A stretch of 38,390 nucleotides of DNA from IMG/VR virus record IMGVR_UViG_3300027752_001394, positions 1-38,390 of that record. One strand, 5' to 3'. This DNA is from a virus. Positions 1-38,390 of the stretch are shown piece after piece (the first letter of the stretch is position 1; every line of letters begins with the position of its first letter). The notes beneath the pieces were generated by a model, which was not told the origin of the DNA, did not search any database, and saw only the letters and a list, made by a program, of their open reading frames with translations. The translations under genes were made by a program, and so were the position numbers.

Positions 1-68
1 AAATACCTTTAATATAGACTTTAAGTATAAGAACTATATTTCAACTATAGAAGATTATTATACAAAAC

Positions 69-371
69 ATGAAAATTTATGTAAGACAGAATGATGTAAA
101 CAAGGCATTGCGTATTCTAAAGAAAAAGATGCTAGAAGAGGGCGATGCTAAAATACTTCGTTCTCGTCAGTTTTTTGTGTCTAAAGGCGAAGAAAAAAGG
201 CTAGCAGTAAAAGCAGGCAAAAAACGCTGGGCTAAAAAACAAATTCTTATTGAAAAAAATCGTGAGCGTAAAGAACGAGAAATGTTAAGAAGCAGACGTT
301 CTAAAAATACTCCAAACAGAAATAATAAGAAAAATGTTCCAAGACAAATTCAAAATACAAATAAACGTTGA
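69..371 (+). CDS. rpsU: Ribosomal protein bS21 homologue, phage-encoded
   Basis: A 100-residue, very basic protein. Its first ~70 residues follow the bS21 pattern: a start like IYVRQND, a helix with ALRILKKKM, the RSRQFFVSKGEEKRLA block, then a lysine/arginine-rich helix with KKRWAKKQ. Bacterial bS21 binds the 30S platform near the anti-Shine-Dalgarno end of 16S rRNA and helps translation initiation. Phage copies are known in marine phages and are thought to bias host ribosomes towards phage mRNA. The last ~25 residues are a basic tail beyond the usual length. No strong Shine-Dalgarno precedes the ATG. It overlaps the next gene and lies about 650 bases upstream of the tmRNA, so two translation factors sit close together. 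The family call is firm; the role during infection is inferred. Confidence 0.88.
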   Translation: MKIYVRQNDVNKALRILKKKMLEEGDAKILRSRQFFVSKGEEKRLAVKAGKKRWAKKQILIEKNRERKEREMLRSRRSKNTPNRNNKKNVPRQIQNTNKR

Positions 372-651
372 TACTAGGCACGCTCATATAGGCTTTCGTA
401 TAACAGAAAACTATGTACAAAACTATGTAATTAGCTTAGACGACGCTGCCAAACTTTTTAACCCAACTAGTAAAGAAGTTAGCTTTACTGGTGGTTCAGG
501 TATTTGGTGGTATAAAAAACTAAGAAAGCATCACAAATTATTTTTTAAAACACAAGACAAAGATGAGCACTTTAGATTCTCCAATGACGATTGGATTGAA
601 TTAAGAGCTATATTTGCAGCAGCGCTAGTTAAAAACAAGCTTGCTAAGTAG
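334..651 (+). CDS. Small protein of unknown function
   Basis: 105 residues; I do not recognise the family. It begins inside the 3' end of the bS21 gene in another frame (38-base overlap), which suggests translational coupling. The protein is mixed charged and aromatic, with a central GGSGIWWYKKL stretch and a C-terminal helix rich in Ala and Lys. There is no signal peptide or membrane segment. Coding status rests on the clean frame, the tight junction with bS21 and the lack of a better frame. A start a few codons further in is possible, because no clear Shine-Dalgarno marks the first ATG. Confidence 0.6.
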   Translation: MFQDKFKIQINVDTRHAHIGFRITENYVQNYVISLDDAAKLFNPTSKEVSFTGGSGIWWYKKLRKHHKLFFKTQDKDEHFRFSNDDWIELRAIFAAALVKNKLAK

Positions 652-696
652 TAGTAATTACCCTTATACTTATTAAGTAACATAAGGAAATTATCT

Positions 697-945
697 ATGA
701 AAGCTTATAAAGGCTCTTTTAAAAAGAAAAATGGTGAAATGAGAGATATGGTATTTGCTCATTTACAAGATTTACCTAAAACTTTTCTAGAAACGAAAGT
801 TCTAGGTGCTGGATCTGAACAAAAATATCCTAACGGTATGAAATTAGTGTGGGATCTAGAAGCTGATAATTTTAGAGTATTTAATTTCAATACGGTAGAC
901 CAACCAGTAAAGGAGTTAATTATAGATGAAAGCAACTATTTATAA
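697..945 (+). CDS. Small SH3/Sm-like barrel protein (DUF2693/WYL_2-like)
   Basis: 82 residues, preceded by a good Shine-Dalgarno (AAGGAAA) eight bases before the ATG. The pattern FKKKNGEMRDMVFAHL, a proline turn, then NGMKLVWDLEADNFRVFNF resembles the small phage proteins grouped as WYL_2/DUF2693, predicted Sm-like or SH3-like barrels. Their biochemical role is not known to me; a nucleic-acid-binding role is a guess. The gene ends about 80 bases before the tmRNA, and the AT-rich gap between them could hold the tmRNA promoter, although I see no consensus one there. The family assignment is by eye and moderate. Confidence 0.65.
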   Translation: MKAYKGSFKKKNGEMRDMVFAHLQDLPKTFLETKVLGAGSEQKYPNGMKLVWDLEADNFRVFNFNTVDQPVKELIIDESNYL

Positions 946-1012
946 AGACTATGAAGTTAAATAGTTGTATTTTTGCAACATTAACTTAAGAAAAAAACTT
1001 ATATATTTACAG

Positions 1013-1026
1013 GTAGTTTAAACTAC
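1013..1026. repeat. 14-base perfect palindrome before tmRNA
   Basis: GTAGTTTAAACTAC is its own reverse complement and ends one base before the 12-base arm that closes the tmRNA gene. It could be an operator, or in RNA a five-pair hairpin with a UUAA loop that defines a processing point. No function can be assigned from sequence alone. Confidence 0.5.
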
Positions 1027-1101
1027 TGTATTATGAATTGTTAACGTTGAAACAACGTGAAATCGGACAGGACCTGGGGGCGGTACCCAGCAGCTCCACC
1101 A

Positions 1102-1183
1102 CAAGCACATTACGCCTTACTGCAATAAGGTGTTTTTGCAGAGACACAAACCTCGAAAGGGTTGAAGTTGATGTGCTTTTGAT
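1102..1183 (+). other. Intervening segment of permuted tmRNA
   Basis: This stretch separates the CCA end of the acceptor piece from the 5' end of the coding piece. Its ends pair over eight bases (AAGCACAT with ATGTGCTT), with two shorter internal hairpins (CCTTA/TAAGG and AACC..GGTT). In known permuted tmRNAs this loop is cut out during maturation, so the final RNA has two strands. Cleavage here is inferred from that architecture. Confidence 0.75.
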
Positions 1184-1262
1184 GGGGCTGAAATAGGATC
1201 GACTGACGGTGTAAGGAAGTGGAGTTAACCGGATGATCGCGTATAGATCAACATTACTAAAT

Positions 1263-1307
1263 GCAAACAATAACTTTGCACCATCTGGTTATGCACTAGC
1301 TGCATAA
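1263..1307 (+). other. tmRNA proteolysis-tag reading frame
   Basis: Starting from the GCA resume codon, the frame reads ANNNFAPSGYALAA and then TAA. The hydrophobic ALAA end is the signature of ssrA tags recognised by ClpXP and related proteases, and the ANxNF start matches alphaproteobacterial tags. The resume codon is placed by analogy with other tmRNAs: the preceding UACUAAAU segment occupies the position of the E. coli UAGUC determinant. The tag is therefore readable and intact. Confidence 0.9.
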
Positions 1308-1373
1308 ACACAGGGGGTTGGCGACTAACCTAGCAACAGAAAAGTCGTAATTCATAATACTAAAGGAAATACA

Positions 1374-2168
1374 ATGAAACACTCAATTTTATCAGTTGTG
1401 GGAATTTTACTATCTACCACAGCTTATGCAGACGGAACTCCTGCTGCACCACAATCCCCTGTATCAGGAGAAGTAACTATAAGTTTTGCAGAAACTGCAG
1501 GAAACAACTATGGAGCCTCTATGTTAGCAGAAGTTAATGTAGACGCAGGCGAAGCAGCATTAGTAGATTTAGATTTTACTGCTACAGATGGCAATGCTTT
1601 AACTTTAAAAAACTGGACAGTAGGTACTGATGTAGCTGGCGTAAACGTAGCAATTGGTGATGATAACGGTATTATGCCAACAGCAGAAAAAACTGCTTAT
1701 AATACTCTTGCTACTCCTGCTATGACAGAATCCGTATCCGTATCGGCAATGGGTGCTACAGTTGCTATGGGTTGGACTTCTTGGGGTACAGACTTATCTG
1801 ATATCAGTAACATTCAAGGCGCTTATGATTTAGAAGTAGTTGGTGTAGGTGTCAAAACAGCAGTTGATTATAACCGTGCTAGCAAAAATACTGTACTAGG
1901 TGCAGAAGTTTCTAAAATCGAGATGGGTAGCCTATCATTAGGCGGTGCAACTACATATGATATAGACGCAAAATTCTTTGCTTTTGAAACGTTAGCTACC
2001 GTAGGCGGATTAACTGCTTATCTAAATGGCGACGAAGATGATACTACCCAGAACTTAGGGGGTGAGTATAGTATTGCCGTTGGTGGAGCAGACTTTACTG
2101 CAGGTGCTAACTATGATCTAAATGCAGAAGACCTATCACCATCAGCTAAGTTGAGCTTTTCATTCTAG
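1374..2168 (+). CDS. Outer-membrane porin-like beta-barrel protein
   Basis: 264 residues with a clear signal peptide: KH, a hydrophobic core ILSVVGILLS, and a likely cut after AYA at residue ~19. The rest is rich in alternating small/polar and hydrophobic residues (for example VSKIEMGSLSLGG and YSIAVGGADFTAGANYDL), typical of amphipathic beta strands. It ends in AKLSFSF, with the C-terminal phenylalanine that guides outer-membrane proteins to the BAM complex. At this size it is shorter than most general porins (300-400 residues), so it may form a smaller barrel. A strong Shine-Dalgarno (AAAGGA) lies close behind the tmRNA 3' arm. Likely host-envelope roles are altered permeability or receptor masking, both inferred. 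Porin-like is firm as an architecture, not as a named family. Confidence 0.7.
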   Translation: MKHSILSVVGILLSTTAYADGTPAAPQSPVSGEVTISFAETAGNNYGASMLAEVNVDAGEAALVDLDFTATDGNALTLKNWTVGTDVAGVNVAIGDDNGIMPTAEKTAYNTLATPAMTESVSVSAMGATVAMGWTSWGTDLSDISNIQGAYDLEVVGVGVKTAVDYNRASKNTVLGAEVSKIEMGSLSLGGATTYDIDAKFFAFETLATVGGLTAYLNGDEDDTTQNLGGEYSIAVGGADFTAGANYDLNAEDLSPSAKLSFSF

Positions 2169-2205
2169 CAGATATAACTAACCATCTAATATAAGAGATT
2201 TTATA

Positions 2206-2826
2206 ATGAAAAAAACATATATATTAGGTAATGGCGGTCACGCTCAAGAAGTATTTGAACAGATATTTCTTAGAAACGTAATCAATAACTTTGGAGGCTT
2301 TATTATCTTAAAGGATGATAAAGCCTTTCTTATTGGTGACGAAGGAGTGGCCCCTTTTACCTATCCCAGAGACGCATCTTTCCTACTAGGAACAGCTAAT
2401 AAAATATGGCGTAAAGCATTTACAGAACATTTTTTTAAATATTATGAAATAAATATTAAATATTGGCCTAATGCTATCGCAGCTAATGCACATATATCTT
2501 TATCCGCACAAGTAGGCATAGGCAATGTATTTTTATGTTTTAGTATGGTAAACGCTAATGCTGTAATAGGTAATTTTAACCATTTTAACTGTTATTCATC
2601 TGTACATCACGATAATGTTATGGGAAATAATAATGTTCTTAGTCCTTATTGTGGATTAATGGGTAATGTAACTATAGGAAATAACAACTTTTTAGGAGCT
2701 AACGTAACTATAACTCCTAAAGTAACTATAGGTGACAGCAATACTGTTAGCGCAGGTGAGTGTGTATTTGATAATATGGATGACAAAGAATTTTTTCAAT
2801 CAGGAATTATAAGGAAAAAACCGTGA
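2206..2826 (+). CDS. NeuD/PglD-type sugar O- or N-acetyltransferase
   Basis: 206 residues. The N-terminal GNGGHAQEVFEQI motif is the sugar-binding start of the NeuD/PglD family. The C-terminal half has repeated hexapeptides (VIGNFN, VMGNNN, VTIGNN, ITPKVTIGD) that build a left-handed beta-helix, and an HHD in the middle supplies the expected catalytic histidine region. Relatives transfer acetyl from acetyl-CoA to sialic acids or UDP-amino sugars. It opens the glycan cluster, and its stop overlaps the GTG start of the next gene by four bases, so the two are probably co-translated. The substrate is unknown. Confidence 0.8.
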   Translation: MKKTYILGNGGHAQEVFEQIFLRNVINNFGGFIILKDDKAFLIGDEGVAPFTYPRDASFLLGTANKIWRKAFTEHFFKYYEINIKYWPNAIAANAHISLSAQVGIGNVFLCFSMVNANAVIGNFNHFNCYSSVHHDNVMGNNNVLSPYCGLMGNVTIGNNNFLGANVTITPKVTIGDSNTVSAGECVFDNMDDKEFFQSGIIRKKP

Positions 2827-3590
2827 TTATACTATTTAGAAGCTGTGAAGCTAACTTATCAGCAGGATCAATGGGTGACGGCACAGAGAATAAACCTCGC
2901 TGGAACGGTAAGTATAAATTAGAGATATTACGTAAGTGTTATAAATCTATTCAGAATGGGCTAACTGCTCAAGACAGAATTATTATCATTGATGATAGGA
3001 CAACAGAAGAAACACTTGATTGGTTGAGAAATAATACTATAGCTCAGTTTAGTATATGTAAGGTAACTCCGTTGACGGAAGTTAGGGCTAATCACCCGTA
3101 CCCTAAATACCACCCTGTAATTGTTAATGCGTGTCCAGATCTAACAGAAACTATGGTCGCATTAGCAGAGAATAATCCAGATGAATTAATTTATGCAGTT
3201 GAAGATGATTACTTACATACTGAAAATGCTATAATAAATATGAGAAAAACCTTTGATAATGGATTTAATGGTTTTTATGCGCCATATGACTATCCAGATA
3301 GATATACTATAGACAATAGCCGTAAGTGTGAGCTACATGCAGGTCCTGCAGGACATCTTAGAACTATTCCTAGTGCTACTCTTAGTATAGCTGCATTAGG
3401 AAAAACATGGTCTAGATTTAAATTTGAAATACTAAGAGCCGGTGTTTTTGCAGATGATAGCTGGACCTGGAAAGCCTTTATACAAGCCGGAGCAGTATGC
3501 CCAGTACCAGGACAAGCTACTCATTTACAAGATAACTGCATAACTCCCTATATCGATTGGTCAACTGTATATGAATCTATAATCGTATAA
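2823..3590 (+). CDS. Putative glycosyltransferase-like protein
   Basis: 255 residues starting at GTG in a GTGA overlap with the acetyltransferase, and preceded by AAGGAAA. A Rossmann-like N-terminal half ends in DRIIIIDDRTTEETLDWL, and an acidic VEDDYLH motif at residue ~125 resembles the metal-binding DxD of GT-A fold enzymes. The later ADDSWTWKAFIQAG segment looks like the acceptor/catalytic region of family 2-like transferases. Context within a sugar cluster supports a glycosyltransferase. I cannot name a family or substrate, and the similarity is by eye only. Confidence 0.55.
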   Translation: MIILFRSCEANLSAGSMGDGTENKPRWNGKYKLEILRKCYKSIQNGLTAQDRIIIIDDRTTEETLDWLRNNTIAQFSICKVTPLTEVRANHPYPKYHPVIVNACPDLTETMVALAENNPDELIYAVEDDYLHTENAIINMRKTFDNGFNGFYAPYDYPDRYTIDNSRKCELHAGPAGHLRTIPSATLSIAALGKTWSRFKFEILRAGVFADDSWTWKAFIQAGAVCPVPGQATHLQDNCITPYIDWSTVYESIIV

Positions 3591-3611
3591 CAACTGCCTT
3601 ATTAAAAGGGC

Positions 3612-3640
3612 TTGTATAAGCAATTTAATATTGCTATTAT
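3612..3640 (+). promoter_or_regulatory. Sigma-70-like promoter for sugar genes
   Basis: TTGTAT, a 17-base spacer, then TATTAT: four and five of six consensus bases at the ideal spacing. It lies in the only real gap of the cluster, 16 bases before the first candidate start of the aminotransferase gene. The spacer carries GCAAT-TTAAT-ATTGC, a five-pair inverted repeat that could bind a regulator. Confidence 0.55.
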
Positions 3641-3664
3641 AAGGTATAACTTCGAGTGGAACCA

Positions 3665-4657
3665 ATGACTAATTTTATATTAAAAAAATCATTTAATTTA
3701 GATAGATTTAATTACTATCTAGAATCTGCAATACAAAGCAATCAATTTACTAATTATGGCGCTGCTGTTCAGCAACTTGAGCAGCGGGCTAAAACAAATT
3801 TAAGAATTGATGATAGTAAGGCAGTAATAGCTACATCTAGTGGCTCGTCAGCATTAAATGCTATAGTCTACGCTATTAGCAGACATGACAGTATTAACTA
3901 TAGAGTATCTACACAAGACTTTACTTTTCCTTGCAATTCTCAAGGAGCAGCTGAAGGCGCTATTATAGCAGACTTAGATAATAGTTTACAATGTAACGTA
4001 TTAGATGATATGGTACAAAACTATTCTAATATGGTAATAATTACTAACTGTTTTGGTCATTTACAAAACTTAACATATATACAAGAACATACTACTAATC
4101 TAGATAAAAAACTTATTTTAGATAATGCAGCCACTCCTTTTTCTTTTTGGAAAGGTACTAATAGCTGTAATATTGGTAATGCGTCTTTTATATCTCTTCA
4201 TCATACTAAGCCCATAGGATTTGGTGAAGGAGGTTTAGTAGTTATAGACAAGGAATATGAGCAAGCAGTACGAACTGCTATAAACTTTGGTATTATAGAT
4301 AACGCATTTAATGAGCGCGGTGGTAACTTTAAAATGAGTGAATTAGCCGCTGCAGGTGTTTTACAATGGTGGGACAGCTTTGATAATAATATGGAACAAT
4401 TAGCTTTAGATTTTACAGATAGGTACTATCGTGCTAGGTATGAACATAGAAATTTAGAAGGTATAGTATTCACGCATCACGCTGATGAAGAAGATATATT
4501 CTTTCCTAACTGTTTACCTTTTATACATGAAAATGTTACGTCTATAGATAATTATAAAGAGTATGATGCTAGAAAATACTACCATCCTTTAAGGGGATTA
4601 AGTAATTCTACTTATGTTTATGATAGAATTACTTGTATGGGAATAGTAGATGAGTAG
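3665..4657 (+). CDS. DegT/DnrJ/EryC1-type sugar aminotransferase
   Basis: 330 residues from the ATG at 3665; an in-frame GTG at 3656 would add three residues. Family marks are GSSALNAIVYAI (phosphate-binding SGSSAL), LDNAATPF with the aspartate that contacts the PLP ring nitrogen, and SLHHTKPIGFGEGG with Lys182, the expected Schiff-base lysine. Such enzymes transaminate keto-sugar nucleotides to amino sugars. The protein is 40-60 residues shorter than usual, mainly towards the C-terminus. The next gene encodes a 4,6-dehydratase-type enzyme that could supply a keto sugar, which fits a two-step route to an amino-deoxy sugar. Its ATG overlaps this stop by eight bases. Confidence 0.82.
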   Translation: MTNFILKKSFNLDRFNYYLESAIQSNQFTNYGAAVQQLEQRAKTNLRIDDSKAVIATSSGSSALNAIVYAISRHDSINYRVSTQDFTFPCNSQGAAEGAIIADLDNSLQCNVLDDMVQNYSNMVIITNCFGHLQNLTYIQEHTTNLDKKLILDNAATPFSFWKGTNSCNIGNASFISLHHTKPIGFGEGGLVVIDKEYEQAVRTAINFGIIDNAFNERGGNFKMSELAAAGVLQWWDSFDNNMEQLALDFTDRYYRARYEHRNLEGIVFTHHADEEDIFFPNCLPFIHENVTSIDNYKEYDARKYYHPLRGLSNSTYVYDRITCMGIVDE

Positions 4658-5624
4658 AAAAATTGCAGTAGTAACAGGCTGTGCTAGTTTTATAGGTATA
4701 AATTTAACTGAAAAATTACTCAGTAGTGGTTGGTATGTGTATGGTATTGATAAATTAACATATGTAGCTAATTCCAAAGAAGTATATAAACTAGCTCACG
4801 GCTATAAAAAATTTGAATTTATACACAAAGATATAACTAAGTTAACATGGCTGCCAGAATGCGATGTTATTTTTAACTTAGCTGCAGAAAGTGATGTTGA
4901 TAACGGTAATGTTGATTGCTATAACTTTATACAATCAAACATAGATGGAGTAAGAAATCTACTATCAATAGTAGATAGTAGAATAGTAATAAAAAGTGAT
5001 AAACCTTTATTTTTTCATATGTCTACAGATGAAGTGTATGGAGATACATTAGAAGCAATATTTGATGAATCTTCTGAGCTTAACCCTAGTAATCCTTATG
5101 CAGCTACAAAAGCTAGTGCTGACCTACTAATTAAAAGCTGGGCTAGAACTCACGGCTTAGAATATATAATAGCTAGACCTTCTAATAACTATGGACCTTT
5201 TCAGTATCCTGAAAAATTAATTCCGTTAGCGGTTAAACGATTATCTAGAGATAAAAAAATAAAACTACATGACAACGGAAAACCTATTAGAACATGGACA
5301 CATGTTGATGATACTTGTGAAGCGCTTATAACAATATATGAAAAAGGTGTTCGTAATCGTATATACAACATATCATCTGAGTTTGAACAAGCAAATATAG
5401 ATACTGTACACAAAATAATAAATACATATTTTATGGGTAGAGTTAATATAGATATTCCTGACTACTCCGATCATATAGATATTCGGCATAGTAGAGAAGG
5501 ACAAGATATAAGGTATGCAATATCTTGTGAACCGCTCAGAAAACTAGGCTGGGAGCCTAAAAAAGAGTTTGATATAGAAATAGTCAAACTTGTTAACTAT
5601 TTTAAAGAAAGATTTGTTTGGTAA
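4650..5624 (+). CDS. RmlB-like NAD-dependent sugar-nucleotide 4,6-dehydratase
   Basis: 324 residues of extended SDR fold. The NAD loop reads TGCASFIG near residue 10, FNLAAESDVDN follows at ~78, and the dehydratase signature STDEVYGD carries the catalytic Thr-Asp-Glu of dTDP-glucose 4,6-dehydratases. YAATKAS gives the YxxxK pair. ARPSNNYGPFQYPEKLIP and WTHVDDTC are also typical. It probably makes a 4-keto-6-deoxy nucleotide sugar, substrate for the neighbouring aminotransferase. The nucleotide (dTDP, UDP or GDP) cannot be told by eye, although the TDE motif favours RmlB. The gene is coupled on both sides through overlaps. Confidence 0.82.
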   Translation: MSRKIAVVTGCASFIGINLTEKLLSSGWYVYGIDKLTYVANSKEVYKLAHGYKKFEFIHKDITKLTWLPECDVIFNLAAESDVDNGNVDCYNFIQSNIDGVRNLLSIVDSRIVIKSDKPLFFHMSTDEVYGDTLEAIFDESSELNPSNPYAATKASADLLIKSWARTHGLEYIIARPSNNYGPFQYPEKLIPLAVKRLSRDKKIKLHDNGKPIRTWTHVDDTCEALITIYEKGVRNRIYNISSEFEQANIDTVHKIINTYFMGRVNIDIPDYSDHIDIRHSREGQDIRYAISCEPLRKLGWEPKKEFDIEIVKLVNYFKERFVW

Positions 5625-6631
5625 TGACTAAAGTATTTATTACAGGAATTGCGGGATTACTTGGTAGTAGTTTTGCTAGATACCTAATTAATCAAGGAGG
5701 TTATGAGGTTGTAGGAATAGATAATGGTATAGGAGGCATTGACTCTAATGTACCAGAAAAAGCTATATATATTAAAGGTGATATCTTAGACATAGAACTT
5801 TTAAAAGAACATATGGAAGGAGCAGATACTGTTTTTCATACTGCGTCACTACCTTACGAAGGGTTAAGCGTATTTTCTCCTACAATTACAGCAACAAGCA
5901 TAGTATCTGGTACCTTAGCGGTAGCTATGGCAGCACTTCACTGCAAGGTAAGATTATTTATAAACTGTAGTTCTATGGCTAGATATGGTGATCAAGTACC
6001 TCCTTTTACTGAAGATATGCCTACTAAGCCCGTTGATCCATATGGGTTAGCTAAAGTACAAGCAGAAGAACATTTAAAGTTGTTATCTGATATACATGGG
6101 TTACATTATGTAACTGTAGTACCACATAATGTTATCGGTGTCGGTCAAAGATATTTTGATCCATTTCGTAATGTTGTAGGTATAATGATAAATCGAGTAT
6201 GTCAGGGTAAATCTATCATTGTATACGGAGATGGCGAACAAAAACGTTCATTCTCTAATGTATTAGATTGTATAAAAGCTGTAGAACAGATAATGAATAG
6301 TGCCAAGGATATTGGACAGCAAGTATATAATATTGGTCCTGATGATAATGAGATCAGTATAAAGCAACTTGCTTATAGAATTGGACATCACGCAGAGGTC
6401 TATCCTGCCTTACAACACTTTCCAGATAGACCAAATGAAGTAAAAAATGCGTATTGCTCTAGTGCTAAAATAAGTGCCGAGTTTAATTATAAAGCAGCTA
6501 TATCAGCAGATCAAACTATTAAAGAAATGGTTGAATGGATAAAGCCTAGAGTAAGAGATTTTGAATACCATTTACCACTAGAGTTGATTACCGATAAAAC
6601 CCCTAAAACGTGGACAGATAAGCTAATCTAA
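5624..6631 (+). CDS. NAD-dependent epimerase/dehydratase (extended SDR)
   Basis: 335 residues from the ATG embedded in TAATG; a TTG two codons earlier is less likely. TGIAGLLGSSFA is the NAD-binding GxxGxxG, HTASLPYEG follows the core, NCSSMARYGD holds the catalytic serine region and DPYGLAKVQAEE the YxxxK. VPHNVIGVGQRYFDPF and YGDGEQKRSFSNVLDC match UDP-sugar epimerases and related decarboxylases. It probably epimerises or reduces a nucleotide sugar made by the same cluster. The C-terminal ~25 residues (EYHLPLELITDKTPK) are an extension I do not recognise. Confidence 0.8.
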   Translation: MTKVFITGIAGLLGSSFARYLINQGGYEVVGIDNGIGGIDSNVPEKAIYIKGDILDIELLKEHMEGADTVFHTASLPYEGLSVFSPTITATSIVSGTLAVAMAALHCKVRLFINCSSMARYGDQVPPFTEDMPTKPVDPYGLAKVQAEEHLKLLSDIHGLHYVTVVPHNVIGVGQRYFDPFRNVVGIMINRVCQGKSIIVYGDGEQKRSFSNVLDCIKAVEQIMNSAKDIGQQVYNIGPDDNEISIKQLAYRIGHHAEVYPALQHFPDRPNEVKNAYCSSAKISAEFNYKAAISADQTIKEMVEWIKPRVRDFEYHLPLELITDKTPKTWTDKLI

Positions 6632-6643
6632 AGAAAGTAACGT

Positions 6644-6838
6644 ATGAAAATTAACGGAATCACTGGTAATACTTATGGAGTAGAAATATCTATAGAAGTA
6701 GGTAATCCCTTTATTAAAGTAGCAGGAGAGCTACTAGCCACGGATATGAAAACTGTAAATTTATTTCTAAAAGCATATAGAATGGGTAGAGAGCATAAAA
6801 AACTAGAAATTCAAGCAGTATTAGGGATTATAAAATAA
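6644..6838 (+). CDS. Small protein of unknown function in sugar cluster
   Basis: 64 residues with no recognised family. It is mildly amphipathic, with the patterns NGITGNTYGVEISIEVG and a basic helix FLKAYRMGREHKKLE. A Shine-Dalgarno-like AAAGAAAG precedes the ATG, and its TAA shares a base with the ATG of the following glycosyltransferase. The coupling suggests a partner or regulator of that enzyme, but nothing in the sequence shows what it does. Confidence 0.6.
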   Translation: MKINGITGNTYGVEISIEVGNPFIKVAGELLATDMKTVNLFLKAYRMGREHKKLEIQAVLGIIK

Positions 6839-7581
6839 TGGTTAAAATAATAACCCCATATGTAAGTGAACAAGAAATAACTGAGCATAAACAACTTTTT
6901 TGGGAATATGATATATACTACGAAAGAGATGATGCAGGTATTGGCTCAGATTTAATGTTTCAAAAAATGTGGAATAAGTTTCCTAATGAAGATATATTTA
7001 TTTTACATGCAGATATGACTCCGCACCATGATAACTGGTTTGAAGAGGTTTTAGAATATGTCGAAAAATACCCAGAAGCAGGGATGTTTGGTTGCTTGTT
7101 ATTATACCCGGCAAAAGATGTACAAGATAACTTTCTTATACAATCTGCAGGTGGAAAATTTACCAACGGCACTCCCGACCATTACGGAAGTGGTCTCATT
7201 ATTGAGAATAAAACTCTTTTTAAACAAGAATTGGAAAGTGATACAGGTCAGTATAACTCAGTCAGAGAAGTTGCATGGACTACCTTTGGAGGCTGTTATA
7301 TTAGACGAACTTTCATCGATACCGTTGGAAATTTCTCCCCAGAGTATGAGTGGACTTACAACAGAGACGTCGATTACTGCCTTACTGCACGAGAAAAAGG
7401 TAAAAAAATATACCAACTACCTGTAAGACTTATGCATCACGAGTCAAGAGATAATAAGCGAATTAAACAAATAGATAATAGTAAAGTAGCTATGGAGTCT
7501 AGAAACCTAGCTAGGCTGCAGACGAAATGGGCAAACTCAAAATTTTATAAAACGCTGGACACGGAGATAAATAGTGGATAA
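6838..7581 (+). CDS. Family 2-like glycosyltransferase
   Basis: 247 residues of GT-A type. FILHADMTPHHDNW near residue 60 sits where the metal-binding acidic motif is expected, AWTTFGGCYIRRTFIDTVGNFSPEY matches the acceptor loop (G-G-x-x-x-x-R), and NRDVDYCLTAREKGKKIY with the following LMHHES is the typical D-x-D-x-C..R..G end of family 2 transferases. It would add a sugar from a nucleotide donor to a glycan or protein. It is one of four or five transferases here, so an oligosaccharide may be assembled stepwise. Donor and acceptor are unknown. Confidence 0.78.
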   Translation: MVKIITPYVSEQEITEHKQLFWEYDIYYERDDAGIGSDLMFQKMWNKFPNEDIFILHADMTPHHDNWFEEVLEYVEKYPEAGMFGCLLLYPAKDVQDNFLIQSAGGKFTNGTPDHYGSGLIIENKTLFKQELESDTGQYNSVREVAWTTFGGCYIRRTFIDTVGNFSPEYEWTYNRDVDYCLTAREKGKKIYQLPVRLMHHESRDNKRIKQIDNSKVAMESRNLARLQTKWANSKFYKTLDTEINSG

Positions 7582-7807
7582 GATGTATGTAAGTAAAGAA
7601 GATTTAGCAAATACTCTTGGAAAATATAACTATAAGAAATCAAAGCCTATATTAACAGCGTTTTTACTTGTTTGGGTAGTATTAAGTGTGTTAACAATAG
7701 CTATAACAGTAATAGCGTGTATTATAGTAGGTATAATCGTAATCTTACTATACATACCTTTTATGTTAGTAGATATCTTGCTAGAAAAATTATTAAATAA
7801 AGGATAA
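7574..7807 (+). CDS. Small membrane protein
   Basis: 77 residues from a GTG start. GGAG at 7563-7566 is seven bases before GTG 7574 but 16 before the next ATG (7583), so the GTG is preferred. Residues ~25-70 form a long hydrophobic run (FLLVWVVLSVLTIAITVIAC, then IVGIIVILLYIPFMLVDILL), enough for two membrane helices. The N-terminus is charged and the tail is short and basic. It may anchor or assist the glycan enzymes at the inner membrane, or act on the host envelope; neither is shown. No holin or spanin signature is evident. Confidence 0.65.
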   Translation: MDKMYVSKEDLANTLGKYNYKKSKPILTAFLLVWVVLSVLTIAITVIACIIVGIIVILLYIPFMLVDILLEKLLNKG

Positions 7808-7810
7808 ATT

Positions 7811-8563
7811 ATGGGAAAAATCACAAAAGAATGGGTTCAAGCAGCACTAAAACTAGCTGACAATGGACAGTCAAAATTAACAGAGAGAGAGCGTGAACTA
7901 TTCGGATTAAGTTCAGAAAGACTGCGCTGCTTAATAAACAATGTATGTGCTGTTAAAGATATATCATACCTAGAAATAGGTATTTATAGAGGGTCAACAG
8001 CTTTAGCAGCTGCCTACGGAAACGATACTACACGTGTAGTAGGTGTAGACAACTTTAAATACGACGAAAGAGAGCCTGATAAGTGGGCTCCAGAAGGTTT
8101 TATTCATAGTAATATGAAAAGTCAAATGGAAGCTAACTTAGCTAGATATACTACAGGAGATAATGGAGTTACTTTAGATAACATAGAGATTATAGAAAGT
8201 AGTTTTGAAGATATAGACTGGGATAAACAAAAAAAGTTTGATGTAGTATTTTTTGATGTAGTACCTGTTAACACATCTTTATACGATGACTTTTTTAACA
8301 AAACCCTAAAAGCTATGAATACAGAAGCAGTGCTTATGTTTTCTCAATATTCTAATCCTGAACATGCTAGAGATTTAGAAGCTGCGCTACTAAGGCATGC
8401 AGATAAACTAGATATTACTTGGCAAGAAAAAAGAACTAATAGTGGTACTAGTAATGCTAATCATTACTATTCTGGTGTATCTATTTATGGTATTAAGAAA
8501 AAAACAGTAAAAGTAGTTGCTACACCTAAAACTCCAGCAAAGATCGTGGTAAAAGATGCTTAA
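7811..8563 (+). CDS. Class I SAM-dependent methyltransferase-like protein
   Basis: 250 residues, preceded by AAAGGA. SYLEIGIYRGSTALAAAYG near residue 55 is a good motif I for S-adenosylmethionine binding, TRVVGVDNFKYDE is motif II with the acidic ribose contact, and KFDVVFFDVVPVNTS is the post-I strand. The layout is like the CmcI/TylF-type and Methyltransf_24 enzymes that methylate sugars or small molecules. Position among glycosyltransferases suggests methylation of a sugar hydroxyl. The basic, threonine/proline-rich tail is probably disordered. Confidence 0.7.
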   Translation: MGKITKEWVQAALKLADNGQSKLTERERELFGLSSERLRCLINNVCAVKDISYLEIGIYRGSTALAAAYGNDTTRVVGVDNFKYDEREPDKWAPEGFIHSNMKSQMEANLARYTTGDNGVTLDNIEIIESSFEDIDWDKQKKFDVVFFDVVPVNTSLYDDFFNKTLKAMNTEAVLMFSQYSNPEHARDLEAALLRHADKLDITWQEKRTNSGTSNANHYYSGVSIYGIKKKTVKVVATPKTPAKIVVKDA

Positions 8564-9380
8564 GAAGAGTGTAATTAGTTTAATAAGTTACGATGCTGGT
8601 TACTTACCTAATAGCATATCTAGTTATTATGATTATGTTGATGAGATTATACTAGGACTTGACATAGATAGAGTTAGTTGGAGCAATAACTCTTTTACAT
8701 TTAATGAAGAAAAGTTATTTTCAGAACTTTCAGAGATTGACGTTGATAACAAAATATCAATTATAGAAGATAATTTTCATCAATCTGCCATAGCTATAGA
8801 AAATGACAACTACGAACGTAATTTTTTAAAAGCAGAGTGTAATAATGATTGGGTATTCAGTTTTGATGCTGATGAGTACTTAGTAAATGCTAAAGATTTT
8901 TTCTATAACTATTGTCCCTTAGTAGAGAAGTATGCTGATAAAATAGATATTTGTATGACATGGGCTACTCCTTATAAAATAATTGATGATACTATATTAG
9001 TAATAGCAAACAAAGATGACTCTCCATTTTATGGAGAAAATCAAGGAGTAGTTACTCATAAAAATAGTACTTTTACTTACGCTAGATGGACAGATAAAAG
9101 TGCTACAGGCCATAACAGAGTTATATCTCCTTTGATAGCTATTCATTGGAGTTTGTGTAGATCTAAAGAAGACTTGCATGAAAAAATACATAATATAGGT
9201 CATTCTGACCTAGTAGAAAATGATCCTTTTTATAATATTTGGGATAAAGTCACCCTTGATAATTATAAAGAACTTGAAAACTTTAAAACATCAGGATTAG
9301 GACAGGCACAGTGGCCAAAGCTATATGCTTTACCTCTAGAGCAATTAGAATCTTATTATCAACAATATGGAGTATTATAA
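8556..9380 (+). CDS. Glycosyltransferase family 2-like protein
   Basis: 274 residues, overlapping the methyltransferase by eight bases. VISLISYDAGYLPNSISSYYDYVDEIILGLD is split as in the glycosyltransferases that begin with a peripheral helix and a strand ending in D. NNDWVFSFDADEYL near residue 100 carries a DxD-type metal site. The C-terminal half (HWSLCRSKEDLHEKIHNIGHS) contains histidines typical of this group. It is likely to transfer a hexose within the same glycan pathway. Its stop forms TAATG with the next gene. Confidence 0.7.
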   Translation: MLKKSVISLISYDAGYLPNSISSYYDYVDEIILGLDIDRVSWSNNSFTFNEEKLFSELSEIDVDNKISIIEDNFHQSAIAIENDNYERNFLKAECNNDWVFSFDADEYLVNAKDFFYNYCPLVEKYADKIDICMTWATPYKIIDDTILVIANKDDSPFYGENQGVVTHKNSTFTYARWTDKSATGHNRVISPLIAIHWSLCRSKEDLHEKIHNIGHSDLVENDPFYNIWDKVTLDNYKELENFKTSGLGQAQWPKLYALPLEQLESYYQQYGVL

Positions 9381-10537
9381 TGAAAATAGAATTTGTTGGT
9401 AAGTTCTACGATAATCATTCTCTAAGTATAGTAAATAGAAATATTGTACTGGAGCTAGTTAAGAAAGGCCAAGAGGTATCTATAGTACCTTTAGATGCTT
9501 ATGACCCGTCATACGGTGTTGATAAGGAGCATATTAAAACTCTTAAAAATATAGAGGGAGTTGAGAATGATAGTCCTGATATTCAGGTTAGACACACGTA
9601 CCCACCTATATGGAACTGGCCTGTAAGTGATAAAACTAAAATTGTATATATACAGCCATGGGAGTATCCAAAAGCTCCTTTTGAATGGCAGTATAAGTTT
9701 GAAACTTTTGCGGATGCTCTGATAGTACCTAGTAACTACGTAAGTGAGGTTTTTGGTAAGGGCGGTTTAAATCCTTTAGACGGTTTCGTCGTACCTAACG
9801 GATATAATGACTCGTTATTTAATAATGAAACTGGAGATTCTGTAGAGCATTTAGGTGTTGATAAGTCTAAGTTTAATTTTGTATATGTAGGCAACTCTCA
9901 GTGGAGAAAAGGATTAGATATTTTACTCAATGTATGGGCTAATTCTTTTAAAAAATACGATAATGCTAAATTAATTGTTAAAGATAATCCTAGAATCTAT
10001 GGTAAAAATAATCTATTACAAGAAATTATTAATATGCAATATAAAACAGGATGTGCTGAAGTTATATATATTGATGATGATTTGACAGAAAAAGAAATGT
10101 CAGATGTATATAAAGCTAGTAATGTACTAGTACATCCTTACAGAGCTGAAGGTTTTGGTATGCATGTACAGGAAGCCGTAGCTTGTGGGTGTATACCTAT
10201 TATTTCTGCTAACGGACCTACAGATGATTTTATACCTAATGATATAGGCATAAAGCTACCTACACAAGGAAAAGCAATAAATATAACAGATCCTTCTATA
10301 TTTGCTATGAAACCTGGTGATGCAGCTACTTTAATGAGCACTCATACTTTTATACAAGAGCCGAGAGCAGAGGAACTTGACAAAGCTCTTAAATACGTAT
10401 ATCATAGTCATGAAAAAGATGCTATGTATGAAAAAGTTAAAAGTATAAGCACCCTTACAAACTGGTCTACAGTAGTAGATAACTATATTGGAGTATTTAA
10501 TGAAATCAACGGAAGACTACCTAAAAGACTTAGATGA
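9380..10537 (+). CDS. Glycosyltransferase family 4 (GT-B)
   Basis: 385 residues from the ATG in TAATG. NFVYVGNSQWRKGLDILLNVW is the start of the donor domain, and YRAEGFGMHVQEAVACGCIP gives the E-x-GFG-x4-EA signature of family 4 retaining transferases at residue ~260. The N-terminal acceptor domain runs to about residue 170. It is the last enzyme of the glycan cluster and the most secure transferase call. The gene extends 38 bases into the next reading frame. Confidence 0.88.
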   Translation: MKIEFVGKFYDNHSLSIVNRNIVLELVKKGQEVSIVPLDAYDPSYGVDKEHIKTLKNIEGVENDSPDIQVRHTYPPIWNWPVSDKTKIVYIQPWEYPKAPFEWQYKFETFADALIVPSNYVSEVFGKGGLNPLDGFVVPNGYNDSLFNNETGDSVEHLGVDKSKFNFVYVGNSQWRKGLDILLNVWANSFKKYDNAKLIVKDNPRIYGKNNLLQEIINMQYKTGCAEVIYIDDDLTEKEMSDVYKASNVLVHPYRAEGFGMHVQEAVACGCIPIISANGPTDDFIPNDIGIKLPTQGKAINITDPSIFAMKPGDAATLMSTHTFIQEPRAEELDKALKYVYHSHEKDAMYEKVKSISTLTNWSTVVDNYIGVFNEINGRLPKRLR

Positions 10538-10982
10538 TTTTTTTGATAGCTTACCTGATCAAAAAGAACAAGGTGCTTTAGAATACAAAATATTGGAGGA
10601 TTTTCACGGAAATCCCCCTATTATTAATCAAGAAATGATAGGTAAATTACCTACGTTAACTAAAAAAGCTAAAGAATATATAGTTAATAACATGACAGAA
10701 GAATCTGCCTTCATGTTTTCAGTAAATGGAGGAGGTTGTAGTGGTTTTAATTACTCTTTTGAGGTAGTAGACACTTCTTCTATAACAGATAATGAAATTA
10801 ACATAAGTAACAATCCTTTAGCTTTTGTAGATAAACAAAGCTTACAATTCGTAGCAGGGGCTAGTATAGATATTAAAGTAACAGGGTTGACAACCGCTTT
10901 TACTGTAACTAATCCCGGAGCTAAAGCTAGTTGCGGATGCGGTACAAGTTTTGCTTACAACGAAAAGTTACTTATTCCATGA
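10500..10982 (+). CDS. A-type Fe-S cluster carrier (HesB/IscA/ErpA-like)
   Basis: 160 residues from the ATG at 10500, which has GGAG six bases upstream. The domain from residue ~53 onward has the three cluster-binding cysteines: Cys80 in NGGGCSGFNYSF and Cys145/Cys147 in ASCGCGTSF. The first ~50 residues are an acidic extension not found in bacterial IscA (about 107 residues). A-type carriers pass Fe-S clusters to apo-enzymes. HesB-like genes are known auxiliary genes of marine phages. A possible client in this window is the radical SAM protein at 34874, but it is distant and the link is a guess. Confidence 0.85.
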   Translation: MKSTEDYLKDLDDFFDSLPDQKEQGALEYKILEDFHGNPPIINQEMIGKLPTLTKKAKEYIVNNMTEESAFMFSVNGGGCSGFNYSFEVVDTSSITDNEINISNNPLAFVDKQSLQFVAGASIDIKVTGLTTAFTVTNPGAKASCGCGTSFAYNEKLLIP

Positions 10983-11611
10983 TAGACTACAATTGGATAG
11001 TAAATAAAAGTAACTTACCTTGGTTAAAACTTGCTTTAGATTTTGATCATGAAGGTATGTTAGCAGAAGCCCAAGCTATTAAACATCTATTTGTAGCTCA
11101 TAGAGATCAAGATCAAGGTGCTTATAGACATAAAGGTTGGAGAAGCTTATGTATACATGGGGTATCTTCTGAAAAAACTAATCATTATGAGCAATATGGA
11201 TATAAATCTAATCAAGATACGCCTTATATATGGACTGAGATAGCTGATCTATGTCCAATAACTACAAATTTTTTCAAACAAGTATTTCCTTTTGATACCT
11301 ATTACAGGGTAAGATTTATGCTATTAGATCCACAAGGTTTTATAACACCGCATCAAGATGCATTTGAAAATAAACTTTCTCCTATTAATATAGCCTTAAA
11401 TAACCCAGAAGGTTGTAAATTTAAAATGAAAGACCATAAAGGTTATGTACCTTTTAATAAAGGTACAGCATTTCTATTAGATGTAGGTAATACTCATGCA
11501 GTATTTAATGATAGTAATGACGATAGGTATCATATGATAGTACACGGTAAACCTAATAAAGAATTTAAAAAGTTAGTAGAAACAAGCTATGAGAAAAATG
11601 GGAATAAATAA
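10979..11611 (+). CDS. Aspartyl/asparaginyl beta-hydroxylase-like 2OG-Fe(II) oxygenase
   Basis: 210 residues from the ATG of an ATGA junction. The double-stranded beta-helix carries ITPHQDAFE (His125, Asp127) and NTHAVFN (His173), with Arg183 a few residues on. These are the iron triad and the 2-oxoglutarate-binding arginine of the Asp/Asn hydroxylase group. SPINIALNNPEGCKFKM fits the strand between them. It would hydroxylate a protein side chain or small molecule using O2 and 2-oxoglutarate; the substrate is unknown. It is one of four such folds in the window. Confidence 0.75.
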   Translation: MIDYNWIVNKSNLPWLKLALDFDHEGMLAEAQAIKHLFVAHRDQDQGAYRHKGWRSLCIHGVSSEKTNHYEQYGYKSNQDTPYIWTEIADLCPITTNFFKQVFPFDTYYRVRFMLLDPQGFITPHQDAFENKLSPINIALNNPEGCKFKMKDHKGYVPFNKGTAFLLDVGNTHAVFNDSNDDRYHMIVHGKPNKEFKKLVETSYEKNGNK

Positions 11612-12956
11612 AAATTATGTTGTAGGCATCTATGATGATAGAGCTATGAATAATAATATGACTCAGCATGAAAAGTTAAAAGAAATAACAGAGTTTTTTA
11701 CAAGATTTAAATATTTTGGCCCTGTCATAGTTAAGCAGTCGGTAAATGAGGTATTAGATGAGGCTTTAACACATGGAGTAGACTATTGTGTAGTACAGTC
11801 GGTAGGTCATATAATAAAAGATGCTTTATTCTTTAAACATATAGAAAAGTATATAAAAGATATGAATTTTTTTGTATCAGGACATATATTAGATAAACAA
11901 ACAGAAAATAGTCAGAGTCCTGAAGGACAAGGCTATTACGGATTACATAAACAGTGTATGCTAGTTAATCTTAAGTATTATAAAGATTTTGATAAACCTG
12001 TTTTTGGAAATAAAAAAGCATCTAAAAACGAAATCGTAGCAAAGGCAGAAAGACACATATCTAATATACACGATGACTATACTCCTGTTACTTTAAAACC
12101 TACAGAAGAGACTCAAGTATGCACTCCCTTAGTAGACGGCTGGAATTTTGTAAATAAAAGTTTAGAAAACGGATTAACAGTGTATAACTTTCACCCTAAA
12201 ATAAGAGAGTCTAAGCAATATGTATATCCTACTACTAGTGCTGCAGACTTAGAAACTCAACTTAGCTGGATAAATAACATAGTCAATTATGCACCTACTT
12301 GCGTATTTTTCTGGAATACCGAAACTTATGCAGATTTAAAGTATGTAAATATAAAAAAACCTATAAAACATTTATATGCTGTAGCTGCTAGTTTTAAACC
12401 AAATATGATATTAAACACTTATGGTTTTGAAGATGATACAAAAGTTACTTTTTATGACTATAGTAAACAGGCTTTAGCTTTTAAAAAGATGTTACTAAAT
12501 AATTGGGATGGCGAAGACTATCCAGCATTTTTAAGATGGGCTAAAGCTAAGTATCAAATAAATGAAACAGGCGGTGTAGAGACAGAGCATCAAACGTATG
12601 AGCAGTTATGGGAACGAGAAATTAACTGGTGGGGGTCAGAAAAAATAATTAAAGACCACTGGGACAGATATAAAAATTTAAAACATAAATTTATTCACTT
12701 AGATATATGTGAGACGCCAGAAAAACTAACTAAAAACGTTAGTACTGAAGGAGAATCTGTAATATGGTGGAGTAACGCTTTTCATACTGTAGGGGCTCAA
12801 TACGTTAGAGGTTTACACGGTGTTAAAATTTGTTATAATGAGTGGTTAAAACAGCTATCAGATAGAAACGAAAACTTATGGATTCTTGGCAAAGATTACT
12901 TAGATAAACCTGTCGAGGGTACGAGAATAAAGGAATATATTGATGCACGAAGATAA
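11589..12956 (+). CDS. Protein of unknown function, 455 residues
   Basis: A large protein I cannot place. It overlaps the preceding oxygenase by 23 bases. The N-terminal ~150 residues alternate strand and helix (NYVVGIYDDRA, FGPVIVKQSVNEVLDEAL, VDYCVVQSVGHII), like a nucleotide-binding or GT-A-like fold. The middle has NGLTVYNFHPKIRES, and the C-terminal third is rich in tryptophan and aspartate (LWEREINWWGSEKIIKDHW, VIWWSNAFHTVGAQYV). There is no signal peptide or membrane segment. The position between two 2OG oxygenases suggests a shared modification pathway, unproven. Confidence 0.75.
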   Translation: MRKMGINKNYVVGIYDDRAMNNNMTQHEKLKEITEFFTRFKYFGPVIVKQSVNEVLDEALTHGVDYCVVQSVGHIIKDALFFKHIEKYIKDMNFFVSGHILDKQTENSQSPEGQGYYGLHKQCMLVNLKYYKDFDKPVFGNKKASKNEIVAKAERHISNIHDDYTPVTLKPTEETQVCTPLVDGWNFVNKSLENGLTVYNFHPKIRESKQYVYPTTSAADLETQLSWINNIVNYAPTCVFFWNTETYADLKYVNIKKPIKHLYAVAASFKPNMILNTYGFEDDTKVTFYDYSKQALAFKKMLLNNWDGEDYPAFLRWAKAKYQINETGGVETEHQTYEQLWEREINWWGSEKIIKDHWDRYKNLKHKFIHLDICETPEKLTKNVSTEGESVIWWSNAFHTVGAQYVRGLHGVKICYNEWLKQLSDRNENLWILGKDYLDKPVEGTRIKEYIDARR

Positions 12957-13146
12957 ATTAAAACTATTTGTTAATGAAGATGAATTAAGAAACTTTTGTA
13001 TAGTAAATGGCTATGATATTGGGTTGACTGACGCTACAGTAGCTAGATGGAAATCTAATAAAGATAAAAAAATACCATTAATTAAAGCTGGTATGAAAAA
13101 AATAACTAGAATGATGGATCCGAATGCTGTTGAGAGCAAAGACTAA
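12943..13146 (+). CDS. Small protein of unknown function
   Basis: 67 residues from ATG 12943; AAGGA at 12930-12934 sits eight bases upstream and favours it over the TTG one codon earlier. LRNFCIVNGYDIGLTDATVARWKSNKDKKIP resembles a short helix-turn-helix or kinked helical pair, followed by a basic helix MKKITRMM. It overlaps the previous gene by 14 bases and the next by 23. A DNA- or RNA-binding role is possible but not shown. Confidence 0.6.
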   Translation: MHEDKLKLFVNEDELRNFCIVNGYDIGLTDATVARWKSNKDKKIPLIKAGMKKITRMMDPNAVESKD

Positions 13147-13726
13147 ACTTTCTTTCTCTAACGAATGGTTAGACAAGTTAAAGTTTCAACCTCATATAGA
13201 TCAAGATTTAGCGGGAAACTGTGATGCCATTGCTGTTAAAAGTGGTACTGGAAGTGTTTTTGATTTTTATAGAGGTAATGGATTAGATCCGTTTGAAAAT
13301 CCCGAAGAATATAAGTATACTAAATTATACGAGCAGCTAAATGATGTTAAAAAATTAGTAGATTATTTTCAGTTTTGTAGTACTAGAGTTAGAATACATA
13401 AACAGGCTCCTGGTAATATTATACCGTTACACGTAGATGAAAACAATTGGTTTGATACCCCGCCAGATAAGTATATGATTAGAAGCATTACTGCTCTTAC
13501 TGCCGATAGTAATTTTGTATATAAGTTTATATACAAAGATAAAGAATATACTTATAATCTTGAGCAGGGAGAAACAATTATATTTGATCCAGACTTTGTA
13601 CAGCACGGTATGGATAACAAATCTACAGATAAAACTAGATATGCTCTAGTACATATATTTAGAGCATATCCTGTTACGCAATGGTTTAAATCTTTTGTGT
13701 ATGATGAGAAAGTTATTACTTTATGA
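13124..13726 (+). CDS. 2OG-Fe(II) oxygenase-like protein
   Basis: 200 residues. IIPLHVDENNW (His103, Asp105), FVQHGMDN (His161) and TRYALVHIFR (Arg172) give the HxD...H...R pattern of 2-oxoglutarate oxygenases, spaced as in the beta-hydroxylase/phytanoyl-type group. The start codon lies in the 3' end of the small gene before it. No signal sequence is present, so it should act in the cytoplasm, perhaps on a protein or sugar. The next gene begins at its stop. Confidence 0.7.
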   Translation: MLLRAKTKLSFSNEWLDKLKFQPHIDQDLAGNCDAIAVKSGTGSVFDFYRGNGLDPFENPEEYKYTKLYEQLNDVKKLVDYFQFCSTRVRIHKQAPGNIIPLHVDENNWFDTPPDKYMIRSITALTADSNFVYKFIYKDKEYTYNLEQGETIIFDPDFVQHGMDNKSTDKTRYALVHIFRAYPVTQWFKSFVYDEKVITL

Positions 13727-14007
13727 ATATGAATATTGATTTTGGTACAGCTTTTCACAAGCCTAATGGAAATGCTGTGAAAGTAACAACTAATGAATTT
13801 AGAGATAAACTGTATCTCCATATTAGAGAGTACTCTATGGACGGAGATACAGGCCAGTGGTATCCTACTAAATCTGGTTTTTCTATCCCTGCTGATGAAG
13901 TAACTTCACTTATACCTTTATTAGAGGATGCGGGAGAAGCAGTAGCAATGAGATACAACTGGGATACACAATTAGAATTTGACTTAGGAGAGAGCGATGA
14001 GTATTAA
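13723..14007 (+). CDS. PC4-like single-strand DNA-binding protein
   Basis: 94 residues. From residue ~15 the pattern AVKVTTNEFRDKLYLHIREYSMDGDTGQWYPTK is broken here only by length; key marks are YLHIREY, then GQWYPTKSGFSIP and a helix EVTSLIPLLEDAG. This is the layout of the transcription coactivator PC4/SUB1 domain, which dimerises and binds single-stranded DNA. Phage relatives may help transcription or protect replication intermediates. It starts four bases before the previous stop and overlaps the following DNA-binding protein gene by 11 bases, consistent with a joint role. Confidence 0.75.
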   Translation: MNMNIDFGTAFHKPNGNAVKVTTNEFRDKLYLHIREYSMDGDTGQWYPTKSGFSIPADEVTSLIPLLEDAGEAVAMRYNWDTQLEFDLGESDEY

Positions 14008-14305
14008 AGCATGGAATGATGAGCAAGAGGCGGAACTAATAAATCTTTACAATGAACAAGATATTAGAGATGTACATAAGTTAGCTTCGCACTTTGCAAA
14101 AGGTTATAGAAGTGTTATAAGTAAGTTAGTTCAACTTAAAATATATGAAAAGCCTGAAATAGAAGAAGAAGATAAGTCTTTAACTGTAAAAGTTATGCTT
14201 AGAGAGTTAGAAGATATTTTAGGACTAGATGTACAAGGGACTAATCTTAATAAAAAAGAAAACTTACAAAAGTTACTAGAAGCAATTAAACGCAAGGTAA
14301 AATAG
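13997..14305 (+). CDS. HTH-type DNA-binding protein, single repeat unit
   Basis: 102 residues. WNDEQEAELINLYNEQD, then DVHKLASHFAKGYRSVISKLVQLKIY, forms a tri-helical unit with the same order of features as the repeats in the 24723 protein (acidic first helix, DI/KLA turn, RS-V-x-x-KL recognition helix, then Y and P). The C-terminal half is a charged helix (LLEAIKRKVK). It overlaps the PC4-like gene. It is likely a small DNA-binding partner, with family membership inferred from the internal comparison. Confidence 0.68.
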   Translation: MSIKAWNDEQEAELINLYNEQDIRDVHKLASHFAKGYRSVISKLVQLKIYEKPEIEEEDKSLTVKVMLRELEDILGLDVQGTNLNKKENLQKLLEAIKRKVK

Positions 14306-14307
14306 GT

Positions 14308-14865
14308 ATGAATAAACAAGAAAGCTACCATAAATATATTTCCAGAAAATATAAAGATCTTGATGGTATGCAGCAATCAAGTATTAAAGAAGTTGCTGAT
14401 GAATATATAGATAAAACTATAAAAGAAATATCAGTGTTAGATTCGCATCCTGACCTTGAAGTTACGTTAGTTAAAGACGCTTATAAAGAGTTTACCAATT
14501 ACGAGATAGACGTAGATAGTGACAGTACTATGGGTAATTTTAAAGAACCTCTTCCTGATTTTTTATCAAAACCTGTCGGAGGTTTTAATGAAGGTATGAA
14601 GTTTGATCAAGGTAAGCCTGACTATTCTTTAGTACCTTTTGCAGCATTAGATGAAGTAGTTAAAGTATTAACTCACGGAGCTGATAAATATGGAAGATTT
14701 AATTGGGAAAAAGTAGAGGCTATTCGATACCAAGCAGCTACTATGAGACATTTTTCGAAATTCATGCAGGGTGAAAAGATTGATCCAGATTCTGATATAC
14801 ACCACTTAGCTCATGCAATTACTAGTCTTATGTTTATGTTAGATATTGAACTAAGAGATAAGTAA
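14308..14865 (+). CDS. dATP/dGTP diphosphohydrolase-like protein (DUF5664)
   Basis: 185 residues. The last ~90 match the DUF5664 block: GMKFDQGKPDYSLVPFAAL, VLTHGADKYGRFNWEK, AATMRHFSKFMQGEKIDPDS and HHLAHAITSLMFMLD. This all-alpha fold (MazG-like chemistry) is annotated as a dATP/dGTP diphosphohydrolase. Relatives called MazZ hydrolyse dGTP in phages that use diaminopurine, but no PurZ-like synthetase is in this window, so a general dNTP-pool role is safer. The first ~85 residues are helical and charged, of unknown role. The stop overlaps the next ATG. Confidence 0.78.
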   Translation: MNKQESYHKYISRKYKDLDGMQQSSIKEVADEYIDKTIKEISVLDSHPDLEVTLVKDAYKEFTNYEIDVDSDSTMGNFKEPLPDFLSKPVGGFNEGMKFDQGKPDYSLVPFAALDEVVKVLTHGADKYGRFNWEKVEAIRYQAATMRHFSKFMQGEKIDPDSDIHHLAHAITSLMFMLDIELRDK

Positions 14866-15548
14866 TGAATTTAATAATTTTAAATCAAGTAGAAGCTATG
14901 TTTCATACTTCTCCTTCTTTATTAAGAAATAAAAGTCAGTTAAGGCAGGCTATAGTAGGCATCTTTGATGTATTGCTAGAAGAAGTTGGCTTTCATAATA
15001 TAGGTGAATTGGTTGACAGAATTGATGATGCTATTCTAGATCGATATTTTAGAGAGGTGTGGCAGCCTGAAACTAAAAAGTTTAAATATAGTGGGTTAAA
15101 AGTAATAGATGAAGTTAATGCCCTTAACCCTAAAAAGGTGATAGATATAGGCTGTGGTTACAACGAATTTAAAGGTAAGATTAATAATTTAATAGGGTTA
15201 GACCCTTATAATAAGAATGCAGATATTAACGCCAAAACATTAGACTATGTTACCGATGAAAAGTATGATGTAGTATTAGCACTTGGTAGTATAAACTTTG
15301 GTAGTACTGATAAAGTTTTTTCTGAGTTAGAAAAAGTAGTAAGTTTAACTGCCGATGGAGGTAAGTTATTTTTTAGAGTAAACCCCGGAGTACAACATAA
15401 TAAACCAGAATCTAAATGGATTTCATTTTACCCATGGTCAACTAACTTTATTGTGAACGCTGCTAATTATCTTGGGGTTGACATTCTTGATATAAAGAAC
15501 GATAATAGTAACAGAATGTATTTCGTGTGGGGAAAACCCACTACATAA
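14865..15548 (+). CDS. SAM-dependent methyltransferase-like protein
   Basis: 227 residues. KVIDIGCGYNEFKGKI near residue 90 is motif I of class I methyltransferases, LIGLDPYNKNADI is motif II, YDVVLALGSINFG motif IV, and GGKLFFRVNPG the later strand. The N-terminal ~75 residues form a helical cap. It is the last gene before a terminator. The substrate is unknown; methylation of DNA seems unlikely because no DPPY/NPPY motif is seen. Confidence 0.75.
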   Translation: MNLIILNQVEAMFHTSPSLLRNKSQLRQAIVGIFDVLLEEVGFHNIGELVDRIDDAILDRYFREVWQPETKKFKYSGLKVIDEVNALNPKKVIDIGCGYNEFKGKINNLIGLDPYNKNADINAKTLDYVTDEKYDVVLALGSINFGSTDKVFSELEKVVSLTADGGKLFFRVNPGVQHNKPESKWISFYPWSTNFIVNAANYLGVDILDIKNDNSNRMYFVWGKPTT

Positions 15549-15583
15549 AACTAGTAACGCTCGCATAAAGAAGTTCACTAGTT
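15549..15583 (+). repeat. Inverted repeat after methyltransferase stop
   Basis: AACTAGT (15549-15555) and ACTAGTT (15577-15583) are perfect complements across a 21-base loop, directly after the TAA. It may form a stem ahead of the terminator or serve as an operator; no role can be decided. Confidence 0.4.
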
Positions 15584-15590
15584 AAGTTTT

Positions 15591-15620
15591 AATCCACCTC
15601 ATTTTTTGGGGTGGATTTTT
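15591..15620 (+). terminator. Rho-independent terminator
   Basis: AATCCACC and GGTGGATT form an eight-pair stem (15591-15598 with 15610-15617) around an 11-base loop, followed by TTT and, after a G, more T. This closes the 10500-15548 block. It ends only eight bases before the first in-frame ATG of the permease gene, so it could also act as an attenuator of that gene. Confidence 0.8.
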
Positions 15621-15627
15621 GTGTTTT

Positions 15628-17094
15628 ATGATTAGGTGTTATTTGGACTATTATATAGTTGTATTATTTTTAGGAGTATTCTACGGATTCTTTATAGGTC
15701 TTATACCTGTAGCGGGAGCTACAACAGGGCTTATAGCTGTATACAGTTTTGTAGGTTACTTTCAAGATCCTTATATGTTAGTAGTATTTACTACGGCAAT
15801 AGTAGTGACTAGTAGTATAGGAGATACTTTTTGTGGAGTAGTTATGAATATACCTGGTGCAGGAGGGGCTGCAGCTACTATGGTAGACGGTTTTCCAATG
15901 AGCCAGCGAGGAGAGGCAGCTAGAGCACTTAGCGCAGCTATTAGCACTAGCTGGATCAATGGACTTATATGGGGATTAGCTGTATTTTTATTTTTACCTT
16001 ACTATACTAAAATTGTATTGTATTTTGGAACAGCAGAGATGTTTAGTTTTTTAATATTCGCTATGGTATGCGTAGTATTTGTTAGTAGTAAGTACTGGTT
16101 TCGTGGATTAATAGCTTTAGTAGTCGGAGTACTAGTAGGCTTGATAGGCATGGACCCTAATACTGCTAGTCCACGCTGGTCGCTTGGATGGGATTATGTA
16201 GAAGCAGGTATACAGATTGTACCAGTAATGGCTGGTGTATTAGCTTTTCCTGAGCTACTTAGTGCTTACAAGATGAAAGCAGAGAGAATAAAACTAACAA
16301 AAGGCGTAATACTAACTCAGTTAGTTCAAGGAATCAAAGATACTTGGAAATATAAATGGGACGGTTTACGTGGAGGGTTAATAGGAGCCTTTGTAGGGTT
16401 AGTGCCAGGAATTGGGGGCGCAATAGCTGACTGGTTTGCTTACTCTCAGACAGTAGCTTTAGGTAAAAAAAGTGGAGAAAATGTAGGTAAAGGGCACGTA
16501 AGAGGTGTAATAGGCTGTGAGGGCGCTAATAATGCGCAAAAAGCAACTAGCTATGTGCCTACGGTGTTATTTGGAATACCTGGAGCGCCTTTTGAAGTTA
16601 TAGTTATGGGGTTACTTATGTATGTAGGACTTGAGTTAGGTACTCCCAGCGTTTTAGAAGATCAACGATTCTTTGATGTATTACTAAGTAGCTATCTTTG
16701 GAGTCTAATTATTATATTACCTATTAGCTATGCATTTATTAAATATGCGGTATATATAACAAATATACCTTTTAAGTATTATTTCTGGCCTATACTAGCC
16801 AGCTTAATATGGGCTAGTACGCAGTATACAGGTATGGTAGATGATTATGCTATGTTAGCAATTTGTTGTGTAGCAGGTATGTTTATGAAGTACTTAAAGT
16901 TCAGTAGAGTTAGTTTTTTAATAGGTTTTATACTTAGTGCAAGACTTGAATCTAGCTGGGTACAGTTTAATACGTTCGGTTATGGGTGGGAAGAATTACT
17001 GCTTAGACCTATGCCTGCAGCGTTTATAATATTAGCAGTATTAGCTGCTATATGGGGTTTGTTTTTTAACAAAGCCAGAATTGATTTTGTTTAA
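15628..17094 (+). CDS. TctA-family tripartite tricarboxylate transporter permease
   Basis: 488 residues from ATG 15628; the frame is also open to a TTG at 15619, and a TTG near 15640 is possible. It is a polytopic membrane protein with about a dozen hydrophobic segments. Two diagnostic TctA blocks are clear: GVVMNIPGAGGAAATMVDGF with FPMSQRGEAARAL (residues ~70-100), and the second-repeat block GLVPGIGGAIADWFAY, GCEGANNAQKATSYVPTVLF and GIPGAPFE (~250-330). TctA is the large permease of secondary transporters for citrate, other carboxylates and related solutes, and works with the small TctB and a periplasmic TctC. No TctB lies nearby. The gene follows a terminator, with no room for a promoter between them. 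Confidence 0.92.
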   Translation: MIRCYLDYYIVVLFLGVFYGFFIGLIPVAGATTGLIAVYSFVGYFQDPYMLVVFTTAIVVTSSIGDTFCGVVMNIPGAGGAAATMVDGFPMSQRGEAARALSAAISTSWINGLIWGLAVFLFLPYYTKIVLYFGTAEMFSFLIFAMVCVVFVSSKYWFRGLIALVVGVLVGLIGMDPNTASPRWSLGWDYVEAGIQIVPVMAGVLAFPELLSAYKMKAERIKLTKGVILTQLVQGIKDTWKYKWDGLRGGLIGAFVGLVPGIGGAIADWFAYSQTVALGKKSGENVGKGHVRGVIGCEGANNAQKATSYVPTVLFGIPGAPFEVIVMGLLMYVGLELGTPSVLEDQRFFDVLLSSYLWSLIIILPISYAFIKYAVYITNIPFKYYFWPILASLIWASTQYTGMVDDYAMLAICCVAGMFMKYLKFSRVSFLIGFILSARLESSWVQFNTFGYGWEELLLRPMPAAFIILAVLAAIWGLFFNKARIDFV

Positions 17095-17104
17095 GGAGAA
17101 AAAT

Positions 17105-18154
17105 ATGAAATCTATAATTTTAGGAGCCGTTATAGCTCTAATAGCTAGTGTATCGCTAGCAGAGGTTACTATGGTAGTACCACAAAAGCCCGGACAAGGA
17201 ACTACTGTATGGGCAGAGATTGTAAAAAAAGAACTAGAAAAGCACTTAGGCGATTCAATCACTCTAAGGTTGATTCCTGGCGCAAGAGATATTCCAGGTA
17301 TTAACGCCTTTCACAACGATTTACGTTTTGATGATAATACTATAGTAGTAACTCATGGAGGTAATGGTGTGTCATTTTTACAAGAAGCAGTAGACTATGA
17401 CTATGCGGAGTATGAGTCAATAGGCCTTATGAATCTTAATATAATTGCAGGAAAACGTATTGGTGATGATATGAGCCACCCACGATTCCCTGCAGGAAGT
17501 GGTATGGTTCCAGAAGCTTTTGCAATGACTCTTATGATATGTGGGCCTAATAAAACAGTTGATGAATATATTACATGTTTTAAAGAAAACGTAACATGGG
17601 TAAAAGGTATGAGTGGTAGTGAGCGTAGATTAGCATTTAAACGCGGTGATCTAAACGGTACACGGGAAAATCCAGCAACATACCAAAAACATGTAGAACC
17701 TGATGAAAACGCAGAACTTTGGTTTCATCATGGACTATTAGATCCTACAACGGGTAAGCATGTTGATGATACTAATTATCCTGTAGGCTACCAAGTTGAA
17801 CAGCTATTTAAAGCAAAATGGGGAGTAGCTCCAAGTGGTGAGTTTTATGATGCCTATGTACTTGTAAAAAGTTTTCGTGACGGCTTACAGAAGGCAATTT
17901 GGATTAACAAAGGCAATCCAGAACTACGCGATACCTTACGTGCGGCTATGACTGCTATGAATAATAATACAGAGTCTATGACAGCAATTGAAGCTAAAAA
18001 CGGTAAGTATGAATGGTTTATAGGAGAAGACGGTGATAAAATACGGGATACGCTTATGAGTTTTATTACTGAGGATGCACTTAAGAATCTAGTTAAATTT
18101 AATAAAGAAGCACTAGGCCTAGCTAGCATATATAAAGAAGAACTTATTAAATGA
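17105..18154 (+). CDS. TctC-like periplasmic solute-binding protein
   Basis: 349 residues from the ATG preceded by AAGGAGAAAAAT, ten bases after the permease stop. The signal peptide is KSIILGAVIALIASVSLA, with cleavage near residue 19. VTMVVPQKPGQGTTVWAEIV copies the TctC opening (strand, VP, PG-loop, helix), and LRLIPGARDIPGINAFHNDL matches the later PGA-xx-G element. Such proteins capture the substrate for the permease. At ~330 mature residues it is longer than typical TctC, and the middle (HPRFPAGSGM, WVKGMSGSERRLAF) is divergent, so the ligand may not be a tricarboxylate. Neighbourhood strengthens the call. Confidence 0.78.
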   Translation: MKSIILGAVIALIASVSLAEVTMVVPQKPGQGTTVWAEIVKKELEKHLGDSITLRLIPGARDIPGINAFHNDLRFDDNTIVVTHGGNGVSFLQEAVDYDYAEYESIGLMNLNIIAGKRIGDDMSHPRFPAGSGMVPEAFAMTLMICGPNKTVDEYITCFKENVTWVKGMSGSERRLAFKRGDLNGTRENPATYQKHVEPDENAELWFHHGLLDPTTGKHVDDTNYPVGYQVEQLFKAKWGVAPSGEFYDAYVLVKSFRDGLQKAIWINKGNPELRDTLRAAMTAMNNNTESMTAIEAKNGKYEWFIGEDGDKIRDTLMSFITEDALKNLVKFNKEALGLASIYKEELIK

Positions 18155-18861
18155 ATATAACTCAGGATGATATAGATGCTTTTAATACTGATGAGCCTGA
18201 TAGTAGTTGGGACACATTAAAACCTAGAACAGACTATCATTTTGATGCTTTTAAGATGGACCCTGCATTTGACGCTATGCGCTATGCAGGGTGTTTTAAA
18301 GGTGATTGGAGTAAAGAGTTAAGTGCTACTATTAATAGTAGCACTGAAACAACTTGGCGTACTAGGAATCCTTCTGACGGCACCAGTAAAGATATTAAAT
18401 CTGAAGAGTATGATCTGACTAGGAGCGGAGCTCCGGCAGACTTAATATTAACTAATTTAGAGTATAACTTAAAACCTATATTTGAATCTATGGTAGATGC
18501 CCTAGGTTTAGAAGCGGGCGGCAAAAAAGAAATACAAAAAAGAGTACATGTACAACACCCCGGACAAGTATGGAATGTACATATAGACAAGCTTGAAAAG
18601 TGGGATACAGATAACCCTCATAATGTGTTTAGGTTTATGGTTATGTTAAATGATTGGGAGCCGGGGCACTTTATTCAGTATGGTAATTTTGTACATACAG
18701 GATACAGGGCAGGAGAAATATACAGTTTTGACTGGTATAATGTACCACACTGTACCGCTAATGCAGGATTAAATCCTAGATGTACTCTTCTAGTAACTGG
18801 AATAGCTACAGAAAAAACTAGAGCTCTATTTAGCACTTTTAATAACGTGCTACAGCTATAG
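18151..18861 (+). CDS. 2OG-Fe(II) oxygenase-like protein (beta-hydroxylase type)
   Basis: 236 residues, start overlapping the stop of the binding-protein gene by four bases. WNVHIDKLEKW gives His144 and Asp146, YNVPHCTAN gives His200, and NPRCTLLVTG gives Arg210: the iron triad and 2-oxoglutarate arginine. PGQVWNVHID and GHFIQYGNFVHTGYRAGEIYS resemble Asp/Asn hydroxylase relatives. Co-transcription with the transporter is suggested by the overlap; import of a dicarboxylate could feed 2OG chemistry, but this is speculation. The stop is directly followed by a strong promoter. Confidence 0.72.
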   Translation: MNITQDDIDAFNTDEPDSSWDTLKPRTDYHFDAFKMDPAFDAMRYAGCFKGDWSKELSATINSSTETTWRTRNPSDGTSKDIKSEEYDLTRSGAPADLILTNLEYNLKPIFESMVDALGLEAGGKKEIQKRVHVQHPGQVWNVHIDKLEKWDTDNPHNVFRFMVMLNDWEPGHFIQYGNFVHTGYRAGEIYSFDWYNVPHCTANAGLNPRCTLLVTGIATEKTRALFSTFNNVLQL

Positions 18862-18863
18862 CC

Positions 18864-18892
18864 TTGACAAAAGCGCTTAGTAGTAGTATAAT
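18864..18892 (+). promoter_or_regulatory. Perfect consensus sigma-70 promoter
   Basis: TTGACA, exactly 17 bases, TATAAT. Both hexamers match consensus in full. It sits three bases after a stop codon and 27 bases before the ATG at 18920, with a GAGGATGATATG ribosome site in between. It should be read by host RNA polymerase without phage factors, so the cassette at 18920-22798 is probably expressed early and strongly. Confidence 0.88.
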
Positions 18893-18919
18893 AATAAAAT
18901 TATATATAATGAGGATGAT

Positions 18920-19513
18920 ATGAATAATTATATACTAGTTACTGGGGCTCCCGGCAGTAAGTGGAGCAGTGTTGTAAAAAATATATATCAAAGTATAGAT
19001 ATTGATAATTCAGATTACTCTGAAGAAAGAACCTACTGGCATGAAGCAGACACTCCAGGTACCCCCCAGCTAATGCACATAGGAGCATACTGGGACCCTG
19101 GAATGGAATTTGATATACATGAGTGGGATGCCCCTTTTAGTGGACAAGGTATTAGGATAATTAAATCTCACACCTTTGCTCATCAGTTAGACAGGTTAAA
19201 AGAACAAGATAAAGGTCGTATAGTAATGGTATATAGAAATGATTATGAATGCTATAAGTGGTGGCAAAAATGTGGAGAATTTAATATTACTTATCCGTTA
19301 TACAATGAGTATTATAAAGACTTAAATATTATGTGGATTAAAATACAAAATCAAAATAGAGACATTATTAAATTTATCAAAGATAATAGTACTAGTATAG
19401 TAAAAGTAACAGATAACTACCATTTAGCAGAACTACTTCAAATATCAAAACATGGTATAGCAAGTTTACATGAGTATTATACCAAAGATATACAAGTATA
19501 TGTGTATTCATGA
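18920..19513 (+). CDS. Sulfotransferase-like P-loop protein
   Basis: 197 residues, preceded by GAGGA. The N-terminal ILVTGAPGSKWSSVVKNIY is a strand-loop-helix like the 5'-phosphosulfate-binding loop of PAPS sulfotransferases. IRIIKSHTFAHQLD and GRIVMVYRNDYECYKWWQKC resemble the second strand and the 3'-phosphate-binding YRN...region. It is shorter than classical sulfotransferases (about 250-300 residues). It may sulfate a sugar or small molecule, or be a related nucleotide-dependent enzyme. First gene behind the consensus promoter. Confidence 0.6.
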   Translation: MNNYILVTGAPGSKWSSVVKNIYQSIDIDNSDYSEERTYWHEADTPGTPQLMHIGAYWDPGMEFDIHEWDAPFSGQGIRIIKSHTFAHQLDRLKEQDKGRIVMVYRNDYECYKWWQKCGEFNITYPLYNEYYKDLNIMWIKIQNQNRDIIKFIKDNSTSIVKVTDNYHLAELLQISKHGIASLHEYYTKDIQVYVYS

Positions 19514-20565
19514 AGTTTAATATATGGAATAAATGGGATACTCTTAAAGTATGTATGTTAGGTAATAATTATACGCCAGAATTCTTTAACGGGGTAAATC
19601 CTAATGTAGAAACACCATTAAAAAGAATATGCGAAGAAACTCTTGAAGATTTAGAAAACTATAAAGAAGTCCTACAACAATTCGGAGTAAAAGTAATACA
19701 ACCAGAAATGGATCGTAGTGAGAGATTTATAGATAAACCTAAGTTTGGCATGGATGACTTACCTCACTATCCTAGAGGCCCTTTACAGCCTAGAGATTAT
19801 CAACTAATATTAGGTAATAAAGCTTACTCTTGGCAAGTTGATCATCCCTCAATAGCAAAATGTTTAAAAGATTATGGAGGTACAGATACTATTCTCGTAC
19901 CTAGACATATACGTAAAGATTTTAAAGGCTCTGTTTATGGCGGAGCAAAAGTATTTATGATAGGTAAAGATGTTTATTTAGACAATGAATATACTAAATA
20001 CAAAGAAATGTATAATTATATATTTAAAGGCTGGCGTAAGAATACTATTAATGTAGGGGATACCCATACTGATGGATGTTTTCATCCTATTAAGCCAGGA
20101 GCAATATTAAGCCTGAGTGATATACAAATGTATGAAAATACCTTTCCTGGCTGGGATGTTTGCTACCTACCAGATCAAAGTTGGAGTGTATTGCAACCCT
20201 TTGCAGAGCTAAAACGAAAAAATAAAGGCAAGTGGTGGCTAGCAGGGGAAGAAGATAATGATGAGTTTACAGAATTTGTAGAAACATGGCTTACTGACTG
20301 GGTAGGTTACGTAGAAGAAACAGTATTTGATGTAAATGTATTAGTCTTAGATGAGCACCACGTGTGCGTAAGCAATAAGAATAACGAAAAAGTAAATACA
20401 TTCCTAAAGAAGCATAAGATGGAGCCAGTATATGTACCATGGAGACATAGGTACTTTTGGGATGGTGGACTACATTGCATTACCTTGGATCTTCTAAGAG
20501 AAGGAAATCAACAGGATTACTTTCCTGATAGAAAAAAACCAGTTACAGATATAGGATTTATATAA
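19510..20565 (+). CDS. Amidinotransferase-like protein (GATM fold)
   Basis: 351 residues. RYFWDGGLHCITLDLLREG carries the expected catalytic Cys323 in the GG-x-HC context of glycine/inosamine amidinotransferases. NVGDTHTDGCFHPIKPGAIL gives the catalytic His186 and Asp188, and PLQPRDYQLILGNKAYS is the earlier RD-containing strand. WDTLKVCMLG matches the family's start. Such enzymes move an amidino group from arginine to an amine, forming a guanidino compound and ornithine; relatives hydrolyse arginine instead. Which reaction occurs here is not decidable by eye. It follows the sulfotransferase-like gene with a four-base overlap. Confidence 0.85.
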   Translation: MKFNIWNKWDTLKVCMLGNNYTPEFFNGVNPNVETPLKRICEETLEDLENYKEVLQQFGVKVIQPEMDRSERFIDKPKFGMDDLPHYPRGPLQPRDYQLILGNKAYSWQVDHPSIAKCLKDYGGTDTILVPRHIRKDFKGSVYGGAKVFMIGKDVYLDNEYTKYKEMYNYIFKGWRKNTINVGDTHTDGCFHPIKPGAILSLSDIQMYENTFPGWDVCYLPDQSWSVLQPFAELKRKNKGKWWLAGEEDNDEFTEFVETWLTDWVGYVEETVFDVNVLVLDEHHVCVSNKNNEKVNTFLKKHKMEPVYVPWRHRYFWDGGLHCITLDLLREGNQQDYFPDRKKPVTDIGFI

Positions 20566-20567
20566 CT

Positions 20568-20999
20568 ATGCTAGAATGTAGAGTAGACTTAAAAAAAACT
20601 TCATACTCACAATTAGATGATTGGGAGGTACTTGTTAACCCAAGCTATGAAGAGTTATTGCTTATTTATAATAAATATTGTGCTTATAAAAATTTTAAAA
20701 GCGTATGTCCTTTGTTTGAAGAAGAAATTAGTAAAAATGAAGTACTAGGTTACTACTACGAAAACAAACTTAGCGCTTTTAGTATTATAGTTAAATATGA
20801 TAGCCAAAAAAGTGTGTGGGCAGATCAACATGCCTGGGACTATGCAAATCCAAAACTAAGACTAGGTATCAACAGTTTACAAAATGAGTGTGCATACTAT
20901 AAAAGTTTAGGTTATAATTATCTATACCTTGGCTCAGATGACGAATATAAGTACAAGCTAGAAGGATTTGAGTTGTTAGGAAAGTCGTGGATAGACTAA
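20568..20999 (+). CDS. GNAT-like acyltransferase, putative
   Basis: 143 residues starting two bases after the amidinotransferase stop. EVLGYYYENKLSAFSIIVKYD looks like the central strands of a GNAT fold, and LGINSLQNECAYYKSLGYNYLYLGSDDEYKYKLEGF like the C-terminal part of aminoacyl- or acyl-transferases. The classical Q/RxxGxG/A acetyl-CoA loop is not obvious, so an aminoacyl-tRNA-dependent or inactive version is possible. Context suggests acylation of the product of the amidinotransferase, which is inference. Confidence 0.5.
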   Translation: MLECRVDLKKTSYSQLDDWEVLVNPSYEELLLIYNKYCAYKNFKSVCPLFEEEISKNEVLGYYYENKLSAFSIIVKYDSQKSVWADQHAWDYANPKLRLGINSLQNECAYYKSLGYNYLYLGSDDEYKYKLEGFELLGKSWID

Positions 21000-21505
21000 A
21001 ACAAGATATAGAAGAGTGGGTATTACAGTTTGTTAGTGTACATAATAGTACTTTAGGAGCTATACCCTGCCCTTTTGCAAAAGAAGCTATGATATCTAAT
21101 AAGATAGAATATATAGAGTTTAGTAATGCATATGAGCATATAAGTAATCACGACTATCTTATAGCAATATGCGAAAATATTACTTATCATTGGCCGAAAA
21201 ATAAAGAAATTGCAATTATAGGCTGTGACCCTATGTTAGTATCAGTAAAAGAACTTAGTTCAGCGGCTGATATAGCAAATAATAAATTCTTACGTAAAAG
21301 AGGGTACGTAGTACTAGAAGATCATCCTAATGATGAAGAAATTATAAGTAATGTAGTAATGAATCAAGGCTCGTGGGCACTATTACTAGTACAATCTTTA
21401 GATAAACTAAATAATGCTAGTAACAAATTAAGAAAACAAGGTTATTATGATTCTTGGAGCAAAGAAAACATAGATAGCGTAGTTAGTTGGCGATTAGATG
21501 GATGA
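20987..21505 (+). CDS. Protein of unknown function with CPFA motif
   Basis: 172 residues from a GTG start; AGGA at 20978-20981 is five bases upstream. It overlaps the previous gene by 13 bases. STLGAIPCPFAKEA near residue 22 recalls the LNLCPFA motif of DUF1415 proteins, but the rest does not convince me. The middle strand EIAIIGCDPMLVSV and the terminal helix-rich part give no known signature. It is cytoplasmic by appearance. Confidence 0.6.
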   Translation: MDRLKQDIEEWVLQFVSVHNSTLGAIPCPFAKEAMISNKIEYIEFSNAYEHISNHDYLIAICENITYHWPKNKEIAIIGCDPMLVSVKELSSAADIANNKFLRKRGYVVLEDHPNDEEIISNVVMNQGSWALLLVQSLDKLNNASNKLRKQGYYDSWSKENIDSVVSWRLDG

Positions 21506-22088
21506 TGTAAGATTTGTAAACTCTTTGGAGAAACACTTACTTGTAATACAGTATGCTAGAGGTAGTGCAGGTAATCTTGTTCAAAGAATAATAGGAGCAG
21601 ATAGTCAGTATTATTGGGATAACGATATTAATAATAACGAAGAAAACATAAAAGATTCTTTAATTTGGCCGGACAAAGGTTTTAGATTACAGAATTCTAA
21701 ATTAAACACAGAAGAGCAACTAAGCGCATGCCACACAGGGTACTGTAATATTTTTAATGATGGTGATACTACAGAACTTATTAAAAATGTACAATTAGTT
21801 AAAAAAGCTATGAAAAATAAACAAAAACTTATAGTTAAAACTGACTTTGATATACGATCTTTTAATAAGTCTGTACCCATAGTAAGAATTATAGGAAGTC
21901 CCAAAAGAAAAATAAAAGCTACGAAACCTTTAGAAAAGGTACTAGAAGTTAATACATTAAATATAGACATTAATAAGTTATTATTTACAGATTTTGATAA
22001 CGAATATGAAAAATTATGTAGTTATTTAAAACTAACACCTAATAACCATGTCAAAATCTTTATACAAATATGGTTAAGTAAGCAATGA
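21498..22088 (+). CDS. Unknown protein, paralogue A of a tandem pair
   Basis: 196 residues. HLLVIQYARGSAGNLVQRII is a strand, glycine-rich loop and helix, then ADSQYYWD. The next gene has the same order: ILYYRGGHGGNVLYRSI, then TDSKFLW, then a P-rich W-P motif and a CHTGY/AHTSV segment. Both end with an FDNEYEKLC/YSSFEKEYLALC helix and a final aromatic helix. The RG-xx-GN loop may bind a phosphate or nucleotide as in sulfotransferase-like folds. It overlaps the preceding gene by eight bases. Confidence 0.62.
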   Translation: MDDVRFVNSLEKHLLVIQYARGSAGNLVQRIIGADSQYYWDNDINNNEENIKDSLIWPDKGFRLQNSKLNTEEQLSACHTGYCNIFNDGDTTELIKNVQLVKKAMKNKQKLIVKTDFDIRSFNKSVPIVRIIGSPKRKIKATKPLEKVLEVNTLNIDINKLLFTDFDNEYEKLCSYLKLTPNNHVKIFIQIWLSKQ

Positions 22089-22798
22089 CGTATGTACCTC
22101 AGATAGATATTAAAAATAAAAATGAGCACAAACTTATAATACAATTCATTAACAAGTATCCTGAATTATTTACTATATTATACTACAGAGGAGGGCATGG
22201 AGGTAATGTACTATATAGATCTATATGTAGTACAGATAGTAAATTTTTATGGCTAAAACACTTTGCTAGCGCAGACTGGGAAGATGATAATAATAAAAAA
22301 CCTTTAGATTGGCCTAGAAAAACTGAGGGCTATGATATGTATAATATTGGAGATAATACTAGCATTAGAGAAAATCATGCTACTACAGCGCATACTTCGG
22401 TATTTACCCTAGAAATTATGGACATCAGTACTTTTAAGCTTCACGTAGATCTGTGTATACAAAATAATAAAAAACTTCTTATAAGAACTCACGATCCAGA
22501 TATACATAAAATAATAAGTAAAGTTCTTATAATAAGAATATGCGGAAGTGTAGGGCATATTACAAAAGCAAAAATAAAATATACTATGAAAAGTGACAAG
22601 ATTATTAAGCCTATTATAGCTGATAATATACATAATATGGATAATTATAATTTTTTAAGCTATGATTATAGTTCTTTTGAAAAAGAGTACTTAGCTTTAT
22701 GTGCTAGACTTAAGGCTATGCCTAACATAAGTAACGTAAGAGCTTATGTATTATTATGGTTAGAAAGACTTAATAGATTTAACAATGATCTTCCATAA
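22085..22798 (+). CDS. Unknown protein, paralogue B of a tandem pair
   Basis: 237 residues, overlapping paralogue A by four bases (ATGA). Motifs in order: LFTILYYRGGHGGNVLYRSI (glycine loop), TDSKFLW, PLDWPRKTEGYD, HATTAHTSVFTLEI, KLLIRTHDPD, KVLIIRICGS and a final YSSFEKEYLALC. All but the longer N-terminus line up with the preceding gene, so the two come from a duplication and have since diverged a great deal. A sulfotransferase-like enzyme is possible. Confidence 0.62.
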   Translation: MTYVPQIDIKNKNEHKLIIQFINKYPELFTILYYRGGHGGNVLYRSICSTDSKFLWLKHFASADWEDDNNKKPLDWPRKTEGYDMYNIGDNTSIRENHATTAHTSVFTLEIMDISTFKLHVDLCIQNNKKLLIRTHDPDIHKIISKVLIIRICGSVGHITKAKIKYTMKSDKIIKPIIADNIHNMDNYNFLSYDYSSFEKEYLALCARLKAMPNISNVRAYVLLWLERLNRFNNDLP

Positions 22799-22825
22799 TG
22801 CTAAAACTTAACATATATTAATAAT

Positions 22826-24565
22826 ATGAATTATGAACAATTAAAAAACACAGTACTAAAACACAGTCATTCCTATTATGACTCATCTGTATCAGTTATC
22901 TCTGATGCGGAATGGGATAAATTATATGAAAAACTTGAAGCAGTAGAACAAGCTCAAGGCTGGCGTGATTCTGACTCTCCTACTTTAAAAGTAGGTGGTA
23001 AAGCAGGTAAAGTAAAACACCCATTTAAACTATACTCCTTAAGAAAAGAGTATGATTTAGAAGCTATTGATGAAGATTTTGATATCATAACCCCAAAAAT
23101 TGATGGCGCTAACTTATCCCTTATCTATAAAAGAGGAAAGCTAAAGCTAGCACTTACTAGAGGCGATGGTGAGATGGGTGAAAATGTCACACATCTAGCT
23201 ACGGAAATTAGTAATATACCTATTAAAATTGATACGGAAATAGAATTATTAGTAGTTAATGGCGAGTGTCTTACAGACAAGCCGGTAGAAAATTATAGAA
23301 ACTATGTAAGTGGGGCTCTTGGCTTAAAATCTGCTAAAGAGTTTAAAGAACGAGAAATTATATTCGTAGCTCATGACTCACTAGGTTTTGAGATTAACTA
23401 TACTAATCGTATGGCAGTACTTAGTAATATGGGATTCTTTACTGTATTAGATGAAAAAGCTAAAGATTATCCTCAAGATGGAATAGTTTATAGAATTAAT
23501 GACTTTAAAAAATGTATTAAACTAGGCTATACATCTAAGTATCCTAGATTTGCTATAGCCTTAAAAGAAAGAGAAGCAGAAACAGCTATTACTACTCTGC
23601 AAGACGTAGTATGGGTAATAGGCAGAACTGGTACTGTAAATCCTACAGGTATTATTGACCCTGTTACTCTAGATGATGCTACTATTTCAAGAGTTACATT
23701 ACATAATCTAGGTATTATAGAACAGCACAGCTTAGGTCTAGGCGATACTATTGAGATTGAAAGAGCTGGAGGCGTTATACCAAAGTTTCTTAGAGTTATA
23801 GAACATTCTAAGCACGGATTAAAGATTAATCAAAATCATGCTGAAAAGGCTGTAGGAACCGACACACGTAAAGATGGTCCTAGGTTACTGGTTAAAGATA
23901 AGAGTAATATTAATACAGCAAAAGTTTTAGAACATTTTATTAAAACTATTGATATTAAAGGATTAGGCCCAGCTAACGTTAAGAAAATGGGCTTAACACA
24001 TCCCGTTGATTTGTTTAATGACAACAATTGGGATAAATTAGGCGCTATAGGGCCTAATATAGAAGCTGAGATAGATAGGGCTAAAACTAAACCATATGAG
24101 TTAGTATTAGCATCTCTTGGTATTAATGGGGTAGGTAAGCGAGCATCGAAACTCATAGTAAGTAAAATACCTACATTTAAAAGATTGAGAGATATTGCTA
24201 CTATTGATATTAAAGGGGTAGGACCTTCTACAATAGACTCTATCTTATCTTGGCTTGACGAAAACGAAGACTGGGTACACACACTTCCTTTAAAACTAGA
24301 ACAGAATGTAACAGTAGAGGATATAATAGGTACAGAGTCTCGTAAGATATGTATTACAGGAAAACTAGACATGGCTAGAACTGAATTAGGTTCTATACTA
24401 GAAACTAAAGGTTTTAAAGTTACTTCCACAGTTACTAAAGACTGCTACGCATTAATTACAGCAGGAGATAACTCCTCTTCTAAGTTTAAAAAAGCTAATA
24501 CGCTTGGAGTAAAGATAGTTGACTATTGGTCAAGTAAAAAAGAAGTACTAGTTGGTAATTTTTAA
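22826..24565 (+). CDS. NAD-dependent DNA ligase (LigA-like), zinc finger lost
   Basis: 579 residues with most LigA domains in order. The Ia-like start (residues 1-60) has YYDSSVSVISDAEWDKLYEKL. The nucleotidyltransferase domain has the adenylated Lys91 in TPKIDGANL and GDGEMGENVTH. The OB fold has TGTVNPTGIIDPV and GDTIEIERAGGVIP. Helix-hairpin-helix repeats at ~385-480 include IKGLGPANV, INGVGKRAS and IKGVGPSTI, and a C-terminal BRCT begins RKICITGKLD. The four-cysteine zinc finger between OB and HhH is absent: GVIPKFLRVIEHSKHG to NTAKVLEHF has no cysteine. It is ~90 residues shorter than bacterial LigA and seals nicks in replicated DNA. Confidence 0.92.
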   Translation: MNYEQLKNTVLKHSHSYYDSSVSVISDAEWDKLYEKLEAVEQAQGWRDSDSPTLKVGGKAGKVKHPFKLYSLRKEYDLEAIDEDFDIITPKIDGANLSLIYKRGKLKLALTRGDGEMGENVTHLATEISNIPIKIDTEIELLVVNGECLTDKPVENYRNYVSGALGLKSAKEFKEREIIFVAHDSLGFEINYTNRMAVLSNMGFFTVLDEKAKDYPQDGIVYRINDFKKCIKLGYTSKYPRFAIALKEREAETAITTLQDVVWVIGRTGTVNPTGIIDPVTLDDATISRVTLHNLGIIEQHSLGLGDTIEIERAGGVIPKFLRVIEHSKHGLKINQNHAEKAVGTDTRKDGPRLLVKDKSNINTAKVLEHFIKTIDIKGLGPANVKKMGLTHPVDLFNDNNWDKLGAIGPNIEAEIDRAKTKPYELVLASLGINGVGKRASKLIVSKIPTFKRLRDIATIDIKGVGPSTIDSILSWLDENEDWVHTLPLKLEQNVTVEDIIGTESRKICITGKLDMARTELGSILETKGFKVTSTVTKDCYALITAGDNSSSKFKKANTLGVKIVDYWSSKKEVLVGNF

Positions 24566-24587
24566 TAGTTATAAAACCACCAACTAG
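24548..24587. repeat. 9-base inverted repeat at ligase stop
   Basis: CTAGTTGGT (24548-24556) and ACCAACTAG (24579-24587) are perfect complements around a 22-base AT-rich loop that contains the ligase stop codon. There is no T-run after it, so it is not a classical terminator; mRNA 3'-end protection or an operator is possible. Confidence 0.45.
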
Positions 24588-24609
24588 CAGTAAAACCTTC
24601 AATTTATAC

Positions 24610-24638
24610 TTGCTTCTTGTAAAGATTGAATGTAATAT
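24610..24638 (+). promoter_or_regulatory. Sigma-70-like promoter before repeat HTH gene
   Basis: TTGCTT, 17 bases, TAATAT, located 85 bases upstream of the ATG at 24723. The region also holds an imperfect inverted repeat, TTCAAT...ATTGAA, spanning the -35 box and spacer. The untranslated leader is AT-rich and includes AAGAGAGAG. Placement at the start of a monocistronic gene with a downstream terminator supports use. Confidence 0.55.
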
Positions 24639-24722
24639 ATAAAAATAAGCCAAGAGAGAGAAATATAACTCTTTTGTTTAATTTAACAAAAACCAACCTA
24701 ACGATCTATGAAAGGATCATAC

Positions 24723-25406
24723 ATGCCTAAATTTGAATATTCCGATGAAATGGTAACTCGCCTACAAGAAGTTGCAGCTGCTGGCCTTACCGAAGAGTCC
24801 ATTGAAGGACTAATGGGAGAACTTGATTTTCCTCGCCGCTCAGTAACCGCAAAATTGCGTAAACTTGGCTATGACGTACCTAAGAAGCCAGGTGCAGCTC
24901 CTGTATTTTCTGCTGATGAAACAACAGCGCTATCCTCATTCTTGAGTGCAAACTCAGGTAATATGACTGCTGAAGATATTGCAGAAGCATTTGCAGACGC
25001 CAAATTTACTGCTCGTCAGATTAATGGTAAAGCTCTTTCACTTGAAATGACTTCACACATTAAACCAGCAGAGAAAAAAGTAACTCCACGTACTTACTCT
25101 GAGGCTGAAGAAGCACAAATCAGTACTATGGTATCCGATGGTGCGTATCTAGAGGATATTGCTGACGCAGTAGGCCGCTCTGTAAACTCTATCCGTGGCA
25201 AGCTATTGTCCATGGGTATGAAAGCTCCACAGCGTGACAAAAAAGATGTAAAAGCTGACCCATATGCAGGTATTGAAGATATGCTTGATTCAACTGTTGA
25301 AGAAATTGCAACATCTTTTGACAAAACAGTTCGAGGCGTAAAAACAGTACTTACTCGTCGCGGTCTTAGCTGTGCAGATTATACTCCAAAAGCAGCTGAT
25401 GCATAA
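24723..25406 (+). CDS. Four-repeat HTH DNA-binding protein, highly expressed codon use
   Basis: 227 residues from ATG 24723, chosen because AAAGGA is seven bases upstream; an ATG at 24708 is in frame but lacks one. It contains about four copies of a 50-60-residue tri-helical unit: an acidic helix, a hydrophobic helix with an E-I/DIA turn, and a basic helix (RRSVTAKLRKLGYDVP; ARQINGKALSLEM; VNSIRGKLLSMGMKAP; VRGVKTVLTRRGL). Linkers are rich in Pro, Lys and Ala. Nearly all arginines use CGN while neighbouring genes use AGA, typical of abundant proteins. It stands alone between a promoter and a strong terminator. It is likely a phage chromatin-like or regulatory DNA-binding protein; the exact role is unknown. 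Confidence 0.75.
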   Translation: MPKFEYSDEMVTRLQEVAAAGLTEESIEGLMGELDFPRRSVTAKLRKLGYDVPKKPGAAPVFSADETTALSSFLSANSGNMTAEDIAEAFADAKFTARQINGKALSLEMTSHIKPAEKKVTPRTYSEAEEAQISTMVSDGAYLEDIADAVGRSVNSIRGKLLSMGMKAPQRDKKDVKADPYAGIEDMLDSTVEEIATSFDKTVRGVKTVLTRRGLSCADYTPKAADA

Positions 25407-25441
25407 TTACCATTGACTAAAAATACTATTTTAGCTAAACT

Positions 25442-25470
25442 AAAGGACGGTGGAAACACTGTCCTTTTTT
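25442..25470 (+). terminator. Strong rho-independent terminator
   Basis: AAAGGACGGTG and CACTGTCCTTT pair over eleven positions (one G-U) around a GAAA tetraloop, and the pairing strand runs into six T. It ends transcription of the repeat HTH gene. Confidence 0.9.
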
Positions 25471-25497
25471 ATTAAAATGAAAGAATAGTTACAGCTA

Positions 25498-25806
25498 GTG
25501 AAAAAAGAATTTAGGTTAGAAGAACTATCAGACGGAGCACTAAACTCAGTCCTTGCACTAAGCTTAGAAGGTAAAACTATGTACTTTGAGGCTATGGTAA
25601 AAAGTTACTATGAAAAAGTACCTGAAGATTCAAATGATTTTACAGATCTAGTTGAATCTTATATTAGTAGTTTTTACTTAGAAAAACTATATAGAAGTAA
25701 TAGATTTTTTAATGAAAAGTTTATACCTATATACACAGATACTGGGTTAATCAGGGAAGTAGTATCAGATTTGTTCTTTATAGACGACACCCTCATTGTT
25801 CATTAA
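25498..25806 (+). CDS. Small protein of unknown function
   Basis: 102 residues from a GTG start with only a weak ribosome site. It is acidic and mostly helical (EELSDGALNSVLALSLEG, FTDLVESYISSFYLEKLYRS), with a hydrophobic C-terminal end VVSDLFFIDDTLIVH. No family is recognised. It lies between a terminator and a promoter, so transcription is uncertain; read-through or an unseen promoter would be needed. The open frame and typical AT-rich codon use argue that it is real. Confidence 0.5.
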   Translation: MKKEFRLEELSDGALNSVLALSLEGKTMYFEAMVKSYYEKVPEDSNDFTDLVESYISSFYLEKLYRSNRFFNEKFIPIYTDTGLIREVVSDLFFIDDTLIVH

Positions 25807-25814
25807 TATTCATA

Positions 25815-25843
25815 TTGCAATCCTGCTCAACTAGTGTTATTAT
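25815..25843 (+). promoter_or_regulatory. Sigma-70-like promoter for replication genes
   Basis: TTGCAA, 17 bases, TATTAT: four and five of six consensus positions with ideal spacing. It lies just after the stop at 25806 and 24 bases before the start at 25868, with AGGAG ahead of the ATG. It should drive the tightly coupled run of replication genes from 25868 onward. Confidence 0.65.
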
Positions 25844-25867
25844 AGTTATAACAAATAGGAGCAGAAT

Positions 25868-26626
25868 ATGGCTAAAGCCCAAGAAATATCAGAAGCTAAG
25901 ATTCGTCAAGTACTTTGGATGATTAAGACAAAGAAGACTAAAAAAGCTTGTTGCGAACATTTAGGTATCGCATATAATACTAAAAAACTAGATACAATTA
26001 TAGAAGACTTTCATAGAGGTCTTGAACGCGAAGCAGAACTTAAAAAAGCTGCGCGTAAAAAGATTTTTACTGTTAAAGAAAAACAGTCTATTGCTGATTC
26101 ATACCTAAACGGTATGGCACAATCTGCTATATCTAAGCAGTTTTATATATCCCCACAAAAAGTTAAAGCTATACTAATGGAGCTAAATGTTCCGATTAGA
26201 GGCCGTGGCAAGAATTCAGAAGCCAAGGTTGACCATATTATACAAGATCTAGAAGTAAAATTTGCAAAAGGTGATAAAGTATTTCTAGCTAAACTTAACT
26301 GCTTTGGTATAGTAGATGATGTGTATGATGAAGACAAGATTGAAAACCTTGGTGAAGGTAGACAAAGGTATGTAGAGACTTACACATTTAAACCTGGCCC
26401 TAAAAATAAGTGGCAAGAGCCTCAAGAAGGTATTCATTATGAAATCTACTGGCAATTTGAAGATGGTACAGAAATGAAACTTAATGCTGTTAAAGATATT
26501 ATAAATAAAATTAATAAAACTATTGAAGAAACTGGAAGAGAGTATTATCGCGTTTGGCGTGCAGATGATATGGGTGCTTTTTATACTTTTACTCGTGACC
26601 AATTATACCCAGTTAAGGCGGCCTAA
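25868..26626 (+). CDS. DNA-binding HTH protein of the replication module
   Basis: 252 residues, AGGAG seven bases before the ATG. Two helix-turn-helix-like units come first: KTKKACCEHLGIAYNTKKLD (~25-45) and EKQSIADSYLNGMAQSAISK, with QFYISPQKVKAILMELNVP (~70-110). Then KFAKGDKVFLAKLNCFGIVDD looks like a KOW/SH3-type strand pair, and the tail YYRVWRADDMGAFYTFTRDQL is strand-rich. It is the first gene of the replication operon and its stop overlaps the helicase start, so a replication-origin or helicase-loading role is plausible but unproven. Confidence 0.65.
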   Translation: MAKAQEISEAKIRQVLWMIKTKKTKKACCEHLGIAYNTKKLDTIIEDFHRGLEREAELKKAARKKIFTVKEKQSIADSYLNGMAQSAISKQFYISPQKVKAILMELNVPIRGRGKNSEAKVDHIIQDLEVKFAKGDKVFLAKLNCFGIVDDVYDEDKIENLGEGRQRYVETYTFKPGPKNKWQEPQEGIHYEIYWQFEDGTEMKLNAVKDIINKINKTIEETGREYYRVWRADDMGAFYTFTRDQLYPVKAA

Positions 26627-28017
26627 TGGCAATTGATTTACAAAAACTGACTCTGCGTCGTCTTTTAGATACTCAGAGTAATGCACTATATTCTAAGTTA
26701 CTAAATCAGTATTTTACTGGTACTAACAGTATGGTATTTGATAAGATAAAATCTTTTTATAAAGCTAACACTCGACTACCCTCTGCAGAAGAATTGCTCA
26801 CTACTCGTAAAGACCAAGGGCTACAAGAATTTATAGAAAATCAAATATGTGCTAAAGAAAATGTAAATAAACAAATACAAGATGAGTTTTTGCTAGCACA
26901 ATTGCAAGATTATTATATTCGAGATGAGTCTATTACTTTTATTGATAAGTTGATAGATGATCTTGAGGATTTAGAAAAAGTCGAGATTGTAGATAAATTC
27001 CAAAATCACTTATTACATATGAATCAGGCTATACCTCATGATGATGAGTTATACGATGTAGCTACCCTTGACTTTTTTCCAGATGAAGATGACTTTAAGA
27101 TATACCCTTCTGGACTATCCGCTGAGTTTGACGCTATTAATGGTGGTTTTGCTACTCAAGAGCTAATATTACTAGGAGGTCGTAGGGGCTCTGGTAAGTC
27201 TATCATATCCTTAAATCTAGCTATAAATAGATTCTTAGAGGGTAACACCGTAGCTTTCTTTACTATAGAGATGCGCTACAAAGAAGTTTATGATAGAGTA
27301 CTGTCTATAATGTCAGGAGTTCCTTTTCTTGATATTTTTAGAAATCAACTTACTGCTAATCAACGAGTACAGATAGCTAAAGCTAAATTTGCGCAGATGT
27401 ATAAATCATCTGCAGAGGTAGATATGCTACTGACTGAGTTAGAAACTAGTAAAGACTTTAAAACATTTGATAAACGTATTAAAATTGTTAAGCCTGAACT
27501 AACTGACCATAGATTATTTATGATCGATGATGAGTCTCTTACACTTAACCGTATTGACCACTACTGTAATATGTTTTCCTCTAAGTATCCTAATTTTAAC
27601 ATGACTGTAGTTGACTACATTAATATTATTAAACATGATGATCAAAAAGACTGGAAAACACAGATTACTATTGCGGATAATCTTAAATCACTAGCTCGTA
27701 AGTATGATGTAACTATGATCTCTCCATACCAAATCGATGCTTCTGGAGAAGCTAGGTTTGCAAAAGGTATTTTAGACTCTGCTGATAGAAGCTTTAATTT
27801 CTTTCCTCCCGCAGAAGGAGAAGATAGAGGTCTTGATAGTAAGATTACTATTCATACTACTAAGATTCGTAACGGTAAAGCTATGAGTTTTGATGTAGCT
27901 ATGGATTGGACTTGTGTTAAGATTAACCCTAACTCTTCAGCGTTAATTAATGAGAAACCTCATGCAGGAGCTAAATTTGGCTCAGATAATGAAAAGCAAG
28001 GGCCTAGAGACATATGA
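26626..28017 (+). CDS. DnaB-like replicative DNA helicase
   Basis: 463 residues. The RecA-like motor starts near residue 160. LILLGGRRGSGKSIISLNL is Walker A (184-192), TVAFFTIEMRYKEVYDRVL is the conserved helicase motif after it, and FNMTVVDYINII holds Walker B (Asp330), followed by KSLARKYDVTMISPYQID with the sensor glutamine. The N-terminal ~140 residues are helical and replace the DnaB N-terminal domain. It would unwind the lagging strand at the fork as a ring. The start overlaps the preceding stop and the primase begins four bases before this stop. Confidence 0.9.
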   Translation: MAIDLQKLTLRRLLDTQSNALYSKLLNQYFTGTNSMVFDKIKSFYKANTRLPSAEELLTTRKDQGLQEFIENQICAKENVNKQIQDEFLLAQLQDYYIRDESITFIDKLIDDLEDLEKVEIVDKFQNHLLHMNQAIPHDDELYDVATLDFFPDEDDFKIYPSGLSAEFDAINGGFATQELILLGGRRGSGKSIISLNLAINRFLEGNTVAFFTIEMRYKEVYDRVLSIMSGVPFLDIFRNQLTANQRVQIAKAKFAQMYKSSAEVDMLLTELETSKDFKTFDKRIKIVKPELTDHRLFMIDDESLTLNRIDHYCNMFSSKYPNFNMTVVDYINIIKHDDQKDWKTQITIADNLKSLARKYDVTMISPYQIDASGEARFAKGILDSADRSFNFFPPAEGEDRGLDSKITIHTTKIRNGKAMSFDVAMDWTCVKINPNSSALINEKPHAGAKFGSDNEKQGPRDI

Positions 28018-28871
28018 ACTTAACTGATCTTTTAGAGAAAAGAGGCATAGAGTATCGTAAAACTAACAATCCTAGTGAAATTTTAATATCATGCACTAGT
28101 GGTATACATGTAGATAAAAGTCCTAGCCTTTCTTTTAATTTAGAAAAAGAAATGTTTCATTGTTGGAGTTGTGGATTCGGTGGAGGTACTACTAAGTTCC
28201 TAGCTTCTATTGGCGAAACTGTAATTCTTGATTTTGATAGCAAACATCCTTACATGCTTAGAAAACTAAAACAGAAACTAGAGGCTAAGATGGAGTTAAA
28301 TAGTGTAGAAATACCTGATGATAGACAGGCTTTTAATCAGGAGTTTAAAGGTATTGACGCAAGAGTACTAAAAGAGTTTAATAGTTTTACCACAGGTAAG
28401 ATGGGTTTGCAAGATTACCTTTGCATACCTGTATATCAATTTGGTAAGATAAAGTTTATAGAAGGTAGATCTATTAAGAATCTAGCTAATCAATCAAAAT
28501 ATAATAGACAGCCTATGAATGCTGTAGTATCTGATTGTTTATTTCCTATAGATAAGATCAAGAATACCAACTACATAATTCTTGTAGAAGGCATATTTGA
28601 CATGTTAAATATGTGGCAGCTAGGCTATAAGAATACTTTATGTATATTTGGGGCTAGTAACTTTAGTAAGAAAAAACTAACTATGATAGATAGGCTTGGA
28701 GTAACTAGAGTAGATATTATGATGGACCCAGATGCCGCTGGGCAAATGGCAGCTACTAAGATAGCTAATTCCTTAGACACTAAAAATATATTTTCTAGAA
28801 TAATCAAACTACCAAACGGAGTTGACCCTGGAGAATTAACCCAAAGACAAGCGGAGAATTGCTTAAAATGA
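28014..28871 (+). CDS. DNA primase (CHC2 zinc finger and TOPRIM)
   Basis: 285 residues. The zinc site is Cys27, His32, Cys50 and Cys53 (ISCTSGIHVD ... FHCWSCGFGG), the DnaG-type CHC2 pattern. TOPRIM elements are IILVEGIFDMLNM (Glu192) and DIMMDPDAAG (Asp238, Asp240), which bind catalytic metal. It is much shorter than DnaG (~580) and lacks a clear helicase-interaction domain; close coupling to the helicase gene may compensate. It makes RNA primers for lagging-strand synthesis. Confidence 0.88.
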   Translation: MNLTDLLEKRGIEYRKTNNPSEILISCTSGIHVDKSPSLSFNLEKEMFHCWSCGFGGGTTKFLASIGETVILDFDSKHPYMLRKLKQKLEAKMELNSVEIPDDRQAFNQEFKGIDARVLKEFNSFTTGKMGLQDYLCIPVYQFGKIKFIEGRSIKNLANQSKYNRQPMNAVVSDCLFPIDKIKNTNYIILVEGIFDMLNMWQLGYKNTLCIFGASNFSKKKLTMIDRLGVTRVDIMMDPDAAGQMAATKIANSLDTKNIFSRIIKLPNGVDPGELTQRQAENCLK

Positions 28872-31123
28872 CAGACGTATGTTTTGTATTTCCAAGTACA
28901 GCAGAGAAAAATGCTAAAGGTGTTGTTAATAAATACCTTAAGGGCGTAGACTACGATATAAAATTTCTAAGTTCTAGTGATAAGGATAAAATCCTTAAGA
29001 AAGACGTAGATCTTGACTTAAAAGAGTTAGAAGATTATAGAATTATCTGCCCTATTGGTGCAGATAGTTTAAAGTATGCTGCAGGTATGACAGGTATTCA
29101 AAAGTATAATGGTATGTATGTAGAGAAAAAGTATCTTCCTATAATGCACCCTAATATCTGTATTATTAAGCCTCAACTAGAAGACGATATTAAACGCGCT
29201 TTTTCGCAGATTCCTAAAATTCTATCAGACCCAGACTTTGGTAAGACCGCTGAAAAAGACTATTGCTTTATTGAGACCGAAGAACAATTCATTAAGTATA
29301 AAGCGCAAATCGAAGAAGCTAATCCTATTGTTGCAGATATTGAAACTACTAGCGTATCTCCTTTTACAGGAGTTATATTAGGTATTGCTATATCCACTAA
29401 AGAACATCAAGGTCTGTATGTATCTGCTGACTTAGTACAAAAACATAAACAGTGGTTTCATGATATATTTAAATCTAAAAAATGTATCTTTCATAACGCT
29501 AAGTTCGATATGGGTTATATGGAATATGAGTATGGTTTTGAATTTCCTGACTATGAAGATACAATGTTGTTGCACTATTGCTTAGAAGAAGCTGTAGGTA
29601 CTCATGGACTCAAGCCTTTAGCTATGCGCTTTACTGATCTAGGCGACTATGATAAAGAGCTAGACGAGTATAAAAAGTCATGGGCTAGACAAAATAAAGT
29701 AAAACTAGCAGACTTTAACTACGGTATGCTACCTAGTGATATTTTAGGGCCATACGCTTGTAAAGACGGAGATGCAACTTTTCAATTATATAATAAGTTT
29801 AAACCCTTAGTAGACAAAAGCCCAGAGTTTTCTAGGCTATATAAAACCATTCTACTACCCGGCACTTATGCTCTTAAAACTCTAGAGCTTAATGGCGGTC
29901 CTGTAGATGTTACGTTTGTAGAATGGTTAGCTACACAATACCAAATTGATGTAGAAGAAGCTATAGAAGAAATTAGTCGTCACGAAGCTGTAAAGCGTTT
30001 TGAGCGTATACATCAAAAAAGCTTTAATCCTAATTCTACTATGCAACTACGTGAACTATTCTTTAATATCTTAAATATTAAGTCTACTAAGAAAACTGAC
30101 ACAGGGGCAGCATCTGTAGATAAAGAAGTACTTAAAGAGATGGGACATCCTCTCTCAGAAGCTGTACTAGAGCTTAGAGAAAAGTCTAAAATGGCTGGTA
30201 CATATATTAATAATATTAAGAAAGGTGTAAATTTTGATGGCAGGCTTCGCAGTGGTTTTAATATTCATGGTACTACTAGCGGGCGTCTATCTAGTAGTGG
30301 CAACCTTAACTACCAGAATATTCCAAGAGATAACAAAGACATCAAAAAACTGTTCAAAGCACGACCAGGATATAAAATAATACAGTGTGACTTAGGTACT
30401 GCAGAAGTATATTATGCTGCTGTGTTAGCTAATGATAAGTTTCTAATGCAAGCTTTTATTGATAAGCTAGACTTTCACTCATATGTAGCAAAACAAATGT
30501 TTAATCTTGATTGTGAAGTTAGTGAAGTAAAGGATAAGCATCCTGCACAACGTCAGTATGCTAAAGCTATTACCTTTGGTATTATGTATCAAGCTGGTCC
30601 AGCTAAGATTGCTGAGACAGTTAACAAAGATGCTAAGCTAGGAGAAGAGATTACCGTAGGACAAGCTAAACAGTTTATTACAAAGTACTTTGGAGAAGCT
30701 AAGAATCTTAAAAGATTTATTGATGGCTCTAATGACCAAATCGAAAACCATGCTTTTATCTACGCATTCTTTGGTCGTAAACGTAGGCTACCAGAAGCTA
30801 AGTCAGCTAATAAAGGCGTATCTAAGCACGCAGTGCGCTCAGGAGTTAACTTTTTAGTACAGTCTGTAGCCTCTGATATTAATATTCTAGGAGTTATTGA
30901 CTTAATTACTTGGATTGAGGATAATAACTACCAAGATGTTATCTTGCCATTCACAGTAGTTCATGACTCTATAGTATCAGAAGTACGTGAAGATTTAGTA
31001 GATGAATACGTAAAAAATGCTAAAGAATGTATTCAGCGAGATAGAGGGTTATCTATACCAAACTGTCCTATTAAAGTAGACTTTGAAATAGGACCTAGCT
31101 GGGGTGAGTTAGAAGATTACTAG
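28868..31123 (+). CDS. polA: Family A DNA polymerase with 3'-5' exonuclease
   Basis: 751 residues from ATG 28868 (ATGA with the primase stop). Exonuclease: VADIETTSV (Asp157, Glu159), FHNAKFDMGY (Asp214), YACKDGDAT (Tyr296, Asp300). Polymerase: motif A IIQCDLGTAEVYY (Asp508, Glu513), motif B RQYAKAITFGIMYQAG (Arg562, Lys566, Phe570, Tyr574) and motif C VVHDSIVSE (His699, Asp700; Ser replaces the usual Glu). Phe570 is the residue equivalent to E. coli Phe762. The N-terminal ~120 residues (ICPIGADSLKYAAGMTG, YLPIMHPN) resemble a uracil-DNA-glycosylase-like fold without its catalytic motif. There is no 5'-3' exonuclease domain. It replicates the phage genome. Confidence 0.95.
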   Translation: MTDVCFVFPSTAEKNAKGVVNKYLKGVDYDIKFLSSSDKDKILKKDVDLDLKELEDYRIICPIGADSLKYAAGMTGIQKYNGMYVEKKYLPIMHPNICIIKPQLEDDIKRAFSQIPKILSDPDFGKTAEKDYCFIETEEQFIKYKAQIEEANPIVADIETTSVSPFTGVILGIAISTKEHQGLYVSADLVQKHKQWFHDIFKSKKCIFHNAKFDMGYMEYEYGFEFPDYEDTMLLHYCLEEAVGTHGLKPLAMRFTDLGDYDKELDEYKKSWARQNKVKLADFNYGMLPSDILGPYACKDGDATFQLYNKFKPLVDKSPEFSRLYKTILLPGTYALKTLELNGGPVDVTFVEWLATQYQIDVEEAIEEISRHEAVKRFERIHQKSFNPNSTMQLRELFFNILNIKSTKKTDTGAASVDKEVLKEMGHPLSEAVLELREKSKMAGTYINNIKKGVNFDGRLRSGFNIHGTTSGRLSSSGNLNYQNIPRDNKDIKKLFKARPGYKIIQCDLGTAEVYYAAVLANDKFLMQAFIDKLDFHSYVAKQMFNLDCEVSEVKDKHPAQRQYAKAITFGIMYQAGPAKIAETVNKDAKLGEEITVGQAKQFITKYFGEAKNLKRFIDGSNDQIENHAFIYAFFGRKRRLPEAKSANKGVSKHAVRSGVNFLVQSVASDINILGVIDLITWIEDNNYQDVILPFTVVHDSIVSEVREDLVDEYVKNAKECIQRDRGLSIPNCPIKVDFEIGPSWGELEDY

Positions 31124-31125
31124 TA

Positions 31126-31620
31126 ATGAGTAAATTCTTAGGTATAAATTATCCTTTTTTTGGTTTAATAAAGAAACCTTATAAGGTAATTTATACCTTA
31201 GATAAGATATTGATAAAGAAACATGAAAACAGCCATAATGAGACTGTAGATGATAAAACCTTATCAGGAGATTATTTTTCAAGACTGGTTAATATAGACA
31301 ACAGGTTAAAATTTAACTATACTTGTAGAAACTTACAAGATGTATTAATAAGCAATATTAAGTGGGGGATAGACTGTAAAGGTATACCTCATGATTTATC
31401 TGTGAAAGAGTATGTAAGTATGGATAAAAGAAAAATAATTAGAATTAAGGGTAATCTTGTATGGTTACATAATATATCATACCCTTTCGTAGTAAATACA
31501 AAAGAAACTATAGTAGTTAATGATCAACTATTTGCTAGCATAGTACATATACATAATGAATGGTATATAAAAGAATTTACATATGATAAGGATATAAAGA
31601 AAGCTGTAGCAGTAGTATGA
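31126..31620 (+). CDS. Unknown protein in replication module
   Basis: 164 residues, two bases after the polymerase stop. It is basic, with alternating strands (VIYTLDKILIKKHEN, VWLHNISYPFVVNTKETIVV) and a central CRNLQDVLISNIKWGIDC. No family is recognised, and the pattern is mostly beta. Its stop overlaps the helicase start by four bases, so it may be made together with the helicase. No catalytic motif can be pointed out. Confidence 0.65.
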   Translation: MSKFLGINYPFFGLIKKPYKVIYTLDKILIKKHENSHNETVDDKTLSGDYFSRLVNIDNRLKFNYTCRNLQDVLISNIKWGIDCKGIPHDLSVKEYVSMDKRKIIRIKGNLVWLHNISYPFVVNTKETIVVNDQLFASIVHIHNEWYIKEFTYDKDIKKAVAVV

Positions 31621-32903
31621 AAAAAGCAAAAGTAAAAGAGATAGAAATATCTGATAGATTATATATAAAAAAACAAGACGTAGAAGATCATGACGAGCTT
31701 ATTGCTTTATTTACTTATGATAACGGAGAAGAATTTTTATCAACTATATCAGAGTCAGAAACTCATTATATAGTACCTGCTAATGGATATTATAAACTAG
31801 AGTGGGAGAGCGTAGTTGATAATAGAACCTTTGAAATTACAGATACAGATTTATCTTTCTCAGGAACTCTACGTCCAGAACAAAATGATGTAGTAGATCA
31901 GTTTTTTTCTAGAGGAAGAGCGCGAAGTGGTATATTACAAGCACCTTGTGGGTGGGGTAAAACTTTTACTGGTTGTGACATTATATCTAGAAATAAAACT
32001 AAGACATTAATAATGGTGCATACTAAGTTACTATTTAGACAGTGGATAGAAGAATTAGAAAAGCAAATACCTACAGCTAAGATAGGTAAAGTAGGAGATG
32101 GTATACTTGATATACAAGACGTTACTGTTGGCATATATAAAAGTGTTTACAATAATATAGATAGTTTAAAAAATAACTTTTCTATGGTACTAGTAGACGA
32201 AGCACACCTATGTCCTGCAGAAATGTTCTCTACTGCATTAAATGGTATTAATGCAAAAATAAAAATAGGTATTAGCGCCACTCCAAGAAGAAAAGACGGT
32301 AAACATGTATTTTTATCTGATTACTTTTCTACTTTTATGGTACATGCTAAAGACCCTAGACAACACGATAATCCAAGTGTCCATATTAGAAGAACAGATG
32401 TTAGATTTAATGTTATAGATCCTCAAAGAGATTGGTCTAGACAACTAAATAAGTTGTGCTCAAATAAAAATTATATAAAACTGATAGCTAAAGTAGCTAA
32501 AGAACATATAAAAGCAGGTAGATGCCCCTTAATATTAGGAGAGCGTGTACAAATGCTCAAAGATCTACAATTGCTTATACCAGATAGCGTATGCTTAATA
32601 GGAGAAACAGATGAATCAACTAGAACAGACGTTCTTTCGAATGTTGGCGGTAAGTACAAAGCGGTACTATCTACGAAACTTTTTGATGAAGGTATATCTT
32701 GTCATAGGCTTGATACTCTTTATATCACTTGTCCTAATAATAATCCTATAAAAATGGAACAAAGAATAGGTAGAATTATACGAGAGCATAATGATGCTAA
32801 GATACCTTTAGTAGAAGATTTTTGGCTGACTGGAGGAGTTGTAGCTAGACAGCAGCAAAAAAGATTAGAATGGTATAAGCAACGTGGATATGACATACTT
32901 TAA
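31617..32903 (+). CDS. Superfamily 2 DNA helicase (UvsW-like)
   Basis: 428 residues. LRPEQNDVVDQFF is a Q-like motif, APCGWGKTFTG (109-116) Walker A, VLVDEAHLC (DEAH, 194-197) motif II, GISATPRRKDGK motif III, and KMEQRIGRIIRE motif VI with the arginine finger. The N-terminal ~80 residues are a small beta-rich domain as in UvsW/RecG-type helicases. It probably remodels forks and recombination intermediates. It is linked to the polymerase and primase genes. Confidence 0.9.
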   Translation: MKKAKVKEIEISDRLYIKKQDVEDHDELIALFTYDNGEEFLSTISESETHYIVPANGYYKLEWESVVDNRTFEITDTDLSFSGTLRPEQNDVVDQFFSRGRARSGILQAPCGWGKTFTGCDIISRNKTKTLIMVHTKLLFRQWIEELEKQIPTAKIGKVGDGILDIQDVTVGIYKSVYNNIDSLKNNFSMVLVDEAHLCPAEMFSTALNGINAKIKIGISATPRRKDGKHVFLSDYFSTFMVHAKDPRQHDNPSVHIRRTDVRFNVIDPQRDWSRQLNKLCSNKNYIKLIAKVAKEHIKAGRCPLILGERVQMLKDLQLLIPDSVCLIGETDESTRTDVLSNVGGKYKAVLSTKLFDEGISCHRLDTLYITCPNNNPIKMEQRIGRIIREHNDAKIPLVEDFWLTGGVVARQQQKRLEWYKQRGYDIL

Positions 32904-33342
32904 TTGGGCAGAATTAGTATCAGTAGGAAGAAGAGATCCTGCTGCTATTATTATCTTGGCATATGCCCAAACTACAATATATAATGAGTCATATGCTAAA
33001 AATCTTCTTAATAAATTGAATATTAACCACATACCACCGTTTTTATTCTATGCTAAGACATTTACTCAATATAAAAGTAATTTAGTATGTAATTATAGAA
33101 CTAAAGAGATTCAAAGTTATTTTAAGAATCCAAGTTTTTTATTTACAAACGTAAGTGCAAGACAAAAGATGTTATATCTGCGAGCACTTTCAATGAGAAG
33201 AGTTACTGAGAAAGTAGATCACATACCAAGAAACTATTTTAATAAGGTAGCTTATAATCCTTTTTTAGATATAAAAGAAGATTATATATATTTTCCACAA
33301 GAGTCCTCGGTTCCGAGGACATCCTACACAAAAGAACTATAG
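32890..33342 (+). CDS. Unknown protein downstream of helicase
   Basis: 150 residues from ATG 32890 (a GTG two codons earlier is in frame). It overlaps the helicase by 14 bases. It is helix-rich with many Tyr and Asn (AKNLLNKLNINHIPPFLFYA) and a basic section KMLYLRALSMRRVTEK. There is no recognised motif. Close to its 3' end the mRNA can form a strong hairpin at 33303-33320. Confidence 0.6.
   Translation: MTYFNWAELVSVGRRDPAAIIILAYAQTTIYNESYAKNLLNKLNINHIPPFLFYAKTFTQYKSNLVCNYRTKEIQSYFKNPSFLFTNVSARQKMLYLRALSMRRVTEKVDHIPRNYFNKVAYNPFLDIKEDYIYFPQESSVPRTSYTKEL
33303..33320 (+). promoter_or_regulatory. GC-rich hairpin near gene end
   Basis: GTCCTCG-GTTC-CGAGGAC is a perfect seven-pair stem with a four-base loop, conspicuous in this AT-rich DNA. 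It lies 22 bases before a stop codon and 46 bases before the next ATG. There is no T-run, so a terminator is unlikely; an RNA-processing, stability or pausing signal ahead of the ssDNA-binding protein gene is possible. Confidence 0.5.
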
Positions 33343-33365
33343 TTCACAAATAAAGGAATAAAAAC

Positions 33366-34025
33366 ATGGTCGCATGGGATAAAGCCAAAGGCAAATCAAC
33401 TTCAGGAAATTCAGAACGTCGAGATATTCAACGTCTATCTATGGCTATTGGAGATACTAAAATTAGACTAGTAGGTGATGTAATGCCTAGATATTGTTAC
33501 TGGGTAGTCACAAAAGAAGGCAAGAAAATGCCTGTTGAGTGCTTAGAGTTTGATAGAGAAAAAGAAACATTTGTATCTACAAATCCTAACCCTTTTAAAG
33601 AGATTGATACAGATGTATATTCTGAGAAACCACAATTCTCTTACGTATGTAATGTAATTGATAGATCAGATAATAGTATTAAACTATTAGATCTTCGTCA
33701 AACTATTTATGCACAGATTGTAGATTACGCTACTAATCCAGACTACGGCAACCCCGCAGATCTAGAAGGTGGTTATGACCTTACTATCAAAAAAGAAAAA
33801 ACAGGACCGTTACCTCAAAATGTAAAGTATACACTAATTCCTGCACGTAGTAATTCTCCGCTTAAAGCAGAAGAAGCAGCATTAGAGTTATTTGATCTTA
33901 GTAAGATTTATAAGCGTCCTGATTATGATACTCAGAAAGAATGGTTAATGCAAAATACCACGCTATTTGCGGGTGATGTTTCTGATGAATTCAAACCTTC
34001 GGAAGATGTGGATGACTTAGCATGA
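33366..34025 (+). CDS. gp32-like single-stranded DNA-binding protein
   Basis: 219 residues with AAGGA eight bases before the ATG. The DNA-binding core has IGDTKIRLVGDVMPRYCYWV, then KKMPVECLEFDREKETF and SYVCNVIDRSDNSIKLLDLR, an order seen in T4-like phage ssDNA-binding proteins. The C-terminal tail is acidic (DEFKPSEDVDD), used by such proteins to contact replication partners. Zinc-binding Cys/His groups of T4 gp32 are not evident. It covers single strands at the fork; the overlap with the next gene is four bases. Confidence 0.72.
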   Translation: MVAWDKAKGKSTSGNSERRDIQRLSMAIGDTKIRLVGDVMPRYCYWVVTKEGKKMPVECLEFDREKETFVSTNPNPFKEIDTDVYSEKPQFSYVCNVIDRSDNSIKLLDLRQTIYAQIVDYATNPDYGNPADLEGGYDLTIKKEKTGPLPQNVKYTLIPARSNSPLKAEEAALELFDLSKIYKRPDYDTQKEWLMQNTTLFAGDVSDEFKPSEDVDDLA

Positions 34026-34867
34026 AAAAATCATTAGCAGATTTTGCTAAAAATAGTCACTCTGCTGATAGTAATACTACACCAGAAACTGAAGCGCCAA
34101 AAACAAAAACAAAGACTTTTGGTGCTTTTAAAGAGATAAATGGTGATCAAGCAACTATCGATTTAGAACAGCTTAGAAAACATAATATTTTTATTGCAAC
34201 TCCGTGTTATGGAGGTATGCTAACTGATCAGTACTTTTTAAGTATGTTTAGGCTTTCACAAACATTAATGCAGCACGGTATAAACTTTAGAATTACTACT
34301 CTTAGAAATGAAAGTTTAATTACTAGAGCCAGAAATATTATAACAGCTATGTTTTTGGAAAGTGAGTGTACTCATTTATTTTTTGTGGATTCTGACATAG
34401 AATTTCAAGCAGAAGATGTACTGCGAGCATTAGCTTACGATAAAGATATTATAGCAGCAGCTTACCCTAAAAAAGCTCTACCCGTGCAGTACGCAATTAA
34501 TTTTAAGTTTTTAGATGACGATAAACGTAGAATTAGAGTAGAAAACGGAGCTATTGAGGTGTTAGATGCTTCTACGGGATTCTTTATGATAAAAAAGAGA
34601 GTAGTAGAAAAGATGATGCAGGCATATCCAGAACTGCACTATAGAAATGATTCTAATATAGATCCTAAGTTTAATAAATATTGTTACTCTTTCTTTGATA
34701 CTATTCACGATCCAGACGATAATAGATATCTTTCAGAAGACTATACTTTCTGTCGTAGATGGCAAAAGCTAGGCGGAGAAATCTGGCTAGACCCTAATAC
34801 TAAACTAAATCATGTCGGAAGTTATACTTTTGAAGGTGATGTATCTAAAATTATTAACAGTGGTTAA
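34022..34867 (+). CDS. GT-A glycosyltransferase-like protein
   Basis: 281 residues, overlapping the ssDNA-binding gene by four bases. The first ~50 residues are polar and charged. IFIATPCYGGMLTDQYF starts the domain at ~55, NIITAMFLESECTHLFFVDSDIEF gives the DxD at ~115, and SEDYTFCRRWQKLGGEIWLDP is the D-x-x-F-C-R end of family 2-like transferases. Such proteins are common in phage genomes; some glycosylate modified DNA or virion proteins. A target here is unknown, and its place among replication genes leaves DNA glycosylation conceivable but unproven. Confidence 0.72.
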   Translation: MKKSLADFAKNSHSADSNTTPETEAPKTKTKTFGAFKEINGDQATIDLEQLRKHNIFIATPCYGGMLTDQYFLSMFRLSQTLMQHGINFRITTLRNESLITRARNIITAMFLESECTHLFFVDSDIEFQAEDVLRALAYDKDIIAAAYPKKALPVQYAINFKFLDDDKRRIRVENGAIEVLDASTGFFMIKKRVVEKMMQAYPELHYRNDSNIDPKFNKYCYSFFDTIHDPDDNRYLSEDYTFCRRWQKLGGEIWLDPNTKLNHVGSYTFEGDVSKIINSG

Positions 34868-34873
34868 ATAGTT

Positions 34874-35809
34874 TTGTACAAAAGTATTAAAACTTTTACC
34901 AATGAGTATGACGTAGAAGTTGAGTGGGATCTAACAACTAGGTGTAACTATTCATGTAGTTATTGCAAAAGTTATGATAACACTCAACCTTTACTGTTAA
35001 AAAATATACAAGAGTATAAGAAAGTAGTAAACTACTTATCTTCTTATTACCCCAAAAAAATAATGAAAATTGACCTTTTAGGCGGTGAGCCTATGTTATT
35101 TAAAGAATGGGCTGAGTTACTTCAGTATATATACGATTGTGGTCACATACCAAAAATAATAACTAACTTAGCTATACCACTTAATACGTTGAGAAATAGA
35201 GTATATAATAAGACCTTTGGCGAATGTATTGACGTAAGCTTTCATCCTGAATTTTCTAATCCTCAAGCATTTATAGATAAAGTTAAGTTTTTATATAATA
35301 ATGGATATCTAAAAACTGGAGGGGTTTTGATGCACCCCAATCATTGGAACACTTGCATATATGTCTATAATGAGTTAAAATATACTAATAAAGTAGGTTA
35401 TAGTAAGATTAAAAATGAAGATACTAATTCAAATAGTATAGCATCAGGTTTTATTAACTATACTAATGAGCAGGAGGACATACTAAGTACTCCTAGTATA
35501 GTAAGTAGTGGTAGGTATACAGAAGTCACTTATGAAGATAAAGTAGAAACCTACAAAACTATAGATGATCTATTTGCTAATAATATAACCAACTTTCAAG
35601 GGCTAAACTGCTATGTAGGAAGTACTAGATTACATATAAAACCTAATGGGGACAGCTACCCCAGTGCTTGCTTACTAAAGTATGCAAAAAGTAAAATAGG
35701 TAATGTATACAAGCAAGATTTAAAGATTATTAATAAACCAATAGTATGTCCTTTTAGCTTTTGTGGTTGCGGGCCTGATATTAGAATTGAGAAAAGAAAA
35801 GTAATATGA
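34874..35809 (+). CDS. Radical SAM protein with SPASM-like C-terminus
   Basis: 311 residues; TTG is the only start that includes the domain's opening, and it lacks a good ribosome site. CNYSCSYC (Cys24, Cys28, Cys31) binds the 4Fe-4S cluster that cleaves SAM. LLGGEPML is the GGEP motif. Near the end, GLNCYVGSTRLHIKPNGDSY, CLLK, CPF and CGCGPD give several cysteines as in SPASM domains with an extra cluster. Relatives modify peptides or small molecules. It could modify a product handled by the neighbouring glycosyltransferase and oxygenase. The stop overlaps the next ATG by four bases. Confidence 0.85.
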   Translation: MYKSIKTFTNEYDVEVEWDLTTRCNYSCSYCKSYDNTQPLLLKNIQEYKKVVNYLSSYYPKKIMKIDLLGGEPMLFKEWAELLQYIYDCGHIPKIITNLAIPLNTLRNRVYNKTFGECIDVSFHPEFSNPQAFIDKVKFLYNNGYLKTGGVLMHPNHWNTCIYVYNELKYTNKVGYSKIKNEDTNSNSIASGFINYTNEQEDILSTPSIVSSGRYTEVTYEDKVETYKTIDDLFANNITNFQGLNCYVGSTRLHIKPNGDSYPSACLLKYAKSKIGNVYKQDLKIINKPIVCPFSFCGCGPDIRIEKRKVI

Positions 35810-36420
35810 GTGACGTAGATAGAGAAATATTATTACAACAGATAAGAATCAAAGAAAACTTATTCGCAGAAGGGGGTAATAAAGATTTTTACAATAAAAT
35901 TCTTAGTAATGAAGAACTATTTGATGATGAGATTTTTGTTAAAGCACAACAAATAAAGATGTTTAGAGGCAAAACTATACCTTTTAAGTTACTAAGCAAC
36001 ACCGACACTGTTGTTAAGTTTGAGTTAAAAAGATATATGAATTTTGTTAGATTTGTAGGACAAACTGTTATACATCAAGCCTTTAATGAGCTTCACGCAC
36101 CAGACAATACTGAGATAACCAGATGGAAAGTAGGATCATCTATGACTCCTCACTCAGACAATTCTTGGCCTGATGGAAATCAACTAGATCACCCTACTAG
36201 TTTTAGAACATGGTCTGGCATATACTATATCAATGATGACTATGAGGGTGGAGAAATATACTTTCCAGAATTAAATTGGAATTTTAGACCTAAAGCAGAT
36301 ACTCTTCTAATGTTTCCTTCTACTAGTAAGTATATACACGGAGTTAATACGGTATCTAAGGGTACACGATTTACTGTAGCTGCATGGTATACTAATGACT
36401 ATGGGTATCTAGAAGTATAG
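35806..36420 (+). CDS. Prolyl-4-hydroxylase-like 2OG-Fe(II) oxygenase
   Basis: 204 residues. Typical P4H-type core: SSMTPHSDNSWP (His116, Asp118), IYYINDDYEGGEIYFPEL, DTLLMFPSTSKYIHGVNTV (His178) and GTRFTVAAWYT (Arg188). It should oxidise a protein or sugar residue with Fe(II), O2 and 2-oxoglutarate. It is the best-formed member of the four such proteins here. It is coupled to the radical SAM gene by an ATGA overlap and is the last gene before a gene-free, foldable segment. Confidence 0.85.
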   Translation: MSDVDREILLQQIRIKENLFAEGGNKDFYNKILSNEELFDDEIFVKAQQIKMFRGKTIPFKLLSNTDTVVKFELKRYMNFVRFVGQTVIHQAFNELHAPDNTEITRWKVGSSMTPHSDNSWPDGNQLDHPTSFRTWSGIYYINDDYEGGEIYFPELNWNFRPKADTLLMFPSTSKYIHGVNTVSKGTRFTVAAWYTNDYGYLEV

Positions 36421-36597
36421 GCGCAATACGGGACCGGACAGTTATGCAACTACGTTGCCCGTCTACAGAACTAACGTTCTAAACACAGGAGAACAGTTGT
36501 GGGAGCGCTGTTCATTAGCTTTTCACCTACGGTGTAACTCCTGTTCACTTGCTGCTTACAATATATAGCATACTTATCTAAAAGAGGCCAACTAAAA
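36421..36597 (+). ncRNA. Foldable gene-free segment, candidate structured RNA
   Basis: There is no sizeable gene here. Base composition is clearly richer in G+C than the neighbours. Potential stems in order: GCAAC-TAC-GTTGC (36446-36458); AGAAC-TAAC-GTTCT (36467-36480); AACAG with CTGTT (36492-36496, 36508-36512); CACC-TAC-GGTG (36524-36534); and ACAGGAG with CTCCTGT (36485-36491, 36538-36544), which encloses the two preceding stems as a three-way junction. GAACAG can also pair with a second CTGTTC at 36541-36546, an alternative fold. A leader, riboswitch-like element or small RNA is possible; no known family is recognised. Confidence 0.45.
36499..36537 (+). CDS. Possible 12-codon leader peptide
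   Basis: A GTG seven bases after AGGAG (36487-36491) opens MGALFISFSPTV and a TAA. The ribosome site forms one arm of the ACAGGAG/CTCCTGT stem, so translation and folding would compete, as in leader-controlled genes. Evidence is limited to start, spacing and overlap with structure; chance is quite possible. Confidence 0.25.
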   Translation: MGALFISFSPTV

Positions 36598-37353
36598 ATG
36601 TTAAGACTTTTACCTACATCTAAAAATAATCCAGACAGGGATACTACAGTACAGTGGTGGGGTGGAGATAATGAACTAGATTATACTAAAAATTTAAAGA
36701 TAATAGGTAATAGTTGGGATTATATTAACAAACCAGTTACATATACTATTAACTCACAGGGATATAGATGTAAAGAATTTGATAAGTTAGATTGGGAAAA
36801 TAGCTATTCAGTATTAGGTTGTTCACATATATTTGGTGAAGGCAATGCTTTTGAAGACTGTATACCACAAAAACTAGAATCGTTTTCTGGCACTACGTGC
36901 ATAAACTTAGGGGTATCAGCCTCTGCTAGTGAACATTGTTTTTTAAATGCTCTAAAGATTTTTAGCTATACAAAGGTTAAAAAGATAATTATAGTATGGC
37001 CTTATCTTACTAGAGAAAACTTATATGACGAAGACTATTTATACAGATATAAACATATACTAAAAAATATGGGAATGAATAATACTAAGAAAAATCTTTT
37101 ATATAAATGGTTAGAACAAACAATAACTCCTACTGAGCATTGGAAATATCTTAAAAAAACTTATATAGAAATTCTTACACAATTATATGGAGATAGGTTT
37201 ATTAATTTTAGTATAGAAGAATTAGAAATGGAATTTGGTGGAGCTACTAACGAAACTTTAGAGTATGATTTAGCTAGAGATAGAAATCATTATGGCCCTC
37301 AATGGAATACTAAAGTTGCAAAGAAAATACTAAAGGAAATAAACAATGATTAA
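36598..37353 (+). CDS. SGNH/GDSL hydrolase-like protein
   Basis: 251 residues. YSVLGCSHIFGEG (Ser76) takes the place of block I with the nucleophile serine, CINLGVSASASEH gives block II, and RDRNHYGPQ near residue 230 holds the Asp/His pair of block V. The middle KIIIVWPYLTREN contains the third strand. Such enzymes cleave or transfer acyl esters, often on sugars. The upstream UTR carries the foldable segment and AGAGG before the ATG. Confidence 0.68.
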   Translation: MLRLLPTSKNNPDRDTTVQWWGGDNELDYTKNLKIIGNSWDYINKPVTYTINSQGYRCKEFDKLDWENSYSVLGCSHIFGEGNAFEDCIPQKLESFSGTTCINLGVSASASEHCFLNALKIFSYTKVKKIIIVWPYLTRENLYDEDYLYRYKHILKNMGMNNTKKNLLYKWLEQTITPTEHWKYLKKTYIEILTQLYGDRFINFSIEELEMEFGGATNETLEYDLARDRNHYGPQWNTKVAKKILKEINND

Positions 37354-38308
37354 GATTATGAGTAGTGCAGATTGGCACGTTAATCTACATAAGAAGAAAG
37401 TACCTTATAAGTGGCAAACTAATCGTTTTAAACTAATGTTTGAGCGTATGAGTAGATTAGAAAAAGACTGCGATGTACATGTTATCGCAGGTGATTTATT
37501 TGATAAAAAACCAGAACCTGATGAAATTTGTTTAGTACTATCTTATCTAAACTCAGTAACCATTCCAACATATATAATTCCGGGGAACCATGAAGCTACT
37601 AAAAAAGGCGAAACATTTTGGGAACACTTTACTCTTGAAAATACAATTAATAATCCAATGGTCAAAGTATTCACTAAGAATTCCAGAGAAGTTTTTAGAT
37701 CACAAGGATTTTGTTTCTTCCCATATGGAGAAGTACAGACAGACAACTTACCACAATATGTTGATGGTGATATACTGGTTACTCACATTAGAGGAGAAGT
37801 TCCGCCACATATTACGCCAGAATATGACTTCGCCTATCTCGCTCCTTGGGGCTTATGTTTACTTGGTGATTTACACTTTAATCATCGCTATCTTGACACT
37901 AACTGTTACTATCCTGGCTCTCCAATAAATACTACTTTTGATCGTGATGATAACCGTGACTATGGTATTGATATATTTAACTTAGTAGATTCTAGAAACT
38001 ATACTAGAGAATTTATTAACCTAAAACTGCCTAAGCTTATTAGACGTACAATTAAGGTAGGCGAGCTTATGAGTGCAGACTCTTATCATCATGTAATGTA
38101 TGAAGTTACAGGCTCTATAGATGAGCTTAGTAGAGTAGAGAAGAGTGATTTACTTGATAAAAAAATGGTAGAAAAACCTGCCTCAGACTCTACCTTAGAT
38201 CTAAAAGGCATGACTATTTATGAAGAGCTTAAAACATACTTAACACATATAAAAGTATCAGATGTTGATAAAGTACTGCTTGAGTTTGAAAATGTAAATC
38301 AAACATAA
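37346..38308 (+). CDS. gp47/SbcD-like recombination nuclease (metallophosphoesterase)
   Basis: 320 residues, AAAGGA before the ATG. Metal-binding motifs: SSADWHVN (Asp9, His11), VIAGDLFDKKPEPDE (Asp50), IIPGNHEATKKG (Asn81, His82), ILVTHIRGE, and LLGDLHFNH. These match the SbcD/Mre11/gp47 exonuclease family, which works with a SMC-like ATPase (gp46/SbcC) on DNA ends. No gp46 partner is visible within the window; it may lie beyond its end. The TAA overlaps the next ATG. Confidence 0.88.
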   Translation: MIKIMSSADWHVNLHKKKVPYKWQTNRFKLMFERMSRLEKDCDVHVIAGDLFDKKPEPDEICLVLSYLNSVTIPTYIIPGNHEATKKGETFWEHFTLENTINNPMVKVFTKNSREVFRSQGFCFFPYGEVQTDNLPQYVDGDILVTHIRGEVPPHITPEYDFAYLAPWGLCLLGDLHFNHRYLDTNCYYPGSPINTTFDRDDNRDYGIDIFNLVDSRNYTREFINLKLPKLIRRTIKVGELMSADSYHHVMYEVTGSIDELSRVEKSDLLDKKMVEKPASDSTLDLKGMTIYEELKTYLTHIKVSDVDKVLLEFENVNQT

Positions 38309-38390
38309 TGATAGACTTATCCTTGAATAGAGTATACTGGGAATATGCACAGAATAATAGCTGGATGCGTCCAGAAAGCTTTGTGTCTTC
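38308..38390 (+). CDS. Start of a gene cut by the window edge
   Basis: An ATG in TAATG opens a frame that stays open to the end of the window (27 codons: begins MIDLSLNRVYWEYAQNN). It is too short to identify. It does not look like the usual start of gp46, but a gp46-like or other recombination gene cannot be excluded. Confidence 0.55.
   Translation, partial: MIDLSLNRVYWEYAQNNSWMRPESFVS

Follow-up and report, generated by a model that had tools for sequence, protein, structure and literature searches.

What might a gap without genes, richer in GC than its surroundings, be doing in the replication module of a phage? The window (the whole 38,390-nucleotide stretch of viral DNA analysed here) is, judging by its gene families, the replication module of a T5-like phage. 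Its order runs from an NAD-dependent ligase through a D5-like regulator, a helicase-like protein, a DnaB-like helicase, a primase and the DNA polymerase to, in the last part, a D10-like helicase, an SSB/D11-like protein, cargo (radical SAM, 2OG oxygenase), the element described below, an ORF that had been called SGNH, and D12/SbcD. Positions 25868 and 26626 mark helicase genes of the module, and 28014 its primase. Among isolates, the polymerase and D12 come closest to those of T5-like phages that infect enterobacteria and Vibrio, with about 40% identity. Positions 36421-36597 fall between two ORFs on the same strand (35806-36420 and 36598-37353), and their GC content is 0.44-0.45 as against about 0.31 in the surroundings, which bears out an earlier note on this DNA in calling the segment gene-free and GC-richer. 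The same note suggested that selection acts there on an RNA, and whether this is so, or whether the DNA itself is the selected form, is the question that we take up.

All of the immediate neighbours lie on the plus strand. The 2OG-Fe(II) oxygenase, a cargo gene, is 5' of the element (35806-36420); the ORF first labelled SGNH follows (36598-37353), with no match in Pfam or PHROG and almost no IMG/VR relatives by the peptide patterns used; and after it comes the D12/SbcD-like (gp47-like) nuclease gene (37346-38308). The window also carries, at 977-1398, a phage-encoded permuted tmRNA of the alphaproteobacterial type, with Rfam scores for alpha_tmRNA and permuted tmRNA and the tag ANNNFAPSGYALAA, and this tmRNA type suggests that the host is alphaproteobacterial.

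The first relatives of the segment came from IMG/VR loci retrieved via the upstream 2OG gene, a related segment standing directly after that gene in several contigs. A 17-base pattern then recovered about 80 IMG/VR phage loci, 54 of them non-redundant, and a covariance model added divergent copies adjoining D12 in other contigs. Of 20 larger records, which reach 80 kb, 16 had exactly one significant copy each, and four partial records had none. In T5-like replication modules the usual site is between the SSB/D11-like gene and D12/SbcD; in another lineage (L151, L165) the element sits on the dUTPase side instead and not beside D12. Upstream neighbours include the 2OG oxygenase, radical SAM, an SSB-like protein and short ORFs, and downstream neighbours D12, SGNH-like and other unrelated genes, with dUTPase in the second lineage. 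Because the neighbours vary on both sides, the element is not the leader of one gene, and the idea of a leader for the SGNH and gp47-like genes is not supported. The element's orientation is always that of the neighbouring genes. Between close relatives, cargo turns over on either flank of the element (radical SAM, 2OG oxygenase, SGNH-like and others; window 34874-37353, L003-L012).

The element belongs to no Rfam family and matches nothing annotated in isolate phages, and the principle of its loops is already known from phage N4. Rfam returned no match at the gathering threshold, nor any at E<=10 within 36300-36700, and when the window element and two marine-type copies were compared with isolate phages by blastn, the matches were weak and partial, and none of them is an element. 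The D11-D12 region of T5-like phages (Demerecviridae) is alike in gene order and in its homologous replication genes but differs in the stretch from Vibrio phage Ceto, where D12 has no gap upstream and the covariance model finds no copy. Ceto is a classical T5-like phage, so the missing gap there means that T5-like replication does not generally involve the element. A scan of genome contigs produced three scattered matches in unrelated organisms, which are probably due to chance.

The 53-copy alignment, the covariance-model match (36419-36573, 103 bits) and a conserved downstream block together place the entire element at 36419-36591 on the plus strand, from AGGCGCA to GGCCAA. Across copies it measures about 150-175 bp, with conserved bases extending from the upstream stop codon to the start-codon region downstream. 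The left boundary motif, AGRCRYA (36419-36425, plus strand), overlaps the TAG stop of the upstream gene, an overlap frequent among the copies, and the border is set there because near-identical copies with different upstream genes converge at this motif, their similarity beginning exactly at it. TGACGT-like bases sit between the motif and the first hairpin. At the other end, the copies have an AT-rich flank with TTAGCATA; in the window this flank (36554-36585, plus strand) includes TAGCATA (36566-36572) and is followed by the right block GGCCAA (36586-36591, plus strand), represented in relatives by (G/T)CAA, which keeps a fixed spacing from TAGCA despite the differing downstream gene and start-codon position.

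Several copies have additional features near these borders. Terminator-like hairpins lie between the upstream gene and the element at L243:16350-16400 and L219:1550-1610 (GGCGGGG..CCCCGCC-TTT; AACACCGCAA..TTGCGGTGTT). About 25-45 bases 3' of TAGCA in L101, L115, L171 and L174, ATGGCAAAT...ACTTGA makes a short frame closing at TGA, while in the same region the coding of a protein like MKNLTLLEIYNN, as it starts in L089, runs on in a different frame that lacks a usual start codon; this conflict of frames may possibly reflect a frameshift or an unusual start.

Three short hairpins form the structured part of the element. Given with their plus-strand letters and read on the minus strand, they are hairpin 1 (36446-36458), GCAAC-TAC-GTTGC, with the minus-strand loop c(GTA)g; hairpin 2 (36467-36480), AGAAC-TAAC-GTTCT, with the tetraloop c(GTTA)g; and hairpin 3 (36524-36534), CACC-TAC-GGTG, again with c(GTA)g. 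The conserved stems are only 4-6 bp long, and the loops of hairpins 1 and 2 are about 20-22 bases apart. On the plus strand of the window, both hairpins of this loop class with at least 5 bp lie inside the element, and there are none elsewhere in the 38 kb. Some relatives vary the set: a further hairpin with this kind of loop stands just left of or within the element at L243:16375-16395 (GAAAC-TCC-GTTTC) and L005:6625-6650 (GCAAC-TCC-GTTGC), and at L239:3360-3430 an 11-bp perfect inverted repeat, AACGCTACGCA...TGCGTAGCGTT, surrounds ACGCA-TCC-TGCGT in place of hairpin 2.

The earlier note had named conservation and covariation as the check on selection; both were looked for, and homologues and clear covariation were found. 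In the 53 aligned copies, 99.1% of the cells of the three hairpins are paired and 7 of the 12 hairpin pairs show two-sided changes, with 0 of 500 shuffles reaching any of the measures, and slid versions of the pairing drop to 23-36% paired. On a tree built from non-stem columns, the arms of hairpin 1 changed 7 times and those of hairpin 2 changed 11 times, compensated nearly always. An unbiased covariation scan of the aligned copies (with weights and APC) ranked pairs of the three hairpins at the top and found no long-range covarying helix.

The folds originally drawn fared differently, and neither the three-way junction nor the switch is borne out. The arms named for them are present, ACAGGAG at 36485-36491 with CTCCTGT at 36538-36544, and GAACAG at 36491-36496 with CTGTTC at 36508-36513. 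The outer ACAGGAG/CTCCTGT helix of the supposed three-way junction is unconserved, with 54% of cells paired and 98 of 500 shuffles as high, and the alternative partner of GAACAG, on which switchable pairing depended, is 38% paired, a value reached by 488 of 500 shuffles. What survives of the GAACAG/CTGTTC helix is a weak ACA/TGT core, with U-G in 24 of 53 rows; the remainder is not kept. In stability, the minimum-free-energy fold does not exceed dinucleotide shuffles (z = -0.12 for the plus strand, +0.70 for the minus strand). The proposed 12-codon frame exists in the window, as a GTG frame at 36499-36537 with AGGAG at 36487-36491, but it is not conserved: among 28 aligned copies with a comparable frame a Shine-Dalgarno-like site occurs in just one.

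Which strand, and which nucleic acid, is folded may be read from the loops. On the plus strand they follow a simple rule, nearly always C-TNC-G and occasionally C-TNNC-G, where N is any base: we counted TAC 94 times, TCC 56, TGC 30, TTC 4, TGCC 3, TAAC 2 and TGGC once, the sole exception being a TCT loop in L224 (hairpin 3). The loop-closing C-G pair is constant, and most other stem pairs vary. Read on the minus strand, the same loops become c(GNA)g and c(GNNA)g. In the citing literature, GNA triloops are described as unusually stable DNA hairpins (Yoshizawa 1997, cited in PMC6479982), and so is d(cGNNAg) (Nakano 2002, cited in PMC5090098). Known RNA loop classes suit them less well: for a minus-strand GNRA loop the third position must be a purine, which GTTA, GGCA and GCCA all violate, and a UNCG loop would call for a fixed pair outside it. 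In UNAC loops the third position is A, and the TGCC and TGGC tetraloops violate this. The paired cores of the hairpins contain no G-U on the plus strand, and a lone A.C, in L089, would be a wobble only on the minus strand. Loop energies were also ranked; the energy sets score triloops without regard to sequence, which makes the triloop part of the ranking uninformative, and for the three unique tetraloop hairpins the minus strand comes first when scored as DNA and close to first when scored as RNA. From the published loop classes and six tetraloop cases, we infer that the loop chemistry favours a folded minus-strand DNA over RNA. Since the loops belong, on the minus strand, to a known stable DNA class, the element probably acts as DNA and not in the regulatory-RNA role that was suggested at first. 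What stands of the claim of selection on RNA is thus a selected, structured nucleic-acid element, attested by its homologues and covariation, in which the loop chemistry points to minus-strand DNA.

A structured RNA of the plus strand would nevertheless account for part of this pattern. The transcript might be a small RNA, or the structure might serve processing or translation of a polycistronic transcript, its UNC loops being recognised by an RNA-binding protein of the phage or the host. The hairpins covary, the element lies in transcribed space between same-strand genes, its constant orientation with both neighbouring genes would also be explained by an RNA, and the U-G pairs of the weak ACA/TGT helix would fit if that helix is real. 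We nonetheless regard such an RNA as rather unlikely, in view of the failure to match Rfam, the absence of a long-range helix and of G-U in the hairpin cores, and the lack of a consistent downstream gene. Moreover, UNC/UNNC is not a known class of stable RNA loop, as opposed to the known DNA class of the minus-strand reading, and the sequence blocks that keep a fixed spacing lie outside the hairpins. Hairpins of integron attC sites and of DGRs do not match the anatomy of the element.

The nearest physical likeness that we can point to is with phage N4, whose vRNAP promoters are hairpins with a sheared G:A pair in the loop; single-stranded-DNA-binding protein melts the non-template hairpin there, whereas the c(GNA)g hairpin of the template strand withstands it (PMC4496689). 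Within the first 12 kb of N4, our loop rule picked out exactly three sites, in the same orientation to the genes as the element. One of these, going by its sequence, is the P2 hairpin of the known vRNAP promoters. Like the N4 P1-P3 promoters (Schitoviridae), the element has short c(GNA)g hairpins on the minus (template) strand, reading C-TNC-G on the coding strand, with a partly free stem and a place upstream of same-strand genes; hairpins 1 and 2 show the N4-type feature of a 5-7 bp template-strand c(GNA)g hairpin, hairpin 2 of the window being a tetraloop variant, whereas hairpin 3 has only 4 bp. Unlike those promoters, the element arrays three hairpins at one place, together with phased repeats, in a T5-like phage group with no vRNAP detected among 14 partial records. 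The element physically resembles N4 promoters but is not a member of that group.

Could it nonetheless be an N4-like promoter region, its DNA mini-hairpins recruiting a phage or host RNA polymerase for rightward transcription? The strand of the hairpins and their orientation to the genes match the three N4 hairpins, in most copies 15-17 bases separate TTCACT from TAGCAT (by inspection), and in L239 and L219 terminator-like hairpins stand immediately upstream. The bases that N4 vRNAP contacts are a G at -8 in the stem and a G at -11 in the loop centre (PMC4496689). In the element these are unconserved, as the second stem pair and the loop centre vary, and the minus-strand loop centre is T in about half. 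No relative of the N4 mini-vRNAP was matched in 14 partial records, in a search whose positive control, N4, was found; a search with the T7-like RNA polymerase family PF00940 gave no match, its control included, and so does not bear on the question. A promoter scan of the window showed no excess and no site at the element, the element occurs at one site per genome only, and its TAGCAC and TAACAT variants would make poor -10 boxes. A promoter role thus appears improbable.

The remaining parts of the element are direct repeats and a flank that may melt. TTCA repeats lie on the plus strand at 36511-36514 (position 0), 36522-36525 (+11, running into hairpin 3) and 36544-36547 (+33, 32 in most copies), and spacings of 0, 11 and 31-33, often with a further repeat at -11, recur in nearly all of the 80 copies. 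The repeats are helically phased, at about one and three helical turns. The base 3' of TTCA covaries between the last repeat and the repeat at hairpin 3 (C/C in 44 copies, A/A in 8, A/C in 1), as expected if a single protein reads both, with the A lineages being few. The AT-rich flank has a GC content of 0.26 and a dG of -1.137 as against -1.204 +/- 0.026, a modest effect.

A site of replication initiation or priming fits best, because the element is single-copy, belongs to the replication module and not to a gene, and combines phased repeats, a meltable flank and strand-specific hairpins. We therefore consider it, with a probability of roughly 40%, to be a DNA element that acts in cis, is present once in the replication module of these uncultured T5-like phages, and most likely serves as an origin or priming site. 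On such a model, an initiator would bind the TTCA repeats, and supercoiling or the initiator would melt the region. The minus strand would then fold into c(GNA)g and c(GNNA)g mini-hairpins that resist single-stranded-DNA-binding protein, while that protein would keep the plus strand open; the AT-rich flank would open, and the helicase or primase of the same module would be loaded there. That the element is, in particular, a double-stranded-DNA-phage origin or priming site made from an SSB-resistant, strand-specific mini-hairpin array, the N4 trick put to use in replication and not in transcription, and of a kind unknown in isolates, is possible but doubtful.

Known origins offer partial parallels to such an initiation site. 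Phased direct repeats and an adjacent AT-rich meltable stretch are both found in the element, as in the iteron origins of lambda and of plasmids, which are likewise single-copy and located in a replication module; the element differs from these in its short (TTCA core) and uneven (11, about 21) repeats and its covarying mini-hairpins. The ssi and sso sites, including those of G4 and RSF1010 and Frpo of the F plasmid, are likewise strand-specific single-stranded-DNA hairpins, and hairpins of this type recruit primase or RNA polymerase. Compared by description, they differ in belonging to single-stranded-DNA phages or to rolling-circle or mobilisable plasmids, and in having longer hairpins. GC3 skew, which is uninformative here, shows no switch at the element in two records, and DnaA boxes (TTWTNCACA, at most one mismatch) are not enriched, with 25 matches against a mean of 13 and a maximum of 27 in shuffles. 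A search of the literature for a hairpin at the T5 replication origin found nothing relevant.

Alternatively, the hairpins may mark a recombination or nuclease site, for example one where the SbcCD-like D12/D13 hairpin nuclease acts, or a hot spot of cargo exchange. Enzymes of the SbcCD type act on hairpins, D12 is usually a neighbour or nearby, the cargo to left and right differs, and copies that are nearly identical meet different genes precisely at the left border. Yet homologous recombination alone predicts exchange at a conserved anchor, the conserved repeats and their spacing exceed what a hairpin nuclease needs, and in L151 and L165 the element is found on the dUTPase side and does not adjoin D12. 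To this explanation we give little credence.

Our findings bear on how T5-like phages begin to copy their genomes, a start that to our knowledge is undefined at the sequence level. We also know of few natural elements in double-stranded DNA in which selection acts on one DNA strand in its folded state, and the present case is a reminder that covariation alone does not imply RNA. With its dozens of naturally occurring variants, a loop rule that is clear and a sharply defined border, this family makes the questions of DNA or RNA, and of origin function, directly testable. If the reading as an origin is true, it would represent a surprising use of DNA mini-hairpins.
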